Assembly: GCF_022606355.1 (NCBI RefSeq)
Contig: NZ_JAHHZQ010000002.1
Location: 434,001 to 498,000, forward strand
Length of the DNA: 64,000 nt
DNA from: Leifsonia shinshuensis
GTDB lineage: Bacteria; Actinomycetota; Actinomycetes; Actinomycetales; Microbacteriaceae
Direction: 5' to 3'
This document shows positions 1 through 64,000 of this stretch, in pieces (the stretch's first letter is position 1; each line of letters begins with the position of its first letter). The notes below the pieces were generated by a model. That model saw only the letters and a list, made by a program, of their open reading frames with translations. It was not told the DNA's origin and ran no database searches. The position numbers and the translations under genes were made by a program.

Positions 1-17
1 CGGTCCAGGAAGCCGCA

Positions 18-566
18 GTGTCGGGCGTCATGGACGAAGTCGCAGGCAGAGAAGAAGGCCGCCGAAAGCAAGCCGCCACAAACTCACCTAGCAGTGAGGA
101 ATACACGGGGTCGGAACTCGCAGCATTGGAGGCGTTCGTTAGAAGGACTGCAAACACCCCCGCTAGGTCGCGGGCTGCTGAGTCGCAGCTGTACGAGGCG
201 CAAGTCATTCAGGCGATTTTGAAACTGGAGTCTGACGAGTCATCCGATTTCCCAGTAGTTGTTCGAGAGGGCCCGACTACCGACTTGCGCGTCCCTGACG
301 TGCTGGTCGAGATTGATGGAGTCACCGTCGGCGTCGAAGTCAAGCGCTTCACCCCGGCTAGCCAAACCCGGTCGAAGAAGGTGCTTGATCAGCTGAGGTA
401 CTTTTTGTCCGAGGGTCCAGCAGATCGGATTTTGTTGGTAGTACCTGCTGAGCTTGGCGAAGGCGTCATGCTCCTCGAAAGCGGGATCTTCGCGACTCAC
501 TGGAGTCCGAACGATGGAACGAGCAGCCTCGTGCGCGCGCTTCAGGAGGTCGCAAGGCGGAGCTAA
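18..566 (+). CDS. PD-(D/E)XK nuclease-fold protein, unknown role
   Basis: A 182-residue protein (GTG at 18; an ATG at 30 is also possible, and the true start could lie before the window). The N-terminal 50 residues are polar and low in complexity. Residues 90-112 carry a restriction-endonuclease-like signature: proline-aspartate (D94), a short beta hairpin, then E107-V-K109, followed by a helix rich in K/R/Q and a hydrophobic strand ILLVV. This fits the PD-(D/E)XK fold used by restriction enzymes, Holliday-junction resolvases and toxin-type nucleases. No DNA-recognition domain is visible, so the substrate is unknown. The next gene lies 130 bases on, behind its own regulatory site. The fold is a motif-level inference. 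Confidence 0.6.
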   Translation: MSGVMDEVAGREEGRRKQAATNSPSSEEYTGSELAALEAFVRRTANTPARSRAAESQLYEAQVIQAILKLESDESSDFPVVVREGPTTDLRVPDVLVEIDGVTVGVEVKRFTPASQTRSKKVLDQLRYFLSEGPADRILLVVPAELGEGVMLLESGIFATHWSPNDGTSSLVRALQEVARRS

Positions 567-654
567 CGCCCCCGCAAATGCACCCCATACGCAAGGTCGG
601 TCTTGGCGCGCTGCTTGACACACTTGGCGTGTCACGTCATTCAGATCTACTCTG

Positions 655-685
655 ATCGAATATGTGTTCCGAACATAGATTCGAT
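655..685. promoter_or_regulatory. 31-bp palindrome resembling two overlapping LexA (SOS) boxes
   Basis: An almost perfect 31-bp inverted repeat centred on base 670. Its outer arms are ATCGAAT and ATTCGAT and its core reads TGTTCCGAACA. Read as actinobacterial LexA sites (TCGAAC-N4-GTTCGA), it holds TCGAAT-N4-GTTCCG at 656-671 and CCGAAC-N4-ATTCGA at 670-685, sharing the central CG. It lies directly in front of the ribosome binding site of the gene at 699. A TTGACA at 615-620 could be the -35 of the promoter, but no clear -10 is visible at the right distance. LexA binding is inference. Confidence 0.55.
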
Positions 686-698
686 TAGGGAGGCGAGT

Positions 699-968
699 AT
701 GAGCACCGTCCAGACGCCGGAGGTTGTCTCCGTATGGACCGAAAACGGTCGACCTATCCGATTGGTGTGGCGCGGCAATCGCTACTTGGTCACGGACACA
801 CCGACCCCGCTGCACGAGTCGTTCGACCATGACGCCTCCACGCATCCGGCGCAACGCATTGTCGGCTGGCGATTCCAAGGCCGCAGCCTCGATGATGGCG
901 CCACGCGGGTGTTCGACGCGCATCAGACCGCCTGCACGCGCTGGGTGCTCACCGGCGTCTACACGTGA
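699..968 (+). CDS. Small DUF6504-like protein, probably SOS-controlled
   Basis: An 89-residue protein starting at ATG 699 behind the ribosome binding site AGGGAGGCG (687-695); the longer reading frame to the left would run through the palindromic operator and is not used. The sequence is a short beta-rich domain (residues 8-30 with W-x-x-R/N-x-Y-L-V type strands, then a W-rich second half) that resembles the DUF6504 family, which in actinobacteria is often found beside the ImuA'/ImuB/DnaE2 mutagenic repair genes. Here it stands alone with one partner gene, overlapping it by four bases (GTGA). The family call is from memory of the pattern; a role in damage response is inferred from the SOS-like site. 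Confidence 0.5.
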   Translation: MSTVQTPEVVSVWTENGRPIRLVWRGNRYLVTDTPTPLHESFDHDASTHPAQRIVGWRFQGRSLDDGATRVFDAHQTACTRWVLTGVYT

Positions 969-1294
969 GCCAGAAGCGCTACGAGCTCGGAAGGCCCGAC
1001 CTCGCTGCCGAGACGGAAGCTCGGGACCGTCGGCCGCGACCAGTTAGCCTGCCTGACGATTTGGTGCGCCGCACGGGCCGTAGACAAGACGAACCGAGGC
1101 CAGTTCGGGTTCGGGCGATCGTCCCAGTTCGCGTCGCCTACTCGGACGCAATCGAGGTAGAAGCGGAGGTGATAGCGTCCACCCCTGGTGGAGCCGTCTT
1201 GATCCGGTTCGTCCCCGCGGGCGAAAAGTTCGAGGAGTTCGTCTGGCTGTGGTCGAACGCCGTACGACGCATCGGATACCCACAGAACGACTGA
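965..1294 (+). CDS. Small basic protein of unknown function, coupled to the DUF6504-like gene
   Basis: A 109-residue protein starting at GTG 965, overlapping the stop of the preceding gene by four bases, so the two are translationally coupled and share its operator. The first 45 residues are rich in Arg, Glu and Asp and look disordered. Residues 46-109 alternate as beta strands (VRVRAIVPVRVAY, AEVIASTPGGAVLIRF) and end in a conserved-looking FVWLWSNAVRR segment. I do not recognise the family. The strand pattern would fit a small OB- or SH3-like domain, but this is a guess. Confidence 0.55.
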   Translation: MSQKRYELGRPDLAAETEARDRRPRPVSLPDDLVRRTGRRQDEPRPVRVRAIVPVRVAYSDAIEVEAEVIASTPGGAVLIRFVPAGEKFEEFVWLWSNAVRRIGYPQND

Positions 1295-1438
1295 CCGCAC
1301 GCGCTCCCGGCATTCCCCTCGATCGCGGGTCTGCACGGGCGAACTCGCCGCATCTATTATCGTGGCAACGTCGGCTAGTACCCGCCGCTGTCTCACGCGG
1401 TCCATCACGTACCCGAGAACAAGACGAAAGCGGAAACA

Positions 1439-2221
1439 TTGGCAAGTTCAGCAACCAGAAGCCAGAGCAGGTTTCGGTACGAGAACGACCTCGTCGATGC
1501 GCTCGAGCCCGGCTTCGCTGACTCGGTCTTCAGACGGAATGACCCGAACGTCTTCACTTTCCGAGAGGTGCCCGCGGTACGCGGAATCCCGGATCTGGTC
1601 GCCGTCCGATTCGACCACGCCGTTGTGGCAGAACGGCAGGCACTTGGCATCCGTAGCCTCAGTAGTGACGTCGAAGTTCGAGTCGTCCAGACTCTCCGCG
1701 GGGCTGGACCAATCGATCCTGGAGAGCTTGCCGACCGTGTCAGCCTGACTCGCGACTACCTACGCCGCTCCGTCCTACCGATGCTTGAACAGCTCGGCTG
1801 GACAACAACCACGGCAGGGCAGGTGACCCTTCAGCCAGGTACCCAACCGATCGGCCGGCGTGTCGTCACCGTCGAGGCGAAACTTCGCGACTGGCTGCGA
1901 GCGTTCAACCAGGCGCGGAACCAGTTGTACTCCGCTGACGCCGCCTACATCGCCTTGGACGAGACCTCCGCAACAACAGCCGTCAAGCAGGTGGACGCGA
2001 TCGCCGAACGCGGAATCGGAGTCATTACGGTCAACGCCGAGTCAGGCCGGCACCGTGTACTCGTACGCCCGAAGCGGGCGCTAGACCCCAAGAAGACATC
2101 CGTTGGACGAGAGCTCATTGCGGAGCGCAGTTTTGGCCTGTGGCAGGCAGGTGAACGCGCCGGCCAGGTTTCACCGGTGTTCGGCTGGTACCTCCCAACC
2201 GCCGAGCGCGACCTGGAGTGA
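1439..2221 (+). CDS. PD-(D/E)XK nuclease-fold protein with inserted winged-helix-like segment
   Basis: A 260-residue protein from TTG 1439. It has a split nuclease signature: P51-D52 (GIPDLVAV), and 94 residues later V-E146-A-K148 followed by a helix with repeated Arg/Gln and an Ala-Asp-Ala-Ala-Tyr-Ile-Ala-Leu strand, the pattern of a PD-(D/E)XK fold. Residues 80-135 between the two halves (VEVRVVQTLR, DPGELADRVSLTRDYLRRSVLPMLEQLG) look like a winged helix-turn-helix. A nuclease fold with an inserted DNA-recognition domain suggests a restriction-type or defence protein. It is convergent with the kinase-linked gene and the two stop codons are only three bases apart. Targets and activity are unknown. 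Confidence 0.6.
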   Translation: MASSATRSQSRFRYENDLVDALEPGFADSVFRRNDPNVFTFREVPAVRGIPDLVAVRFDHAVVAERQALGIRSLSSDVEVRVVQTLRGAGPIDPGELADRVSLTRDYLRRSVLPMLEQLGWTTTTAGQVTLQPGTQPIGRRVVTVEAKLRDWLRAFNQARNQLYSADAAYIALDETSATTAVKQVDAIAERGIGVITVNAESGRHRVLVRPKRALDPKKTSVGRELIAERSFGLWQAGERAGQVSPVFGWYLPTAERDLE

Positions 2222-2224
2222 TCG

Positions 2225-3427
2225 CTACTGCAACTCCCGCCACACCTCGAGGTGACCGGGGTTGCTCGCGCCGGTCGGCTTGTCGACGTTGGCAAGTCCC
2301 TTCACCCATTTCGACGCCCGGTTGATTGGCCGGTGTGCGACCACAAGTCGGTCCTTGGCGGCCATCTTCGCTTGCAGGTCTCCGACCGACTTCACGTAGT
2401 GCAATCCGGCTAGCTCCGGCTTGTGGGAGCCCGCGTCGATTTCGTCGAGGAACCGGGTCGGGAACGCTCTATGCTCGGGCAGAACGCGAATCCGTTCGAA
2501 CACGCTGTGTTCCATCGTGTGCAGCAGGAACCGATCGAAGATTCGTGGTGTTGCCGGCGGTGCCTTCTGTCCCTTTCGACGGCCAATCCGTCGCTGCCGG
2601 GCGAATGCCTGGTCGGTGGCCGATGCCCCAGTGGAGAACCCGGACGCTCCGTACGCCCCCATGAGCCATCCGGTTAGGCCGGAGTTCGGAAGGAATAGCC
2701 GCTTCCCTTCGATCCGTGCTGTGGAGGCCAGCCTCATGTAACCGCGGAGGATCGCGTCGTCGGTGAGCTGACCGTACGAATTCGTCATCTCCGGCCACCA
2801 GAACCGCAAGTACCACTGCTTTTCGTTGGACTCGACAAGTTCACGCAGCAACAGGTTTCGTAGCTGCCGGTCGAGCAGCCATTCCTTGTCCAAGGTGAGG
2901 TTGACGAACATGGGCTTGTCGCCGACGATGTCGCGGCTCTCGCGCGCGACCGCCATCGCGGCGTCGAGCGCAGCGGCCGCGTTCGTGGTGGAAACCCACC
3001 CGTTCGCGGACAGTGCAACGGTCGCGCCGACGCTGTACTGCGCCTGAATAACCCGCGAGATCCAGTTTCGGTCCACACCGACCGGGAGATCTTCGTAGAA
3101 GGCAAATTTGGGCGGCGTCTTCGCCTCGTCGATGGTGTCCATTCCGGGCCAGGCCGACTTCGGGTGCCGGTAGAGGACGGGGTCGGCAAGGCGGAGCGGA
3201 ACCTCGTCTAGCGGGCCGAGATACTCGCTCAGCGTCTTCTGGGTCTTGCCCCACATCTTGATCGATGTGCCAACTCCGAGGTCTTTCCCGTGGTCGTCGA
3301 TCAGGCCCGCAAGGACCTCCGGCGTTCGTTTGTTTCCCCGTGCGCTTCGCTGCACGATGAAGGTTGGAACCTTCCCCCGCAGGATCTTGTCGAGGGAAGC
3401 GGTCTTCGGCGTGGACAGGTCGGTCAC
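2225..3427 (-). CDS. Kinase-coupled protein of unknown function, possibly an alpha/beta barrel
   Basis: A 400-residue protein starting at GTG (3427), with its start overlapping the kinase stop by four bases, so the two are made together. I do not recognise the family. The middle part alternates strands and helices in barrel fashion: ATVALSANGWV (135-145), KPMFVNLTLD (171-180), WYLRFWWP (205-212), KRLFLPNSG (242-250) and a glycine-rich GASGFSTGAS end (260-269) like a phosphate-binding turn. No membrane segment or signal peptide is present. Because of the tight coupling it is a likely substrate, sensor or effector of the kinase. The barrel reading is inference from the pattern of hydrophobic strands. 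Confidence 0.6.
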   Translation of the reverse strand: MTDLSTPKTASLDKILRGKVPTFIVQRSARGNKRTPEVLAGLIDDHGKDLGVGTSIKMWGKTQKTLSEYLGPLDEVPLRLADPVLYRHPKSAWPGMDTIDEAKTPPKFAFYEDLPVGVDRNWISRVIQAQYSVGATVALSANGWVSTTNAAAALDAAMAVARESRDIVGDKPMFVNLTLDKEWLLDRQLRNLLLRELVESNEKQWYLRFWWPEMTNSYGQLTDDAILRGYMRLASTARIEGKRLFLPNSGLTGWLMGAYGASGFSTGASATDQAFARQRRIGRRKGQKAPPATPRIFDRFLLHTMEHSVFERIRVLPEHRAFPTRFLDEIDAGSHKPELAGLHYVKSVGDLQAKMAAKDRLVVAHRPINRASKWVKGLANVDKPTGASNPGHLEVWRELQ

Positions 3428-4272
3428 TTCATAGCCTTTCGAAGGTCTTTGAGGGCGCGCTTGGCGGATCCGCGTTCGAACGCGTCCTCGCTAAGCAGCC
3501 GGAGTATGACCTTCCGAAGGCCAGGGTCAACGTGTGCAGGGAGCGGCGCCGGCGGACCGGTGATCTCCTCGGCGATGTCGTCTTCGCTCTTGCCTGCGTA
3601 TGACGTCACGAATGGGTGCTGGCCGGTGAGCAGCATGAAAAGGACCACCCCACACGCCCACAAGTCCGAACTCTTCCGCGCCCGTTCACCGCGCAGCTGC
3701 TCCGGCGCCATGTAGATCAGCGAACCGACTCGCTGCGGGTAAGCCGTCATCGTGAGGTCGGAAGCACCCTTCGACAGGCCCATGTCGATCAGCACGGGTG
3801 TGTCCCAACGGCCGTCTCGGAGAATGATGTTCGCCGGTTTCAGATCCCGATGGACACGTTCGACGTCGTGGAGCTGCTTCACACCGTGGAGGAGTTCGAC
3901 ACCGAAGGCAAGGACTTCCTTCTGGCTCGGGAGCCCGGATTCAGTAACGTTCGATGCGACGTCTCCGCCCGGGAGGTACTCGCACACCAACGTCGTGTGG
4001 GCTGTACCGGCGACAGCGACCTCGCGAACCTCATGCAGTCGCGCAAACCGTCGGCCGTGAACGACGGTGAGCCCGTCGATCTCCCGCTGGACGAGCCGGG
4101 CGTTGAAGTTCTTCGGGTCGAGGAACTTCACCGCGCAAACCGTGGGTTGGCCTCCGACGTCTACCGAGTCGACTCGCCAGGTCTCCCCAAAGGTTCCTTT
4201 GCCAAGGAACTTCACTTCGGCTGCGTCGAATGCCGCGCGCACATCATCGGCTGCCAGATTCGGCTTCGCCAT
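3424..4272 (-). CDS. Soluble Hanks-type Ser/Thr protein kinase
   Basis: A 282-residue kinase, almost only the catalytic domain: glycine loop GKGTFGE (24-30), ATP lysine K49 in AVKF, helix-C glutamate E64, catalytic HRDLKPAN (141-148), metal-binding DMG (163-165, where DFG is usual), and APE (189-191). All catalytic residues are present, so it should be active. There is no transmembrane helix and no PASTA or other sensor domain, unlike the housekeeping kinases at 17.5 and 19.4 kb. It starts at ATG 4272 behind AAGGGGAAAG and leads a two-gene operon. Accessory kinases of this kind occur in phage-defence loci (Stk2, PglW); that role here is inference. Confidence 0.9.
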   Translation of the reverse strand: MAKPNLAADDVRAAFDAAEVKFLGKGTFGETWRVDSVDVGGQPTVCAVKFLDPKNFNARLVQREIDGLTVVHGRRFARLHEVREVAVAGTAHTTLVCEYLPGGDVASNVTESGLPSQKEVLAFGVELLHGVKQLHDVERVHRDLKPANIILRDGRWDTPVLIDMGLSKGASDLTMTAYPQRVGSLIYMAPEQLRGERARKSSDLWACGVVLFMLLTGQHPFVTSYAGKSEDDIAEEITGPPAPLPAHVDPGLRKVILRLLSEDAFERGSAKRALKDLRKAMK

Positions 4273-4289
4273 CTTTCCCCTTGCTCAAC

Positions 4290-4305
4290 TAGACATTCCT
4301 GTCTA
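4290..4305. promoter_or_regulatory. Palindrome in the kinase operon promoter
   Basis: The inverted repeat TAGACA-N4-TGTCTA lies 17 bases upstream of the kinase ATG (minus strand), where it would overlap the -10 region of its promoter. It is a likely binding site for a dimeric regulator. The sequence does not match the other operators in the island. Confidence 0.45.
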
Positions 4306-4520
4306 TCGGCATCACGGGTCACGGTCCAAGACCACGAACGGGGGGCGATCAGGAAGTTCGCCACCTGACGCGAACGGGCAAGTCGATGCCCCAGCTCGGT
4401 GATGAAGCCCACGCTCACCACGCCAGATCAAGCCACGCGATGATCACGTTCGCGCACCGACGTACAGGACCGCTGCTCCTGCGCGGCGCCGACTGACGTG
4501 CGGTCAAAACAACACAGCCT

Positions 4521-4540
4521 GCTGTAACTACAGCTATGAT
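4521..4540 (+). promoter_or_regulatory. Operator copy 1 (GCTGTAACTACAGC) plus -10 TATGAT
   Basis: A perfect 14-bp palindrome with half sites GCTGTA and TACAGC at 4521-4534, followed without a gap by a TATGAT -10 box at 4535-4540. No good -35 is visible, so the palindrome takes the spacer position. The ribosome binding site AGGGAGGTG follows at 4549-4557 in front of ATG 4564. Two other copies of the palindrome sit before the genes at 7,335 and 8,326. Confidence 0.65.
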
Positions 4541-4563
4541 TCCCGTCAGGGAGGTGCGCCCCA

Positions 4564-5076
4564 ATGGATGACTGGTCGCTCGTGGGCGAACTGTGCACGA
4601 TGTTTGAGATCAATCCGGCTGGCCTGATGGAGGAGGCCTTCCTCCGAGATGTTTCGGCGCGCGACATCATTGATGGATTCACGCGGACACTCACCTACCT
4701 GCGAATACATGGGGCCGGCGAAGCCTCCGAGGCGCCCGTTTCCGACCTAGACGCGATGCCGCCAGGAACCTTCGACGTGCGCATTGTCCTCAACGACGAG
4801 ATATGGGTCGACATCTTCCGTAGGAAGCACTTCATCGCGGTGATGTCGGCAAGTCACGCTGCCGCGGTGATCGTGTTTCTGAAGAAGCGGGCGAACGAGT
4901 TGTTCGAGATCCTCGGCGATGGCACCACTGCGAATGAATGGCTGGAGTCGACGCCACTGATCAACGCGCTCAGGCGGCGGCTTCGGGACCTGGGGATCAA
5001 CGTTCGTGAAGCTGCGTCAGCGACGAATCAACTCGATCACCCGAACCAAACGCGGTCCGAGGGCGACGGCCGATGA
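4564..5076 (+). CDS. Protein of unknown function, first gene of operator-1 operon
   Basis: A 170-residue protein from ATG 4564 with a strong ribosome binding site. The first 50 residues are mostly helical; residues 65-105 form a beta-rich part (FDVRIVLNDEIWVDIFRRKHFIAVMSASHAAAVIVFLKK) and the C-terminus is helical and polar. There is no signal peptide or membrane span. I do not recognise a family. It overlaps the next gene by four bases (ATGA) and is under the repeated GCTGTAWCTACAGC palindrome, which ties it to the genes at 7,335 and 8,326. Confidence 0.7.
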   Translation: MDDWSLVGELCTMFEINPAGLMEEAFLRDVSARDIIDGFTRTLTYLRIHGAGEASEAPVSDLDAMPPGTFDVRIVLNDEIWVDIFRRKHFIAVMSASHAAAVIVFLKKRANELFEILGDGTTANEWLESTPLINALRRRLRDLGINVREAASATNQLDHPNQTRSEGDGR

Positions 5077-5699
5077 CAGCGCGTGGACGCGACGACGATC
5101 GCGCACGCTTGCAGCGCACCGTCGGCTACCTGCTGGATCGACTCGGCACCCCCCTTGTTTCCTACCTCGCGGTGACGCCTAACAAGATGGACGCGTGGAT
5201 GTGGGCGGAGCCAAGCACTGGCCCGACGCCCGAGCAAGAGCGCCGCGTTCGTTGCGCGTACCAGGCGTGGAAGATTCTCGAACGGTGGAAGCGAGACGAT
5301 GCGACAAAGGCCTGGTTCGCTGATTTCGACCCCGTTCTCGGAAGCTCACCAGTCGACCGGATTCGTTCCGACGAATTCGACGTCGTCATCAGCGCGGCCA
5401 AGCGTGCCGCCGACCTCGAACTGGTGAGATACGCCGAGCGGGGTGACCCGGTGGTCATCTATGACGTGATGCGCGAAGCCGCCAATCGGTGCGCCGCGGC
5501 CTACGTCGCCCGGATCACTCGCGATCCAGATGAACATGCAATCGACCAGGTCCGTCGGGTCTGGTCGTATGCCGAGGGGATCGATCCACGTGACGCCCTG
5601 GCTCAACTTCGAGCGACCGATCTTCTGTACGACCTTCGTGGGCGTCTGGTCGCCGGAGAGGACCCGGACCTCGATGAGCTCTTTGAGAGCGACACGTGA
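5073..5699 (+). CDS. ParS/MbcA/Xre antitoxin-like protein
   Basis: A 208-residue protein, coupled to the upstream gene by an ATGA overlap. Residues 13-45 look like a degenerate helix-turn-helix (VGYLLDRLGTPLVSYLAV). Residues 75-115 (KAWFADFDPVLGSSPVDRI then RSDEFDVVISAAKRAAD) match the plan of the ParS/MbcA C-terminal domain, where a W/F-x-x-x-N/D-P-x-L-G-x-x-P-x-D-x-L core binds a RES-type toxin. The remaining 95 residues are helical and unrecognised. No RES toxin is encoded next to it, so it may act as a regulator rather than as an antitoxin. The assignment is by motif only. Confidence 0.5.
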   Translation: MTARGRDDDRARLQRTVGYLLDRLGTPLVSYLAVTPNKMDAWMWAEPSTGPTPEQERRVRCAYQAWKILERWKRDDATKAWFADFDPVLGSSPVDRIRSDEFDVVISAAKRAADLELVRYAERGDPVVIYDVMREAANRCAAAYVARITRDPDEHAIDQVRRVWSYAEGIDPRDALAQLRATDLLYDLRGRLVAGEDPDLDELFESDT

Positions 5700-5764
5700 G
5701 CGCCAGGGATGGACAGCGACGGGACTCCGCGTTCCGAAATCAACCCCGGACGGAGAACAACGTG

Positions 5765-6025
5765 ATGCGACGGGTTCAGATCTGGCTTCGACCGGAGGAG
5801 CGGAGCCTTCTCGATGCCGAAGCAGCGCGCACGAGCCGCTCGATCTCGTCACTGGTTCGAGATGCCGTTGACCGAAGATACAACTCGCACAGTCTCAGCG
5901 ACCGGGACATCGACGCTATCGATTCGGCGACGGGCGCGTGGGGGGACGCTCACGATTCGGACGGTGAGGAGTACGTCAACCGCTTACGCTCCGGCAGCCG
6001 TCTCCGGGATGTTGACGGAAACTGA
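5765..6025 (+). CDS. Ribbon-helix-helix (VapB/CopG-like) antitoxin, orphan
   Basis: An 86-residue protein. The start at ATG 5765 is chosen because GGAG (5752-5755) lies nine bases upstream and because the ribbon strand RRVQIWLRPEE then begins at once; a GTG at 5696 overlapping the previous stop would add an unrelated polar tail. Residues 2-45 fit a ribbon-helix-helix DNA-binding fold, and the C-terminal stretch GAWGDAHDSDGEEYVNRLR resembles the toxin-wrapping tail of VapB antitoxins. No PIN-domain VapC follows: the next 390 bases hold no convincing gene. It is either an orphan antitoxin or the survivor of a deleted pair. Confidence 0.7.
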   Translation: MRRVQIWLRPEERSLLDAEAARTSRSISSLVRDAVDRRYNSHSLSDRDIDAIDSATGAWGDAHDSDGEEYVNRLRSGSRLRDVDGN

Positions 6026-6412
6026 TCCGGCCCGTTCAGCGCCGGGCAACACCACTCAATCTACTCGGGCCATCCTTCGCGAATGCGCGGCAGCGAATCC
6101 TCTGCTGTCTCGAAAGATCCTGCGTAGTCATTCGACGCTCGTCGCAGAACTTCATCACGCTCAGCGTGCTGACCGTTCGCGACAACTTCACCTGACTTCT
6201 CTCGACCGTTGCCGTCATCCCGCCCGTCGACCACTGTGGGTGGAGGCACAGATTCCGTTTCCCTCGAATCAGAGTCCATCGGTGGCGCCTTCCAACTCAT
6301 TCCTGCTCTGGAGCCCAGGCTACGCCGCCACGTTGCCCCAGTTCGAGGAACAGATGACCACTCAAGCGCCAAAACCTACAGCTGAAGCCCTCCGTCCGCG
6401 CATATCTGACGC
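6026..6412. other. 387-bp gap without a convincing gene
   Basis: An open frame on the plus strand (from ATG 6009, stop at 6416, touching the GTG of the next gene) and one on the minus strand (6061-6372) both cover this stretch, but neither protein looks like a real fold: the plus frame is rich in His, Arg, Pro and Ser as out-of-frame translations are. It may hold the decayed toxin partner of the antitoxin at 5765, or the promoter of the recombinase at 6413. Confidence 0.4.
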
Positions 6413-7255
6413 GTGAGCCACTCCACCGACTTCGTCACCGCCTGCATCACCGACGCATCCATCGCCTCCTACGAGCCATCGAAACTCAAGCCGGCACTGA
6501 CCACCTTCACCGAGTGGTGTTCCAAGAAGGGAATCCCACTCGAGCGCACGGTTGTCTTCGAGCGCGCCAACATCGCCCGTTTCGTCGAGGTGGGACTTCC
6601 GACGCTCGCCTCGGCCACGCGCGGGAACTACCGCTCTCAGCTCCTCCGCGTCGCCGAAGCCCTGCTCGACGAAGCACATGCTCCGCGCCCGCTTTCAGCG
6701 CTCGCGCCGTCGGACCCGAGCGTCCCCTATACAACGGACGAGCAGTCACTCCTGCGCGAGTGGGCTCGCAAGGAGAAGAAGGCTCGACGGGCAGATGCCG
6801 AAATTCTGGTCGCGCTCGGGCTGGGCGCCGGCCTTTCGGCCATCGAGATCATGAACATCCGAGCTCATGATGTGCTGCAGTCAACGAGCGGTGCGGTCCT
6901 CGTTCGCGTAGCAGAAGGACGGACACGAACCGTTCCGCTACTGCGCCGTTGGGAGCGAGCGGCGCTTCGGCGCGCGGCCGAGCTCTCCGGCGACGACTAC
7001 CTGTTCATTCCGGGGCGCTCTGGTGCGGGCAAGAATCTGATCTCGAACTTCGTCGCCCGCGGAGGCAACAAGATCCACGTGCAGACGCAGCGCATGAGAG
7101 CCGCGTGGATCGTGACCCATCTGGCTGCGTCCTCCCCTCTTCCGGAGCTGGTGAAGGCCGCTGGCGTGGATTCGCTGGAGGCCTTCACCCGGTACTTGAG
7201 GTACGTCCCCGCCCGCGAGACAACTGAATCGGTGCGCTCGCTCCGGGCTGCGTAG
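6413..7255 (+). CDS. Tyrosine-recombinase-fold protein A, imperfect active site
   Basis: A 280-residue protein (GTG 6413, no clear ribosome binding site). Residues 15-90 form an N-terminal SAM-like helical DNA-binding domain; residues 105-270 follow the catalytic domain of phage integrases. The usual motifs are altered: the first arginine motif reads GAGLSAIEI with Ser142 in the arginine position; the H-x-x-R box reads Q226-R-M-R229, keeping only the arginine; the end YLRYV supplies possible nucleophiles Y261 or Y264. It is a paralogue of the protein at 8,818 (shared GLPxxxxVxF, RGNYRSQLLR/RRNYRSMLLR, RTVPLL/RSVPLL, AAWIV/STWIV). It may have lost cleavage activity or use a variant active site. 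Confidence 0.7.
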   Translation: MSHSTDFVTACITDASIASYEPSKLKPALTTFTEWCSKKGIPLERTVVFERANIARFVEVGLPTLASATRGNYRSQLLRVAEALLDEAHAPRPLSALAPSDPSVPYTTDEQSLLREWARKEKKARRADAEILVALGLGAGLSAIEIMNIRAHDVLQSTSGAVLVRVAEGRTRTVPLLRRWERAALRRAAELSGDDYLFIPGRSGAGKNLISNFVARGGNKIHVQTQRMRAAWIVTHLAASSPLPELVKAAGVDSLEAFTRYLRYVPARETTESVRSLRAA

Positions 7256-7270
7256 CCCGACCAAGCAAGG

Positions 7271-7323
7271 TTGTTCCTCAGGCAAGCTGCTGCTATTGTT
7301 ACCTCACCCGCTGTATCTACAGC
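7271..7323 (+). promoter_or_regulatory. Promoter and operator copy 2 (GCTGTATCTACAGC)
   Basis: TTGTTC at 7271-7276 and TATTGT at 7294-7299 are spaced by 17 bases and form a credible promoter, with transcription expected to start near 7306. The 14-bp palindrome lies at 7310-7323, just past the expected start point, where a bound protein would block RNA polymerase. The gene starts at 7335. Confidence 0.65.
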
Positions 7324-7334
7324 AGGGCGAGTTG

Positions 7335-7631
7335 ATGATGGACGAGGTTCACTACTACCGCACTCAAGCGGAGGCGGACGCCAAGCGTGAGTTCGCGATC
7401 GCATACATTCGCGACCTCGAGCTACTGATGCCCGCCGGCTCTGTCAGCTTCGACTACGGGACGATCTTCGTCGGACGCACCGTTTCACAGCTCGTCGGCT
7501 GCGTCGCCGTCACGATCCCAGGCATCAAGCCATCACTGACCGCCCTCGAGTTCGTGCTCGACGAAGACGCCGAGGTGTACGTAGATGCGCTCCTCTACTA
7601 CCGGGCGAAGCTCCTCGGAGGTGAGCGATGA
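7335..7631 (+). CDS. Small protein of unknown function, first of a two-gene operon
   Basis: A 98-residue protein from ATG 7335 (ATG 7338 is equally possible), behind AGGGCGAG. A longer frame upstream would run through the promoter and operator and is rejected. The protein is helical at the N-terminus (residues 8-30, many Ala/Glu/Arg) and then beta-rich (GSVSFDYGTIFVG, LVGCVAVTIPG), ending in a Tyr-rich helix. No family is recognised. It overlaps the next gene by four bases (ATGA) and is under the palindrome shared with the genes at 4,564 and 8,326. Confidence 0.65.
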   Translation: MMDEVHYYRTQAEADAKREFAIAYIRDLELLMPAGSVSFDYGTIFVGRTVSQLVGCVAVTIPGIKPSLTALEFVLDEDAEVYVDALLYYRAKLLGGER

Positions 7632-7921
7632 CGCTCGATCGAATCCCCGATGATCAAGGGCGCTACCGCGTGACTACCCGCTCCGGCTCCGTGTACGTCT
7701 TCGACCTTTCCTCACACACCGTCACCCGAACACCAGGAGAGAGATCCCATCACGACATCTGGGACGGGATGCACCAACTGCGCATGATCATCCAGGGGCA
7801 GGTGGGGACATCGGGGTTCTGGACCCTGGAGCCCGATTCGCCCGAGCTCGATGAGGTGTTCGACTACTTGTGGCAGGTCACGTCGCCGATTATCGCCATC
7901 GAGGCGATTATCGAGGAGTAG
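7628..7921 (+). CDS. Small acidic protein of unknown function
   Basis: A 97-residue protein coupled to the previous gene through an ATGA overlap. The N-terminal half looks like a small beta sheet (GRYRVTTRSGSVYVFDLSSHTVTRTP), a pattern common to small domains of phage and island proteins; the C-terminal half is helical and acidic (ELDEVFDYLWQVTSP). I do not recognise it. Its stop lies six bases before the stop of the convergent XRE-type regulator. Confidence 0.6.
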   Translation: MTLDRIPDDQGRYRVTTRSGSVYVFDLSSHTVTRTPGERSHHDIWDGMHQLRMIIQGQVGTSGFWTLEPDSPELDEVFDYLWQVTSPIIAIEAIIEE

Positions 7922-7927
7922 GCGATG

Positions 7928-8206
7928 TCATTCCTCGAAGTACCCAGGCCACAGTGTCTTCTTGAAGGCCGCTTCCAGCCGGGCCACCAGTCGGGCATCA
8001 GGCCACGTGCGACCTTCAAGAACGAGTCGCAGCGAATTCCGATCCACGCCGGCCCGCTTCGCCGTCGAGAGGACACTGTCGCCGCCCATCGCCTCTTTGA
8101 GGTTGATTACGAAACGGCGCGCAGCTTCGTGCGCATGGTCACTCATCCGTGCGGTCGGCCAGTCGTCGAGCCCAAGGTTCGGACTAACACGCAACGGACG
8201 GGCCAT
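7928..8206 (-). CDS. Small XRE-like helix-turn-helix regulator
   Basis: A 92-residue protein. Residues 25-85 (AARRFVINLKEAMGG, STAKRAGVDRNSLRLVLEG, WPDARLVARLEAAF) have the five-helix layout of XRE/Cro-type regulators, with GVDRNSLRLVLEG as the recognition helix and turn. The start at ATG 8206 has no ribosome binding site, but TAGCGT lies just upstream on the minus strand, so the message may be leaderless; an internal ATG at 8146 is an alternative. It is divergent from the gene at 8,326, and the spacer holds operator copy 3. It is the best local candidate for the protein that binds the repeated palindrome; that link is inference. Confidence 0.65.
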   Translation of the reverse strand: MARPLRVSPNLGLDDWPTARMSDHAHEAARRFVINLKEAMGGDSVLSTAKRAGVDRNSLRLVLEGRTWPDARLVARLEAAFKKTLWPGYFEE

Positions 8207-8291
8207 GCGACCACGCTAGACGATGGGCGCACCACATGGCGCGATCGCAGCACCATCGCCACTCCCTTCACATCGGCAACCGCCTCGCGCT

Positions 8292-8305
8292 GCTGTATCT
8301 ACAGC
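8292..8305. promoter_or_regulatory. Operator copy 3 (GCTGTATCTACAGC)
   Basis: The same 14 bases as copy 2, placed between the divergent XRE-type gene (start 8206) and the gene at 8326. It ends 20 bases before ATG 8326, and a weak -10 candidate TAGTGT follows at 8308-8313. It could serve both directions. Confidence 0.65.
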
Positions 8306-8325
8306 AATAGTGTCTCATAACGGCC

Positions 8326-8754
8326 ATGATGACAACCACACTTCGAACTCCAATTCACCTCCGCCAGAAGTGGCAGATCGAACTTGGCCCGTATCTACTT
8401 CTCGACGAACTCGCGCGACAACTGCATGTTCCCGCTAGCCGAGTGAGGGAACTCGCGGTGCAGAAAGAGATCCTCGAGGTCCACGACGCACGAGGGACGA
8501 TCCTCTATCCAGTCTTTGCTCTCGCAGACGCCAGCGCCGACAGCACTGGGTATCGTGTGCTCCCCAAGTTGAGGTGCCTGCTTGAGGTGCTCGCGCGCTC
8601 CTGCGAAGAAGAATGGCTCTGGGCGCTCTGGGTAAGCGGCTGGAACCCGAGACACCACGGCAGCGCACCCATCGACGCCCTCCTACAGGGTGACGAATCG
8701 GTCCTCGCCGCGGCACGGAACGAAGACTGGTCGTGGACGGCGCACTACTTCTGA
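8326..8754 (+). CDS. HTH plus ParS-like domain protein (antitoxin or regulator type)
   Basis: A 142-residue protein; ATG 8326 is followed directly by a second ATG at 8329, and no ribosome binding site is seen. Residues 22-65 (LLLDELARQLHVPASRVRELAVQ, then a strand pair ending YPVFAL) resemble an excisionase/MerR-type helix-turn-helix. Residues 78-140 (VLPKLRCLLEVLARS, ALWVSGWNPRHHGSAPIDALL, DESVLAAARN) match the plan of the ParS/MbcA toxin-binding domain. It shares this second domain type with the protein at 5,073 and the operator with the genes at 4,564 and 7,335. No toxin gene lies beside it. Confidence 0.55.
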   Translation: MMTTTLRTPIHLRQKWQIELGPYLLLDELARQLHVPASRVRELAVQKEILEVHDARGTILYPVFALADASADSTGYRVLPKLRCLLEVLARSCEEEWLWALWVSGWNPRHHGSAPIDALLQGDESVLAAARNEDWSWTAHYF

Positions 8755-8817
8755 GCGCACGTGCGCCTTCGTTCATAACTCACACCTGGAGCCACCCGAG
8801 CTGGCATAGCCGGAGGC

Positions 8818-9945
8818 ATGACCCACGCCTCCACGAGATCGCGCCGACCGCACGCAGCTCAATCACCCCTCCGCACTCCCGAACAGGTGCGCCTCGACGA
8901 GCGCCTCTCCTTCGGCGACACGACCTGGGCGCGTAGCCATGCATCCGATCTCGCCGACGCCGTCGGCGCCTTCGCGCGACAGACCGGATCGGTCGCCGCG
9001 CTCCTGACCCGCATCGGTCACAACGCGCTGCCCCTCGAAGCCCGTGAAGCGATGACGACGTACAAGCCTCGCCGCGACACCGAGACGTGGCCGCGCATCG
9101 CCGAGTTCGTCCGAGACGCCTGCTCGCTCGCCGCACCCCAGACCGCCTACTCGGCAAAACTCCTCGTCACCATCACGACCGCCTTCGTGACCTGGGCAGT
9201 TGTGGAACGTGGACTGCCACTCCAGACAGACGTCATCTTCAGCCGTCAGGTCATCAACGTCTACGCCACCGAAGAGAACCGCGGCCGCAGCGAGGGAACA
9301 CGACGCAATTACCGATCAATGCTGCTCCGGATCTCACAGGTGCTCCTACCGACGGAGCAAGGCGCTTCGATGACACCTCTCAGCCGAAAGGGCATCGCCC
9401 ACCCATACGGCCCGAAAGAGATGGAAGAGTTCCGGTCCTGGGCTCTCGGGCAGAAGACGCAGGCCAAGCGTCGCAAGGCGATGCTGATGCTCATCCTCTG
9501 CGCCGGAGCAGCCCTGCGGCCAGTCGAGATCATCGACGTCGCGGCAGAGGACGTCCTCATCGACGACCTCGGCGTCTTCATCAACGTCCGCGGAGGAACC
9601 AATCCACGCTCGGTCCCACTCCTCGCAGAGTGGGAGGACTGGTGCATCGCTCTGCTCGAAGACGCAGACCAAGACGTACCTCTCTGGGGTCCTCCGAACC
9701 GCAGCGACGGCGGCAACCTGCTCAGCAGCTTCACCCAGTACACGATCGGCAAGCACCCGCGAGGCGACCGACTGCGATCGACCTGGATCGTCGGAAGGCT
9801 TCAAGCCGGCGTCCCGATCAAGGAACTCTTCCGAGCACTCGGCTTCGACAAGTTCGAGAATCTCCCCCGTTATCTCGCCTTCGTCCAACAGATGGACGTC
9901 GCGTCCTACCGCTCCGCCATCCGTAACAGTGGCGGTGACAAGTGA
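8818..9945 (+). CDS. Tyrosine-recombinase-fold protein B
   Basis: A 375-residue paralogue of the protein at 6413, with about 85 extra residues at the N-terminus. From residue 95 on it aligns with protein A along its length. Its first arginine motif is intact (GAALRPVEI, R234), the H-x-x-R box reads D317-R-L-R320 with Asp in place of His, and RYLAFV offers Y352 as nucleophile. It thus keeps more of the catalytic set than protein A. The start ATG 8818 has GGAGG only one base upstream, too close to work well, so initiation may be elsewhere, for example ATG 9055. It overlaps the transposase-like gene by GTGA. Confidence 0.7.
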   Translation: MTHASTRSRRPHAAQSPLRTPEQVRLDERLSFGDTTWARSHASDLADAVGAFARQTGSVAALLTRIGHNALPLEAREAMTTYKPRRDTETWPRIAEFVRDACSLAAPQTAYSAKLLVTITTAFVTWAVVERGLPLQTDVIFSRQVINVYATEENRGRSEGTRRNYRSMLLRISQVLLPTEQGASMTPLSRKGIAHPYGPKEMEEFRSWALGQKTQAKRRKAMLMLILCAGAALRPVEIIDVAAEDVLIDDLGVFINVRGGTNPRSVPLLAEWEDWCIALLEDADQDVPLWGPPNRSDGGNLLSSFTQYTIGKHPRGDRLRSTWIVGRLQAGVPIKELFRALGFDKFENLPRYLAFVQQMDVASYRSAIRNSGGDK

Positions 9946-11699
9946 GCGCCAACCGCGAGGACCCGGAGAAGCTGCTTACCCGACGCATGCTTGAAACCTT
10001 CGGGGTCGCAAGCAGTGACGAACTGACGCGAGAACGCGTCAAGTACGGCCCGATGTCCAAGGCGTACCTCGCGCTCGCTGCACGCATCGTCGACAACTCC
10101 GGTGTGGTGGCCCGACTGGACGAGTGGGACTCTGCAAAGCGCAAGAGCGGCGCCGGTCGAAAGCCCACCATCCCGTACCGCGCGGTCCTCATTCTCCTGC
10201 TTATCCACATCCAGATGGGTCTCGGCGCCAACTACCAGGAAATCGCCAACACGCTCCACTACCGATTCGACGCGGAGCACCGATCGATGCTCGGTATCAA
10301 CGATGCGGCCACCTCGCGTGGCGGCTGGTACCAGCGGATGCGACGGTCGACCGTCAACCTGCTCAACCTCATGGACCCCTACCCTTCGCGGAGGAACAAG
10401 CGCCTCGACCAAGCTGAATTCGCCGCACAGCGTACGAAGTGGGACAGCGTCGAAGGACGCATCGCCACAAAGGTCGCGATGGTGAAGCTGGACTGGATGT
10501 GCGAACAACTCGTACACGCAACGGTGCGAATGCTTCCCTCGGACATCTGGGCCCGCTACAACGGCAACATCGCAATCGACGCCACCAAGCTCGAAATCGC
10601 GGGGCGCCCTAACTCTCCAGATGACCGTCGCAAACGAACGAACGCCGACCCTTTTGCCGAGCGCTACCGCCGAGAAGGCAACCACAACGGCGAGGGCGCG
10701 AAGACCGACGTCGCCGCGTATGAACTCGAGAACGCTGTCATGGTCTGGAACAACCCAGGTGAGCGGAACCTCTTCCCTTCTCTGACGCTCGCTGTGACGT
10801 TCCACCAGCCAGGACGCCTGGTCGGACACGGACTTCGCCTCGTGGAATCCGTCGAGAGACTCGGCGTCAGGCCCGGGATGATCATGGCGGACCGCGCCTA
10901 CAACGGCGAGCAAGCGAAGAACTTCCAGATACCGGTACGCCTGAATGGCTGGAAGCTGGCGATCGACTACAAGAAGGACGAGCTCGGCATCCAGAGCGAA
11001 TACAAGGACCTCATCCTGGTCGAAGGCACTTGGTATGTCACCACCATGCCTGAAAACCTCATCGAAGGAATGAAGGCAATTCGATCGGAAGTCGAGGATC
11101 CGGACACGGGCGAAAAGCGGACTGTAATCGATGAGGAAGCCCTGAAGACGCTACTCAAGAACCGCAAGCCGTACCGCATGATTCCGAAAGGTCGACCTGA
11201 CGCTGACGGCTACCAGCGCTACAGCTACCCACGTCCGGGCACCTACATCGCCTACGACCGTGGCTCAAAGAAGATGATCACCCCGACGACGCCAGGAACG
11301 ATCACGATTCCGATCGACGCGGGAACACCTCCGAAGGGCAAGAAGCGGAAGGAGAATCCGCCTGCGGTCAAGTACCTGCAGGAGTTCCCATACATGTCGC
11401 CCGAACACCAGGCCTTCTACGGTATGCGCAGCCTCGTAGAGTCGTCCCACAAGATGCTCAAGGAGGCCGGGCGCGAAGACATCGCCAACAAGCGCAAGCG
11501 CTCGGGGCGGGGGTACGCCTTCCACTACCTCGCAGCGGCTCTCGCCGCTGCCTCTACTAACCTCCGCAAGATTGAGTCCTTCTTCGTCCAGGACCACGAA
11601 CGCAGCGTCGAGCCGAAGCACCGCATCCGACGTCGAAAGACCCTGACCGGCACGACGCTCGCTCGAACCGCGACGACGGCAACAGCGCCGCCCGCCTAG
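9942..11699 (+). CDS. DDE transposase-like protein
   Basis: A 585-residue protein from GTG 9942, coupled to the recombinase gene. Residues 75-150 look like the helical DNA-binding part of IS4/IS1182-type transposases (QMGLGANYQEIANTL). The RNase-H-like core follows with D213 (NIAIDATKL), D317 (MIMADRAYNG) and, after a long inserted segment (about 340-475, Lys-rich with Pro/Thr repeats), E500 in SLVESSHKMLKEAG. This gives a complete D-D-E triad in the right order. The C-terminal tail is Arg/Thr-rich. The family is not one I can name; the size and the coupling to a tyrosine recombinase are unusual for an insertion sequence. Confidence 0.7.
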   Translation: MSANREDPEKLLTRRMLETFGVASSDELTRERVKYGPMSKAYLALAARIVDNSGVVARLDEWDSAKRKSGAGRKPTIPYRAVLILLLIHIQMGLGANYQEIANTLHYRFDAEHRSMLGINDAATSRGGWYQRMRRSTVNLLNLMDPYPSRRNKRLDQAEFAAQRTKWDSVEGRIATKVAMVKLDWMCEQLVHATVRMLPSDIWARYNGNIAIDATKLEIAGRPNSPDDRRKRTNADPFAERYRREGNHNGEGAKTDVAAYELENAVMVWNNPGERNLFPSLTLAVTFHQPGRLVGHGLRLVESVERLGVRPGMIMADRAYNGEQAKNFQIPVRLNGWKLAIDYKKDELGIQSEYKDLILVEGTWYVTTMPENLIEGMKAIRSEVEDPDTGEKRTVIDEEALKTLLKNRKPYRMIPKGRPDADGYQRYSYPRPGTYIAYDRGSKKMITPTTPGTITIPIDAGTPPKGKKRKENPPAVKYLQEFPYMSPEHQAFYGMRSLVESSHKMLKEAGREDIANKRKRSGRGYAFHYLAAALAAASTNLRKIESFFVQDHERSVEPKHRIRRRKTLTGTTLARTATTATAPPA

Positions 11700-11823
11700 T
11701 CAGCCGACAGGCCAAGACATTTTCACCCGCAAGACAGGGCGCTTCAGCCTGCCCGAATAGCGGAATCCAGCCACTTCCCGCTGACCCGAACCCCGTCATC
11801 GGGGCAAATGATCCCCAAATGCG

Positions 11824-11860
11824 AAGGGCCGGATCGACGTTTCCAGTCGATCCGGCCCTT
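11824..11860. terminator. Strong hairpin terminator between island and tRNA-Leu
   Basis: A perfect 15-bp stem (AAGGGCCGGATCGAC with GTCGATCCGGCCCTT) around a seven-base loop, followed by a T-rich run on the plus strand. It can end transcription from the transposase-like gene on the plus strand and, read on the minus strand, from the tRNA gene. Confidence 0.8.
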
Positions 11861-11920
11861 CTTCGTTCGTCCGAGCGAATTTCGAAATCCCCCTTCGGAG
11901 ATTCTGAAATCCACCCTCCG

Positions 11921-12004
11921 TGCGCGAGGGGGGACTTGAACCCCCACGCCCTTGCGGGCACTGGCACCTGAAGCCAGCGCGTCTGCCAATTCCGCCACTC
12001 GCGC
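11921..12004 (-). tRNA. tRNA-Leu (anticodon CAG)
   Basis: An 84-nt type II tRNA on the minus strand: acceptor GCGCGAG pairing with CTCGCGC, D arm, anticodon stem CTGGC/GCCAG around the loop TTCAGGT, a long variable arm, and the T loop GTTCAAG. The CCA is not encoded. Its 3' end faces the island. Confidence 0.95.
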
Positions 12005-12157
12005 GAACCAAGGAAGACTAACACGAGCGCGTCGCCGCCGACGAATCGGCCGGGCGTGCCCATCCCCGATCTTCGCCGCTCAGCCAGCAGTCCGGGGTGT
12101 CTTCCAGGGCGTTCCGACTAACATGCATGTAGCTGGCAAGCCGGGAGCGGGAGACTA

Positions 12158-12871
12158 GTGGGCATTCTGGACAACTTCGAGCGGGGGCTCGAGCGCGCCG
12201 TCAACGGCGCGTTCGCGAAGACCTTCCGCTCTGGGCTGCAGCCTGTCGAGCTCACCAGCGCCATCCGCAAAGAGATGGACACGCGGGCCGCCGTCGTCGC
12301 ACGCGACCGCGTTCTGGCCCCGAACCGCTTCGTCCTGCGCATGTCGACCGCCGATTACAAGCGCATGCGGTCGATGGGTGCCGCGCTCACCGACGAGCTC
12401 GTCTCGTTCGCGCAGAAGCACGCGACCAGCCAGCACTACCAGTTCGCGGGCGGGCTCTCCATCGAGCTGGTGGAGGACGAGGACATCAGCGTCGGGATGC
12501 TGCAGATCGACTCCGAGAACGTCAAGGGCGATGTCGCCTGGACTCCCATTCTCGACATCGACGGACGCCACTACCCGCTCACCGGCGGACGGACGGTCGT
12601 CGGCCGCGGCGGCGACGCGGACATCACCGTCGACGACACCGGCATCTCCCGCCGTCACGTCATGATCACCTGGGACGGCCACCGCGCACAGGTGGAAGAC
12701 CTGGGTTCCACGAACGGCTCGAAGCTGAACGGGCAGCCGGTGAAGAAGGCGATCCTCGAACCCGACTCCGTCGTCACCATCGGGCGCACCCGTATCGTGT
12801 TCCGGGTGCTCCCCCAAGCCGCGCCATCCCCGCACTCCACGCAGGGCGACAACTTCTGGAGCACCTCGTGA
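12158..12871 (+). CDS. fhaA: FhaA: DUF3662 and FHA domain protein
   Basis: A 237-residue protein (GTG 12158). Residues 1-115 form the DUF3662 domain (GILDNFERGLERAVNG start); residues 135-225 form a forkhead-associated domain with the phosphothreonine-binding signature GRGGDADI, SRRHVMI and DLGSTNGSKLNG. FhaA binds phosphorylated kinase and MurJ-type partners in mycobacteria and tunes peptidoglycan synthesis. It opens the FHA/phosphatase/RodA/PBP/kinase operon that runs to about 21 kb, and overlaps fhaB by four bases. Its linker between the two domains is shorter than in mycobacterial FhaA. Confidence 0.95.
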   Translation: MGILDNFERGLERAVNGAFAKTFRSGLQPVELTSAIRKEMDTRAAVVARDRVLAPNRFVLRMSTADYKRMRSMGAALTDELVSFAQKHATSQHYQFAGGLSIELVEDEDISVGMLQIDSENVKGDVAWTPILDIDGRHYPLTGGRTVVGRGGDADITVDDTGISRRHVMITWDGHRAQVEDLGSTNGSKLNGQPVKKAILEPDSVVTIGRTRIVFRVLPQAAPSPHSTQGDNFWSTS

Positions 12872-13467
12872 ACCCGAGCGAGCTCACGCTCCTGGTGCTG
12901 CGCTTCGGGTTCCTCCTGCTCCTCTGGCTCTTCGTCTTCGGCATCGTGTACGCGCTCCGCACCGATCTGTTCGGCCAGCGTGTCCGCAAGCTCCCCGAGA
13001 CGCAGGCGACACAGGCGCCCGCCTCGCCGTTCCCCACGGCGGCTCCTGCTCCCGTCCCCGCCGGTGCGCCGGCCGGCGCCGCAGGGCCGACCGAACCGGT
13101 CATGAAGCACGCCCCGGTGTCCAGCCTCCCTTCCGGCGCGAACACGGCGGGCGGCGGCACCAACGCCAGCGTCCAGACCGCGCATCGGCTGGTCATCACC
13201 TCAGGGCCGCGCTCGGGCACCGAACTCGCCCTCGGTCGCGACCCCATCACCATCGGACGCTCGAGCGAATCCGGCCTCGTCATCCGCGACGACTACACGT
13301 CCACCCACCACGCGCGTCTCCTGCTCTGGAACGACGAGTGGATGATCCAAGACCTCGACTCCACCAACGGAACGTTCCTCGACGGTCGACGCGTCACCGT
13401 CCCGACCCAGGTACCGCTCGACACCCCGATCAAGATCGGGACGACCACATTCGAGCTGCGACGGTAA
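12868..13467 (+). CDS. fhaB: FhaB/FipA-type membrane FHA protein
   Basis: A 199-residue protein from GTG 12868. A single membrane helix near residues 4-26 (LTLLVLRFGFLLLLWLFVFG) is followed by an Ala/Pro-rich linker to about residue 105 and an FHA domain to the end (LGRDPITIGRSSESGL, TSTHHARLL, DLDSTNGTFLDG). It recognises phosphothreonine on division and cell-wall proteins phosphorylated by the nearby kinases. Three bases separate it from pstP. Confidence 0.95.
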   Translation: MNPSELTLLVLRFGFLLLLWLFVFGIVYALRTDLFGQRVRKLPETQATQAPASPFPTAAPAPVPAGAPAGAAGPTEPVMKHAPVSSLPSGANTAGGGTNASVQTAHRLVITSGPRSGTELALGRDPITIGRSSESGLVIRDDYTSTHHARLLLWNDEWMIQDLDSTNGTFLDGRRVTVPTQVPLDTPIKIGTTTFELRR

Positions 13468-13470
13468 CCG

Positions 13471-14715
13471 GTGGCAGCGAACCGGGCAGCGGCCGTCTCC
13501 CACACCGGGAAGATCCGCTCGAACAACCAGGACTCCGGCTACGCTGGGCGTGAGCTGTTCGTGGTGGCCGACGGCATGGGCGGCCATGCCGGCGGAGACG
13601 TCGCCAGCGCCATCGCCGTCAACCGCATCCGCGAGGCGGACGGCGACTACGAGACGGCCTCGGAGGCCGAGTTCGCGCTGCAGTCCGCGCTGATCGCAGC
13701 GAACTCGCTGCTCGCCGAGACGGTCTTCGAGCACCCGGAGCTCACAGGCATGGGCACCACCGTCAGCGCGCTCCTGCGCGTGGGCGACGAGGTCGCGATC
13801 GCCCACATCGGCGACTCGCGCATCTACCTCTTCCGCGAGGGCGAACTCAGCCAGGTCTCCGTCGACCACACCTTCGTCCAACGACTGGTGGACAGCGGCA
13901 GGATCACGGAGGAGGAGGCGATGGTCCACCCCCGCCGTTCCGTGCTCATGCGCGTGCTCGGCGATGTCGACGCCTCCCCGGAGATCGACACCCTCATCCT
14001 CGCCACCCGGCCGGGCGACCGCTGGCTGATCTGCTCGGACGGGCTCAGCGGTGTCGTCAAGAACGACGACCTCCTCGCGGCCCTCGCATCGAAGGACGCA
14101 CCCAAGCAGGTCGCCGACCGGCTGGTCAAGCAGAGCCTCGACGCCGGCGCGCCCGACAACGTCACCGTGGTGATCCTCGACATCGGCGACGTGAGCCGCG
14201 GCGATGTGGTCAAAGACCCGGTGACCGTGGGGTCGGCCTCCGCACCGCTCCAGTTCGGCGAGCCGAAGCCCACCACGCGCGCCGCCCGCCTTCCCACACT
14301 GCGCCTCCACCCCGTCCGGCCGGCGACCGGGCCGACCCACTTCGAGCCGGAGTCGGACGACTACCTCGACGAGCTGATCGAGGAGGACGAACGCCGAGTG
14401 CGGCGTCGGCGCCTCACCTGGATGATCGGGCTGGCGGTACTCGTCATCGCGATCGTCCTCGCCGTGCTCTTCGGGTACCAGTGGACCCAGTCGCGCTTCT
14501 TCGTCGGCGCCTCCCCCGCGGGCAAGGTCGCGATCTATCAGGGCGTACAGCAGAATCTCGGACCGATCGTCCTCTCCCACGTCTATGAGGAGAGCGACGT
14601 GCCGGTCAAGAGCCTGCCCCAGTACGACAAGCAACTCGTGCAGCAGACCATCAACGCTGACGACCTGGCGGCAGCCAGGGCGATCGTGGACCAGTTGACC
14701 GATGCCGCCAAGTGA
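13471..14715 (+). CDS. pstP: PstP: PP2C-type Ser/Thr protein phosphatase
   Basis: A 414-residue membrane phosphatase (GTG 13471). The PP2C domain covers about residues 5-240 with the metal-binding motifs VADGMGGHAGG, GDSRIYL, SDGLSG and GAPDNVTVV. A linker leads to one transmembrane helix near 312-333 (MIGLAVLVIAIVLAVLFG) and a short external tail. It removes the phosphates set by PknA and PknB, here encoded in the same operon. Confidence 0.97.
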   Translation: MAANRAAAVSHTGKIRSNNQDSGYAGRELFVVADGMGGHAGGDVASAIAVNRIREADGDYETASEAEFALQSALIAANSLLAETVFEHPELTGMGTTVSALLRVGDEVAIAHIGDSRIYLFREGELSQVSVDHTFVQRLVDSGRITEEEAMVHPRRSVLMRVLGDVDASPEIDTLILATRPGDRWLICSDGLSGVVKNDDLLAALASKDAPKQVADRLVKQSLDAGAPDNVTVVILDIGDVSRGDVVKDPVTVGSASAPLQFGEPKPTTRAARLPTLRLHPVRPATGPTHFEPESDDYLDELIEEDERRVRRRRLTWMIGLAVLVIAIVLAVLFGYQWTQSRFFVGASPAGKVAIYQGVQQNLGPIVLSHVYEESDVPVKSLPQYDKQLVQQTINADDLAAARAIVDQLTDAAK

Positions 14716-16096
14716 CGTGAGGGAACGCAAGCAGGCCAGGCCGGCCACCGGCCCGGTCAAGCGGTTGCGCCTGCCCGCGAAGCTGCGGAACCTCGAACTG
14801 CTGCTGCTGCTCATCGCGTGCGGGATCAACGCGGCGGCAGTCGTCCTGGTGCAGCTCGGCGCGCTCGGACACGTCGACCTGACCCTCGTCTACCTCGGGG
14901 CGGGACTGTCCGTGCTCGTCATCGGCATGCACATCGCGCTCCGGTTCGTCGCGCCGCAGGCCGACCCGTTCCTGCTGCCGATCGCGACCGTGCTCACCGG
15001 CATCGGCATCGCCGAGATCTACCGCATCGACATCCACTACAAGGATTCGGGCTGGGACAGCGCCGGTGTCAAGCAGATCGTCTGGGCCGCGCTGGCGATC
15101 GCGTGCGCCATCGCCGTCGTGATGATCATCCGGAATCACCGCGTGCTTCAGCGCTACACCTACATCTTCGGTCTGGCCGCCCTCGTGCTCCTGCTGCTGC
15201 CGATGCTTCCCGGAATCGGCCGCGAGATCTACGGCGCGCGTGTGTGGATCGGCATCGGCCCGTTCAGCTTCCAGCCCGGCGAGATCGCGAAGCTCTGCCT
15301 CGCGGTCTTCTTCGCTGGCTACCTCGTGCAGGCCCGTGACTCGCTCTCCATGGTCGGCAAGAAGTTCCTCGGCATCCGCTTCCCGCGCGCCCGCGACCTC
15401 GGCCCGCTGCTGATCGTCTGGCTGATGTCGATGGCCGTCATCGTCTTCCAGCGCGACCTGGGCACCGGCCTCCTGATCTTCGGGCTCTTCCTCGTCATGG
15501 TCTATGTCGCGACGGCGCGGATCAGCTGGGTCATCCTCGGCCTTCTCCTGATCGTCGGAGGGGCTGTCGTCGCCAGCCAGCTCCTTCCCTACGTCAACGA
15601 CCGCTTCGCGAACTGGCTCAACCCGTTCGCTCAGAAGGTCTACGACGAGCAGGGCGGGAGCTTCCAGCTGGTGCAGGGCCTCTTCGGGCTGGCGCACGGC
15701 GGGCTGATCGGAACGGGGCTCGGCCAGGGCCAGCCCTGGGTCACCCCGGTCTCGCAGAGCGACTACATCATCGCCAGCCTCGGTGAAGAGCTCGGACTGG
15801 CCGGCCTGTTCGCGATCTTCGCGCTGTACCTCATCTTCGTGGCACGGGGACTGCGGATCGGCTTCGCCGGGCAGGACGACTTCGGAAAGCTGCTCGCGGT
15901 CGGCCTCTCGTTCACGCTGGCACTGCAGTGCTTCATCGTCATCGGAGGCGTCACCCGCGTCATCCCGCTCACGGGCCTCACGACCCCGTTCCTCGCGGCG
16001 GGCGGTTCGTCACTGGTGGCGAACTGGATCATCGTCGGGCTCCTCCTGCGCCTCTCCGACACCGTCCGCAACCAACCCCGTCTGGTGGTGAGCTGA
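14702..16096 (+). CDS. rodA: RodA-type SEDS peptidoglycan glycosyltransferase
   Basis: A 464-residue FtsW/RodA/SpoVE protein with about twelve membrane helices. The conserved loop with DLGTGLL and the region PITGLTLPFxSxGG (here PLTGLTTPFLAAGGSS) are present. It polymerises lipid II into glycan strands and works with the class B PBP encoded next to it. ATG 14702 overlaps the end of pstP by 14 bases; a GTG at 14717 in the same frame is an alternative start. Confidence 0.95.
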   Translation: MPPSDVRERKQARPATGPVKRLRLPAKLRNLELLLLLIACGINAAAVVLVQLGALGHVDLTLVYLGAGLSVLVIGMHIALRFVAPQADPFLLPIATVLTGIGIAEIYRIDIHYKDSGWDSAGVKQIVWAALAIACAIAVVMIIRNHRVLQRYTYIFGLAALVLLLLPMLPGIGREIYGARVWIGIGPFSFQPGEIAKLCLAVFFAGYLVQARDSLSMVGKKFLGIRFPRARDLGPLLIVWLMSMAVIVFQRDLGTGLLIFGLFLVMVYVATARISWVILGLLLIVGGAVVASQLLPYVNDRFANWLNPFAQKVYDEQGGSFQLVQGLFGLAHGGLIGTGLGQGQPWVTPVSQSDYIIASLGEELGLAGLFAIFALYLIFVARGLRIGFAGQDDFGKLLAVGLSFTLALQCFIVIGGVTRVIPLTGLTTPFLAAGGSSLVANWIIVGLLLRLSDTVRNQPRLVVS

Positions 16097-16099
16097 GCG

Positions 16100-17554
16100 A
16101 TGAACCGCGAGATCAAGAGGGTGAGCACGATCGTGCTCGCCATGTTCCTCGCTCTGCTGGTGTCGACCACGATCCTGCAGGTCGTGCAGGCGGACAACCT
16201 GGCCGCGGACGCGCGCAACACCCGTGCCCGCAACGACAGTTACGCCGCCCAGCGTGGCGCGATCCTGGTGGCCGGGCAGCCCATCGCCCAGTCCGTGCCG
16301 TCCAGCGACGTCTACAAGTGGCAGCGCGTGTACAGCAACGGTCCGCTGTACTCCGCCGTCACCGGCTTCTATCCGATCAACGGCGAGGCGACGGGCCTGG
16401 AGGGAGCGCTCGACGACAAGCTTGCCGGCACGTCCAACTCGCAGTTCTTCGACCGCATCAACGCGATCCTCACGGGCAAGAACCCGCAGGGGGCCAGTGT
16501 GGAGACGACGATCGATCCGAAGGCGCAGCAGGCGGCGTGGGATGCGCTCGGCAACTACCAGGGAGCCGTGGTGCTCCTCGAACCCAAGACCGGCCGGATC
16601 CTCGCGATGGTGTCCAAACCGACCTACGACCCGAACGTCCTGGCGTCCCATGACACCGCAGCCGTCAACGCGACCTATCAGCAGTTGCTCGACACCGCGG
16701 GCGACCCCCTGATCAACCGCACCATCGGGGGCAACCTCAACCCGCCGGGCTCGACCTTCAAGCCGGTGATGAGCGCTTCGGCCTTCGGTACCGGCGAGTA
16801 CACCAAGGACAGCCAGCTCCCGAACCCGGCGTCGCTGCCGCTCCCCGGCTCACCCACCGTCGTGAAGAACGACTCGCTCACCACCTGCGGCCCTGGCGAG
16901 ACCGTCTCGATCGCGACGGCCCAGATCCTCTCCTGCAACATCCCGTTCGCCGAGCTCGGGATGCAGCTCAAGCCACAGGTGATCAAAGATCAGGCGGACA
17001 AGTTCGGCTTCAATCAGTCGTTCAAGATCCCGATCCCCGTCGAGAAGAGCGTCTATCCGCTCTACACCGACCCCGCCCAGCGGGCGCTGGGGTCCTTCGG
17101 CCAGAAGGACGACCGTGCGACCCCTCTGCAGATGGCGATGGTGTCCGCGGCCGTCGCCAATGGCGGAAAGCTGATGACGCCGAACCTGGTCGACGCGATC
17201 CGGTCGTCCGATCTGCAGACCATCGAGAGCTTCACGCCTGCGCAGTTCTCCCAGCCGATGAGCCAGGAGAACGCCGACACCATCAAGCAGATGATGGTCG
17301 ACGGCGTCGATCACGGCGTGGCGAGCAATGCAAGAATAGACGGGGTTCAGGTCGGCGGTAAGACGGGGACGGCGCAGAACGGGGACAACGACCCGTACAC
17401 GCTGTGGTTCACGGGGTTCGCGCCGGCCAACGATCCTCAGTTCGCTGTTGCGGTTGTCGTTGAAAATGGCGGTGGACGCGGTCAGAGCGGCACGGGTAAC
17501 TCCATCGCCGCCCCGATTGCTAAGAAAGTACTAGAGGCGGTGCTGAATAAATGA
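16100..17554 (+). CDS. pbpA: PbpA: class B penicillin-binding protein
   Basis: A 484-residue transpeptidase. One N-terminal membrane anchor (residues 8-30), a dimerisation region, and a transpeptidase domain with the S-x-x-K serine in PPGSTFKPV, the S-x-N motif SCN (LSCNIPFAELG) and KTGTAQ near the C-terminus. It crosslinks the glycan made by RodA. The gene overlaps pknA by four bases and ends with a short AT-richer stretch. Confidence 0.96.
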   Translation: MNREIKRVSTIVLAMFLALLVSTTILQVVQADNLAADARNTRARNDSYAAQRGAILVAGQPIAQSVPSSDVYKWQRVYSNGPLYSAVTGFYPINGEATGLEGALDDKLAGTSNSQFFDRINAILTGKNPQGASVETTIDPKAQQAAWDALGNYQGAVVLLEPKTGRILAMVSKPTYDPNVLASHDTAAVNATYQQLLDTAGDPLINRTIGGNLNPPGSTFKPVMSASAFGTGEYTKDSQLPNPASLPLPGSPTVVKNDSLTTCGPGETVSIATAQILSCNIPFAELGMQLKPQVIKDQADKFGFNQSFKIPIPVEKSVYPLYTDPAQRALGSFGQKDDRATPLQMAMVSAAVANGGKLMTPNLVDAIRSSDLQTIESFTPAQFSQPMSQENADTIKQMMVDGVDHGVASNARIDGVQVGGKTGTAQNGDNDPYTLWFTGFAPANDPQFAVAVVVENGGGRGQSGTGNSIAAPIAKKVLEAVLNK

Positions 17555-19260
17555 GACCCACAGCAGGGCTCACCTTCGGAGGACGGTACGAGCTGCAGTC
17601 GCGCATCGCGATCGGCGGCATGGGCGAGGTGTGGCAGGCGACGGATCTCGTCATCGGCCGCACCGTCGCGATCAAGATCCTCAAAGACGAGTACCTCGGC
17701 GATCCGGGATTCCTCGAGCGGTTCCGCGCAGAGGCCCGCCACGCCGCACTCGTCAACCACGAAGGCATCGCGAACGTCTACGACTACGGCGAGGAGGAGG
17801 GCAGCGCCTACCTCGTGATGGAGCTCGTGCCCGGCGAGGCTCTCTCCACCATCCTCGAGCGCGAGCACATCCTCAGCACCGACCGCACCCTCGACATCGT
17901 CGCGCAGACCGCCGCCGCGCTGCACGCCGCTCACGCCGCCGGCCTCGTCCACCGCGACATCAAGCCCGGCAACCTGCTGATCACCCCGGACGGCCGCGTC
18001 AAGATCACCGACTTCGGAATCGCCCGCATCGCCGACCAGGTCCCGCTCACCGCCACGGGTCAGGTCATGGGCACCGTGCAATACCTGTCACCCGAGCAGG
18101 CGTCCGGGCATCCGGCTTCGCCGACGACGGACATCTACTCGCTCGGCATCGTCGCGTACGAGTGCCTCGCAGGGCGCCGCCCGTTCACCGGCGAGTCCCA
18201 GGTCGCCATCGCGATGGCGCAGATCAACGAGGCTCCTCCGGAGCTTCCCGCAACAGTCGCGGAGCCGGTACGTAACTTGGTCTTCGCGTGCATCGCGAAG
18301 AATCCGGCAGACCGGCCGGCATCGGCCGCACACCTCGCGCGCGCGGCCCAGGCTCTGCGTCGCGGTGACATCCGCGCAGCGGCGGCCTCCGTTCCCGCTG
18401 TGCTCGGGGCAGCGGCCGCGACCGACGCGGCGACCGTGCTGATGACATCGCCGAACGCCGCGCCCACCCAGGCGACCACGGTGCTGCCGGCCGCGGCGGC
18501 CGGGCAGGCCGTCGAAGAGGAGACGACCGAGGAGCCCGTCGAGGAGAAGAAGCGCAGCCCGTGGACGTGGCCGCTGATCGCCCTCATCGCGCTCCTCGCG
18601 CTCGTGCTCATCGGCACGATCATCGCCCTGCTCGCCCAGCCCAAGACGCCGGAGCCGACGACGACCACGACGGCAGCGCACACCCCGAAGTCGCCGTCGC
18701 CGTCGCCATCGCCGACCGAGACCAGCACGACCGTCCAGATCTCCGAGGGCGACTATCTCGGTCTCACGGCCGACCAGGCTCGCCAGAAGCTGCAGGCGGC
18801 GGGGATGGTGGCCGACGTGCAGACCGGCTCGGCAGCATCGACGGCCGGCGAGGTCAATACCGTCTACTCGGTGAACCCGACCGGCCCAGTGCAGAAGGGC
18901 TCGACGATCACCGTCAAGGTGTACGGCCCCGTGACTCCGATCCCGACGCCGTCAGACACCGTGTCCGCCAACCCGCCGTCGGGCCAGGGAGCGGCCAACT
19001 CTCAGATCACGGTGTCGTTCGGCTCGGCGACGTGCCCTGCTGGACAGAACCTCACCGGTCGGCGCCTGTTCGTGAACGGAGCCCCGCAGGCTCCCGTCAA
19101 CGACACCAAGGTCGTCTGGTCCCCGACCGCGGCAGGAAACTACACGCTCAGCTACTCGATCTTCTGCAACCAAGGAGATTCGGTCGAGTCGTCGCAGTCG
19201 CCAACTGTGCCGTACACGGTCGTGGCCTCCGGCGGCTCGTCGTCCACCCCGAGCCCCTGA
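17551..19260 (+). CDS. pknA: PknA-type Ser/Thr kinase with PASTA and Ig-like external domains
   Basis: A 569-residue membrane kinase. The kinase domain (12-275) has the glycine loop IAIGGMGEVW, lysine in VAIKIL, HRDIKPGN and DFG. An Ala/Glu-rich linker leads to a transmembrane helix near 335-358. Outside, a Thr/Ser/Pro stalk is followed by one PASTA domain (about 398-460, GLTADQARQKLQAAGM) and a beta-rich domain to the end (about 473-560) with two cysteines that could form a disulfide. Typical PknA proteins have no such external part; here it suggests binding of muropeptides or another wall ligand. Confidence 0.92.
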   Translation: MRPTAGLTFGGRYELQSRIAIGGMGEVWQATDLVIGRTVAIKILKDEYLGDPGFLERFRAEARHAALVNHEGIANVYDYGEEEGSAYLVMELVPGEALSTILEREHILSTDRTLDIVAQTAAALHAAHAAGLVHRDIKPGNLLITPDGRVKITDFGIARIADQVPLTATGQVMGTVQYLSPEQASGHPASPTTDIYSLGIVAYECLAGRRPFTGESQVAIAMAQINEAPPELPATVAEPVRNLVFACIAKNPADRPASAAHLARAAQALRRGDIRAAAASVPAVLGAAAATDAATVLMTSPNAAPTQATTVLPAAAAGQAVEEETTEEPVEEKKRSPWTWPLIALIALLALVLIGTIIALLAQPKTPEPTTTTTAAHTPKSPSPSPSPTETSTTVQISEGDYLGLTADQARQKLQAAGMVADVQTGSAASTAGEVNTVYSVNPTGPVQKGSTITVKVYGPVTPIPTPSDTVSANPPSGQGAANSQITVSFGSATCPAGQNLTGRRLFVNGAPQAPVNDTKVVWSPTAAGNYTLSYSIFCNQGDSVESSQSPTVPYTVVASGGSSSTPSP

Positions 19261-19367
19261 GCGGCGCCGCGCGACGCGGCCGGTGAACTCCCGTCCCCTG
19301 CACGGGGGAGACATCCAGAGTCGGCCCGCTACACTATCCGGAGCCCGTCACCCGAGAAGGAGTCGTC

Positions 19368-21062
19368 TTGAGCCCAGATAGCCGCCTGCTTGCAGGTCGA
19401 TATCAGGTGGGCGAACTCATCGGCCGGGGCGGCATGTCCGACGTGCATCGTGGCGTCGACACTCGACTCGGGCGCACCGTGGCCATCAAGCTCCTGAAGC
19501 CGTCGCTCGCCACAGACCCGGCATTCCGCACGCGCTTCCGTCAGGAGGCCCAGGCCGCCGCGCGGATGACGCACCCGACGATCGTTCGCGTCTTCGATGC
19601 CGGCGAAGAGACCGTCCGTGAGCCGAGCGGTCACGAAGCGCAACTCCCCTTCATCGTGATGGAGTACGTCGACGGCGTTCTTCTGAAGGATCTCATCAAG
19701 CGCGGGCCGCTCGAGGTCCCTGAGGCCGTTCGCATCACGGAGGGCATCCTCACGGCGCTCGAGTACTCGCACCGCGCCGGGGTCGTGCACCGCGACATCA
19801 AGCCAGGCAACGTCATGATCACGACGACCGGCCAGGTCAAGGTGATGGATTTCGGCATCGCCCGCGCCATCAGCGACTCGTCGGCGACGGTCGCACAGAC
19901 CACGGCCGTGCTCGGCACCGCCAGCTACTTCTCGCCCGAGCAGGCCAAGGGCGAGACCGTCGACGCGCGCACCGACCTCTATTCGACCGGCGTCGTGCTG
20001 TTCGAGATGCTCACCGGTCGGCCGCCGTTCCGTGGCGACACCCCGGTCGCGATCGCCTACCAGCACGTCAGCGAGACCGCGGTCGCGCCGAGCACGATCA
20101 ACCCCAAGGTCTCGCCCGCCATGGACGTGGTCGTGGCTCACGCGCTCACGAAGGACCGCTTTGAGCGTTATCAGACGGTCGCGGACTTCCGCCACGATCT
20201 CGACGAGGCCGCGGCGGGGCGTGTCCCCGTTCACAAGAAGCAGGACGAATTCGCCGAGACGCTCTTCGGCGCGCCGCCGAGCTCTGTCTCCGGCCCGGAG
20301 GCCGCGTTCCGTCAGCTCGCGGAGGACCAGACTCTCGTTCGCACACAGCGACGCCCCCCTGTCATCTGGATCTGGGCGGGAATCGCCGTCATGGCGGTGG
20401 TCATCGTCGCCGTGCTCGCGTGGGTGCTGAGACTCGCGCCGAACACGACCATGCCCGAGACCTCCCGGGAGGTCCCCAACCTCTCCGGCCAGACGCTCGA
20501 CAAGGCCACGAAGCAGTTGGAAGACCTCCACCTCAAGTGGACGCAGACGAGCGAAGAGAGTTCCACCTACGCCGCCGGCCAGGTGACGCGCACCGACCCC
20601 GCCGCGGGAATCGTCGTCGCGACCGGCGACACGATCAATCTCTACGTCTCGACGGGCAAGAAGGCGGTCAGCGTCCCGGACGTCACCAATATGACCCAGG
20701 ATGCCGCCAAGCAGGCCCTGCAGGCCGCCGGACTGACACTCGGACCGGTGACGACGGAGAACTCTGCGACCGTTCCGGCCAACGTGGTCATCCAGACGAA
20801 CCCGGCCGCGGGAGGCACCGCGCACGAGGGCGACGCGATCGCGATCACCATCTCGAGCGGCAAGGTCACGCTGACCGACCTGACCGGCCAGTCGCTCACC
20901 GCCGCGACGGCGCTGCTCTCGCAACTCGGCCTCACCGCGGATCCGAAAGCGGACTCCACGTGTCCGCAGAACGCCGGAACACCGCTGGTGCACACGCAGT
21001 CGGTCTCTCCCGGGGATGTTCCCCAGGGCAGCACCGTCGGCCTCACCTACTGCTCGGGCTAG
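19368..21062 (+). CDS. pknB: PknB: Ser/Thr kinase with three PASTA repeats
   Basis: A 564-residue kinase starting at TTG 19368 behind GAGAAGGAG. The kinase domain (7-275) is complete (IGRGGMSDVH, VAIKLL, HRDIKPGN, DFG); a membrane helix lies near 327-347; three PASTA repeats follow at about 366-430, 433-497 and 499-564, the last with two cysteines. PknB senses peptidoglycan fragments and lipid II and phosphorylates wall-synthesis and division proteins. The 107-base gap behind pknA holds a TACACT that could be a -10, so pknB may also have its own promoter. Confidence 0.96.
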   Translation: MSPDSRLLAGRYQVGELIGRGGMSDVHRGVDTRLGRTVAIKLLKPSLATDPAFRTRFRQEAQAAARMTHPTIVRVFDAGEETVREPSGHEAQLPFIVMEYVDGVLLKDLIKRGPLEVPEAVRITEGILTALEYSHRAGVVHRDIKPGNVMITTTGQVKVMDFGIARAISDSSATVAQTTAVLGTASYFSPEQAKGETVDARTDLYSTGVVLFEMLTGRPPFRGDTPVAIAYQHVSETAVAPSTINPKVSPAMDVVVAHALTKDRFERYQTVADFRHDLDEAAAGRVPVHKKQDEFAETLFGAPPSSVSGPEAAFRQLAEDQTLVRTQRRPPVIWIWAGIAVMAVVIVAVLAWVLRLAPNTTMPETSREVPNLSGQTLDKATKQLEDLHLKWTQTSEESSTYAAGQVTRTDPAAGIVVATGDTINLYVSTGKKAVSVPDVTNMTQDAAKQALQAAGLTLGPVTTENSATVPANVVIQTNPAAGGTAHEGDAIAITISSGKVTLTDLTGQSLTAATALLSQLGLTADPKADSTCPQNAGTPLVHTQSVSPGDVPQGSTVGLTYCSG

Positions 21063-21117
21063 CGGCAGACCGGTTCGGCCGGTTCGACCCGCACGCCACG
21101 GCGACGCGGGGCCCTGG

Positions 21118-21756
21118 TCAGCCCAGCTTGACGAGCGGATTCAGCGATCGGGAGGCCTCGGCCGCGCCGGCGAGTCCGGCGTCTTCGAGCCAGTTGCCCA
21201 GCATCCGGTAGCCGCCCTCCGTCAAGACGGACTCGGGGTGGAACTGCACCCCGTAGATCGGGGCGTCGCGGTGCTGCAGCGCCATGATCACGCCGCCGGC
21301 GGTACGTGCGGTGACGAAGAGGTCGTCGGGGAGCGTGCCGTCCACCACGGCAAGCGAGTGGTACCGGGTGGCGGTGAACGGCTGAGGGACCCCGTCGAAG
21401 AGCATGCTGTCGTCGTGTTCGACCTGGGAGGTCTTGCCGTGCATCAGCTCCTCGGCATTGGTGACGACACCTCCGAATGCCTCTGCGATCGCCTGGTGAC
21501 CGAGGCAGACGCCGAGCAGCGGTGTGCGCGTCGCCAGTGCCAGCTCGACCATCGGGATGGACACTCCTGCGTCCGCCGGCTTGCCCGGACCGGGCGACAC
21601 CAGCACTGCGTCGTAGTCGGCGAGCCGGTCGGCGAGGTCTTCGACCGCGATGTCGTCGTTGCGCACGACCTGCGTCTCGGCACCCAGTTCGCGCAGGTAG
21701 CCGTTGAGCGTGTAGACGAAGCTGTCGTAGTTGTCGATGACGAGTACGCGGGTCAC
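21118..21756 (-). CDS. trpG: Glutamine amidotransferase, TrpG/PabA type
   Basis: A 212-residue class I amidotransferase that supplies ammonia to anthranilate or aminodeoxychorismate synthase. The nucleophile cysteine lies in GVCLGHQAIAEAFGG and the His-Glu pair in GVQFHPESVLTEGG; the N-terminus is the typical VLVIDNYDSFVYTL. GTG 21756 is chosen because the conserved sequence starts there and because it overlaps the stop of the small membrane gene by four bases. It stands beside pknB as in many actinobacteria and away from trp genes, so the partner subunit cannot be told from context. Confidence 0.93.
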   Translation of the reverse strand: MTRVLVIDNYDSFVYTLNGYLRELGAETQVVRNDDIAVEDLADRLADYDAVLVSPGPGKPADAGVSIPMVELALATRTPLLGVCLGHQAIAEAFGGVVTNAEELMHGKTSQVEHDDSMLFDGVPQPFTATRYHSLAVVDGTLPDDLFVTARTAGGVIMALQHRDAPIYGVQFHPESVLTEGGYRMLGNWLEDAGLAGAAEASRSLNPLVKLG

Positions 21757-21911
21757 GGGCCCACGGTACCTTCCTGCGGACCCAAGAGCGAATCCACCCA
21801 GGGGAACACCCACGTCACCAGAGCCCACAGCACGACCACGGCGAGGACGATCAGGATCAGGATCCGCACCCACACCGGTCCGGGGAGTATGCGCCACAGC
21901 GCTCCGTACAT
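21753..21911 (-). CDS. 52-residue single-span membrane protein
   Basis: A short gene between sortase and trpG, from ATG 21911 to a TGA that overlaps the trpG start (GTGA). It begins MYGALWRILPGPVWVRILIL, runs on as one long hydrophobic helix ending near VTWVFPW, and has a short polar tail. The four-base spacing from the sortase stop and the overlap with trpG make it part of the operon. Function unknown; small membrane proteins of this type next to class E sortases are common in this bacterial group. Confidence 0.8.
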   Translation of the reverse strand: MYGALWRILPGPVWVRILILIVLAVVVLWALVTWVFPWVDSLLGPQEGTVGP

Positions 21912-21915
21912 GGTC

Positions 21916-22722
21916 TCAGCCTCCCGTCACTGCGCCACGGATCTCGGCGGGGACGTCTTGCGTCGGCGCGAACCCTTGGAACACGTTGTAGGCGATCAGC
22001 CGCTCACCGGCGTGGAAGGGCGGATTGCACGTGGTGATCGTCATCAGCCGGTCGATCGGCTGCACATCGGGATGTCGGGGCACGGCGGCGATCACCTGCA
22101 CCTGCGTGGGCTGCACGTACTCGAAATTGCGGAACACGTAGGTGTACCAGCCGTCTTTGGTCTGCACGTAGATGTGGTCGCCCACCCGCAGCTTGGACAG
22201 GTCGATGAAGGTGTTGCCCCAGCCGGAGTCGTGGCCGGCGACGGCGAAGTTGCCCACCTCGCCCGGCATCTGGGTGTCGGGATAGTGACCGACGCCGGCG
22301 GTGTAGCTGTTGAGCACCTTCTCGACGTCTACGGTCTGGCGGATCGTGCGCTTCCAGTCCGGTCCGAGGCGCGGGATGTAGATCACTGCGAACGGCTCGT
22401 AGCTCGCCGGCTGCGCCATCACGGGCGGGTCGACGGCAACAGGTTTCGTCGAGTCGGTCGGTGTGGGCCTCGGCGTCGTCGTGGCCTCGTCGATCCACTT
22501 CTTGCTCTGCTCCTGTGCCGCCGACGTCTGCTGGCCGGACAGCACGAGGTTGTTCCACCAGACCTGCCAGCCCAGGAACAGGCCGACGAGGATGCCCGCG
22601 GTGATCAGCAGCTCCCCGATGACGCCGATGGTGGCCTCGACCGGTCCCCGCTTGCGCTGCGTTCCGCGGGCCGACCGCCTACCGGAGCCACGACGGCGCT
22701 CGGGTTCGGGAGGGACGGTCAT
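21916..22722 (-). CDS. Class E sortase
   Basis: A 268-residue membrane transpeptidase. A basic N-terminal tail is followed by one membrane helix (about 30-52), a Thr/Pro-rich stalk and the sortase barrel. The catalytic cysteine is in TITTCNPPF near residue 232, the histidine in AVAGHDSGWG, and an arginine follows in HAGERLIAY. Class E enzymes anchor proteins with LAxTG-type signals in high-GC Gram-positives. No obvious substrate gene lies in this window. It leads a three-gene operon with the 52-residue protein and trpG. Confidence 0.92.
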   Translation of the reverse strand: MTVPPEPERRRGSGRRSARGTQRKRGPVEATIGVIGELLITAGILVGLFLGWQVWWNNLVLSGQQTSAAQEQSKKWIDEATTTPRPTPTDSTKPVAVDPPVMAQPASYEPFAVIYIPRLGPDWKRTIRQTVDVEKVLNSYTAGVGHYPDTQMPGEVGNFAVAGHDSGWGNTFIDLSKLRVGDHIYVQTKDGWYTYVFRNFEYVQPTQVQVIAAVPRHPDVQPIDRLMTITTCNPPFHAGERLIAYNVFQGFAPTQDVPAEIRGAVTGG

Positions 22723-22816
22723 ATGACAGATTCTAACGGTGCCAGCACCCGCGAAACCCGGGTGTTTCCCGGGAACCGCAAGCCTCCGTCGCCACGAACG
22801 TTCAGATCCCTCCCGC

Positions 22817-22822
22817 TACACT
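22817..22822 (+). promoter_or_regulatory. -10 box of crgA, message probably leaderless
   Basis: TACACT lies eight bases before ATG 22831 and no ribosome binding site is present, so transcription should start at or next to the start codon. Confidence 0.5.
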
Positions 22823-22830
22823 TGTGTGCT

Positions 22831-23091
22831 ATGGCACGCACCAAGTCCAAGACCAAGCTCGAGCGCTCCGCCCGCACCGAGCGCAGCTCGGCCGCAACAG
22901 GCGAGGACACCCCGAACCCCGTCTGGTTCAAACCCGTGATGTTCGGCTTCATGCTGCTCGGGCTCATCTGGATCATCGTCTTCTACGTCAGCCAGAATCA
23001 GTACCCGATTCCTGCGCTCGGCGCGTGGAACATCCTGGTCGGCTTCGGGATCGCCTTCATCGGCTTCCTGATGACGACGCGCTGGCGCTGA
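22831..23091 (+). CDS. crgA: CrgA: cell division protein
   Basis: An 86-residue protein with a basic Lys/Arg/Ser N-terminus and two membrane helices (about 32-52 and 63-82) joined by a short loop, the standard CrgA layout. CrgA links FtsZ-ring membrane proteins with the wall-synthesis PBPs and is specific to actinobacteria. ATG 22831 is fixed by the typical MARTKSK start. It is divergent from the sortase operon. Confidence 0.95.
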   Translation: MARTKSKTKLERSARTERSSAATGEDTPNPVWFKPVMFGFMLLGLIWIIVFYVSQNQYPIPALGAWNILVGFGIAFIGFLMTTRWR

Positions 23092-23117
23092 GCCTGACGC
23101 CATCCTCGTCGATCCAC

Positions 23118-23248
23118 TTATCCACAGCAGTTCTCCCCACAACCCAGCCGCCCACAGTCGGCTTCTCCCCAGTGTTAATAAGCCTGTGGAGAGTTACACC
23201 GGTGTAATTATCCCCACTGTTAATAAGGCTGTGGATAACTTATCCACG
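23118..23248. other. DnaA-box cluster between crgA and the rhomboid gene
   Basis: The boxes are TTATCCACA (23118-23126), TTATCCCCA (23208-23216), TGTGGATAA (23230-23238) and TTATCCACG (23240-23248), with weaker TTCTCCCCA (23131, 23163) and CTCTCCACA (23185, inverted). A direct repeat of about 30 bases, CCCCASTGTTAATAAGSC plus TGTGGA, occurs at 23167-23196 and 23212-23242. The motif TTATCCCCA followed by TGTTAATAA also occurs in the dnaN-dnaA spacer. A DnaA-binding site is likely; whether it titrates DnaA or forms part of an origin is open. Confidence 0.75.
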
Positions 23249-23266
23249 CACTGTGGGAAAAGCGTC

Positions 23267-24118
23267 TCAGGCGCCGACCGGCTGTGAATAGTGCACGAGA
23301 CTCAGTCCGACGAGCACGACGCACAGAAGCACGATCAGCGGCCATTGCCACCGTCGCCGCGAGGGTTTGCGGGTCTCGACGTAGATGAGCCCGACGAGGA
23401 CACCCCCGACGAGTCCACCGACATGGGCCTGCCAGGCGATGTTCATCCCCGGGAGGAAGCCGATCGCGAGGTTGAGCGCGACGAGCACCAGGATCTGGGT
23501 CGCGTTTCCGCCAAGCCGACGCTGGATGATGAAGAACGCACCGAACATGCCGAAGATGGCGCCGGAGGCTCCAACGACCGGCACGCGCGGATCGGACAGC
23601 AGGAGAACGCCCACCGAACCGGCGAATCCGCTGATGAGGAACAGCGCCAGATAGCGGACGCGACCGAGCAGCGGCTCGAGCATCATGCCGAAGATCCACA
23701 GCGTGTACATGTTGAGCGCGATGTGGATGATGCTCGCGTGGGCGAAGATCGAGGTCAGCATCCGCCAGGGCTCGAAGACGATGGACGTCGAGTAGAGACC
23801 CGCGTACTGAATGGCGCGGGTGACGGAGTCGCCGACCACCGGCAGGCTCTGAGCGATGAAGACCACCACGCACACGGCGATGATCCCGTAGGTGACCACG
23901 GGGGCTCCTGGGCCGGTGGCGCGGGAGATCCACGCGGGCCGCGTCCGCGGAGCGGTGGCCCGCTGCTGGGCCATGCACTCCGGGCAGATCACTCCGACGG
24001 CCGCGGGGGTCTGGCAATCACCGCAGATCGCCCTGCCGCAGCGCTGACAGCGCACGAAGGTCGTGCGATCGGGATGCCGGTAGCAAACACTCGCCGGCGC
24101 GTCGACGGGCTGGGACAT
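23267..24118 (-). CDS. Rhomboid family intramembrane serine protease
   Basis: A 283-residue membrane protease. The N-terminus (residues 8-55) is a B-box-like zinc-binding domain with Cys/His pairs (CYRHPDR, CQRCGRAICGDC, CPEC). Six to seven membrane helices follow, with the catalytic serine in GASGAIFG and the catalytic histidine in AHVGGL. Substrates are unknown. ATG 24118 is chosen as the start of the zinc-finger region; the longer frame upstream is a shadow of the neighbouring cyclophilin gene. Confidence 0.95.
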   Translation of the reverse strand: MSQPVDAPASVCYRHPDRTTFVRCQRCGRAICGDCQTPAAVGVICPECMAQQRATAPRTRPAWISRATGPGAPVVTYGIIAVCVVVFIAQSLPVVGDSVTRAIQYAGLYSTSIVFEPWRMLTSIFAHASIIHIALNMYTLWIFGMMLEPLLGRVRYLALFLISGFAGSVGVLLLSDPRVPVVGASGAIFGMFGAFFIIQRRLGGNATQILVLVALNLAIGFLPGMNIAWQAHVGGLVGGVLVGLIYVETRKPSRRRWQWPLIVLLCVVLVGLSLVHYSQPVGA

Positions 24119-24165
24119 CGGTACTCGCTCTCCGCCCGCTCCCCCGGTGTCCGGCTCCCGCCGGC

Positions 24166-24705
24166 TCAGGCCTGTTCGATGTCGACCGACTCGATGACCA
24201 CGTCGTCGAGAGGACGGTCGCGGGCGTCGGTCGGCAGTTCGGCCAGCTTGTCGACGATCTTGCGTGAAGCGTCGTCGGCCACCTCGCCGAAGATGGTGTG
24301 CTTGCCCTGCAGCCACGTGGTGGGGCCCACGGTGATGAAGAACTGCGAGCCGTTGGTGCCGCGTCCGCCCTGGATGCCCGCATTGGCCATCGCGAGGATG
24401 TACGGCTGGGTGAAGTCGAGCTCCGGGTTGATCTCGTCGTCGAACTGGTAGCCGGGGCCGCCGATGCCCTGACCGAGCGGGTCGCCGCCCTGGATCATGA
24501 AGCCCGGGATGATGCGGTGGAAAACGACACCGTCGTACAGCGGGGTGTTGGTCTTCTCGCCCGTGGCCGGGTGCGTCCACTCGATCTCACCGGTCGCGAG
24601 CCCCACGAAGTTACGGACCGTCTTGGGCGCGTGGTTGCCGAAGAGGTTGACCTTGATGTCTCCGTAGTTAGTGTGGAGCGTGGCGACAGCGGTGTGCTTA
24701 GACAT
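24166..24705 (-). CDS. ppiA: Cyclophilin-type peptidyl-prolyl isomerase
   Basis: A 179-residue cytoplasmic cyclophilin that speeds cis-trans isomerisation of peptide bonds before proline. The core motifs FHRIIPGFMIQGGDP and the NGSQFFIT active-site stretch are present. It lies beside the rhomboid gene as in other actinobacterial origin regions. There is no signal peptide. Confidence 0.96.
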   Translation of the reverse strand: MSKHTAVATLHTNYGDIKVNLFGNHAPKTVRNFVGLATGEIEWTHPATGEKTNTPLYDGVVFHRIIPGFMIQGGDPLGQGIGGPGYQFDDEINPELDFTQPYILAMANAGIQGGRGTNGSQFFITVGPTTWLQGKHTIFGEVADDASRKIVDKLAELPTDARDRPLDDVVIESVDIEQA

Positions 24706-24829
24706 GGCACCAATTCTTGCACAGCGCCATACCGGGTTTCGGGAAGGCCCCGATGCTCTCGGGCCATCCTCAGGCCTTTCGGTGGCAAGATGGAGTCAGT
24801 TCGCCCAGCCGACGCAATGGAGGTCCAGA

Positions 24830-25384
24830 ATGAGCCTGACGAAGAAGCGCAAGAAGGAGCTCGACCGTCTGCGGAGTGACGCGCAGGACCTGTGGGGGCA
24901 GCAGCAGGAGGTGCTCGCGAACGCGAACGCTCTGGCCGCGGCGGCCCGCAAGCAGGCTGCCTATTACTCCCGCGAAGAGATCGCGCCGCGGGTACGCGAC
25001 GGCTACGAGTCCTACGTCCGCCCGGCTGCGCAGTCGGCGAAGGAGTCGGCCGGGCACTACGCGGGCGTCGCGCGCGATCGTCTCGTGGGCGACGTCATCC
25101 CCGCGGTCGGCACCGCGGTGGGTACGGCTCTGTCGGTGGTCGACCACGCACGTGCTGCGCGCAGCGCGGCTTTCAACGGTGAATTCACCAAGGCGCGCAA
25201 AGAGATCACCAAGCGCGCCACGGCCGCGACCGAGAAGTCGGGCCCCGGCGCCGGCACGGTCATCGCCGTCGGCCTCGGGATCGTCGCGGCGGCCGGCCTG
25301 CTGTACGCGGTCTGGCAGACCTTCCGCGCCGACGATGAGCTCTGGGTCGCCGACGAGGAGCCGACCACGCCTCCTGCCGAGTAG
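24830..25384 (+). CDS. Conserved membrane-anchored protein of unknown function
   Basis: A 184-residue protein starting at ATG 24830. Residues 1-45 are helical and charged with a Gln/Leu-rich coiled-coil look; residues 50-140 are helical and Ala-rich; one membrane helix lies near residues 146-166 (VIAVGLGIVAAAGLLYAVW), followed by a short acidic tail. This C-tail-anchored plan recurs in small actinobacterial proteins near the origin. No catalytic motif is seen. Confidence 0.8.
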   Translation: MSLTKKRKKELDRLRSDAQDLWGQQQEVLANANALAAAARKQAAYYSREEIAPRVRDGYESYVRPAAQSAKESAGHYAGVARDRLVGDVIPAVGTAVGTALSVVDHARAARSAAFNGEFTKARKEITKRATAATEKSGPGAGTVIAVGLGIVAAAGLLYAVWQTFRADDELWVADEEPTTPPAE

Positions 25385-25472
25385 TCGGCAGCTCTCCCGC
25401 AGGGATCACCTCCGGGATGAATCGGGGGTTTCCCCGATGGTGCGGTGCGTTCGGGCACACGAGGCTGGATGT

Positions 25473-25676
25473 GTGAACAACCTCGAACGACCGATCGACG
25501 GCCGAATCCTCGCCGGGGTGTGCGCCGGTCTCGCCCACCGCTTCGGCATGAAGCCCTGGACGGTCCGCGTGCTCTTCCTGCTGTCGTGCCTGCTCCCTGG
25601 CCCGCAGTTCATCGCTTACATCGCGATGTGGATCATCATCCCGGCCGAGAAGCCGGGCGTGGTGCGCGTCGCCTGA
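25473..25676 (+). CDS. Small PspC-domain membrane protein
   Basis: A 67-residue protein made of a PspC domain only: RILAGVCAGLAHRFG followed by a hydrophobic helix pair ending WIIIPAEKP. PspC domains occur in envelope-stress regulators. GTG 25473 is taken as start because the domain begins right after it; an upstream ATG at 25437 is possible. Confidence 0.85.
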   Translation: MNNLERPIDGRILAGVCAGLAHRFGMKPWTVRVLFLLSCLLPGPQFIAYIAMWIIIPAEKPGVVRVA

Positions 25677-25698
25677 CGCATCCTCCGTCCGTTGGGGT

Positions 25699-26139
25699 TC
25701 AGGTCCGCTCCGGACGGGCCAGCTCCCCGAGTCCCGCCATCCTCAGGGCGACGTCGACCAGGTCGACGCGGCGGTTCGGGATGGCCGTGAGCGAGAACCA
25801 CGCGGCCTCGTCGGTAGTGCCGTCGAGCTCGTTCCGCAGACTGCCTCCGGTCACGGTGGCGCGGTAGACGATGCGGAGCGCGTGGAGCGGTCCGGCGTCG
25901 GCGATGAAACGGGCCTCGGCGGGGATGACCTTGGAGTCGATTCCGAGCAGTTCGCCGGCACGCGCCTCGTAACCGGTTTCCTCCGCGACCTCACGCACCA
26001 CTGCGTCCCGTGGATCCTCGCCGGACTCGATCCCGCCGCCCGGTAACGTCCAGCCGGAACGGCCGCTCTCGTTCCAGTGGGCGAGCAGGATCCGCGACCC
26101 ATCCACGATGACGCCGTACGCGGCGACCCTGATCTCCAT
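25699..26139 (-). CDS. Nudix hydrolase
   Basis: A 146-residue protein with a full Nudix box, GGGIESGEDPRDAVVREV then AEETGYEA, which binds metal and cleaves nucleoside diphosphates linked to another group. The substrate cannot be told. It is divergent from the DNA glycosylase gene, with 48 bases between the starts, a pairing that would fit sanitation of oxidised nucleotides. Confidence 0.92.
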   Translation of the reverse strand: MEIRVAAYGVIVDGSRILLAHWNESGRSGWTLPGGGIESGEDPRDAVVREVAEETGYEARAGELLGIDSKVIPAEARFIADAGPLHALRIVYRATVTGGSLRNELDGTTDEAAWFSLTAIPNRRVDLVDVALRMAGLGELARPERT

Positions 26140-26187
26140 TCCGACACCCTACTGCCGCTTGTCGGCGGAGAGCGGCAGTATGGGGTG

Positions 26188-27051
26188 GTGCCCGAACTGC
26201 CGGAAGTCACAGCCCTCGCCGCCGACCTCGGCGAGCGATTGAGCGGCCGCGTCATCGACCGGCTCAGCGTCGTCGCATTCTCCGCCCTCAAGACGTTCGA
26301 CCCTCCGCCCGAAGCGCTCAGAGGCACCACGATCTCGGGCGTGACTCGCCACGGCAAGTTCCTGGACATCGCCGCCGACGAACTCCACATCGTCATCCAT
26401 CTGGCCAGGGCCGGCTGGATCCGCTGGCGCGAGACGGCGCCCCCGCCGCCATCGGGACGACCGACCAAAGGTCCGCTCGCCGCCCGGCTCGTCCTCGACG
26501 ACGGCAGCGGCCTCGACATCACGGAAGCGGGCACGAAGAAGAGCCTCGCCATCTCGATCGTCCGAGACCCGGCAGAGGTCCCCGGAATCGCCCGACTCGG
26601 ACCGGACCCGCTCGACCCCGATTTCACGCGCGACGCGTTCGCGGCCATCCTCGCGCGCCAGGGCCGTGCTCAGATCAAGGGCGTGCTGCGCAATCAGGGC
26701 CTCATCGCGGGGATCGGCAACGCCTACTCGGATGAGATCCTGCACGTCGCGAAGATGTCGCCGTTCAAGCCGGCGGCGATGACCGATGAGGAGGTCGACC
26801 GCCTGTACGAGGCGCTCGAGTGGACGCTGCACGAGGCACTCACTCGTTCGGAGGGCCTCGCGGCATCGGAGTTGAAGAGCGAGAAGAAGTCCGGAATGCG
26901 CGTGCACGGTCGCACCGGCCAGCCGTGCCCGGTGTGCGGCGACACGATCAGGCAGGTGATCTTCGCCGACTCCACCCTGCAGTACTGCCCGACCTGCCAG
27001 ACCGGCGGCAAACCCCTCGCGGACCGTGTGCTGTCGCGGCTGCTGAAGTAG
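26188..27051 (+). CDS. Fpg/Nei family DNA glycosylase
   Basis: A 287-residue bifunctional glycosylase and AP lyase for oxidised bases. The start at GTG 26188 is fixed by the sequence: after removal of Met the protein begins PELPEV, with Pro as the catalytic amine and Glu next to it. The helix-two-turn-helix domain (NQGLIAGIGNAYSDEIL) and the zinc finger CPVCGDTI to YCPTCQTGG close the protein. The finger differs from classical MutM, which fits the Nei-like branch of actinobacteria. Confidence 0.93.
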   Translation: MPELPEVTALAADLGERLSGRVIDRLSVVAFSALKTFDPPPEALRGTTISGVTRHGKFLDIAADELHIVIHLARAGWIRWRETAPPPPSGRPTKGPLAARLVLDDGSGLDITEAGTKKSLAISIVRDPAEVPGIARLGPDPLDPDFTRDAFAAILARQGRAQIKGVLRNQGLIAGIGNAYSDEILHVAKMSPFKPAAMTDEEVDRLYEALEWTLHEALTRSEGLAASELKSEKKSGMRVHGRTGQPCPVCGDTIRQVIFADSTLQYCPTCQTGGKPLADRVLSRLLK

Positions 27052-27486
27052 TCAGCACGCGCAACTCACCCCGCTCACCGGCGCCGTGAGCGGATCCGCC
27101 GCTCGGACCAGCTCGCCGTTGTCGTCCTCGACCGGCAGACCTTCGCGCGCCCAGTACTCGAAGCCGCCGATCATCTCGCGCACCTCGTAGCCGAGAAGGC
27201 TGAAGGCGAGTGCCGCGCGGGTGGACCCGTTGCAGCCCGGCCCCCAGCAGTAGGTGACCACCGGCACGTCGACCGGAATGGTCGTGAGTGCCCGTTCGGG
27301 GATCTCGGCCGTCGGCAGGTGCACGGCGCCCGCGATGCGTCCCTGACGCCAGGCTGCTTCGCCGCGGCTGTCGACGAGGACGAAGCGCTCGCCGGCGTCC
27401 TGGGCGGCCTTCACGTCGGACGGGTCGGTCTCGAACCGGAGCTTGGCGGCGAAGTGGCGGGCGGCCTCAGTACTCGTCGTCTTCAT
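27052..27486 (-). CDS. Rhodanese-like domain protein
   Basis: A 144-residue single rhodanese domain, with DSRGEAAWRQGRIAGAVHLP and the active-site cysteine in TYCWGPGCNGSTRAA. It would transfer sulfur or act in thiol chemistry; the loop is longer than the usual six residues, so the substrate is uncertain. The C-terminus carries a further CAC. It is divergent from the Lrp-type regulator and likely under its control. Confidence 0.9.
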   Translation of the reverse strand: MKTTSTEAARHFAAKLRFETDPSDVKAAQDAGERFVLVDSRGEAAWRQGRIAGAVHLPTAEIPERALTTIPVDVPVVTYCWGPGCNGSTRAALAFSLLGYEVREMIGGFEYWAREGLPVEDDNGELVRAADPLTAPVSGVSCAC

Positions 27487-27579
27487 GAGACCAACACTAG
27501 GGAGGTCGTTTCACTATCTGAACAGGTGATTCGCGGCATTGAGGCTGACTGTCCGCGATTCTCGTGCCAGAATCCCGTC

Positions 27580-28041
27580 ATGCCCGCGAATCTTCCATTC
27601 ACTGCCGACGCCGTCGACCGCGCTCTCCTCGGCGAGCTTCAGCGCGACGGCCGGCAGTCCATCGCGGAGCTCGCCCGTACCGTCCACATGTCGAACAGTG
27701 CCGTCGCTGAGCGTATCCGGCGACTGGAAGAGGCCGGGGTGGTCTCCGGCTATCGGGCCGTCATCGATCCGGAGCGCCTCGGATACGGCATCCTCGCGTT
27801 CCTGCGGCTGCGGTATCCCAGCAGCCGGTACGAGCCGCTGCACGACCTGCTGGCACGGACGCCCGAAGTCATCGAAGCGCACCATGTGACCGGCGACGAC
27901 TGCTTCATCCTGAAGGTCGTCGCGACCTCGATGCGCCATGTCGAGCAGGTGAGCGGGACGATCGGAACCCTCGGCAGCGTTACGACGAGCATCGCGTACT
28001 CGAGCACGGTGCCGACGAGGGCGATCGAGCCGCCTGCCTAG
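27580..28041 (+). CDS. Lrp/AsnC family transcription regulator
   Basis: A 153-residue regulator with an N-terminal winged helix-turn-helix (LLGELQRDGRQSIAELARTV, SNSAVAERIRRLEEAG) and a C-terminal RAM effector-binding domain. ATG 27580 is chosen as start of the conserved part. The 93-base gap to the divergent rhodanese gene is the natural place for its operator. Confidence 0.93.
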   Translation: MPANLPFTADAVDRALLGELQRDGRQSIAELARTVHMSNSAVAERIRRLEEAGVVSGYRAVIDPERLGYGILAFLRLRYPSSRYEPLHDLLARTPEVIEAHHVTGDDCFILKVVATSMRHVEQVSGTIGTLGSVTTSIAYSSTVPTRAIEPPA

Positions 28042-28074
28042 ACGGGTCAGCCAGACTGACCGTTCAGAAAACTG

Positions 28075-28147
28075 TGGAGCCTAGGAGATTCGAACTCCTG
28101 ACATCCTGCTTGCAAAGCAGGCGCTCTACCAACTGAGCTAAGGCCCC
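28075..28147 (-). tRNA. tRNA-Ala (anticodon TGC)
   Basis: A 73-nt cloverleaf on the minus strand: acceptor GGGGCCT with AGGCTCC, anticodon loop TTTGCAA, T loop GTTCGAA. The CCA is not encoded: the minus strand reads CAGT after the discriminator A. Confidence 0.95.
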
Positions 28148-28178
28148 CTGTGGAGGAGGCCTCCAGTCAAAGGAATGG

Positions 28179-28252
28179 TGGGGATACGAGGACTTGAACC
28201 TCGGACCTCTTCGTTATCAGCGAAGCGCTCTAACCGCCTGAGCTATATCCCC
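28179..28252 (-). tRNA. tRNA-Ile (anticodon GAT)
   Basis: A 74-nt cloverleaf on the minus strand: acceptor GGGGATA with TATCCCC, anticodon loop CTGATAA, T loop GTTCAAG. The CCA is encoded just downstream (28176-28178). It is transcribed ahead of tRNA-Ala, 31 bases away, in the common Ile-Ala pair. Confidence 0.95.
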
Positions 28253-28318
28253 GAATGGGCAACAGATACGAGGGTACCTGATCTGGCCCGGAGTGTGAAA
28301 TCGAGTACGCGCCGCCGC

Positions 28319-28721
28319 TCAGTTGTTCGTGAAGCCGACGAGCAGGCCGCCGGTGATCTTCACCGAGAGGTTGTAGAGGAGCGCGAAGACGGCGCCGAGC
28401 GCGGTCACCACGACGATGTCGAGGATGCCCACGACCAGCGAGAAGCCCATCACCTGGCCGAGCCCGAGGACCGACCGGAGGTCGCCGCCGCCGGCACCGG
28501 AGATGTCTTTCACGAGCCCGTTGAGCTGGTCGAAGATGCCCGTCCGGTCGAGGACCGTCCAGATCAGGAACGAGCCCACGATCGCGATGATCGCGAGGCA
28601 GATGCCAGCGAGGAACGACAGCTTCACGGTCGACCAGAAGTCGATGTACACGAGCTTCAGCCGCACCTGCTTGGCGGACGCGGGTCGTCGTGTCGACTTC
28701 TTCGCGAGTTTCTCGGCGACG

Positions 28722-28732
<11 letters not shown>
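28319..28732 (-). CDS. DUF3566 membrane protein
   Basis: A 137-residue protein with a basic N-terminus and two long membrane helices (about 34-60 and 92-125). DUF3566 proteins follow gyrA in nearly all actinobacteria; the function is not established. The start overlaps the end of gyrA by 11 bases. Confidence 0.93.
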
Positions 28733-31280
<2,548 letters not shown>

Positions 31281-31323
31281 AGTGCTCTCTTCTCGTAACC
31301 GAGGTGTGTTCTCGTCGCGGTCC

Positions 31324-33339
<2,016 letters not shown>

Positions 33340-33456
33340 TTAGGCTCCTGACCGCACTCAACAGTGACTCTCCATTCTACCAAGCGTGCGGAGTCGAATT
33401 GCCCGGAATCGCCCCTCTGACGCGTTTTCTTTGCTCGGGCGACCTCTTTTGTGCAA

Positions 33457-33933
33457 TCAGCCGTAAGTATCGCGCGGACCGCGCCCTGGAATCGACCTAG
33501 GACCGCGTTTCCAGGAGGGGGCGTCCGGCCCTTGAAAACGGATCGACTCGATCTCCGCTCCCGGGAACCGCTCTGCGATGCGCACGAGGAGCTCGGAACG
33601 CATCATCCGCAACTGCGTCGCCCATGCCGTCGACTCGCACCGGACGACCAGCACTCCGTCGATGATCTGGTCGGGGATGGCGTGCCGCGCGGTCTCCGCG
33701 CCCGCCAGCTCCTCCCATCCTTCGAGGAGGTCGGATTTGGCGAGGGCGCCGGTCCAGCCGAGCTGCATGGCGAGCGCGTCCACCACGTCGCCCAGCCCGC
33801 GCGGGTCGCGGCCCGCGCCGAACGGCTTCGACGCGGTCGGATCGTCAGCGGCTCGTTTGTCCCTGCGGCGTCGGGACGGGGTTCCGGTGAAGAGCTCCTT
33901 CATCCGCAGGTAGACCGTCGCCGCCTCGCTCAC
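33457..33933 (-). CDS. dciA: DciA-like DUF721 protein
   Basis: A 158-residue protein; GTG 33933 overlaps the recF stop by four bases. The DUF721 domain (about 60-135, LAKSDLLEGWEELAGAETARH) binds the replicative helicase DnaB and supports its loading; DciA is the widespread non-DnaC loader. It fits with dnaB at 56.9 kb. The N-terminal 50 residues are basic and low in complexity, as usual. Confidence 0.88.
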   Translation of the reverse strand: MSEAATVYLRMKELFTGTPSRRRRDKRAADDPTASKPFGAGRDPRGLGDVVDALAMQLGWTGALAKSDLLEGWEELAGAETARHAIPDQIIDGVLVVRCESTAWATQLRMMRSELLVRIAERFPGAEIESIRFQGPDAPSWKRGPRSIPGRGPRDTYG

Positions 33934-35084
33934 GATCCCACAATAGTCCCGGCCTCGATCCGCACGGTGTGTGCGGTGAGGGCCTCGGGAACGTCGTCCA
34001 GCACTGCCGCGGTGATGAGGACCTGCTCGTAACCGGCTACGGCGGTTGCAAGCATGCGCCTCCGTGCTTGATCCAGCTCGGCGAACACATCGTCGAGGAT
34101 CAGCACGGGGTCTCCGGTCGACGACTCGCGTCGCAGCAGTTCCGCCGACGCAAGCTTGAGCGCCAGCGCGAACGACCACGACTCGCCGTGGCTCGCATAC
34201 CCTTTCGCCGGCAGTCCGTTGAGCTCGAACAGCACATCGTCGCGGTGCGGACCGACGAGCGTCAGCCCGCGTTCCAGTTCCTTCCGGCGCACGGTTGCCA
34301 GCGCACCGCGGAACACCTCCGCGGTGTCACCGGATGAGACGGTTACGTCGGAATCCGCGTCGTCCTCATCATCGTCGACGTGCGCGCCCCGGATGGTGAG
34401 CTGCGGAAGCAGTCGCGGATGGTGGTCGTCGCCGGCCACCGATCGATAGGCCGCGACGAGCGGATCGCTCAGCCGGGCGACGAGGTCGAGCCGGGCATCC
34501 AGCAGTTCGGTGCCGAGTGCCACCAGGCGCTCGTCCCAGATGTCGAGCGTTCCGAGCTGGTCCGGCTTGACCCGCGACGCGCGCGCGGACTTGAGCAGCG
34601 TGTTCCTCTGCTTGAGCACCCGCTCGTAGTCGGCGATCACGGCAGAGAGCCGGGGGTTGCGCTGGATGAGCAACTGATCGAGAAAGCGCCGGCGGATCCC
34701 CGGCTCGCCGCGGACGAGAGCGAGATCCTCGGGAGCGAATAGGACGCTCGAGAAGTACCTCGGCAGCTCGCGGGGCTTGATCGCGCCACGGTTGACCTGC
34801 GCGCGGTTCGCGGACGACCGGTTGAGCTGCACCTCCACCAGCAGCTCGCGGCCGTCGTGCTCGATGCGGGCCCGGATGATCGCGGAGTCGGCATCCTTGC
34901 GGATCATCGCCTGGTCGCTCGACACCCGGTGCGATCCCAAGGAGCTCAGGTAGCCGAGCGACTCGACGAGGTTGGTCTTGCCCTGACCGTTGCGGCCGAC
35001 GAAGAGATTGGCGCCGGCCGCGAACGGGACCTCCGCGGTGCGATAGTTGCGGAAATCAGTCAGGGAAAGATGTGTAACTCTCAA
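33930..35084 (-). CDS. recF: RecF recombination protein
   Basis: A 384-residue SMC-like ATPase with Walker A GRNGQGKTN, the signature region and Walker B LILDDVFAELD. RecF loads RecA at gaps through RecOR. Between dnaN/gnd and dciA, the common actinobacterial position. Confidence 0.97.
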   Translation of the reverse strand: MRVTHLSLTDFRNYRTAEVPFAAGANLFVGRNGQGKTNLVESLGYLSSLGSHRVSSDQAMIRKDADSAIIRARIEHDGRELLVEVQLNRSSANRAQVNRGAIKPRELPRYFSSVLFAPEDLALVRGEPGIRRRFLDQLLIQRNPRLSAVIADYERVLKQRNTLLKSARASRVKPDQLGTLDIWDERLVALGTELLDARLDLVARLSDPLVAAYRSVAGDDHHPRLLPQLTIRGAHVDDDEDDADSDVTVSSGDTAEVFRGALATVRRKELERGLTLVGPHRDDVLFELNGLPAKGYASHGESWSFALALKLASAELLRRESSTGDPVLILDDVFAELDQARRRMLATAVAGYEQVLITAAVLDDVPEALTAHTVRIEAGTIVGS

Positions 35085-35090
35085 TGAGGG

Positions 35091-35978
35091 TTAGTCCACG
35101 GCCTTCACGGCGTGGCCACCGAACTGGTTGCGCAGGGCTGCAACGGCCTTCATCGCCGGCGAGTCCTCCTGGCGGGACACGAATCGAGCGAAGATCGACG
35201 CGCTGATCGTGGGAACGGGGACGGCGTTGTTCAACGCCTCCTCGACGGTCCATCGACCCTCGCCCGAGTCCTGCACGAAGCCCTCGATGTGCTCGAACTC
35301 CGGGTCCTGCTCGAGGGCGCGGACGAGGAGATCGAGAAGCCACGAACGCACGACCGTGCCACGCTGCCACGCCTTGAACGTGCCGGTGACGTCTTTGATG
35401 ATGTCCTTGCGGGTGTCGAGCAGCTCGTAGCCCTCGGCGTACGCCTGCATCAGCGCGTACTCGATGCCGTTGTGCACCATCTTGGCGTAGTGACCGGCGC
35501 CGACCTCGCCGACGTGGACGAAGCCCTCGTCGCGCGGGCCTTCGGGGCGGAGCGCGTCGAAGACCGGCATGACCCGCTCGACCTGCTCCTTGGAGCCGCC
35601 GACCATCAGGCCGTAGCCGTTCTCGAGGCCCCAGATGCCGCCGGAGACGCCGGCATCCATGAAGTCGATGCCCTTCGGTGCGAGCAGCTCGGCGTGCTTG
35701 AAGTCCTCGGTGAACTTGGAGTTGCCACCGTCGATGACCAGATCGCCCTTCTCGAGCAGCGGCTCGAGCTCGGTGATCACGCCGTCGGTGACCGCGCCGG
35801 CCGGCACCATCACCCAGACGGTGCGGGGAGCGGGGAGTGCCGCGACGAGGTCGGCCAGGGTCGCGACGTCCGACACCTCTGCATTGGTGTCGTAGCCGGT
35901 GACCTCGATGCCCTTCTTCTCCAGGCGGGCACGCATGTTGTTGCCCATGCGTCCGAGACCGATGAGGCCGATGTGCAT
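35091..35978 (-). CDS. gnd: 6-phosphogluconate dehydrogenase, short (YqeC/GntZ) type
   Basis: A 295-residue decarboxylating dehydrogenase with the N-terminal Rossmann motif GLIGLGRMGNNM and the substrate motif DAGVSGGIWGLENG. It oxidises 6-phosphogluconate to ribulose 5-phosphate in the pentose phosphate pathway. The short form lacks the long C-terminal tail of classical Gnd. Its place between dnaN and recF is typical of Microbacteriaceae and relatives. Confidence 0.95.
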   Translation of the reverse strand: MHIGLIGLGRMGNNMRARLEKKGIEVTGYDTNAEVSDVATLADLVAALPAPRTVWVMVPAGAVTDGVITELEPLLEKGDLVIDGGNSKFTEDFKHAELLAPKGIDFMDAGVSGGIWGLENGYGLMVGGSKEQVERVMPVFDALRPEGPRDEGFVHVGEVGAGHYAKMVHNGIEYALMQAYAEGYELLDTRKDIIKDVTGTFKAWQRGTVVRSWLLDLLVRALEQDPEFEHIEGFVQDSGEGRWTVEEALNNAVPVPTISASIFARFVSRQEDSPAMKAVAALRNQFGGHAVKAVD

Positions 35979-36014
35979 GATTGTCCTTCTTCTCTCGTGG
36001 AGCGGGACCGGGTA

Positions 36015-37160
36015 TCAGCGCAGCAGCAGGTTGGGCTGCAGCAGGTACTTGTACGAGTCCGAACCGGACTGGTCCTTCGACGTCTGGCTCGTGATGAGCA
36101 CCGGACCCGGCTTGTTGGGGTTCTCGGTCTTGGTGAAGGAGATGCGCACGAATTCGGAGTGCACGGCACCGAGACCATCGAGCAGGAACTGCGGCTTCAA
36201 CGAAACCACCGTCTCCTGGCCAGTGAGGAGAGCGTCGATGCTCTCGGATGCTTGAGCCTGCTCGGAGCCGATCGCTTCCAGCGTGAGTCCGTCTGCAGTG
36301 AAGGTGTAGCGGAGCGCTGCCTCGCGCTCGAGAACGAGCGCGACGCGGCGGGTCGCCTCGATCAGCTCGGCGGTGTTGATGACCGCATAGTTGTCGACCT
36401 GCTCGGGGAAGAGCCGGCGCACCGGCGGGAAATTGCCCTTGATCAGCAGGGAGGTCACGGTCTTCTTGTCGGCCGTGAACGCGATGAGCTCGCGGTCGTC
36501 GCGGTTCGTGATGGCGATCGAGACGGTGCCCGAGTGACCGAAGGTCTTGCCGATCTCGGTGAGGGTGCGTGCCGGGACGAGGGCGGTCTGCGATTCACCC
36601 GTGGTCGTTCCGTTGTCCCAGTCGATCTCCCGGACGGCGACGCGGTAGCGGTCGGTAGCGACGAGCCCGAGCGTGTTGTCGCCGACTTCGAGCTGCACGC
36701 CGGTGATCACCGGCGTGACATCGTCGCGCGATGCGGCGACCCCGACCTGGGCGACGGCCTCGGCGAACTCTTCGGCGGGGACGAGGCCGGCCTCGCCGGA
36801 GACCTGGGGAATGCTCGGGTATTCCTCGACGGGCATGGAGAGCAACGTGAAGTTCGCCGAGCCCGCACGGACGACGATCTTGGATTCCTCGGTCGAGAAC
36901 TGCACAGGCGCGTTGGGCAGTTTGGCCGCGATCTCGGCCAGCAGACGCCCGGAGACGAGGACCCGGCCCGGCTCCTCGACCTCCGCTGCGATCTCCGTCT
37001 GTGCGGAGACCTCGTAATCGAAGGAGGAGAGCTGGAGGCCGCTGTCGGTCGTCTCGATCAGCACACCGCTCAGGATGGGGAGGGTCGTGCGCTGTGGAAG
37101 AAGCTTCACGGCGAAGGACACGGCCTCACTGAAGACATCCCGATTGGCTTGGAACTTCAC
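36015..37160 (-). CDS. dnaN: DNA polymerase III sliding clamp (beta subunit)
   Basis: A 381-residue clamp of three repeats. GTG 37160 is chosen because the conserved start VKFQANRDVFSEAVSF begins there; a longer frame adds an unlikely Arg-rich stretch. It is spaced from dnaA by the 426-base origin region. Confidence 0.97.
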   Translation of the reverse strand: MKFQANRDVFSEAVSFAVKLLPQRTTLPILSGVLIETTDSGLQLSSFDYEVSAQTEIAAEVEEPGRVLVSGRLLAEIAAKLPNAPVQFSTEESKIVVRAGSANFTLLSMPVEEYPSIPQVSGEAGLVPAEEFAEAVAQVGVAASRDDVTPVITGVQLEVGDNTLGLVATDRYRVAVREIDWDNGTTTGESQTALVPARTLTEIGKTFGHSGTVSIAITNRDDRELIAFTADKKTVTSLLIKGNFPPVRRLFPEQVDNYAVINTAELIEATRRVALVLEREAALRYTFTADGLTLEAIGSEQAQASESIDALLTGQETVVSLKPQFLLDGLGAVHSEFVRISFTKTENPNKPGPVLITSQTSKDQSGSDSYKYLLQPNLLLR

Positions 37161-37586
37161 GAAGTCTCCCCTGGCTCTGCGCTCGGATACGGAACGACAC
37201 AAATCCTAGCGCTTGGCCTTTGGCGGAGAAGTTGTCATTCGGGCGAGCGCTTGAGGTTGTCGTCCGGCCTTAACTCAGAAGAGTTAATCATTAATGGTGT
37301 TAACCGCTGTGGATAATGTGGATAACTCGGTGGATACCAGGAAATCAGAGGGAACTACAGCCTCGTGACTTGTTGATGACCCGTGGAATCCCGCTGTTGA
37401 CAGCTCGTGCGGGCGGAACCGCGTCGAACGTCTTTTCACAGCGTCGGGCCGTCCGTCCCCATTAATCGAGCGACTTTCCGGAACTTCTCCACAAGTTATC
37501 CCCAGGTGTTAATAACGAACTCTCCCCACTCTGGGGATCAATCTGTGGATAACTTTCCGAGGCGCGACGGCGTGGCGCGCTGCGGA
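37161..37586. other. Origin of replication (oriC), dnaN-dnaA spacer
   Basis: The 426-base spacer holds DnaA boxes: two tandem TGTGGATAA (37308-37316 and 37317-37325), TTCTCCACA (37485), TTATCCCCA (37496), CTCTCCCCA (37520) and TGTGGATAA (37544). An AT-rich stretch with TTAATCATTAATGGTGTTAA at about 37284-37303, next to the tandem boxes, is the best candidate for the unwinding element; a second TGTTAATAA lies at 37507. Position and content match actinobacterial oriC. Confidence 0.93.
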
Positions 37587-39011
37587 CTACTTTCCGTAGC
37601 GGTGGTTCTGCTTGATCCTGCTGGTGAGCTCCGTCACCTGGTTGTAGATCGAGCGACGCTCCTTCATGAGCTCGCTGATCTTCTTGTTCGCGTACATCAC
37701 TGTCGTGTGGTCGCGTCCGCCGAACAGCTGTCCGATCTTCGGCAGTGAGAGGTTGGTGAGCTCTCGGCAGAGGTACATCGCGATCTGACGCGCGGTGGCC
37801 ACGGCCTGCGAGCGACTCGAGCCGTAGAGGTCGTCGACGCTGAGCTTGAAGTACTCGGCGGTGTTGGTGATGATGTCGGTCGGTGCGATCACGTTGTCGT
37901 CGTCGAGCGTGATCAGGTCCTTCAGCACGGTCTGCACGAGAGGCATGTCGACCGGCGTGCGGTTGAGGCTGGCGAACGCGGTGACGCGGATCAGCGTCCC
38001 CTCGAGCTCGCGGATGTTGCTGGAGACCTTCGAGGCCATGAATTCCAGGATGTCGTCCGGAACCAGGATCTTCTCGCTCTGCGCCTTCTTGCGAAGGATC
38101 GCGATGCGGGTCTCCAGGTCGGGCACCTGGACGTCCGTGATGAGGCCCCACTCGAATCGCGAGCGCATGCGGTCCTCGAAACCCGTCAGGTGCTTCGGGG
38201 GCAGGTCGCTCGTGATCACGACCTGCTTGTTGTGGTCGTGGAGGGTGTTGAACGTGTGAAAGAAGGCCTCCTGCGTCTCGACGGCACGCTGGAGGAACTG
38301 GATGTCGTCGATCAGGAGGATGTCGATGTTGCGGTACCGCGCCTGGAAGGAGGAGCCGCGGTTGTTAGCGATCGAGTTGATGAAGTCGTTCGTGAACTCC
38401 TCGCTCGACACGTACCTGACGCGGATCCCGGGGTAGAGACTCATCGCGTAGTGGCCGATGGCGTGGAGAAGGTGGGTCTTGCCCAGTCCGGAGTCGCCGT
38501 AGATGAAGAGCGGGTTGTAGGCCTTGGCCGGAGCCTCCGCCACGGCGACGGCCGCCGCGTGCGCGAATCGGTTGGACTGGCCGATCACGAAGTTGTCGAA
38601 GCTGTACTTGGCGTTGAGCCGGGTGTCGCCGTTGCGCGGAGGGGCCGTGATCTCGGTGGGAGGCGCCACCATCGGCGCGACGGCGTCGAGATACGGGGCG
38701 GGCTCCGGCTCGGACGGACCGGCCATCGACTCCTGCTGGATCTCGGGATTCACGACGATGGCGAATGTGTTCACCTCGAGCGTCTGGTCAAGGGCGCCGA
38801 TCGCGTTGAGGAGGGGGACCCGGCTGCGCTGCTCGATCATGCCGCGGGTGAACTCGTTGGGCACCTCGAGGTAGAAGGTGCCGGCCATGATGCCCTTGGG
38901 CTCGACGAGACTGAGGAAGCCGTGAAGCTGAGGGGTGATGCGGTCGTCCGTCTCGAGCTTGTCGAGCACGTTCTGCCATGCCGCAGAAATGGACTCTTCG
39001 CCGCCTGCCAT
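37587..39011 (-). CDS. dnaA: Chromosomal replication initiator DnaA
   Basis: A 474-residue initiator: N-terminal domain I, a Pro/Glu-rich linker (about 85-130), the AAA+ domain with Walker A GDSGLGKTHLL and Walker B LLIDDIQFL, and the DnaA-box binding domain with the signature GGRDHTTVMYA near the C-terminus. The linker is shorter than in Streptomyces. Confidence 0.98.
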   Translation of the reverse strand: MAGGEESISAAWQNVLDKLETDDRITPQLHGFLSLVEPKGIMAGTFYLEVPNEFTRGMIEQRSRVPLLNAIGALDQTLEVNTFAIVVNPEIQQESMAGPSEPEPAPYLDAVAPMVAPPTEITAPPRNGDTRLNAKYSFDNFVIGQSNRFAHAAAVAVAEAPAKAYNPLFIYGDSGLGKTHLLHAIGHYAMSLYPGIRVRYVSSEEFTNDFINSIANNRGSSFQARYRNIDILLIDDIQFLQRAVETQEAFFHTFNTLHDHNKQVVITSDLPPKHLTGFEDRMRSRFEWGLITDVQVPDLETRIAILRKKAQSEKILVPDDILEFMASKVSSNIRELEGTLIRVTAFASLNRTPVDMPLVQTVLKDLITLDDDNVIAPTDIITNTAEYFKLSVDDLYGSSRSQAVATARQIAMYLCRELTNLSLPKIGQLFGGRDHTTVMYANKKISELMKERRSIYNQVTELTSRIKQNHRYGK

Positions 39012-39453
39012 CGTTCCCCGTCTTCAAATCGTGGATGCCGTCGGCCCGGCGTGAGACGAGTCGTCCCCCGTGTGACTCACGTCGGGCTGGCGGCAAGGGA
39101 TGCCGCCATGGGGTATTCACAGAGTTATCCACCGCTGTGTGTGCAATACCGTAGCGATCTCCGGCCGCTTTTGGGACGGGCTGGGGATAACTTTCGACCT
39201 CACGCTAACTTGTCCACAGGTGGGGATCAAATTCGATTGGCGGAATACTCCGGCGCGTCGCCGGCGCGGTTCCTGCTAATCCCGTGCATAATCAAGGGTT
39301 TCGGGACGTTCGGTTTGACCTCGGTCGGCTTCAGGACGTAGTTTTAATCAGTTGACTTCAGCCGTTTCGGCTGCCCAGAAACTTTCCTGGCCTCCCCGTG
39401 CTGGCCTTTTTCCCTCAGCACCGGCCTGTGAAGAGACCACCACGGAGATTGAT
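39012..39453. promoter_or_regulatory. dnaA-rpmH intergenic region with DnaA boxes
   Basis: This 442-base divergent spacer holds TTATCCACC (39125), TGGGGATAA (39182) and a consensus TTGTCCACA (39210-39218), which fit autoregulation of dnaA or a second part of the origin. The rpmH side has TTGACT near 39351 as a possible -35 and the ribosome binding site CACGGAG before ATG 39454. Confidence 0.75.
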
Positions 39454-39591
39454 ATGAGCAAGAGAACGTTCCAGCCGAACAACCGCAAGCGCGCCAAGAC
39501 CCACGGCTTCCGCCTCCGCATGCGTACGCGTGCCGGCCGCGCCATCCTGTCGGCTCGTCGCGCCAAGGGCCGCGAGAAGCTCTCGGCCTGA
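39454..39591 (+). CDS. rpmH: Ribosomal protein bL34
   Basis: A 45-residue protein, [20 protein letters not shown] and further Arg/Lys-rich sequence, the full standard length. ATG 39454 follows CACGGAG. It starts the conserved operon that leads to parB. Confidence 0.98.
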
Positions 39592-39614
39592 TCCTTCTCG
39601 GATAGGCGCGGCGC

Positions 39615-40031
39615 GTGCTCGCGAAGCCTCATCGCATCACGCGGGGCGCGGATTATCGGGCGACCGTTCGACGGGGTGCACGCTTCACCGGAGCGAACAC
39701 TGTTGCGTACGTTCGTCTGAACCGCGACTCCGACGTGGTGCGATTCGGTTTCATCGTGAGCAAGTCCGTGGGGAACGCAGTGGTCCGCAATCGTGTGCGG
39801 CGGCGACTCAAGGCAGCGGCCTATGAGGTGCTGCCGCGGTTGCAATCCAGCGCTGCTGCAGGGCCTGGTATCGACATCGTCATCCGGGCATTGCCAGCAT
39901 CCGCCCAAGTGAGGTGGGCTACCCTGCACGAAGAGGTATCGGGTGCCGCAGACCGGTTCCTCCGCCGCCACACCACCAGTTCACGCGAAACCCGTCGAAG
40001 CGTCACCACCGAAGGCAACGTCCGTCCATGA
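39615..40031 (+). CDS. rnpA: Ribonuclease P protein component
   Basis: A 138-residue protein from GTG 39615 with the RNR motif region VGNAVVRNRVRRRLK that binds the catalytic RNA and tRNA precursor leaders. It overlaps yidD by four bases. Confidence 0.96.
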   Translation: MLAKPHRITRGADYRATVRRGARFTGANTVAYVRLNRDSDVVRFGFIVSKSVGNAVVRNRVRRRLKAAAYEVLPRLQSSAAAGPGIDIVIRALPASAQVRWATLHEEVSGAADRFLRRHTTSSRETRRSVTTEGNVRP

Positions 40032-40339
40032 ACACCGCGATCGCAGCTGTGCTCCTCCTTCCGAGGAATGCTGCCGTGCTCGTGCTCCGGGCGTATAGAG
40101 CGGTGATCTCCCCGCTCTACGGCGACGTGTGCCGGTACTACCCGTCGTGCTCCGCCTATGCGCTCCAAGCCATCCAAGAGCACGGCGTGATCGTCGGAAG
40201 TGTTCTCGGCATCCGCCGGATCATCCGCTGCCACCCGTGGGCGGCGGGCGGGGTCGATGACGTCCCCCTCAAGAAGAAGCGCCGTTACCGGGTCACCCCG
40301 TTCGGATTCGTCGTCGCGACAAGCCAGGGAAAGGCCTAG
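40028..40339 (+). CDS. yidD: YidD membrane protein insertion factor
   Basis: A 103-residue protein with an amphipathic N-terminus and the conserved CRYYPSCSAYALQAI and RIIRCHPW motifs. It supports the insertase encoded next. ATG 40028 overlaps the rnpA stop. Confidence 0.95.
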   Translation: MNTAIAAVLLLPRNAAVLVLRAYRAVISPLYGDVCRYYPSCSAYALQAIQEHGVIVGSVLGIRRIIRCHPWAAGGVDDVPLKKKRRYRVTPFGFVVATSQGKA

Positions 40340-40348
40340 CAACCAGAT

Positions 40349-41317
40349 ATGGACTTCATCGGTACGATCCTCTGGCCCATCAAATGGGTCGTGGAGCTCA
40401 TCCTCGTCGCGTGGCACTGGCTGCTCACGGCGATGGGCATGGACCCCGCGGCCGGCATCACCTGGGTGTTGGCGATCGTCGGTCTGACCGTCGTCGTCCG
40501 CGCTGCGCTCATCCCGATCTTCGTGCGACAGATCAAGAACCAGCGACGCATGCTGGAGATCGCGCCGCAGCTCAAGAAGATCCAGGACAAGTACAAGGGC
40601 AAGAAGGACCAGTTCTCGCGCGAGGCGATGTCCCGCGAGACGATGGAGCTCTACAAGAAGACGGGCACGAACCCGCTGAGCTCGTGCCTGCCGCTGCTGC
40701 TGCAGATGCCGGTGTTCTTCTCGCTGTTCCAGGTGCTCAACGGCGCCCAGAGCGGCAAGGCCGGAGTCGGTCCGCTCAACGCCACGCTCGCTCAGCAGTT
40801 CGGTAACGCGACCCTGTTCGGTGTGGCGCCTCTGCACCAGAGCTTCCAGGGCGCGATGAACGCCCACCCGCCGCAGGTCGCGGTCATGGTGATCGCCGCG
40901 GTCATGGTCGTCCTGATGACCGGGTCGCAGTTCCTCACCCAGCTGCAGATCGTGTCGAAGAACATGTCGCCGGAGACCAAGGCGAGCCCGCAGTTCAAGC
41001 AGCAGCGGATCCTCCTGTACCTCCTCCCCTTCGTGTTCCTGTTCTCGGGCTTCGCGTTCCCGCTCGGTGTGATGTTCTACTGGCTCACCTCGAACCTCTG
41101 GACCATGGGCCAGCAGTTCCTGGTCATCCGCAACATGCCCACGCCGGGGTCTGACGCCGCCAAGGCGCGCGAGGCTCGCCTTGCCCGCAAGGGCAAGCTG
41201 GTGCAGGATGGCGCCGTCGTTCTGACGGTAGAAGAGGCGCCTCAGCAGAAGACCACGACGCAGCGCGTTCAGCCGGTGAACAAGAACCGCGCGAAGAAGC
41301 AGGCCGGAAAGAAGTAG
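40349..41317 (+). CDS. yidC: YidC/Oxa1 membrane insertase
   Basis: A 322-residue five-helix insertase for membrane proteins. The first helix (about 10-30), the cytosolic basic hairpin (KNQRRMLEIAPQLKKIQDKYKGKK region) and the later helices are all present; the C-terminus is Lys/Arg-rich and binds ribosomes. Confidence 0.96.
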   Translation: MDFIGTILWPIKWVVELILVAWHWLLTAMGMDPAAGITWVLAIVGLTVVVRAALIPIFVRQIKNQRRMLEIAPQLKKIQDKYKGKKDQFSREAMSRETMELYKKTGTNPLSSCLPLLLQMPVFFSLFQVLNGAQSGKAGVGPLNATLAQQFGNATLFGVAPLHQSFQGAMNAHPPQVAVMVIAAVMVVLMTGSQFLTQLQIVSKNMSPETKASPQFKQQRILLYLLPFVFLFSGFAFPLGVMFYWLTSNLWTMGQQFLVIRNMPTPGSDAAKAREARLARKGKLVQDGAVVLTVEEAPQQKTTTQRVQPVNKNRAKKQAGKK

Positions 41318-41322
41318 GGACC

Positions 41323-41880
41323 ATGACCGACGTGCAGACCGATTTCACGCCTTCCGACGAGGAAGCCGTCCACTCCCCCGCCGAGGAGATGGAGACGACC
41401 GAGACGTCATCGCCCGCAACGCGAGCCGACCTCGATCGCGAAGGCGACATCGCGGCGGACTACATCGAGGAGCTCCTCGACATCGCCGACATCGATGGCG
41501 ACATCGACATCGACACCCGCAACGGGCGTGCGTACATCTCGGTGAACGCGGATGAGGGCACGAATCTTCGCCTGCTCTCCAAGCCCGACACGGTGACGGC
41601 CCTTCAGGAGCTGACGCGGCTCGCTGTCCAGAACCAGACGGGCGAGTTCTCACGGTTGATCCTCGACATTGCGGGCTCACGCGACGCACGTCAGGCCGAG
41701 CTGGCGACGCTGGTCGACCGGGCGATTGCACGCATCGAGGAGGGCGCGTCGGAGGCTGCGCTCCCGTCGATGTCTTCGTATGAGCGCAAGTTGGTCCACG
41801 ACATCGTGTCCGAGCGCGGCTACATTTCGAACTCGCGTGGCGAGGGACGTGACCGCCACACGGTCATCACCGCCGCGTAG
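41323..41880 (+). CDS. jag: Jag-type KH-R3H RNA-binding protein
   Basis: A 185-residue protein with an acidic N-terminus, a KH domain (about 50-120) and an R3H domain at the end (ERKLVHDIVSERGYISNSRGEGRDRHTVI). It lacks the Jag_N domain, as is usual in actinobacteria. Five bases after yidC; its TAG stop touches parS site 1. Confidence 0.93.
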   Translation: MTDVQTDFTPSDEEAVHSPAEEMETTETSSPATRADLDREGDIAADYIEELLDIADIDGDIDIDTRNGRAYISVNADEGTNLRLLSKPDTVTALQELTRLAVQNQTGEFSRLILDIAGSRDARQAELATLVDRAIARIEEGASEAALPSMSSYERKLVHDIVSERGYISNSRGEGRDRHTVITAA

Positions 41881-41893
41881 TTTCACGTGAAAC
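41880..41893. promoter_or_regulatory. parS site 1
   Basis: A perfect GTTTCACGTGAAAC, the 14-base core of the bacterial parS consensus. It overlaps the last base of the jag stop codon and ends one base before the rsmG start. Confidence 0.95.
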
Positions 41894-41894
41894 G

Positions 41895-42524
41895 GTGACT
41901 GAATCCGTCGAGGCCGAGCCAGCGGCAGCATCCGTTCTGTTCGGCGAGCAACTCGAGCGTGCGCGCGTGTTCACGGCGAACCTCGTCGATCAGGGCGAAG
42001 AGCGTGGGCTGATCGGTCCCCTCGAGCTTCCTCGCATCTGGAGCCGGCACATCCTGAACTGCGCGATCGTGGCTCCGTTGCTGCGGTCGGGAGTCGTCGG
42101 CGATGTCGGAAGCGGTGCCGGCCTCCCGGGTTTGGTGTTCGCGATCGCGCGCCCAGACGTTCAATTCGTGCTGATCGAGCCGATGGAGCGGCGGGTCGCG
42201 TGGCTCAACGAACAGGTGGCGGAGCTGGGACTGTCGAACGTTTCCATCTTGCGTGACCGTGCCGAAGACGTCCGGCTGACTGATCGTCTGGATCAGGTCA
42301 CCGCCCGAGCGGTGAGCGCATTCCGCAAGCTGATCCCATTGACCGCTCCCCTGCTTCGGGACGGGGGCGAGCTGGTGTTGATGAAGGGTGCCGGCGCCGC
42401 CGCAGAGGTGGACGCGGCGACGAAGGAGATGCGGAAGTTCTCCGTCCACGATGTTCAGGTCCTTACGCTCGGCGAGGGTGTGTTGGACGACGTCACCCGA
42501 GTGATTCGTGCCACCGTCCGCTGA
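41895..42524 (+). CDS. rsmG: 16S rRNA (guanine-N7) methyltransferase RsmG
   Basis: A 209-residue methyltransferase that modifies the 530-loop guanine of 16S rRNA. The SAM-binding motif DVGSGAGLPGLVFAI and the RAEDVR region are present. GTG 41895 follows parS site 1 directly. Confidence 0.96.
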   Translation: MTESVEAEPAAASVLFGEQLERARVFTANLVDQGEERGLIGPLELPRIWSRHILNCAIVAPLLRSGVVGDVGSGAGLPGLVFAIARPDVQFVLIEPMERRVAWLNEQVAELGLSNVSILRDRAEDVRLTDRLDQVTARAVSAFRKLIPLTAPLLRDGGELVLMKGAGAAAEVDAATKEMRKFSVHDVQVLTLGEGVLDDVTRVIRATVR

Positions 42525-42659
42525 GTAGTCGAGGGGTTTTCCACAGCTCCGCGATGCTGGACGGGCCGATCAGACATGCAAGCTAGAGTTGACGAATGGT
42601 GCTTGAAGCGCCGTTGTTCTAGTACCGCGGCCAGGCCGTGCACCGAATCAAGCGACGAG

Positions 42660-42673
42660 GTTTCACGTGAAAC
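42660..42673. promoter_or_regulatory. parS site 2, spanning the parA start codon
   Basis: A perfect GTTTCACGTGAAAC. The GTG start codon of parA (42667-42669) is the second half of the palindrome. Confidence 0.95.
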
Positions 42674-43584
42674 AACCTGATCAGGATGCTCCGTCCGAGG
42701 TGGGTGAGGCGCCCTTCGATGGGTCGACTCCCCTGGCCCGGGAGATCCAGGATCTGGCGAGGAGGAGACAAGCCATCGCTTCGACCACCCTTCCACTGCC
42801 GTCCCGAACGCGGATCTTCACGATCTCCAACCAGAAGGGCGGGGTCGGGAAGACCACTACGGTCGTCAATCTCGCTGCCGCGCTGGCGAAGTCGGGTGCA
42901 CGGGTGCTCGCTATCGACCTCGATCCGCAGGGGAACGCGTCGACTGCATTGAGCGTCGAGCATCGCGAGGGTACCCCGAGCGTCTACGACGTGATCGTCA
43001 ACGACAAGGAACTCGAGGAGGTCATCCAGAAGAGCCCTGAGTTCGATGGCCTGTTCGTGATCCCCGCGACCATCGACCTCGCAGGCGCGGAGATCGAGCT
43101 GGTCTCGATGGTGGCACGCGAGCAGCGACTTTCGCGTGCGCTGGGGCGTTTCCTCGACGAGTTCGACATCGACTACGTGCTCATCGACTGTCCTCCGTCG
43201 CTCGGGTTGCTCACCATCAACGCCTTTGTGGCTGCAACCGAGGTTCTCATCCCGATCCAGTGCGAGTACTACGCGCTCGAGGGACTGAGTCAGCTCCTCA
43301 AGAACATCCAGCTCATCGAGCGGCACCTCAACCCCAAGCTGAAGGTCTCGACGATCCTTCTCACGATGTACGACTCGCGGACGAACCTCGCCCACCAAGT
43401 GGCCGAGGACGTTCGCGCGCACTTCCCGGCTGAGGTACTGGACACCATCATTCCGCGCTCCGTTCGGATCTCGGAGGCGCCGAGCTACGGTCAGAGCGTC
43501 ATCAGCTATGACGCCAACTCGTCAGGGTCGCTCTCGTACCTCGAGGCGGCCGCAGAAATCGCACGAAGAGGAGTACCCCGCTAA
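42667..43584 (+). CDS. parA: Chromosome segregation ATPase ParA
   Basis: A 305-residue Walker-type ATPase with the deviant Walker A KGGVGKTT, DLDPQGNAST and DCPPSLG. It drives movement of ParB-parS complexes. GTG 42667 is supported by CGACGAGG seven bases upstream; the codon lies inside parS site 2. A further GTG at 42700 lacks a ribosome binding site. It overlaps parB by one base. Confidence 0.97.
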   Translation: MKQPDQDAPSEVGEAPFDGSTPLAREIQDLARRRQAIASTTLPLPSRTRIFTISNQKGGVGKTTTVVNLAAALAKSGARVLAIDLDPQGNASTALSVEHREGTPSVYDVIVNDKELEEVIQKSPEFDGLFVIPATIDLAGAEIELVSMVAREQRLSRALGRFLDEFDIDYVLIDCPPSLGLLTINAFVAATEVLIPIQCEYYALEGLSQLLKNIQLIERHLNPKLKVSTILLTMYDSRTNLAHQVAEDVRAHFPAEVLDTIIPRSVRISEAPSYGQSVISYDANSSGSLSYLEAAAEIARRGVPR

Positions 43585-44537
43585 TGGCAGCGAAGCGTAC
43601 GGGATTGGGACGGGGAATCGGCGCGCTCATTCCGACGAGTGATCAGTCGGCGCGCCCTGTCGATGTGTTCTTCCCGGAGGCGTCCGCCACGGTGAAGGAA
43701 ACGCTCGTCGCGGTCCCGGGTGCTCGCTTGGCCAACCTCTCCCCCGCCGACATCGTGCCGAACCCCGTGCAGCCACGCCTGGAGTTCGACCGTGAGGCGC
43801 TGGACGAGCTGGTTGCGAGCATTCGCGAGGTCGGCGTGCTTCAGCCGGTGGTCGTCCGTCCGCTCACGGGACAGCCGGACAAGTACGAGCTGATCATGGG
43901 CGAGCGGCGGCTTCGTGCGACGAAGGAACTCGGGCTCGACAGCATTCCGGCCGTCGTCAAAGAGACGGCCGACGAGGACATGCTCCGGGACGCGCTGCTC
44001 GAGAACCTGCATCGCTCGCAGCTGAACCCCCTGGAGGAGGCCTCGGCCTACCAGCAGCTTCTCGCTGATTTTGGAATCACTCAGGAGCAGTTGGCGACAC
44101 GCATCGGCCGGTCGCGCCCGCAGATCACCAACACGATCCGACTGCTCAAGCTGCCGGCGCCGGTGCAGTCGCGGGTTGCGGCCGGAGTACTCAGCGCGGG
44201 TCATGCGCGCGCGATTCTCTCGGTCGGTGACGACGAGGAGTCGATGCTTCGCCTTGCCGACAAGATCGTGAATGAGGACCTGTCGGTGCGTGCGGCGGAG
44301 GCGGCGGCGAGCAAGACTCCGAAGCCGACCCGGCCGAAGGCCTCCCCCGGTAAGCACCGCGGTCACCTCGACGAGGTGGCGGAGCGGCTGGGTGATCGAC
44401 TCAATACGCGCGTGAAGATCACCTTGGGCGCACGCAAGGGGCAGATCGTTGTCGACTTCGCCACGATTCAGGACCTGAATCGCATCCTGGACGAGATCGG
44501 CCAGCCGAGCTACAGCTCCCCCGTCCGTTTCACGTGA
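43584..44537 (+). CDS. parB: Chromosome partition protein ParB
   Basis: A 317-residue CTP-dependent clamp that loads at parS. The N-terminal domain has the CTP-binding GERRLRA motif and the LLENLHRSQLNPLEEA stretch, followed by the helix-turn-helix (IGRSRPQITNTIRLL) and a C-terminal dimer domain. The last codons and stop form part of parS site 3. Confidence 0.97.
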   Translation: MAAKRTGLGRGIGALIPTSDQSARPVDVFFPEASATVKETLVAVPGARLANLSPADIVPNPVQPRLEFDREALDELVASIREVGVLQPVVVRPLTGQPDKYELIMGERRLRATKELGLDSIPAVVKETADEDMLRDALLENLHRSQLNPLEEASAYQQLLADFGITQEQLATRIGRSRPQITNTIRLLKLPAPVQSRVAAGVLSAGHARAILSVGDDEESMLRLADKIVNEDLSVRAAEAAASKTPKPTRPKASPGKHRGHLDEVAERLGDRLNTRVKITLGARKGQIVVDFATIQDLNRILDEIGQPSYSSPVRFT

Positions 44538-44540
44538 AAC
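44527..44540. promoter_or_regulatory. parS site 3, overlapping the parB stop
   Basis: A perfect GTTTCACGTGAAAC containing the parB TGA (44535-44537). Confidence 0.95.
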
Positions 44541-44596
44541 CTTAACCCGCTAGGCTGGTGCGATCGCGCTGGGCCAGCGGGCGCGAGGCTAGGGGG

Positions 44597-45109
44597 ATGC
44601 TCGTGAGGCGTGTAGTGATCTGGCTTGGCGTCGTGGGCCTGGGTGTCGGTTTGGTGGGTTGTTCAGCGCAGGACGCCCCCGCGCCGAGGCGGGTGGCGTC
44701 GCACTCGGAGGGTCCTTCCCAGAGTCCGGCGACACAACCACTCGCGTTCGGCACGTTCGCGCCTGGCGCGGGTATCTCCGGAGACATGTTCGTTGAAGCA
44801 GCGGGCGCGGATATCGTGGTGCGACTGTCGTCGTTCAACACCGGAGGGCAAGCGCTGAGGCTGGTCCTCACCGACAGCACTCAGGTCGAGTTGGCGACCT
44901 GCGTCCCTTCGGACGCGAACACCGCAAGTGTCGGCGGGACGCCCGCCGGCCCGACATCGACCTTTACGCTGGCGAAGCGGGCAGAATTCGACAAGGGAGC
45001 CGTCCCCCGGTTCACGTCGGGGGTGCTGCTGAGGCAACGCACGGAAGCAGACCCGACAGATTGCGCGGAACCGGTCGCAGCGATCGCGCCTCTCAGCTGG
45101 TCGGAGTAA
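44597..45109 (+). CDS. Lipoprotein of unknown function
   Basis: A 170-residue protein. ATG 44597 follows AGGGGG; the signal peptide ends in the lipobox GLVGC with Cys near residue 22. The mature part is beta-rich (GISGDMFVEAAGADIVVRLSSF, ALRLVLTDSTQVELATC) with two further cysteines and resembles a small immunoglobulin-like domain. It lies between parS sites 3 and 4. Confidence 0.85.
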   Translation: MLVRRVVIWLGVVGLGVGLVGCSAQDAPAPRRVASHSEGPSQSPATQPLAFGTFAPGAGISGDMFVEAAGADIVVRLSSFNTGGQALRLVLTDSTQVELATCVPSDANTASVGGTPAGPTSTFTLAKRAEFDKGAVPRFTSGVLLRQRTEADPTDCAEPVAAIAPLSWSE

Positions 45110-45112
45110 CCC

Positions 45113-45126
45113 GTTTCACGTGAAAC
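45113..45126. promoter_or_regulatory. parS site 4
   Basis: A perfect GTTTCACGTGAAAC between the lipoprotein stop and the convergent ddl stop. Confidence 0.95.
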
Positions 45127-45132
45127 CCCCGC

Positions 45133-46089
45133 TCAGGCGTCGGCGATAGCCGCCGCTGCGAGTGTGGCGTAGACATCCCCGAGGTCGCGGCCCGAGGCGG
45201 CGATCGCCTGCGGCATGATCGACGTCTCCGTCAGTCCTGGGAGGACATTCGCCTCCAGGAACCATGGAACACCGTCCGCATCGACGATCAGATCGACACG
45301 CGACAGGTGCCGCAGGCCGAGTGCACTGTGAGCGGCCGTCGCGGCGGCGCACACGGCGTGGAGGACCTCGGGCTCCAGCCGCGCCGGCACGTAGAAGCGG
45401 GTCTCCCCCGCGTTATAGCGGGCATCGAACGTGTATGCGCCCTCGAGCGGCTCGATCTCGACCGGAGGCAGCGCGACCGGTCCGTCTCCCGTATCGAGAA
45501 CCGCGACCGACACCTCCACACCCTCGACCTTGCGCTCGATCAGCGCGACGTCAGCGTAGGTGTAGGCATCGACCATCGCGCGCGGCAACTCCCCCGCGAC
45601 GGTGACGATGGTGACACCTTGGGCTGACCCGCCGTGCGCCGGCTTGACCACCAACGGCACCTCGAAAGCGGCCAGCACCGTATCGAGCACACTGTTCGCG
45701 CCGAGCTCGCGGAAGGTCTCCTTCGGCAGAGTCACCGACGCCGGTGTCGAGACCCCTGCCCGGGCGACCACTGTCTTCGCCGCCGGCTTGGACCAGGCGA
45801 GGCGAGCAGCATCGGTGGTCGACCCGACGAATGGCACGCCGGCAAGCTCCAGCAGTGCACGCAGCGCTCCGTCCTCCCCGCTCGACCCGTGCAAGGCCGG
45901 CCAGACGACATCGGGGCGACTCTCGCGCAGGTAGCCGAGCAGAGCACCGTCCGGCTCGAGCACCGTCACGCGGTGGCCGAGAGACTGCAAACCGTCCGCG
46001 ACGCGGCGCCCAGTGCGGAGCGACACGTCTCGTTCGTGAGAGATCCCGCCAGCGAGGACGACGATGTCGAGTGCTTCGTTTTCTGCCAT
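45133..46089 (-). CDS. ddl: D-alanine-D-alanine ligase family protein
   Basis: A 318-residue ATP-grasp ligase: N-terminal LAGGISHERDVSLRTG and ALHGSSGEDGALRALLE, the ATP-grasp loop KPAHGGSAQGV and the metal-binding EANVLPGLTETS near the end. It would join two D-alanines for the peptidoglycan stem. Actinobacteria often have another Ddl elsewhere; being near parB, this may be a paralogue. Confidence 0.9.
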   Translation of the reverse strand: MAENEALDIVVLAGGISHERDVSLRTGRRVADGLQSLGHRVTVLEPDGALLGYLRESRPDVVWPALHGSSGEDGALRALLELAGVPFVGSTTDAARLAWSKPAAKTVVARAGVSTPASVTLPKETFRELGANSVLDTVLAAFEVPLVVKPAHGGSAQGVTIVTVAGELPRAMVDAYTYADVALIERKVEGVEVSVAVLDTGDGPVALPPVEIEPLEGAYTFDARYNAGETRFYVPARLEPEVLHAVCAAATAAHSALGLRHLSRVDLIVDADGVPWFLEANVLPGLTETSIMPQAIAASGRDLGDVYATLAAAAIADA

Positions 46090-46150
46090 GATCTGCTCTT
46101 TCTCTGGCGAAGATCCGATTGTGGGCAGCGCTTTCGGGCGCCGCGGCGCG

Positions 46151-47473
46151 TCAGCGGAGGTCGGTGGGCGGATTGGGGCTGGTCCGACTGCTCCGCGGGG
46201 CGCTGAGTGGTCCGGTGCCCGCGAACGTGTCGAGGAGGTCTTGCTCGCCGTTGATGACGTTGGCGAGCCGGCGCACGCCGACCTTGATGTTCTCCGGTGT
46301 CGGATAGCAGAACGACAGTCGGATGTTCTGCGCTCCGGAGCCGTCGCCGTAGAAGGCGGTGCCGGGCGTGTAGGCCACCAACTCGGTGACAGCGCGCGGA
46401 AGCATCGCCTTGGAATCCAGGTGCGGCGGAAGGGTCAGCCAGACGTAGAACCCGCCGTTCGGGTTGGTCCAGGAGAGCTCGGGCAGATGCTCCTGGAGCG
46501 CGGAGATCATGGCCTCCTTGCGCTCGCGGTACACACCGCGGAACGTGTCGATCTGCCCGCGCCAGTCGGCGTCGCGGAGGTACTCCGAGATGACGAGCTG
46601 GCTGAAAGAGCTCGGGCTCAGCACGGCGGCCTCATTCGCGAGGATCAGCTTCTCACGGATGGCGTGCGGGGCGAGCGCCCAACCGACGCGGAATCCCGGC
46701 GCGAGCGTCTTCGAGAACGTGCCGAGGTAGACGACACCGTCGCGCTCGACCGAGCGCATCGCGGCAGGCGGCTTGTCGCCGAAGTAGAGGAGGCCGTACG
46801 GGTTGTCCTCAAGCACCAGGATGTCGTTCTGGCGGGCGATCTCCAAGATCTCCAGGCGGCGCTCCCACGACAGCGTCACCCCGGCCGGGTTGTGGAAGGT
46901 GGGCACGGTGTAGAGGAACTTGACCCGACGTCCCGCCGCCTTGAGGCGGGCGATGTGCTCGCGCAGGGCCTCGGGGATCAAGCCGTGCTCGTCCATGGGG
47001 ATGTGGTCGACCTCCGCCTGATACGAGCGGAAGATCACCATGGCCGTGACATAGCTCGGCCCTTCGGCCAGCACGACGTCACCCGGATCGATGAAGAGCT
47101 TGCTGAAGAGCTCGAGAGCGTGCTGGGAACCGGTGGTCACGATCACGTCGTCCGCGCTGCCACTGATCCCCTCGAGCGCCATGACGTCGAGGATCTGCTC
47201 GCGCAGCGCGGGAACGCCCTGACCGGAGCCGTACTGCAGGGCGACGGGACCCTGCTCCCGCATCACCCGGTCCATCGCCCCGACGACGAGATCTTCGGGA
47301 AGCGCCGCGACGTACGGCATGCCGCCGGCCAGCGAGACCACCTCGGGGCGGCTGGCGACGGCGAACAGGGCTCGGACCTCACTGGCGGCCAGGCCGCTCG
47401 TGCGTTGTGCGTAGTGGTGATACCACGGGTCCAGATTGTTGCCCTGCTGACGCGGGCTGCCCTGTTCTGTCAC
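46151..47473 (-). CDS. PLP-dependent aminotransferase (class I/II)
   Basis: A 440-residue fold-type I aminotransferase with VTTGSQHALEL, the PLP-ring residues in YTVPTFHNPAG, LEDNPYGLLYFG and the Schiff-base lysine in TFSKTLAPGFRVGW. It resembles the 2-aminoadipate/LysN and MocR-related group; there is no GntR domain. Substrate not clear. It takes the place where cwlM stands in mycobacteria. Confidence 0.92.
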   Translation of the reverse strand: MTEQGSPRQQGNNLDPWYHHYAQRTSGLAASEVRALFAVASRPEVVSLAGGMPYVAALPEDLVVGAMDRVMREQGPVALQYGSGQGVPALREQILDVMALEGISGSADDVIVTTGSQHALELFSKLFIDPGDVVLAEGPSYVTAMVIFRSYQAEVDHIPMDEHGLIPEALREHIARLKAAGRRVKFLYTVPTFHNPAGVTLSWERRLEILEIARQNDILVLEDNPYGLLYFGDKPPAAMRSVERDGVVYLGTFSKTLAPGFRVGWALAPHAIREKLILANEAAVLSPSSFSQLVISEYLRDADWRGQIDTFRGVYRERKEAMISALQEHLPELSWTNPNGGFYVWLTLPPHLDSKAMLPRAVTELVAYTPGTAFYGDGSGAQNIRLSFCYPTPENIKVGVRRLANVINGEQDLLDTFAGTGPLSAPRSSRTSPNPPTDLR

Positions 47474-47557
47474 GAATCGGTCCGTTTCTCGTGTCGTTCA
47501 TTCATGCTAGGGGCGTCACGTATCCCTCTGGAAATCGAGGGGCTGCGAAACGCAGAA

Positions 47558-47590
47558 GACCCGCCCGGCGCGATGGGCGCCGGACGGGTC
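47558..47590. terminator. Terminator hairpin behind trxA
   Basis: A GC-rich inverted repeat, GACCCGCCCGGCGC with GGCGCCGGACGGGTC around a GAT loop, between trxA and the aminotransferase start, ending the minus-strand trxB-trxA transcript. Confidence 0.7.
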
Positions 47591-47621
47591 TGACAGTGAG
47601 TGAAGCTGCCTGGCGTTCGCG

Positions 47622-47948
47622 CTACGCGAGGTAGGCGGCCAGGTCCTGCTCGAGGGCGGGCTTCGGCTTGGCGCCGATGACGGTCTTGACGACCTCGCCA
47701 CCCTGGTACACCTTCATCGCGGGGATGGAGGTGATCTGGTACTTCGCAGCGGTCTGCGGGTTCTCGTCGACGTTGAGCTTGACGATCTCGATCTTGTCCG
47801 CGTGCTCCGCGGCGATCTGGTCGAGGATCGGGCCGACGGCGCGACACGGGCCGCACCACTCCGCCCAGAAGTCCACGAGGACGGTCTTTCCGCTGTTGAG
47901 GACGTCCTGCTCGAAGGTGGCGTCCGTCACGGAACGTGCTGCTGACAT
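47622..47948 (-). CDS. trxA: Thioredoxin
   Basis: A 108-residue thioredoxin with the active site WCGPCR and the cis-proline loop SIPAMKVY. It is reduced by TrxB, encoded 13 bases upstream in the same operon. Confidence 0.97.
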   Translation of the reverse strand: MSAARSVTDATFEQDVLNSGKTVLVDFWAEWCGPCRAVGPILDQIAAEHADKIEIVKLNVDENPQTAAKYQITSIPAMKVYQGGEVVKTVIGAKPKPALEQDLAAYLA

Positions 47949-47961
47949 TGCTTGATTCTCC

Positions 47962-48945
47962 TTATGCGGTGGTCGTGAGTTCGAGATCGCCGGACGCGCC
48001 CTCGGCGCGCTCCAGCAGGTCTGCGGGAAGAGTCGTCAGGTAGTGCTCGGCGTCGAGCGCCGCGACCGTACCCGACGCCGCGGCGGTGACCGCCTGGCGA
48101 TAGCTGGGGTCGATCACGTCACCGGCGGCGAACACGCCCGCGACCTTCGTCTTGGAGCTCCGGCCGGCGACCGCGATGGTGCCCTCCGGAGTCAGGTCGA
48201 GCTGACCGTGCACCAGGTGCACGCGCGGGTCGTTGCCGATCGCGATGAAGAGGCCCTGGAGCTCCAGCTCGCTCTGCTCGCCCGTCTGCAGGTCGCGCAG
48301 AGTGACGCTGCGCACCTGCTCGTCGCCGCTGATGCCGACGACCTCGGAGTTCCAGATGAACTCGATCTTCTCGTTGGCGAACGCGCGGTCCTGCATGATC
48401 TTGGACGCGCGCAGCGAGTCGCGACGGTGGATGACGTAGACCTTGTCGGCGAAACGGGTGAGGAAGTTCGCCTCCTCCATCGCCGAGTCGCCGCCGCCGA
48501 CGACGGCGATGGTGCGCTCACGGAAGAAGAAGCCGTCGCAGGTGGCGCACCAGGAGACACCGTGCCCCGACAGACGGTCTTCGTCTTCGAGGCCGAGCTT
48601 GCGGTACGCGGAACCGGTCGCGAAGATGACGGCCAGCGCCTCGTGCACGGCACCCGAGCCGAGCGTCACCGTCTTGACGTCACCGGAGAGGTCGACCGAC
48701 ACGACATCGTCGAGGACGACCTCCGTGCCGAACTTCTCGGCCTGCGCCTGCATCTTGAACATGAGGTCGGGGCCCATGATGCCGTCAGGGAAGCCGGGGA
48801 AGTTCTCGACCTCCGTGGTGTTCATCAGTTCGCCGCCCGCCTCGACGGAGGAGGCGATCAGCAGCGGCTTGAGGTTGGCGCGCGCGGCATAAACCGCCGC
48901 GGTGTAACCGGCAGGGCCGGAACCGATGATGATGATCTGCCGCAC
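47962..48945 (-). CDS. trxB: Thioredoxin reductase
   Basis: A 327-residue NADPH-dependent flavoprotein: FAD motif GSGPAGYTAAVYAA, redox pair CATC (WCATCDGFF), NADPH motif GGGDSAMEEA. GTG 48945 is chosen because AAGGAG precedes it and the FAD fold begins at once. Confidence 0.97.
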   Translation of the reverse strand: MRQIIIIGSGPAGYTAAVYAARANLKPLLIASSVEAGGELMNTTEVENFPGFPDGIMGPDLMFKMQAQAEKFGTEVVLDDVVSVDLSGDVKTVTLGSGAVHEALAVIFATGSAYRKLGLEDEDRLSGHGVSWCATCDGFFFRERTIAVVGGGDSAMEEANFLTRFADKVYVIHRRDSLRASKIMQDRAFANEKIEFIWNSEVVGISGDEQVRSVTLRDLQTGEQSELELQGLFIAIGNDPRVHLVHGQLDLTPEGTIAVAGRSSKTKVAGVFAAGDVIDPSYRQAVTAAASGTVAALDAEHYLTTLPADLLERAEGASGDLELTTTA

Positions 48946-49028
48946 GGCGGAACTCCTTGATGGTCTGCGGTGCTCCCGACCGGAGGCACCGACCTGTAGA
49001 ACACATCCTAGGCGGATGCTATTCCGTG

Positions 49029-50636
49029 TCACCTGCGAGTGGAGGAACGGGAAGCGGCGCGGTCCAGAACCGGCGCGAGACCGGCATCCAGATCACGCGA
49101 ACGCAGGATTCCGAGGGCTCCGATGTAGACGATCAGCATGACGACGCCGACGACCGCCGAGGCGACGATCGCCGTGATCGGATTCCGGACAGGGAAGGCG
49201 CCGGCGGACACGCCGCCGAGGATCACGAGGAAGCCCGCGCCAGCGATCATCGCGGCGACTGCCGCGACGAGGAAGCGCCAGAGCGAGCCGAAGATCCGGG
49301 TGCCGTCCACTCCCCCGGTTCGCCGCCGCAGCAGCCAGAACGCGAGGAAGGCCTGCAGAAGGCTCGCCAGGGAGACGACGAGCGCGACGGAGGCGGCGCG
49401 CACCGACGGTGGGACGGCGAAGCACGTGAGCACGCCGGCGACGATCACGACCACCTGGGCGAGCGTGAAGAAGAACGGCGTGCGGGTGTCGCCGAGGGAG
49501 TAGAACGCCCGCTGGGCCATGAACACCAGCGAGAACGGGACCAAGCCGATCAGGTAGGCGACGAGGACGAGGCCCATCGCCTGATAGTCCGACGTGAACA
49601 CGCGTGCGATCGGGTAGGCGGCCACGATGAGCACCGCAGAGGCCAGCACGATGAAGAGCATGATCGAGCGCGCGGCGGAGGAGAAGTCCTGGCGGAACGA
49701 GTCCACAGCGCCCTGGTGCGCGTGCTCGGCCATACGTGTGTAGAACGCGGTCACGATCGAGACCGCGATGATCCCGTGCGGGAGCATGAAGATCAGCCAG
49801 GCGTTCTGCATGACGAACGATCCGGCGTACGCGGGGCCGCCGGAGTTCGAGACGTTGAGCTCGATCACCCCGGCGATCTGTGTCGCGATCAGCATCGCGA
49901 ACGTCCATCCCGCGGCCCGGCCGGCAGTGCCCAGATCGACGCCGCGCCAGCCGAAGTCGAAGCGGAAACGCAGCCCGACGCGACGCCAGAAGACGAACAG
50001 GATGAGCGCCTGGACGGCGATACCGAGGGTCGCTCCTCCCGCCAGGAGCGCGATCATCCAGAATGACCAGTCGCTGCCGTGACCGGCGCGCGACGACGTG
50101 CCGAAGGCGACGATGAATGCGACCAGGAGCACGATGGCGACGATGTTGTTGGCGACGGGCGCCCAGGTGAACGGGCCGAACGACTTGCGGGCGTTGAGCA
50201 CCTCCCCCAGCAGCGTGTACAGGCCGAGGAAGAAGATCTGCGGAAGCGACCAGTAGGCGAAGGCCGTCGCGAGCTCGCGCTGCTCGGGAGGCACGCCGAA
50301 CAGCGCGACAAGGAGGGGGGCGAGGAAGGTCGCCGCCACCGCGATCGCCGCGAACACGACGATGCCGAGCGTGACGAGCTTGTTGATGTAGGCCCGTCCG
50401 CCGTCCGGGTTGACGGAAGCGCGGACGATCTGCGGCACCAGCACGGCGTTCAGGATGCCCTGAGCGATGATCGCGTACAGGCTGTTCGGGATGGCGGTCG
50501 CCGTTCCGTACGCGTTGGCAGCGAACGACACCGCCCCGATCGCCTGGACGAGCAGCCAGGCCTTGGCGAACCCGAGGAGCCTCGACACGAGCGTGCCGGA
50601 GGCGAGCATGGCGCTGGCGCGGCCGACGCTAGCCAT
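49029..50636 (-). CDS. murJ: Lipid II flippase MurJ
   Basis: A 535-residue protein with fourteen predicted membrane helices and the MurJ-type opening ASGTLVSRLLGFAK. It exports lipid II for wall synthesis. Unlike mycobacterial MurJ it has no pseudokinase extension. ATG 50636 lies inside the end of the DUF6049 gene (eight-base overlap). Confidence 0.95.
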   Translation of the reverse strand: MASVGRASAMLASGTLVSRLLGFAKAWLLVQAIGAVSFAANAYGTATAIPNSLYAIIAQGILNAVLVPQIVRASVNPDGGRAYINKLVTLGIVVFAAIAVAATFLAPLLVALFGVPPEQRELATAFAYWSLPQIFFLGLYTLLGEVLNARKSFGPFTWAPVANNIVAIVLLVAFIVAFGTSSRAGHGSDWSFWMIALLAGGATLGIAVQALILFVFWRRVGLRFRFDFGWRGVDLGTAGRAAGWTFAMLIATQIAGVIELNVSNSGGPAYAGSFVMQNAWLIFMLPHGIIAVSIVTAFYTRMAEHAHQGAVDSFRQDFSSAARSIMLFIVLASAVLIVAAYPIARVFTSDYQAMGLVLVAYLIGLVPFSLVFMAQRAFYSLGDTRTPFFFTLAQVVVIVAGVLTCFAVPPSVRAASVALVVSLASLLQAFLAFWLLRRRTGGVDGTRIFGSLWRFLVAAVAAMIAGAGFLVILGGVSAGAFPVRNPITAIVASAVVGVVMLIVYIGALGILRSRDLDAGLAPVLDRAASRSSTRR

Positions 50637-52932
50637 GCGCTCCTCCCGGGCCGGGCGGCGTGTGCGGCTCGTCGGCCGCCGGGTCGGGTTGCCGGACTCC
50701 GGCTTCCACGGGGGCATCCCCTTCGGTCGTATCGTCGTCGGTCCCGTCGTCGTCCTCACCCTTGCGCCGGTGAGCGCGGCGGCGGAGGACGTTGCGCACG
50801 ATCCCGAAGCCGAAGAGCAGCACGACGAGGATGCCGAAGATCAGCGCTCCGATGCCCTCCCAGTCCGCGTGGACCTCCACGGTCACCGAGCTGGGACTGC
50901 CGATGGGCACGCCCGTGGGGCTGTACAACTGCAGGGAGAGGACGACCTGGCCGTTTCCGACCTTCGCCTTCACCGGGACGAGCATCGTCGCCCGAGAGTC
51001 CTGGGGGATGGTCTTCGTCGTGGGCTGATCGATCTCGAGCCGGCTGTTGGACGGCGAGGCGCTGAGCACGACGGTGACCGACTCGTTCGACAGTGCGTTG
51101 CTCACCGTGAACGGAATCGATCCCTGCGCGCTCACGAGGTTGACGTTCTCGGTGGGCAGGATGCGCACGGCGCGCAGCGTGCGTGCGGTCGCGGTCCTGC
51201 TCTGCGCGACCGCCGCCGTCCAGTCGGATCGCGGGTTCTGCCAGGAGACGGCGAGCAGGGTGAGGAGTTCGGCGCGGGTGCTTCCCGTGAGGGTCGTGGG
51301 GTCGGCGAGGATGGTCGCGAACTCGTCGAGGGACTTCTCGTCCTGCAGGAGGGTGTGGATCGCGTCGATGCGCGTCTGCGACTCGGGGGAATCGGTGAGG
51401 GCCAGTTCCGTCGACTGCTTCGACGCGAGGACCGCGGAGAATGTGGCGGGCGTCGACCACGGGTTCGAGAACAGCGAGTCGAGCGTGCGCTGCAGCTGGG
51501 TGCCGCTCGACGGCCAGGAGCGATCGAGTGCGATCAGGAGATGGAGCGGCGTCGAGTTCTCGGCGCTGATCAGCTGCAGCTGCGCGTTCAGCTTGGACAT
51601 CGCAGCGTTCCAGGCGAGGTCGCTGGGAGCGGAGACCGCCTGCCGGAGCGCATCGGACAGGCGCTGGTCGGAGACGGCGAGGGTGGAGGATCCGGAGCGG
51701 ATCGGGGCGTTCGGCGTTGCGTCGAGCTTGGCGGCGTTCGTGTTGCCGCCGGAGACGATGACGGTGCCGAGGCCGGCGGCCGCCAGGGGCGGGAGATCGG
51801 CGGCGCGGGTGGTGCCGTCGCCGGGCCACGCGATGCCGGCGAGGCTGTAGTCCCATGCCAGCAGGCGGTCGAGTGACGGCAGGGTCGGACCGGTACCGGT
51901 ACCGGGAGTCGGCGAGGGGCTGGGTGTCGCTGCAGGAGTCGAGGTCGGCGTCTGCGGCTCGCCGATCGCGGTGGGCGTCGGGGAGAAGTTCTTCGGGTCG
52001 AGCGCGTAGCCGAGCGCTGTCGGTTGGAGGGGGGTGGGGAGGCCGGCCTGGATCTGGCCGGTGACATCGGCATCCCCGTAACCGAGTGAGAAGGTGTCGT
52101 TGGGCAGGGCGCTCAGGCGGTCGAGCCAGGCCGTCGCACTCGCCGGCGCGGCGTTTCCGAGCGCACGGATGGAGGCGATGATCATCGGGTCGATGCCGAC
52201 GGCCACCGTGCTGTGGTTCTGCAGGCCGTCGAGGTCGCGGGTGAGGACACCGGTCGGCCCCGTGTAGGTGGCGAGGTCCTGGGCGGAGATCAGCCCGGCT
52301 CCGGTGGACGGGCTGACGATGGGCATGACGACCCCGATGTCTGAGCGCGTCGCCGCTCCCCCGGGGTACCAGGACACGGAGCCGCGCGCCTCAGCCGTGT
52401 GGTCGCTCACGGTGACGGTGGCACCGATCCCGAAGACGGCGGGCGTGGGGCGCGACCCGAAGGGCACGGCGGCAGCCGGTACCGTCAGCGCGACGACGAC
52501 GCTGGAGCCCGGCTCCAGGGTGGGGACGGCCGCCTGTCCGATGTCCACACGGTCGGTGTCCCCCGCAGTGGAGGACAGCCAGGAGCTCAGCTCGTTGCGG
52601 GACGAGCGCGGCTCGGTGTCGTACCAGAGCTTCACCGTTCCCGAGGTGTAGGCCGACCCGGTCGGATTGCTCACCGTCACGGAGGCGACCAGGTCTTGGC
52701 CCGGTGACAGGATCCCGGCGTTCGACGCCGTGACCGAGGCTGTGATCGACGCATCGGTCGCCGACCGTGCGCTCGCCACGCTCGCGGTGGCCGCAGGGGT
52801 CTCGGCGAGGGCGGCGGCGGGCGCTCCCGCGGTCGCGAGAAGGGTCGCCACCGTCACCGCGGCACCGACAAGCGCAGCGCGGACTCGAGTGCCCCGAAGG
52901 GAGAGGCCGGTTGCCCTCATGCGCCCACGCAC
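50629..52932 (-). CDS. DUF6049 secreted, membrane-anchored protein
   Basis: A 767-residue protein with an N-terminal signal sequence (RAALVGAAVTVATLLATAGAPAA region), a large external part with an Ig-like start, a Thr/Pro linker near residue 330 and a beta-rich end, one membrane helix near 700-722 and a short acidic cytosolic tail. It matches the DUF6049 family, the partner always found beside murJ in actinobacteria (Rv3909 position). Its role in wall growth is inferred from that linkage. The start is either GTG 52932 or ATG 52920. Confidence 0.9.
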   Translation of the reverse strand: MRGRMRATGLSLRGTRVRAALVGAAVTVATLLATAGAPAAALAETPAATASVASARSATDASITASVTASNAGILSPGQDLVASVTVSNPTGSAYTSGTVKLWYDTEPRSSRNELSSWLSSTAGDTDRVDIGQAAVPTLEPGSSVVVALTVPAAAVPFGSRPTPAVFGIGATVTVSDHTAEARGSVSWYPGGAATRSDIGVVMPIVSPSTGAGLISAQDLATYTGPTGVLTRDLDGLQNHSTVAVGIDPMIIASIRALGNAAPASATAWLDRLSALPNDTFSLGYGDADVTGQIQAGLPTPLQPTALGYALDPKNFSPTPTAIGEPQTPTSTPAATPSPSPTPGTGTGPTLPSLDRLLAWDYSLAGIAWPGDGTTRAADLPPLAAAGLGTVIVSGGNTNAAKLDATPNAPIRSGSSTLAVSDQRLSDALRQAVSAPSDLAWNAAMSKLNAQLQLISAENSTPLHLLIALDRSWPSSGTQLQRTLDSLFSNPWSTPATFSAVLASKQSTELALTDSPESQTRIDAIHTLLQDEKSLDEFATILADPTTLTGSTRAELLTLLAVSWQNPRSDWTAAVAQSRTATARTLRAVRILPTENVNLVSAQGSIPFTVSNALSNESVTVVLSASPSNSRLEIDQPTTKTIPQDSRATMLVPVKAKVGNGQVVLSLQLYSPTGVPIGSPSSVTVEVHADWEGIGALIFGILVVLLFGFGIVRNVLRRRAHRRKGEDDDGTDDDTTEGDAPVEAGVRQPDPAADEPHTPPGPGGAHG

Positions 52933-53034
52933 GATCCCGGTTCCGCCTCCATGTCGACGATTCTAGAGGCCGACCCCTGTGAGCCCGGCGAGGACCGCGG
53001 GCCGGCGGATCAGGCGTACGGAACGGCGTCCCCT

Positions 53035-53040
53035 TAAAAT
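53035..53040 (+). promoter_or_regulatory. -10 box of pcnA, message probably leaderless
   Basis: TAAAAT lies eight bases before ATG 53049 and no ribosome binding site is visible, so the transcript likely starts at the start codon. Confidence 0.5.
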
Positions 53041-53048
53041 GAGGCACT

Positions 53049-54488
53049 ATGCAGTCCGTCGCCGAATCCCTCGAACGTCTCGGAGCCCTGGCGACGACAC
53101 CGACCGTCGACCGTCTCGCGCAGGCGTTCGCGACGGCCGGCCACGAGCTCTCCCTGGTCGGAGGCCCGGTGCGCGACGCCCTCCTCGGCAGGGAGGTCCA
53201 CGATCTCGATTTCACCACCGACGCCCGCCCTGACGCCATCGTCGCGGTGGTCGGCCCGCTCGCCGACGCGATCTGGGACATCGGCCGTGCCTTCGGCACG
53301 ATCGGCGCCCGCTTCGGCGATGACACCGTCGAGATCACGACGTATCGGAGCGACAGCTACGACGGCGTGACCCGCAAGCCAGAAGTGCAGTTCGGCGAGA
53401 GTCTCGACGGCGACCTCCTGCGTCGCGACTTCACTGTCAATGCGCTGGCGCTCCGGGTCCCGGAGATTCGGCTCGTCGATCCCTCTGGAGGTGTCGAGGA
53501 CCTGATCGCGCGCCGCATCACCACCCCGTCGACGCCGGAGATCTCATTCGGAGACGACCCGCTCCGGATGATGCGCGCCGCCCGATTCGCCGCCCAGCTC
53601 GGTTTCGTCGTGGACGACGAGACGCGCGAGGCGATGGCGGGCATGGCGGAGCGCATCGACATCGTCAGCGCGGAGCGCGTGCGCGACGAGCTCACCAAGC
53701 TGCTGCAGGCCGACGACCCGCGGCCGGGCATCGAGCTGCTCGTCGAGAGCGGCCTGGCCGACCACGTGCTCCCGGAGGTGCCGGCGCTCTGGCTGGAGGT
53801 CGACGAGCACCACCACCACAAGGACGTCTATCAGCACAGCCTCACCGTGCTCGAACAGGCGATCGGCTACGAGAAGGAGCGTCACCCTGGAGCGGCGCCC
53901 GACCTCGTGCTGCGCTTGGCGGCACTCCTGCACGACATCGGCAAGCCCGCGACGCGGCGGTTCGAGGCCGGGGGCGCAGTCAGCTTCTACCACCACGACG
54001 TGGTCGGCGCGAAGCTCGCGAAGAAGCGTCTGACGGCACTGCGGTTCGACAAGTCGACGGTGGAGTCGGTGGCACGGCTGATCGAGCTGCACCTCCGCTT
54101 CTTCGGCTATTCGGACGCCCACTGGACCGACTCCGCCGTCCGCCGCTACGTGCGCGATGCAGGACCGGAGCTGGAGCGGCTGCACATGCTCACCCGGGCC
54201 GACGTGACGACGCGCAACCGGAGGAAGGCCGATCGACTCGGCTTCGCCTACGACGATCTGGAACGACGCATCGCGGAGCTCCAGGCTCAGGAGGAGCTCG
54301 ACGCGGTGCGGCCCGACCTCGACGGGGAGCAGGTCATGCGCCTTCTCGACCTCCGTCCGGGGAGGGAGGTCGGCCAGGCCCTCCGCTTCCTCCTCGAGCT
54401 GCGCCTCGACGAGGGACCGCTCGGCGAGGAGGAGGCCACGCGCCGACTTCTGGAGTGGTGGGCAGCGCGCCAGACTCCTCCACAGTGA
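53049..54488 (+). CDS. pcnA: CCA tRNA nucleotidyltransferase
   Basis: A 479-residue enzyme that adds or repairs the CCA end of tRNA, needed here because two of the three tRNA genes do not encode it. The nucleotidyltransferase motif LVGGPVRDALLGREVHDLDF and the later RRDFTVNALA are followed by an HD domain (HHHHKDVYQH, LLHDIGKP). Divergent from DUF6049. Confidence 0.95.
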   Translation: MQSVAESLERLGALATTPTVDRLAQAFATAGHELSLVGGPVRDALLGREVHDLDFTTDARPDAIVAVVGPLADAIWDIGRAFGTIGARFGDDTVEITTYRSDSYDGVTRKPEVQFGESLDGDLLRRDFTVNALALRVPEIRLVDPSGGVEDLIARRITTPSTPEISFGDDPLRMMRAARFAAQLGFVVDDETREAMAGMAERIDIVSAERVRDELTKLLQADDPRPGIELLVESGLADHVLPEVPALWLEVDEHHHHKDVYQHSLTVLEQAIGYEKERHPGAAPDLVLRLAALLHDIGKPATRRFEAGGAVSFYHHDVVGAKLAKKRLTALRFDKSTVESVARLIELHLRFFGYSDAHWTDSAVRRYVRDAGPELERLHMLTRADVTTRNRRKADRLGFAYDDLERRIAELQAQEELDAVRPDLDGEQVMRLLDLRPGREVGQALRFLLELRLDEGPLGEEEATRRLLEWWAARQTPPQ

Positions 54489-54727
54489 GCCCGCTGCTCG
54501 AGTTGTCCACGGAATCGAGTGCGGCCCCTTTCTCCCGGTGAGCGCGCCACGATGCTGGATGCATGAGCATGACAGACACCCTCACGCGGAGCCCTGGCTG
54601 GCGCGGAACACCCGCATCCGTTACCCTTGACAAGTTGCCCAGGCAGATTCCTGCCCACGCAACCGATGTCAAACCCTCCTGCTGCAGAACGTCTGCAGCC
54701 GCTGAGACCAGAGGAGGTGGGTTAGTC

Positions 54728-55102
54728 ATGCATCAGTACGAGTTGATGGTCATCCTCGATCCCGAGATCGATGAGCGCACCGTTGCTCCCAGCCTCGACA
54801 AGTTCCTCAACGTCGTTCGCAACGACGGCGGAACGATCGACAACGTCGACATCTGGGGCCGTCGCCGCCTGGCGTACGAGATCAACAAGAAGTCCGAGGG
54901 CATCTACGCCGTCGTGCAGCTCACCGCGACCGGTGACACCACGAAGGAGCTCGACCGCCAGCTGAAGCTCAGCGAGGCCGTCATGCGCACCAAGGTGCTC
55001 CGCGCCGAAGAGGCCATCGCCCAGGTCGCTGCCGCTCAGCAGCGCGCCGACGAGAAGGCCGCCCGCAAGGCCGCGTCCTCCTCCGAGAAGGCAGGCGCCT
55101 AG
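54728..55102 (+). CDS. rpsF: Ribosomal protein bS6
   Basis: A 124-residue protein with the S6 fold ([25 protein letters not shown]) and an Ala/Lys-rich tail. ATG 54728 follows GAGGAGGTGG. First gene of rpsF-ssb-rpsR-rplI. Confidence 0.97.
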
Positions 55103-55106
55103 TCCG

Positions 55107-55610
55107 ATGGCCGGCGAGACCGTCATCACCGTGGTGGGCAACCTCACGGCCGATCCCGAGCTGCGCTACACGCAGAACGGGCTGGCCGTCGCCAACTTCA
55201 CCATCGCATCCACTCCCCGCACGTTCGACCGTCAGGCGAACGAGTGGAAGGACGGTGAGGCACTCTTCCTGCGCGCGAGCGTCTGGCGTGAGTTCGCCGA
55301 GCACGTCGCAGGCTCGCTGACCAAGGGGTCCCGTGTCATCGCTCAGGGTCGCCTCAAGCAGCGGTCCTACGAGACGAAAGAGGGCGAGAAGCGCACCTCG
55401 ATCGAGCTCGAGATCGATGAGATCGGTCCGTCGCTGCGTTACGCCACCGCCCAGGTGACGCGCACGCAGTCGTCCCGTGGCCCTGGTGGCTTCGGTGGCG
55501 GTGCACCCGCCGTCGAGGAGCCCTGGGCCGCTTCGGCGCCGGCCGACCCGTCCGCGGGCGCAGACGTCTGGAACACTCCGGGCTCCTACAACGACGAGAC
55601 CCCGTTCTAA
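55107..55610 (+). CDS. ssb: Single-stranded DNA-binding protein
   Basis: A 167-residue SSB with one OB fold (residues 4-110), a Gly/Pro-rich linker and the C-terminal tip DETPF, which recruits replication and repair partners. Four bases after rpsF. Confidence 0.96.
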
Positions 55611-55675
55611 AGGGTCCCTCCAACTGAGTTTGCCTGACAGGCTGTGGCCACGTCAGGCGGAAAGCAAAGGAAATC

Positions 55676-55939
55676 ATGGCTGGAAAGTCGAGCGGCGACC
55701 GCCGCAAGCCGATCCGCAAGGGCAAGGATGGGAAGAACGCCGCACCGGCGAAGTCCGTCCGCGTCGGCGTCATTGACTACAAGGACGTCGCGACCCTGCG
55801 GAAGTTCATCTCGGAGCGTGGAAAGATCCGCGCCCGCCGCATCACCGGTGTCTCCGTCCAGGAGCAGCGCCTGATCGCCCGCGCCGTCAAGAACGCGCGC
55901 GAGATGGCACTCCTCCCTTACGCCGGCTCTGGCCGTTAA
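55676..55939 (+). CDS. rpsR: Ribosomal protein bS18
   Basis: An 87-residue protein with the S18 core [18 protein letters not shown] and [14 protein letters not shown]. It has no cysteines, so it is the zinc-independent form. Confidence 0.97.
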
Positions 55940-55950
55940 GGAGAGACAGA

Positions 55951-56403
55951 ATGTCGAAGGTTATTCTCACGCACGAGGTCACCGGCCTCGGTTCGGCCGG
56001 TGACGTCGTCGACGTCAAGAACGGCTACGCACGCAACTACCTCGTTCCTCAGGGCTTCGCCATCGCGTGGACCCGTGGTGGCGAGAAGCAGGTCGAGCAG
56101 ATCAAGGCGGCTCGTGCCGCTCGTGAGCTGCACACCATCGAGCAGGCGCAGGACCTCAAGGCGAAGCTCGAGGCGACTCGCGTCAAGCTCGTCGTCAAGG
56201 CCGGCCGCGAGGGCCGTCTGTTCGGTTCGGTGAAGACGGGCGACGTCGCCGACGCGGTCAAGGCCGCGGGCATCGGCGAGCTCGACAAGCGCAAGATCGA
56301 GCTGCCCAACGCCATCAAGGTGACCGGTGACCACGAGGCCACCGTGCGCCTGCACGACGACCTCTCGGCCGTCATCTCGCTGCAGGTGGTCGCCGCCAAG
56401 TAG
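55951..56403 (+). CDS. rplI: Ribosomal protein bL9
   Basis: A 150-residue protein with the N-terminal L9 motif [20 protein letters not shown], a long connecting helix and the C-terminal domain. ATG 55951 follows AAGGAGAG. Confidence 0.97.
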
Positions 56404-56422
56404 CGGTCGCGAAACAGCGCAG

Positions 56423-56452
56423 TGTAGCGGCGGGCTTCGGCCCGCCGCTACA
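56423..56452 (+). terminator. Terminator of the rpsF-rplI operon
   Basis: A perfect 13-bp stem, TGTAGCGGCGGGC with GCCCGCCGCTACA, around a TTCG tetraloop, 20 bases after rplI. No strong T run follows. Confidence 0.8.
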
Positions 56453-56948
56453 CCTCGTTAAGGAGTTTTCCCCGGCTCCATCCACAGTCCTGTACGACCG
56501 TCGCAGAGGTTCGACCACAGGTCGAGAGGAGATTTTTACACACAGGTTGGGGAGAACTAAAAACCTGGTCAAAGCGAATTTCCCCGCAAATATTCATAGG
56601 TTCTCCACATCGATTCCCACATGTTCTGCACAGAGCCGACGGCGTTTCGCGCAGATTATCCCCATAGTTATCCACAGGCCGAGTTGTGGTGGGAGCTGGC
56701 CGGTTCATAGGGTGGAGCGACGTCGACGGAAGACCGCCGAGGATCGGCCCGAACCACCTCCAGCTGTGGTGCGGGACGTTGTCGGTGGCCGTCCGTAGTC
56801 TGCGATCGGACGCGCCTCAGAGCGGTCTCTCCGGCCTCCCGGAGTGACCGCAGTCGGCGCGCCCCCGCACCGCCGAGCCCGCGGCGGCGCAGGCTGGAGA
56901 CGGCGGCACCGTACGGTGCGCGCTGAGCAGCAGTAGTGAGGAGAGAAC
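56453..56948. other. rplI-dnaB spacer with DnaA-box cluster
   Basis: About 500 bases without a gene. It holds TTCTCCACA (56601), TTATCCCCA (56656) and a consensus TTATCCACA (56668-56676), with further partial boxes at 56478 (CATCCACA) and 56512 (GACCACAGG), and an AT-rich stretch at about 56534-56600. The right part, 56700-56940, is GC-rich and leads to the dnaB ribosome binding site GAGGAGAG. DnaA control of dnaB is an inference. Confidence 0.65.
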
Positions 56949-58322
56949 GTGTCGATCGCCCATATCGGTCTCGCAGACAGTCGCGAACCGGGCGAGGCCC
57001 GCTCCCCCGAGCGCACCCCTCCACACGACCTCCTGGCCGAGCAGAGCGCGCTCGGCGGCATGCTCCTGAGCAAGGACGCTGTCGCGGACGTCGTCGAAGT
57101 CGTTCGCGGCACCGACTTCTACATCCCCAAGCACGAGATCATCTACGACGCGATCCTCTCGCTGTACTCGCACGGCGAGCCGACCGACGTCATCACCGTC
57201 ACCGACGAGCTCACGAAACTCGGCGAGCTCTCCCGGGCGGGCGGCGCCGAGTACCTCCACACGCTCACCAGCCTCGTGCCCACGGCCGCCAACGCCGGCT
57301 ACTACGCCAACATCGTCACCGAGAAGGCTCTGCTGCGCCGCCTGGTGGAGGCCGGCACCCGCATCACGCAGATGGGCTACAAGGCGGAGGGCGAGGTCCT
57401 CGACCTCGTCAACAACGCCCAGGCCGAGATCTACTCCGTCACCGGCCACCAGGAGGTCGAGGACTACGTCCCGCTCACCGAGGCCGTCACGGTCGCCATC
57501 GACGAGATCGAGGCGGCCAAGCACAAGGACGGCTCGATGACCGGTGTCCCCACCGGCTTCGCCGAACTCGACGAGCTGACCAACGGCCTCCACCCGGGCC
57601 AGATGGTCATCGTCGCCGCGCGTCCGGCGCTCGGCAAGTCCACGCTCGCGCTCGACTTCGCGCGGGCGGCCGCCATCAAGCACGACATGCCCACCATCTT
57701 CTTCTCGCTCGAGATGGGGCGCAGCGAGATCGCGATGCGCCTGCTCTCCGCCGAGGCGACGGTCCCGCTGCAGCACATGCGCAAGGGAACCGTGGACAAC
57801 CGCGACTGGACGACCATCGCCTCCACCCGCGGGCGCATCAACGACGCTCCTCTGTACATCGACGACAGCCCGAACATGACGCTCGTGGAGATCCGAGCCA
57901 AGTGCCGACGCCTCAAGCAGCGCGTCGGCCTCAAGATGGTCGTCATCGACTACCTGCAGCTGATGACCAGCGGTAAGCGCGTCGAAAGCCGTCAGCAGGA
58001 GGTCAGCGAGTTCTCGCGTGCACTCAAGCTGCTCGCCAAGGAACTCCAGGTGCCCGTCATCGCCCTGTCGCAGCTGAACCGCGGACCTGAGCAGCGCGCT
58101 GACAAGCTTCCGGCGCTGAGCGATCTGCGCGAGTCCGGCTCGATCGAGCAGGACGCCGACATGGTCATCCTGCTGCACCGCGAGTCGGCCTACGAGAAGG
58201 ACAACCCGCGAGCGGGCGAGGCCGACCTGATCGTGGCGAAGCACCGCAACGGCCCCACGCGCACCGTGACCGTCGCCTTCCAGGGCATGTACTCGCGCTT
58301 CACGGATATGGCGCCGATCTGA
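56949..58322 (+). CDS. dnaB: Replicative DNA helicase DnaB
   Basis: A 457-residue hexameric helicase: N-terminal collar domain (LLAEQSALGGMLLSKDAV), linker, and RecA-type motor with Walker A ARPALGKSTLALD and Walker B VVIDYLQLM. No intein is present. GTG 56949 follows GAGGAGAG. Its loader DciA is at 33.5 kb. Confidence 0.97.
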   Translation: MSIAHIGLADSREPGEARSPERTPPHDLLAEQSALGGMLLSKDAVADVVEVVRGTDFYIPKHEIIYDAILSLYSHGEPTDVITVTDELTKLGELSRAGGAEYLHTLTSLVPTAANAGYYANIVTEKALLRRLVEAGTRITQMGYKAEGEVLDLVNNAQAEIYSVTGHQEVEDYVPLTEAVTVAIDEIEAAKHKDGSMTGVPTGFAELDELTNGLHPGQMVIVAARPALGKSTLALDFARAAAIKHDMPTIFFSLEMGRSEIAMRLLSAEATVPLQHMRKGTVDNRDWTTIASTRGRINDAPLYIDDSPNMTLVEIRAKCRRLKQRVGLKMVVIDYLQLMTSGKRVESRQQEVSEFSRALKLLAKELQVPVIALSQLNRGPEQRADKLPALSDLRESGSIEQDADMVILLHRESAYEKDNPRAGEADLIVAKHRNGPTRTVTVAFQGMYSRFTDMAPI

Positions 58323-58750
58323 TCGAGGCTGTGCTGGCCCCAGAACTGGGTAATCCGCATGGAAGCGCCGCGGCGGCCGGTGCTAGTGGCGTCGGATCGG
58401 ATGAAGCAACGAAAAGATGAAGCCTCGCGAGCGGCGCAGCCAGACCGTCCTGTTCAACCAATCAGCATCGTGACCTTGCTCGTGGTGTCGAACAACAACG
58501 AGTAGCACCATGCTGCAGAGCATCAAGACCGACGTTGCGTTTCGCGAGCTAAGTACCACGCCGTTGAGCGGAACGGCCGCCGCGTAGGACGGGAGCCGCC
58601 TCGCCGGGTCGAGCTCGTCGTGGATTCGGTTGTCGCGGACGGCGCCGAGGATGAACCGCATTGGGGGCCATGCCCTTCCTCGTAGCGGGTGCCTATCATG
58701 ACCGTGCAAGGGCGCCGGGGGCGCCTTCAGGCGATCAAGACGGAGGACCG
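58323..58750. other. 428-bp gap of lower GC
   Basis: A minus-strand frame from ATG 58661 to 58383 could encode a 92-residue protein with one hydrophobic segment (SVLMLCSMVLLVVV), but it has no ribosome binding site and no family I recognise. The stretch may be decayed DNA brought in with the glutaminase gene. Confidence 0.35.
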
Positions 58751-59800
58751 ATGGCCTACCTTGAACGACAGACTCCGCTGCCCGATTTCTCCACCGACGC
58801 CGTCCATTCGGACGAAGTACCCGAGCAGGAGAATGTGATCTCCACGGGCACGCTTCCCGAAGTCGAACGAGTCCACGCACTCATCGAAACCGCCCACGAA
58901 CGGTACCGTGGCCTCGACGACGGGAAGGTCGCCGACTACATCCCCTCACTCGGTGAAGCAGACCCGGCCCTCTTCGGCATCAGCGTGTGCAGTGTCGGGG
59001 GCCAAACGACGAGCGTCGGGGACGCTATCCACCCCTTCTCGATCCAATCGATCTCCAAGGTGTTCGTGTTCGCCCTGGTGTGTCACGAACTGGGGCATTC
59101 GGAGGTGTCGCGCCGCGTCGGCGTGAACAACACGGGCCTGCCGTTCAACTCGGTCATGGCTCTGGAACTCAGCGACGGCGACCCGAGGAATCCCCTCGTG
59201 AACGCTGGCGCGATCACGACGACGAGCCTGGCGCCCGGCTCGACAGCGCCAGAGAAGTGGGACTTCGTACAACGGGGACTCTCCCGCTTCGCCGGGCGAC
59301 GGCTTGAGATCGACGAAAAGGTCTACGCATCGGAGTCGGCCACCAACCAGCGCAATATGGCGATTGCCCGGCTCCTCCAAAGCTATGGGCGCATGCAATT
59401 CGATCCGCTTCAGGCGACCGACGTCTACACGAGACAGTGCTCACTCCTAGTGACCGCCGAGGACCTGGCGGTCATGGCTGCCACTCTTGCTGATGGAGGT
59501 GTCAACCCGATCACAAGGGAGAAGGTCATCGATGCATCCGTCTGCCGTGACACGCTCGCCGTGATGGCGACGAGCGGGCTCTACGAGTTCTCCGGGGACT
59601 GGCTATTCGAAGTGGGCATTCCGGCAAAGAGCGGTGTCTCGGGCGGAATCGTCACGGTCGCACCGGGTAAAGGGGGCCTAGGAACCTTCTCACCGCGGCT
59701 CGACCCCGCCGGCAACAGCGTGCGGGGGCAGCGGGCGGCCCGATTCCTCTCTCATTCGCTTGGGCTCGATATTTTCGCGTCGACCCCCGGTGGCGGCTGA
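58751..59800 (+). CDS. glsA: Glutaminase
   Basis: A 349-residue glutaminase of the beta-lactamase-like GlsA family, converting glutamine to glutamate and ammonia. The catalytic S-x-x-K is in FSIQSISKVF, with NAGAI and SGVSGG as further motifs. ATG 58751 follows GGAGG. The N-terminal 40 residues before the domain are an extension. Base use is less GC-rich than dnaB, so it may have been acquired. Confidence 0.93.
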   Translation: MAYLERQTPLPDFSTDAVHSDEVPEQENVISTGTLPEVERVHALIETAHERYRGLDDGKVADYIPSLGEADPALFGISVCSVGGQTTSVGDAIHPFSIQSISKVFVFALVCHELGHSEVSRRVGVNNTGLPFNSVMALELSDGDPRNPLVNAGAITTTSLAPGSTAPEKWDFVQRGLSRFAGRRLEIDEKVYASESATNQRNMAIARLLQSYGRMQFDPLQATDVYTRQCSLLVTAEDLAVMAATLADGGVNPITREKVIDASVCRDTLAVMATSGLYEFSGDWLFEVGIPAKSGVSGGIVTVAPGKGGLGTFSPRLDPAGNSVRGQRAARFLSHSLGLDIFASTPGGG

Positions 59801-59934
59801 CCCGTTGCTGCTCCACTGCCCAGGGGCACGCTAGTTGAGCTCTAGGCGACCTGGGTCCATCCCGGTGCGGCAATGACGGGCGTGAGGATGAACTGTGCGG
59901 CATACGCGCACGGTGAACCACGCAAGGAGTGTCA

Positions 59935-60081
59935 ATGTCCGACGATCGCAATGAGTCAGTGCACGAGTCGAGAGAGCCCGACGACGAGCAGCGCGAGGCC
60001 GGCTCGGAGGCAGGACATCCTGCGGAGAGCGTCAGCGACAAGGTGAAGTCGCTTCTGCCCGACGGCTGGTTGGACAGGTAA
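59935..60081 (+). CDS. 48-residue acidic protein of unknown function
   Basis: From ATG 59935 behind AAGGAG, five bases upstream. It is rich in Glu, Asp and Ser (MSDDRNESVHESREPDDEQR) and ends in VKSLLPDGWLDR, a short amphipathic stretch. A terminator follows. The clear ribosome binding site, stop and terminator support a real gene; the function is unknown. Confidence 0.65.
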   Translation: MSDDRNESVHESREPDDEQREAGSEAGHPAESVSDKVKSLLPDGWLDR

Positions 60082-60090
60082 AGCACACAC

Positions 60091-60126
60091 GAGAAGGCCC
60101 GTTCTCCGGAGAGCTCGGGCCTTCTC
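60091..60126. terminator. Two-way terminator hairpin
   Basis: An 11-bp stem GAGAAGGCCCG with CGGGCCTTCTC and a 14-base loop, between the convergent small acidic protein gene and the secreted protein gene; it can serve both. Confidence 0.75.
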
Positions 60127-60145
60127 GTTCGCGGTGCGACGACTC

Positions 60146-61699
60146 CTACCTACCCGTCGGGGCCGGCGCCGCGCTCGGCGAGGGAGCCGTGCTCGTGGTG
60201 TCGTCGGGGTTCAACACCTCTGTGTCGGGCGACAGATGGGGGAACTTCGCGAGCTTGTCGCTCTTGATCGCCCACTGCACATTCTTGCGGTCGTCGGGCA
60301 GTTCGACGTGCACGTTCGGCAGTCTGTAGGTGACGTTCTTGGCGCGGTCGAAGATCAGGACGTCTCCGTCCGCCACGATCAACGGCATCGACACCTGGAC
60401 CCAGCTCACTTCGCCGGGCTCCACATCCACCGGCATTTTCGCCTCGAAGGTCTTCTCCTCTTTCCACTGGAACTCGTACTTGTTCTTCACTGCGACACCG
60501 AACTTCTGGCCGAGGATCTTGGCGTCCGTCCGCACCGTGATCTCCAGACCGTATTTGTGCGACATCACGATCTTCTCCTCGATGACGACATCCGGCTTCC
60601 ACACGTGCTTGGTGTAGTTCGCGAAGGAGTACTTCAGCTTGTCGTCCAGTGGTTTGGTCGTCTGCTTCGCGTCGGTGAGGTTCACGGTGCAGTTCTGGCT
60701 GTCGATGGAGGTGCAGAAGCGGTTCACGAGGTCGGCTGCGCTCGCGGCGTTCGTGATCACGGTCATCTTCCGGTCGCCGACGACGAGTTCGGCGTCGTAC
60801 GTGCCTCGATCGCCGTTGACGGTGTCTTCTCGTGCGATCTTGCAGTCATAGGGAGTGATCTCGTCGCGGCGCAGTTCATCCAGCGGGACGCTGCCCTTGC
60901 CCGGCTGCTGGCTCGTGACGAAGCACGCCGCGTGGTGGTGGAAGATCGCGCCTCGCTCCGTCTGCGACCAGCCGACGACCCAGTAGTTCGTCGGCTTCCC
61001 GCCGTCGAGGATGCGATAGCTGAAGCGCGCTCGCGCGAGCGCACCGTTGGTGATGGTGGTGTCGCCCTCGCGCATCACGACGGCGAACTTCGTGCTCGCG
61101 TTCTCACCGAGCGTCGTGGACCCCGCTTGGGCGTAGGGAAGGTTGTTGAAGTCGTACTCGCCGTCCTTCAGCGATACGGCTCCGGTCGTGCGCAGCGTAC
61201 CGGATGCCTCGGCGAAGCGGTTCTGCGAGATGGTGAAGACGGCCCGGTTCTTGGCGTCGTGGCTGCTGCTGGGCGCCTGGCAGTTCCACTCCGTCGCGGC
61301 CTCCGCTCCAGCGGTACCGGGGCGTCCCTTGTAGATCGAGCAGGAGCTGTCCCACACTCCTCGGGTGTAGTACTGGATCGATGCCTTGACCCAGTAGCCC
61401 GTCGTGTGTCCCACCATGCCGAGTTGGTAGATCAGGGTGCGGGACATGGTCTCCGATTTGGGAGCGCTGAAGGTGAAGGCGGTCGCGCCCGATGCCGGCG
61501 CGGTGACGAGAGCGGAGGACGTGCCCCCTGCCGACCCGACGACCTGTCCATCCGACAGCGTTGTGCGGAAGAGGTTGAAGACGACCTGCGCTGAGACGCT
61601 GTCGTCGGCGACGGCGGGGCCGGCGGTTCCGGCGAAGCCGGCGAGGATCACGGCCGCGAGGGCCGCGGCGGCTGCGGCGATTTTGGCTGGCGTGGACAT
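60146..61699 (-). CDS. Secreted protein with aerolysin-like beta-rich C-terminal region
   Basis: A 517-residue protein with a signal peptide (residues 1-32, ending AVADD). The first 300 residues hold several cysteines (SSCSIYKG, WNCQAP, ACFVTS, YDCKIA, RFCTS, QNCTV) that may form disulfides. About residues 375-450 form long amphipathic strands (GLEITVRTDAKI, AVKNKYEFQWKEEKTF, then a Pro-Gly turn and SWVQVSMPLIV), a layout like the membrane-hairpin region of aerolysin/ETX-MTX2 toxins. The C-terminus is a Thr/Ser/Pro tail. Pore formation is inference from this pattern only. Confidence 0.6.
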   Translation of the reverse strand: MSTPAKIAAAAAALAAVILAGFAGTAGPAVADDSVSAQVVFNLFRTTLSDGQVVGSAGGTSSALVTAPASGATAFTFSAPKSETMSRTLIYQLGMVGHTTGYWVKASIQYYTRGVWDSSCSIYKGRPGTAGAEAATEWNCQAPSSSHDAKNRAVFTISQNRFAEASGTLRTTGAVSLKDGEYDFNNLPYAQAGSTTLGENASTKFAVVMREGDTTITNGALARARFSYRILDGGKPTNYWVVGWSQTERGAIFHHHAACFVTSQQPGKGSVPLDELRRDEITPYDCKIAREDTVNGDRGTYDAELVVGDRKMTVITNAASAADLVNRFCTSIDSQNCTVNLTDAKQTTKPLDDKLKYSFANYTKHVWKPDVVIEEKIVMSHKYGLEITVRTDAKILGQKFGVAVKNKYEFQWKEEKTFEAKMPVDVEPGEVSWVQVSMPLIVADGDVLIFDRAKNVTYRLPNVHVELPDDRKNVQWAIKSDKLAKFPHLSPDTEVLNPDDTTSTAPSPSAAPAPTGR

Positions 61700-61744
61700 T
61701 ATCGTGCTTTCTCTTAGATGAACCCGCGGGTGTGTGCGGGTGGC

Positions 61745-62461
61745 TCAGGAGCAGTGGGGATCTACTGCGTTGAAGGTGACGGTCCAGTCACGGGGGCGGT
61801 ACCCGCCGAGCTTCTGGTCGTCATCGGTCGACGGCGTGACGACCGCGGTCACCGACTTCGTCTCGAGGATGACGGTGTAGGGCGTTCCGGGATCGACCAT
61901 GACCGGCGTCCCGTCGCCGGCCCTGACGGTGTAGCGCACGTCGGCGCTGCCGCCGGTGATGAGGAGGGTGCCGTCGTGGCCAGGATCGCTGGAGGTGCAC
62001 GACGGCTGCGTTGCGGTCAGCGTTCCGACGGCCACCGACGGGCGGCAGTCGACGCCGGTCGCCGTCGCGCGCGTCGTCTGCTGTGCGTCGTTGCCTCCCC
62101 GGGAGGTTGTGATCGCGATCATCGTCGACGCCGTGCCGTCCACGGACTGCGTGAAGGTGGTCGTGCCCGGCTTCCCTGCTTTCGCGGCGGGGATCTCCGT
62201 GCCGATCGGCGAGGTGAGCAGGTCGAGGGAGCCAGGGCCGGTGAGGCCGTCGATGGCGGCCGGCGTCTCGCGGGAGTTCTCCAGTGTCCATGTCACCGTT
62301 GACGTCGTCCGGTCGGTGGCGGAACAGTCGACCGCGGCCGTGAGCGAGATCCCGTTGTCGGCGCTTCCGGACGCGCCGGTGGCCACGACGGCGACGCCGG
62401 CCCCGAGAGCGATGACCGCGACACCGATGCCGATGCCGATCCAGAGCTTCTTGGCGACCAT
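61745..62461 (-). CDS. Membrane-anchored extracellular protein of unknown function
   Basis: A 238-residue protein with an N-terminal membrane anchor (residues 6-30, WIGIGIGVAVIALGAGVAVV) and an external beta-rich part with five cysteines and Thr/Ser-rich strands, probably two Ig-like domains. It lies 45 bases upstream of the preceding entry in the same direction, so the two are likely one operon and may act together. Confidence 0.75.
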   Translation of the reverse strand: MVAKKLWIGIGIGVAVIALGAGVAVVATGASGSADNGISLTAAVDCSATDRTTSTVTWTLENSRETPAAIDGLTGPGSLDLLTSPIGTEIPAAKAGKPGTTTFTQSVDGTASTMIAITTSRGGNDAQQTTRATATGVDCRPSVAVGTLTATQPSCTSSDPGHDGTLLITGGSADVRYTVRAGDGTPVMVDPGTPYTVILETKSVTAVVTPSTDDDQKLGGYRPRDWTVTFNAVDPHCS

Positions 62462-62589
62462 GTGAGCTACCTCGCTGAAATGGAGAACGGGAATGGAACG
62501 CGGAATCTCGCGTCATCTCCACTCTGGGGTGGTGCCACAGTCGGCGACCATGGACTCAGGTCGCCACCGCGCAGACCTGGGTCGCGTCG

Positions 62590-63885
62590 CTACTTCTTCT
62601 GCGGCGCGAAGGGGATGTCGAGGGCGGCGGCGATCGAGGTGAAGATCCGGGTAGCGGGTGAGCTGCACTCCAGATCGGTGGGGTTGTCGGTGAGCGTGCG
62701 GGCCTCGCAGGCTCCGGACGGGATGTCGCTGTTCGTCATGGTGACGATGCTGACGTCGCCCGTCGTGCTGTAGAACATCGAGGTGTTGTAGCCGGGCAGC
62801 TCGCCCGCGTGCCCGACCCAGCCGTTCTCGCAGCCCCAGCCGAGGCCGTAGCCGCCGTTGCCCGGCCCGTTGAACTCGCGGAACGACGTGAGGCGCTCGA
62901 TTTGCTGCTCCGCAGGGAGCAGACCGGCGCCCGTCGCCTCGGCGCGGGCGAAGCGGAGCAGGTCGGGCGCTGAGGAGATCAGCTCGCCCGCCGTCCCGCC
63001 CCACGACGGGTTCCAGTCGGTGGTGTTCGCCGGGTGTTCGGGGGTGCCGTGGCCGCCCTGCAGGGTGAAGCCCTGCGGATGGGGCTCCGGGTAGGCTGCG
63101 GAGTCCGCCGGGTAGCTCGTCTGCGACATCGTCAGCGGGGTGAGGATGCGCTGGCTGAGGACGTCCTGATAGCTCTCGCCCGTGACGTCCTCGATGATCT
63201 TGCCGAGCATGATCGTGTTCGTGTTGGAGTAGTCGAAGGCGGTGCCGGGAACGAAGTCCTGCGGCTTCAGTGCGAGCCCGATCTTCATCAGCTCGTCCAG
63301 GCTCCACGCGCGGTACGACTCGGTGAAGTAGGTGTTCTGCCAGGCGTCGTCGCGGGTGTAGCTCGAGATCCCACTGGTCATGTCCGCCAGCATCCGGATC
63401 GTGACGTCATCGCCGTTCGTGACCCCCGGGATGTACTTCGACACCGGATCGTCGAGGCTGAGCTCGCCGTCGGCGGCGAGCTGAAGGATCAGTGTGGCGG
63501 TGAAGGTCTTCGTGACCGACCCCACGCGTTGGTACATGTCCGTGGTCATCGGGGCGCCGGTCGCGGGATCCGCGACACCGTACGCCTTGAGGAAGAGGCC
63601 GGCGGGCGATTGCACCGCGACGATCGCTCCCGGCGCCGCGGCCTGGGCGAATCCGGACCTGGCGGCTGTGTCGATCGCGGCGGTCAGCTCTGCGGACATC
63701 GCCGTGGTCGGCAGGTCCGAGGTCCGTGCGACCACGGCGGCCGGATCGCTGACGCAGGTGGATGCGATCACGGTCGCGTGGGTCTTCGGGGTGCTCGTCG
63801 CCGACTGCGGTTGCGCCGTGCAGCCGACGAGGGCGGCGAGGGCGACGGAGAGCACGAGCGCCTTCGCGAAACGGGGCGGGACCAC
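62590..63885 (-). CDS. Beta-lactamase/DD-peptidase-fold serine hydrolase, lipoprotein
   Basis: A 431-residue class C beta-lactamase-family protein. GTG 63885 follows GAAGGAG; the signal peptide ends in ALVGC, a lipobox. The catalytic S-x-x-K is in GSVTKTF, the tyrosine motif in FDYSNTN, and the third motif reads GHAGELPGY in place of KTG. It may be a D-alanyl-D-amino acid hydrolase or esterase; true beta-lactamase activity is not implied. It lies upstream of the two secreted proteins on the same strand. Confidence 0.92.
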   Translation of the reverse strand: MVPPRFAKALVLSVALAALVGCTAQPQSATSTPKTHATVIASTCVSDPAAVVARTSDLPTTAMSAELTAAIDTAARSGFAQAAAPGAIVAVQSPAGLFLKAYGVADPATGAPMTTDMYQRVGSVTKTFTATLILQLAADGELSLDDPVSKYIPGVTNGDDVTIRMLADMTSGISSYTRDDAWQNTYFTESYRAWSLDELMKIGLALKPQDFVPGTAFDYSNTNTIMLGKIIEDVTGESYQDVLSQRILTPLTMSQTSYPADSAAYPEPHPQGFTLQGGHGTPEHPANTTDWNPSWGGTAGELISSAPDLLRFARAEATGAGLLPAEQQIERLTSFREFNGPGNGGYGLGWGCENGWVGHAGELPGYNTSMFYSTTGDVSIVTMTNSDIPSGACEARTLTDNPTDLECSSPATRIFTSIAAALDIPFAPQKK

Positions 63886-64000
63886 GGCAGTCTCCTTCGG
63901 ACGGGTACACGGGATGCACCACACTCTCGCGTGGGTGGATCCCGCTCCGGAATGGACCTAGGCCCATGTCGGCGCAGCGACGCAGCCGGAACACTGGGGG

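Follow-up and report, generated by a model that had tools for sequence, protein, structure and literature searches.

Why does one short palindrome stand in front of three neighboring operons in Leifsonia shinshuensis, and which protein might read it? The window, by which we mean the whole stretch of 64,000 nucleotides analyzed here, contains three copies of GCTGTAWCTACAGC, treated below as candidate operators 1 to 3. Operator 1 (4521-4534, + strand, GCTGTAACTACAGC) lies directly upstream of TATGAT and precedes the operon beginning at 4564; operator 2 (7310-7323, +, GCTGTATCTACAGC) lies just past the expected transcription start of the operon beginning at 7335; and operator 3 (8292-8305, +, GCTGTATCTACAGC, or TGCTGTATCTACAGCA at 16 bp) occupies the divergent spacer between an XRE gene on the - strand and the ATG at 8326 on the + strand. 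The window scan returned these three sites and no other full copy, and their distances of 12 to 30 bases to the ATG codons at 4564, 7335 and 8326 agree with the first-pass annotation. The placement relative to promoters is a by-eye reading (TATGAT at 4535-4540, TTGTTC-17-TATTGT at 7271-7299 and TAGTGT at 8308-8313) and is unproven, because a sigma-70 scan of 4300-8900 gave no consensus promoter.

The palindromes and the element around them

Across the genome (4,775,750 bases in 11 contigs) GCTGTAWCTACAGC occurs exactly three times, at 4521, 7310 and 8292, with the WC centre in the + orientation each time. The looser pattern CTGTANNTACAG gave no match genome-wide beyond these sites, and its reversed control matched 4 + 4 times in the same genome. 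With three sites clustered in 3.8 kb of a 4.78 Mb genome, a chance origin was ruled out. A hairpin working in RNA was also rejected, since in copy 1 the palindrome precedes the likely -10, as read by eye.

All three copies fall within a single element of ~16.2 kb, inserted at the 3' end of a tRNA-Leu(CAG) gene (11920-12004, - strand). The same site is empty in another genome of the genus (G777), which makes the element a tRNA-integrated genomic island. The earlier proposal of a regulon confined to the island is borne out, and copies scattered over the core genome, the outcome that would have spoken against it, are absent from this genome. The element junctions have 6 bp, TCCGTG, in common; no exact repeat of the tRNA 3' region of at least 12 bases was found in the stretch searched, and the element ends beside tRNAs bear repeats unlike the palindromes. 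Actinomycete integrative and conjugative elements (AICEs) are described, in the part of PMC11706625 available, by RepSA, FtsK/SpoIIIE and Spd genes; no such Pfam family was detected among the island ORFs scanned, and we do not class the element as an AICE. Our searches of open-licence PubMed Central turned up no account of such an element family or of its operator.

The three operons and the XRE protein

The operon behind operator 1 opens with p4564 (4564-5076, +, 170 aa), a cargo gene for which the protein search found two relatives other than the query, with homologs at L041, L051-L053 and L267. It is overlapped by a second cargo gene, p5073 (5073-5699, +, 208 aa), whose homolog adjoins that of p4564 in L041 and L267, and these are followed by p5696 (5696-6025, +), coding for a small ribbon-helix-helix-like protein (phrog_3431, Arc-like repressor, E 1.3e-4). 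A gap of about 390 bp separates this group from r6413 (6413-7255, +), the first of two tyrosine-recombinase-like proteins (phrog_1 integrase, E 3.5e-4; 33% identity to the second, r8818), which is possibly also under operator 1 control. Operator 2 precedes two cargo genes, p7335 (7335-7631, +, 98 aa), with three relatives in the protein search, the query not counted, and p7628 (7628-7921, +, 97 aa), with homologs in L009, L041, L045, L051-L053 and L059. Behind operator 3 stand p8326 (8326-8754, +, 142 aa; relatives P0002, P0003 and L009), r8818 (8818-9945, +; phrog_1 integrase, E 1.2e-4, and a Pfam Phage_integrase match below cut-off) and t9942 (9942-11699, +, 585 aa), a transposase-like protein with motifs that we take, by eye, to be DDE-like and without a Pfam family above cut-off or any NCBIfam family. 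Homologs of r8818 occur in 47 of the 398 genomes of the family, and a t9942 homolog was present in 19 of 20 retrieved regions that surround r8818 matches. A genome scan with p4564 was uninformative, as were scans of viral contigs with p8326 and with its alignment.

The description of three operons made up of unrecognised genes alone is not supported for operon 3, which codes for a tyrosine recombinase and a large transposase-like protein as well. The label "ParS-like" given to some of the proteins has to be dropped, because p5073 matches no Pfam (or NCBIfam) family and p8326 has only weak sub-cut-off Pfam matches (Rv2175c_wHTH, E 0.015, and CENP-B). Membership of these two in the Xre/MbcA/ParS antitoxins was likewise rejected, with no Pfam match to the toxin-binding domain in either.

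The XRE-type protein that had been put forward as a candidate binder is the strongest one, and we propose it as the repressor of the element. This protein, x7928 (7928-8206, -, 92 aa), scores 17.4 bits against Pfam HTH_3, below the cut-off of 23. The same family was above cut-off in three of the seven relatives scanned (L059 25.8, L112 31.7, L114 29.5) and below it in two (L040 18.3, L110 19.2), and L009 and L048 gave no match. A single-sequence structure model has four helices (residues 23-40, 42-51, 56-63 and 71-84) with a mean pLDDT of 71.6, rising to about 81-85 across residues 31-80; the predicted fold is that of a helical helix-turn-helix protein, with residues 56-63 as the putative recognition helix and R56 as its first residue. 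Homologs of x7928 are found in 49 of the 398 family genomes (48 non-redundant homologs), and a tblastn search of 50,697 phage records with the L112 x protein came back empty.

Dyads of related elements and the choice of binder

Conservation in relatives, the other check proposed at the outset, gave a positive result at the matching gene. In Leifsonia virtsii (L009), whose locus lies at this same tRNA, the p8326 homolog is preceded by GCTGTT-TC-AACAGC, with both arms altered jointly and the position kept, and a weaker related dyad (9263-9280) precedes its 7628 homolog. The metagenomic relative P0003 is 65% identical to p8326 and has LLYLQQ at a distance to the start equal to that of the window's frame over the operator-3 palindrome. 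In L040, GCTGTAGCTACAGC lies 74 bp upstream of the x gene. The p4564 and p5073 relatives of the L009 genome lie elsewhere (L267), without a CTGT-N4-ACAG dyad, and two further regions of the genus have neither that dyad nor an x match.

Among the 48 non-redundant x homologs, we could assign an element-specific dyad to 17, each located upstream of the XRE gene, and the arms of these dyads vary between elements at an about constant position. Dyads of at least 7/8 pairs centred 50-95 bp upstream number 7 among the 48 genes, against a mean of 1.15 over 300 shuffles (maximum 6), and the four control windows gave 0 to 2; dyads of 6/8 pairs are common (22 of 48, vs 7 to 16 in the control windows). No dyad was assigned to the other 31. 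A co-directional gene just upstream of x, present in 8 of these 31 and in 3 of the 17 with a dyad, does not clearly account for them, and leaves the others unexplained. Outside the family, at six order-level loci, no dyad near the x homolog is convincing by eye. On two Curtobacterium plasmids x directly follows a nucleotidyltransferase gene (one record carries this annotation, the other has none at all), upstream of which a candidate dyad of 6/8 and 7/8 pairs is suggestive only.

In 7 of the 17 elements the element's own dyad is strongly repeated elsewhere, in four of these near a recombinase gene. Scored at 13/16 or better, an own-type second site is present in 8 of the 17 vs 3.2 by permutation (p 0.0033), and absent in 9, with 46 of the 272 mismatched element-site pairs also scoring at least 13. 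The arms are further associated with the recognition helix. At the assigned sites the first recognition-helix residue and the half-site base pair as Arg-G in 6 of 6 and His-A in 11 of 11, where assignment was by hand, and where counting the four left-out dyads with Arg or His lowers the figures to 6/8 and 11/13. Left out as unlike the rest were the 6/8-pair dyads of L095, L097, L098, L102, L103 and L109; the sites of L061 and L063 were set by homologous position (5/8 pairs), and in L074 a 6/8 dyad was chosen in preference to an 8/8 one. On the tree both traits need three changes, with only one independent pair on well-supported branches of what is a weak tree.

One rival reading is that the gene adjoining operator 3, p8326, encodes an activator or autorepressor that binds the palindromes, in keeping with its weak wHTH match; we rejected it as the binder and regard this as quite unlikely, as x and an assigned dyad are present in L040, L043, L045, L046, L048, L050, L059, L110-L115 and L118, where tblastn finds no p8326. 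Own-type repeats near recombinase genes in four elements (L045, L059, L112 and L114) might suggest that the element's recombinases bind the palindromes or cross over at them, and that these are not operators. The crossover region of tyrosine recombinases is, however, longer than the 2-bp palindrome centre, the tRNA-side element ends bear other repeats, and dyads also precede x in regions whose neighboring transposition genes code for a Mu-type transposase (L110) or a serine recombinase (L111), all of which makes this explanation very improbable.

We give equally little credence to the idea that island genes have recruited the sites of a host-wide or unrelated regulator. In two genomes of a different genus, both outside the x matches, the same 14-mer does precede an ORF reading as alcohol dehydrogenase, but there is no copy elsewhere in the present genome, and the dyads, at a roughly constant distance upstream of x, differ in their arms between elements. 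The exact 14-mer occurs in at least 120 stretches of viral contigs as well, with no x homolog beside it in the 80 loci checked among the matches listed.

A proposed circuit and its relation to known systems

We therefore favor x7928 as the reader of the palindromes, and consider it likely, on this comparative evidence, that they are its operators within the same ~16.2 kb element and that they govern three repressed operons. A dimer of x7928 would bind GCTGTA-NN-TACAGC in or beside each core promoter and hold off p4564-p5073-p5696 (possibly with r6413), p7335-p7628 and p8326-r8818-t9942, and from the third site it would probably control its own gene too. Without the repressor, be it lost or not yet present as on arrival in a new cell, the cargo genes would be expressed jointly with the recombination genes; this fits the joint switching-on that the first-pass annotation raised as a possibility. 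Several related elements would pair a repressor of the same family with an operator sequence of their own, a pattern suggesting that each may keep its own lock and key.

A wider reading, which we offer tentatively and think somewhat doubtful, is that a family of mobile elements within this bacterial family shares the repressor module, that operator specificity diverges between elements by recognition-helix changes so that each element is its own immunity type, and that regions with a serine recombinase or Mu-type transposase have taken over the module as well. A resident element would therefore silence its own kind, and a newcomer with another operator code would be switched on at entry. Many members of the family so conceived end at a tRNA 3' end and code for tyrosine recombinases and an unclassified transposase-like protein. 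For the locus itself, three palindromes without explanation become a control circuit that can be put to the test, in a type of tRNA-linked island that is common, and the related elements provide naturally occurring repressor-operator pairs whose arms differ. If each element does keep its own lock and key, this predicts which islands can share a cell, and a single switch ties island cargo to recombination genes.

By its proposed role alone, x7928 can be likened to ImmR, the repressor of XRE type in ICEBs1 (an integrative and conjugative element), as a small element-encoded regulator acting on its own element's promoters; unlike in ICEBs1, conjugation genes were not recognised here by Pfam scans. 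Lambdoid repressors, 434 and 933W among them, have a C-terminal cleavage domain, for which the 92 residues of x7928 leave no space. They share with it the helix-turn-helix, and in the available part of PMC3317979 their recognition-helix residues, the first included, contact operator bases. RptR, the repressor of a defence island, is likewise described in the available text of PMC12255303 as an island-encoded dimeric repressor acting via short palindromes at its promoter; its sites are 6-bp TAGCTA, in contrast to the 8-2-8 dyads with variable arms described here, and the name XRE does not appear in the searched text of that paper. RtaC and RtbC, which belong to the Xre family, regulate how CRISPR-associated Tn7-like elements of type I-F3 transpose, as described in the portion of PMC11406308 available. 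Those systems are CRISPR-guided and Tn7-like, whereas the elements here carry a recombinase pair at tRNA ends, although one x relative does lie near a Mu-type transposase (L110). By description, the likeness to the circuit proposed here consists in control of a mobile element by an Xre family protein, with a burst when the element reaches a new cell (PMC11406308, same portion).

The palindrome and its closest relatives

The first-pass annotation had placed one 14-bp palindrome in front of three operons and saw no other full copy in the window, and a whole-genome scan bears this out: GCTGTAWCTACAGC is present at 4521, 7310 and 8292 (proposed operators 1, 2 and 3) and absent from the rest of the 4.78 Mb genome. 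All three copies share one orientation. The looser pattern CTGTANNTACAG returns the same three sites only in the genome, while its reversed control gives 4 + 4 hits; with two mismatches allowed there are 13 + 10 genome hits, of which the three sites, each counted on both strands, make up six, compared with 80 + 82 for the reversed control. Across 299 family genomes the exact palindrome occurs in four, namely the window's own and three with different genes, and the reversed palindrome is more frequent in the same genomes (about 36 hits, counted from the table). In two of these three, both of one other genus, the exact palindrome (L005:1501-1514 and L006:1501-1514) directly precedes an ORF that by eye looks like an alcohol dehydrogenase.

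Scanning genome contigs with the alignment of the island protein p8326 gave a single locus, L009, in Leifsonia virtsii (G770), of the window's genus. This locus lies at a tRNA-Leu and has homologs of the tyrosine-recombinase-like r6413, p7628, the XRE protein x7928, p8326, the recombinase-like r8818 and the transposase-like t9942, with the order kept; homologs of p4564, p5073, p5696 and p7335 were not found in it. Its p8326 is preceded, at the matching position, by GCATTGCTGTTTCAACAGCAATGC, in which both arms are unlike those of the window, so that the symmetry was retained while both arms changed, and its p7628 is preceded by a weaker dyad, CTGTAGAAACAG. Elsewhere in this Leifsonia virtsii genome, relatives of p4564 (48%) and p5073 (36%) lie side by side (L267, reverse complement, 3469-4674). 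They are accompanied by a second p8326-like hit, ~9.5 kb from the L009 element core, and no CTGT-N4-ACAG dyad was found at these relatives outside the core.

The N-terminal extension of the metagenomic protein P0003 reads LLYLQQ, and so does the window's frame across the palindrome, which then runs into a stop; the distance to the aligned start is equal in the two. At the protein level, this match would fit a palindrome conserved there. P0003 and P0008, a relative of p7335 (84%), are each on a 4874-base contig, which is thus probably one and the same.

Dyads and repeated sites in related elements

Homologs of r8818 occur in 47 of 398 family genomes. Among 20 regions fetched around the best hits, 19 have a t9942 homolog, and a tRNA gene is found in 18 of 21 loci (these regions and L009), mostly just beyond the t9942 homolog and of several tRNA kinds. 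Several of these loci carry a dyad with a 2-base centre upstream of the x7928 homolog (hereafter x), at about the same distance and with different arms. A profile built from 11 x proteins matched 49 of the 398 genomes, and removal of 7 sequences (>85% identical) from 55 good hits left 48 non-redundant homologs. Dyads with at least 7 of 8 arm pairs, centred 50-95 bp upstream of x, were observed at 7 of the 48, where 300 single-base shuffles of the stretch gave a mean of 1.15 and a maximum of 6 and four control windows gave 2, 0, 1 and 0; at the threshold of at least 6 of 8, the count was 22 of 48 against a shuffle mean of 9.8 (sd 2.7, maximum 18) and control-window counts of 7 to 16. A dyad was assigned by hand in 17 of the 48, leaving 31 without one; L061 and L063 were assigned by homologous position, a family-like 6/8 dyad was preferred to an 8/8 dyad in L074, and six further 6/8 dyads were excluded. 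An order-wide search for x matched 12 of 396 genomes, seven of them in the window's own family, and a convincing dyad was not seen at the six x loci outside it. On two Curtobacterium plasmids (L145:8378-9282 and L146:8378-9270), the gene ahead of x codes for a nucleotidyltransferase, and a candidate dyad lies upstream of both genes.

In some of the elements the arm sequence recurs. The best second site of an element's own type reached at least 13 of 16 positions in 8 of the 17 elements, as against a mean of 3.2 when sites were permuted among elements (p 0.0033, 20,000 permutations), with 46 of 272 mismatched element-site pairs reaching the same score. At least 14 of 16 was reached in seven (the window, L045, L059, L111, L112, L114 and L118); the site is close to a recombinase gene in L045, L059, L112 and L114, and the second sites of the window lie before cargo operons. 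An own-type second site of at least 13 is missing in nine of the 17 elements, and seven of these nine have another element's type at that score, so the types overlap.

Ends and cargo of the island

An empty site is found in the same-genus genome G777, where the chromosome that lies left of the island (L007:13458-14888 and 15694-15741) continues directly to the tRNA-Leu. The absence of the island between the two delimits an element of ~16,175 bases, from L007:15742 to window position 11916, with TCCGTG at each junction. Eleven further loci of the genus at this tRNA-Leu were compared with the window: in 8 the match ends at 11917-11919, adjoining the tRNA 3' end, and in the remaining three (L136, which is the Leifsonia virtsii element, L142 and L144) it extends further. 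Just inside the 6-bp TCCGTG, short inverted sequences, ATCAGAATCT and TTCAGAATCT, are common to both ends (L007:15735-15765; window 11895-11922). Viewed by eye, many tRNA-side ends (window 11860-11919; L009 and L040-L059, beside tRNA 3' ends) have paired similar short motifs ~20 bases apart, in the form NTTTCNNNAAATN in several and varying by element; these are possibly recombinase arms.

The island carries a NACHT protein (L007:15991-18309, minus strand) and a Ser/Thr kinase (window 3424-4272, minus strand) that matches the PADLOC mad6 and PD-T4-6 kinase models, and the two are possibly defence cargo. The operator-3 operon contains p8326, r8818 and the large protein t9942 (window 9942-11699, 585 aa), for which there were no Pfam matches above cut-off and no NCBIfam matches.

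The candidate binder and its proposed repression

The modelled recognition helix of x7928 comprises residues 56-63, beginning with R56. Among the 17 elements with an assigned site, the sixth position of the 8-base arm is G in one or both half-sites of all six with Arg at the helix start, and A in both half-sites of all eleven with His. Without the two sites placed by position the pairings are 4/4 for Arg-G and 11/11 for His-A; with the excluded dyads having Arg or His counted, they are 6/8 and 11/13. On a tree built without the helix columns, each trait needs three changes, with only one independent pair on well-supported branches, too few for a sign test to decide. This covariation, drawn from sequences, points to x as the binder, a lead and not a proof. 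That a recombinase binds the palindrome instead is most improbable in our estimate: the neighbours of x and its dyad include a protein with a Mu transposase C-terminal domain in L110 and a large serine recombinase in L111, so that the x-dyad module is not tied to one recombinase.

The most likely reading is that x7928 would repress the three operons and its own gene by covering their predicted core promoters. Entry into a repressor-free cell is a classical possibility for lifting such repression. The same route is described for the RtaC/RtbC elements (PMC11406308).
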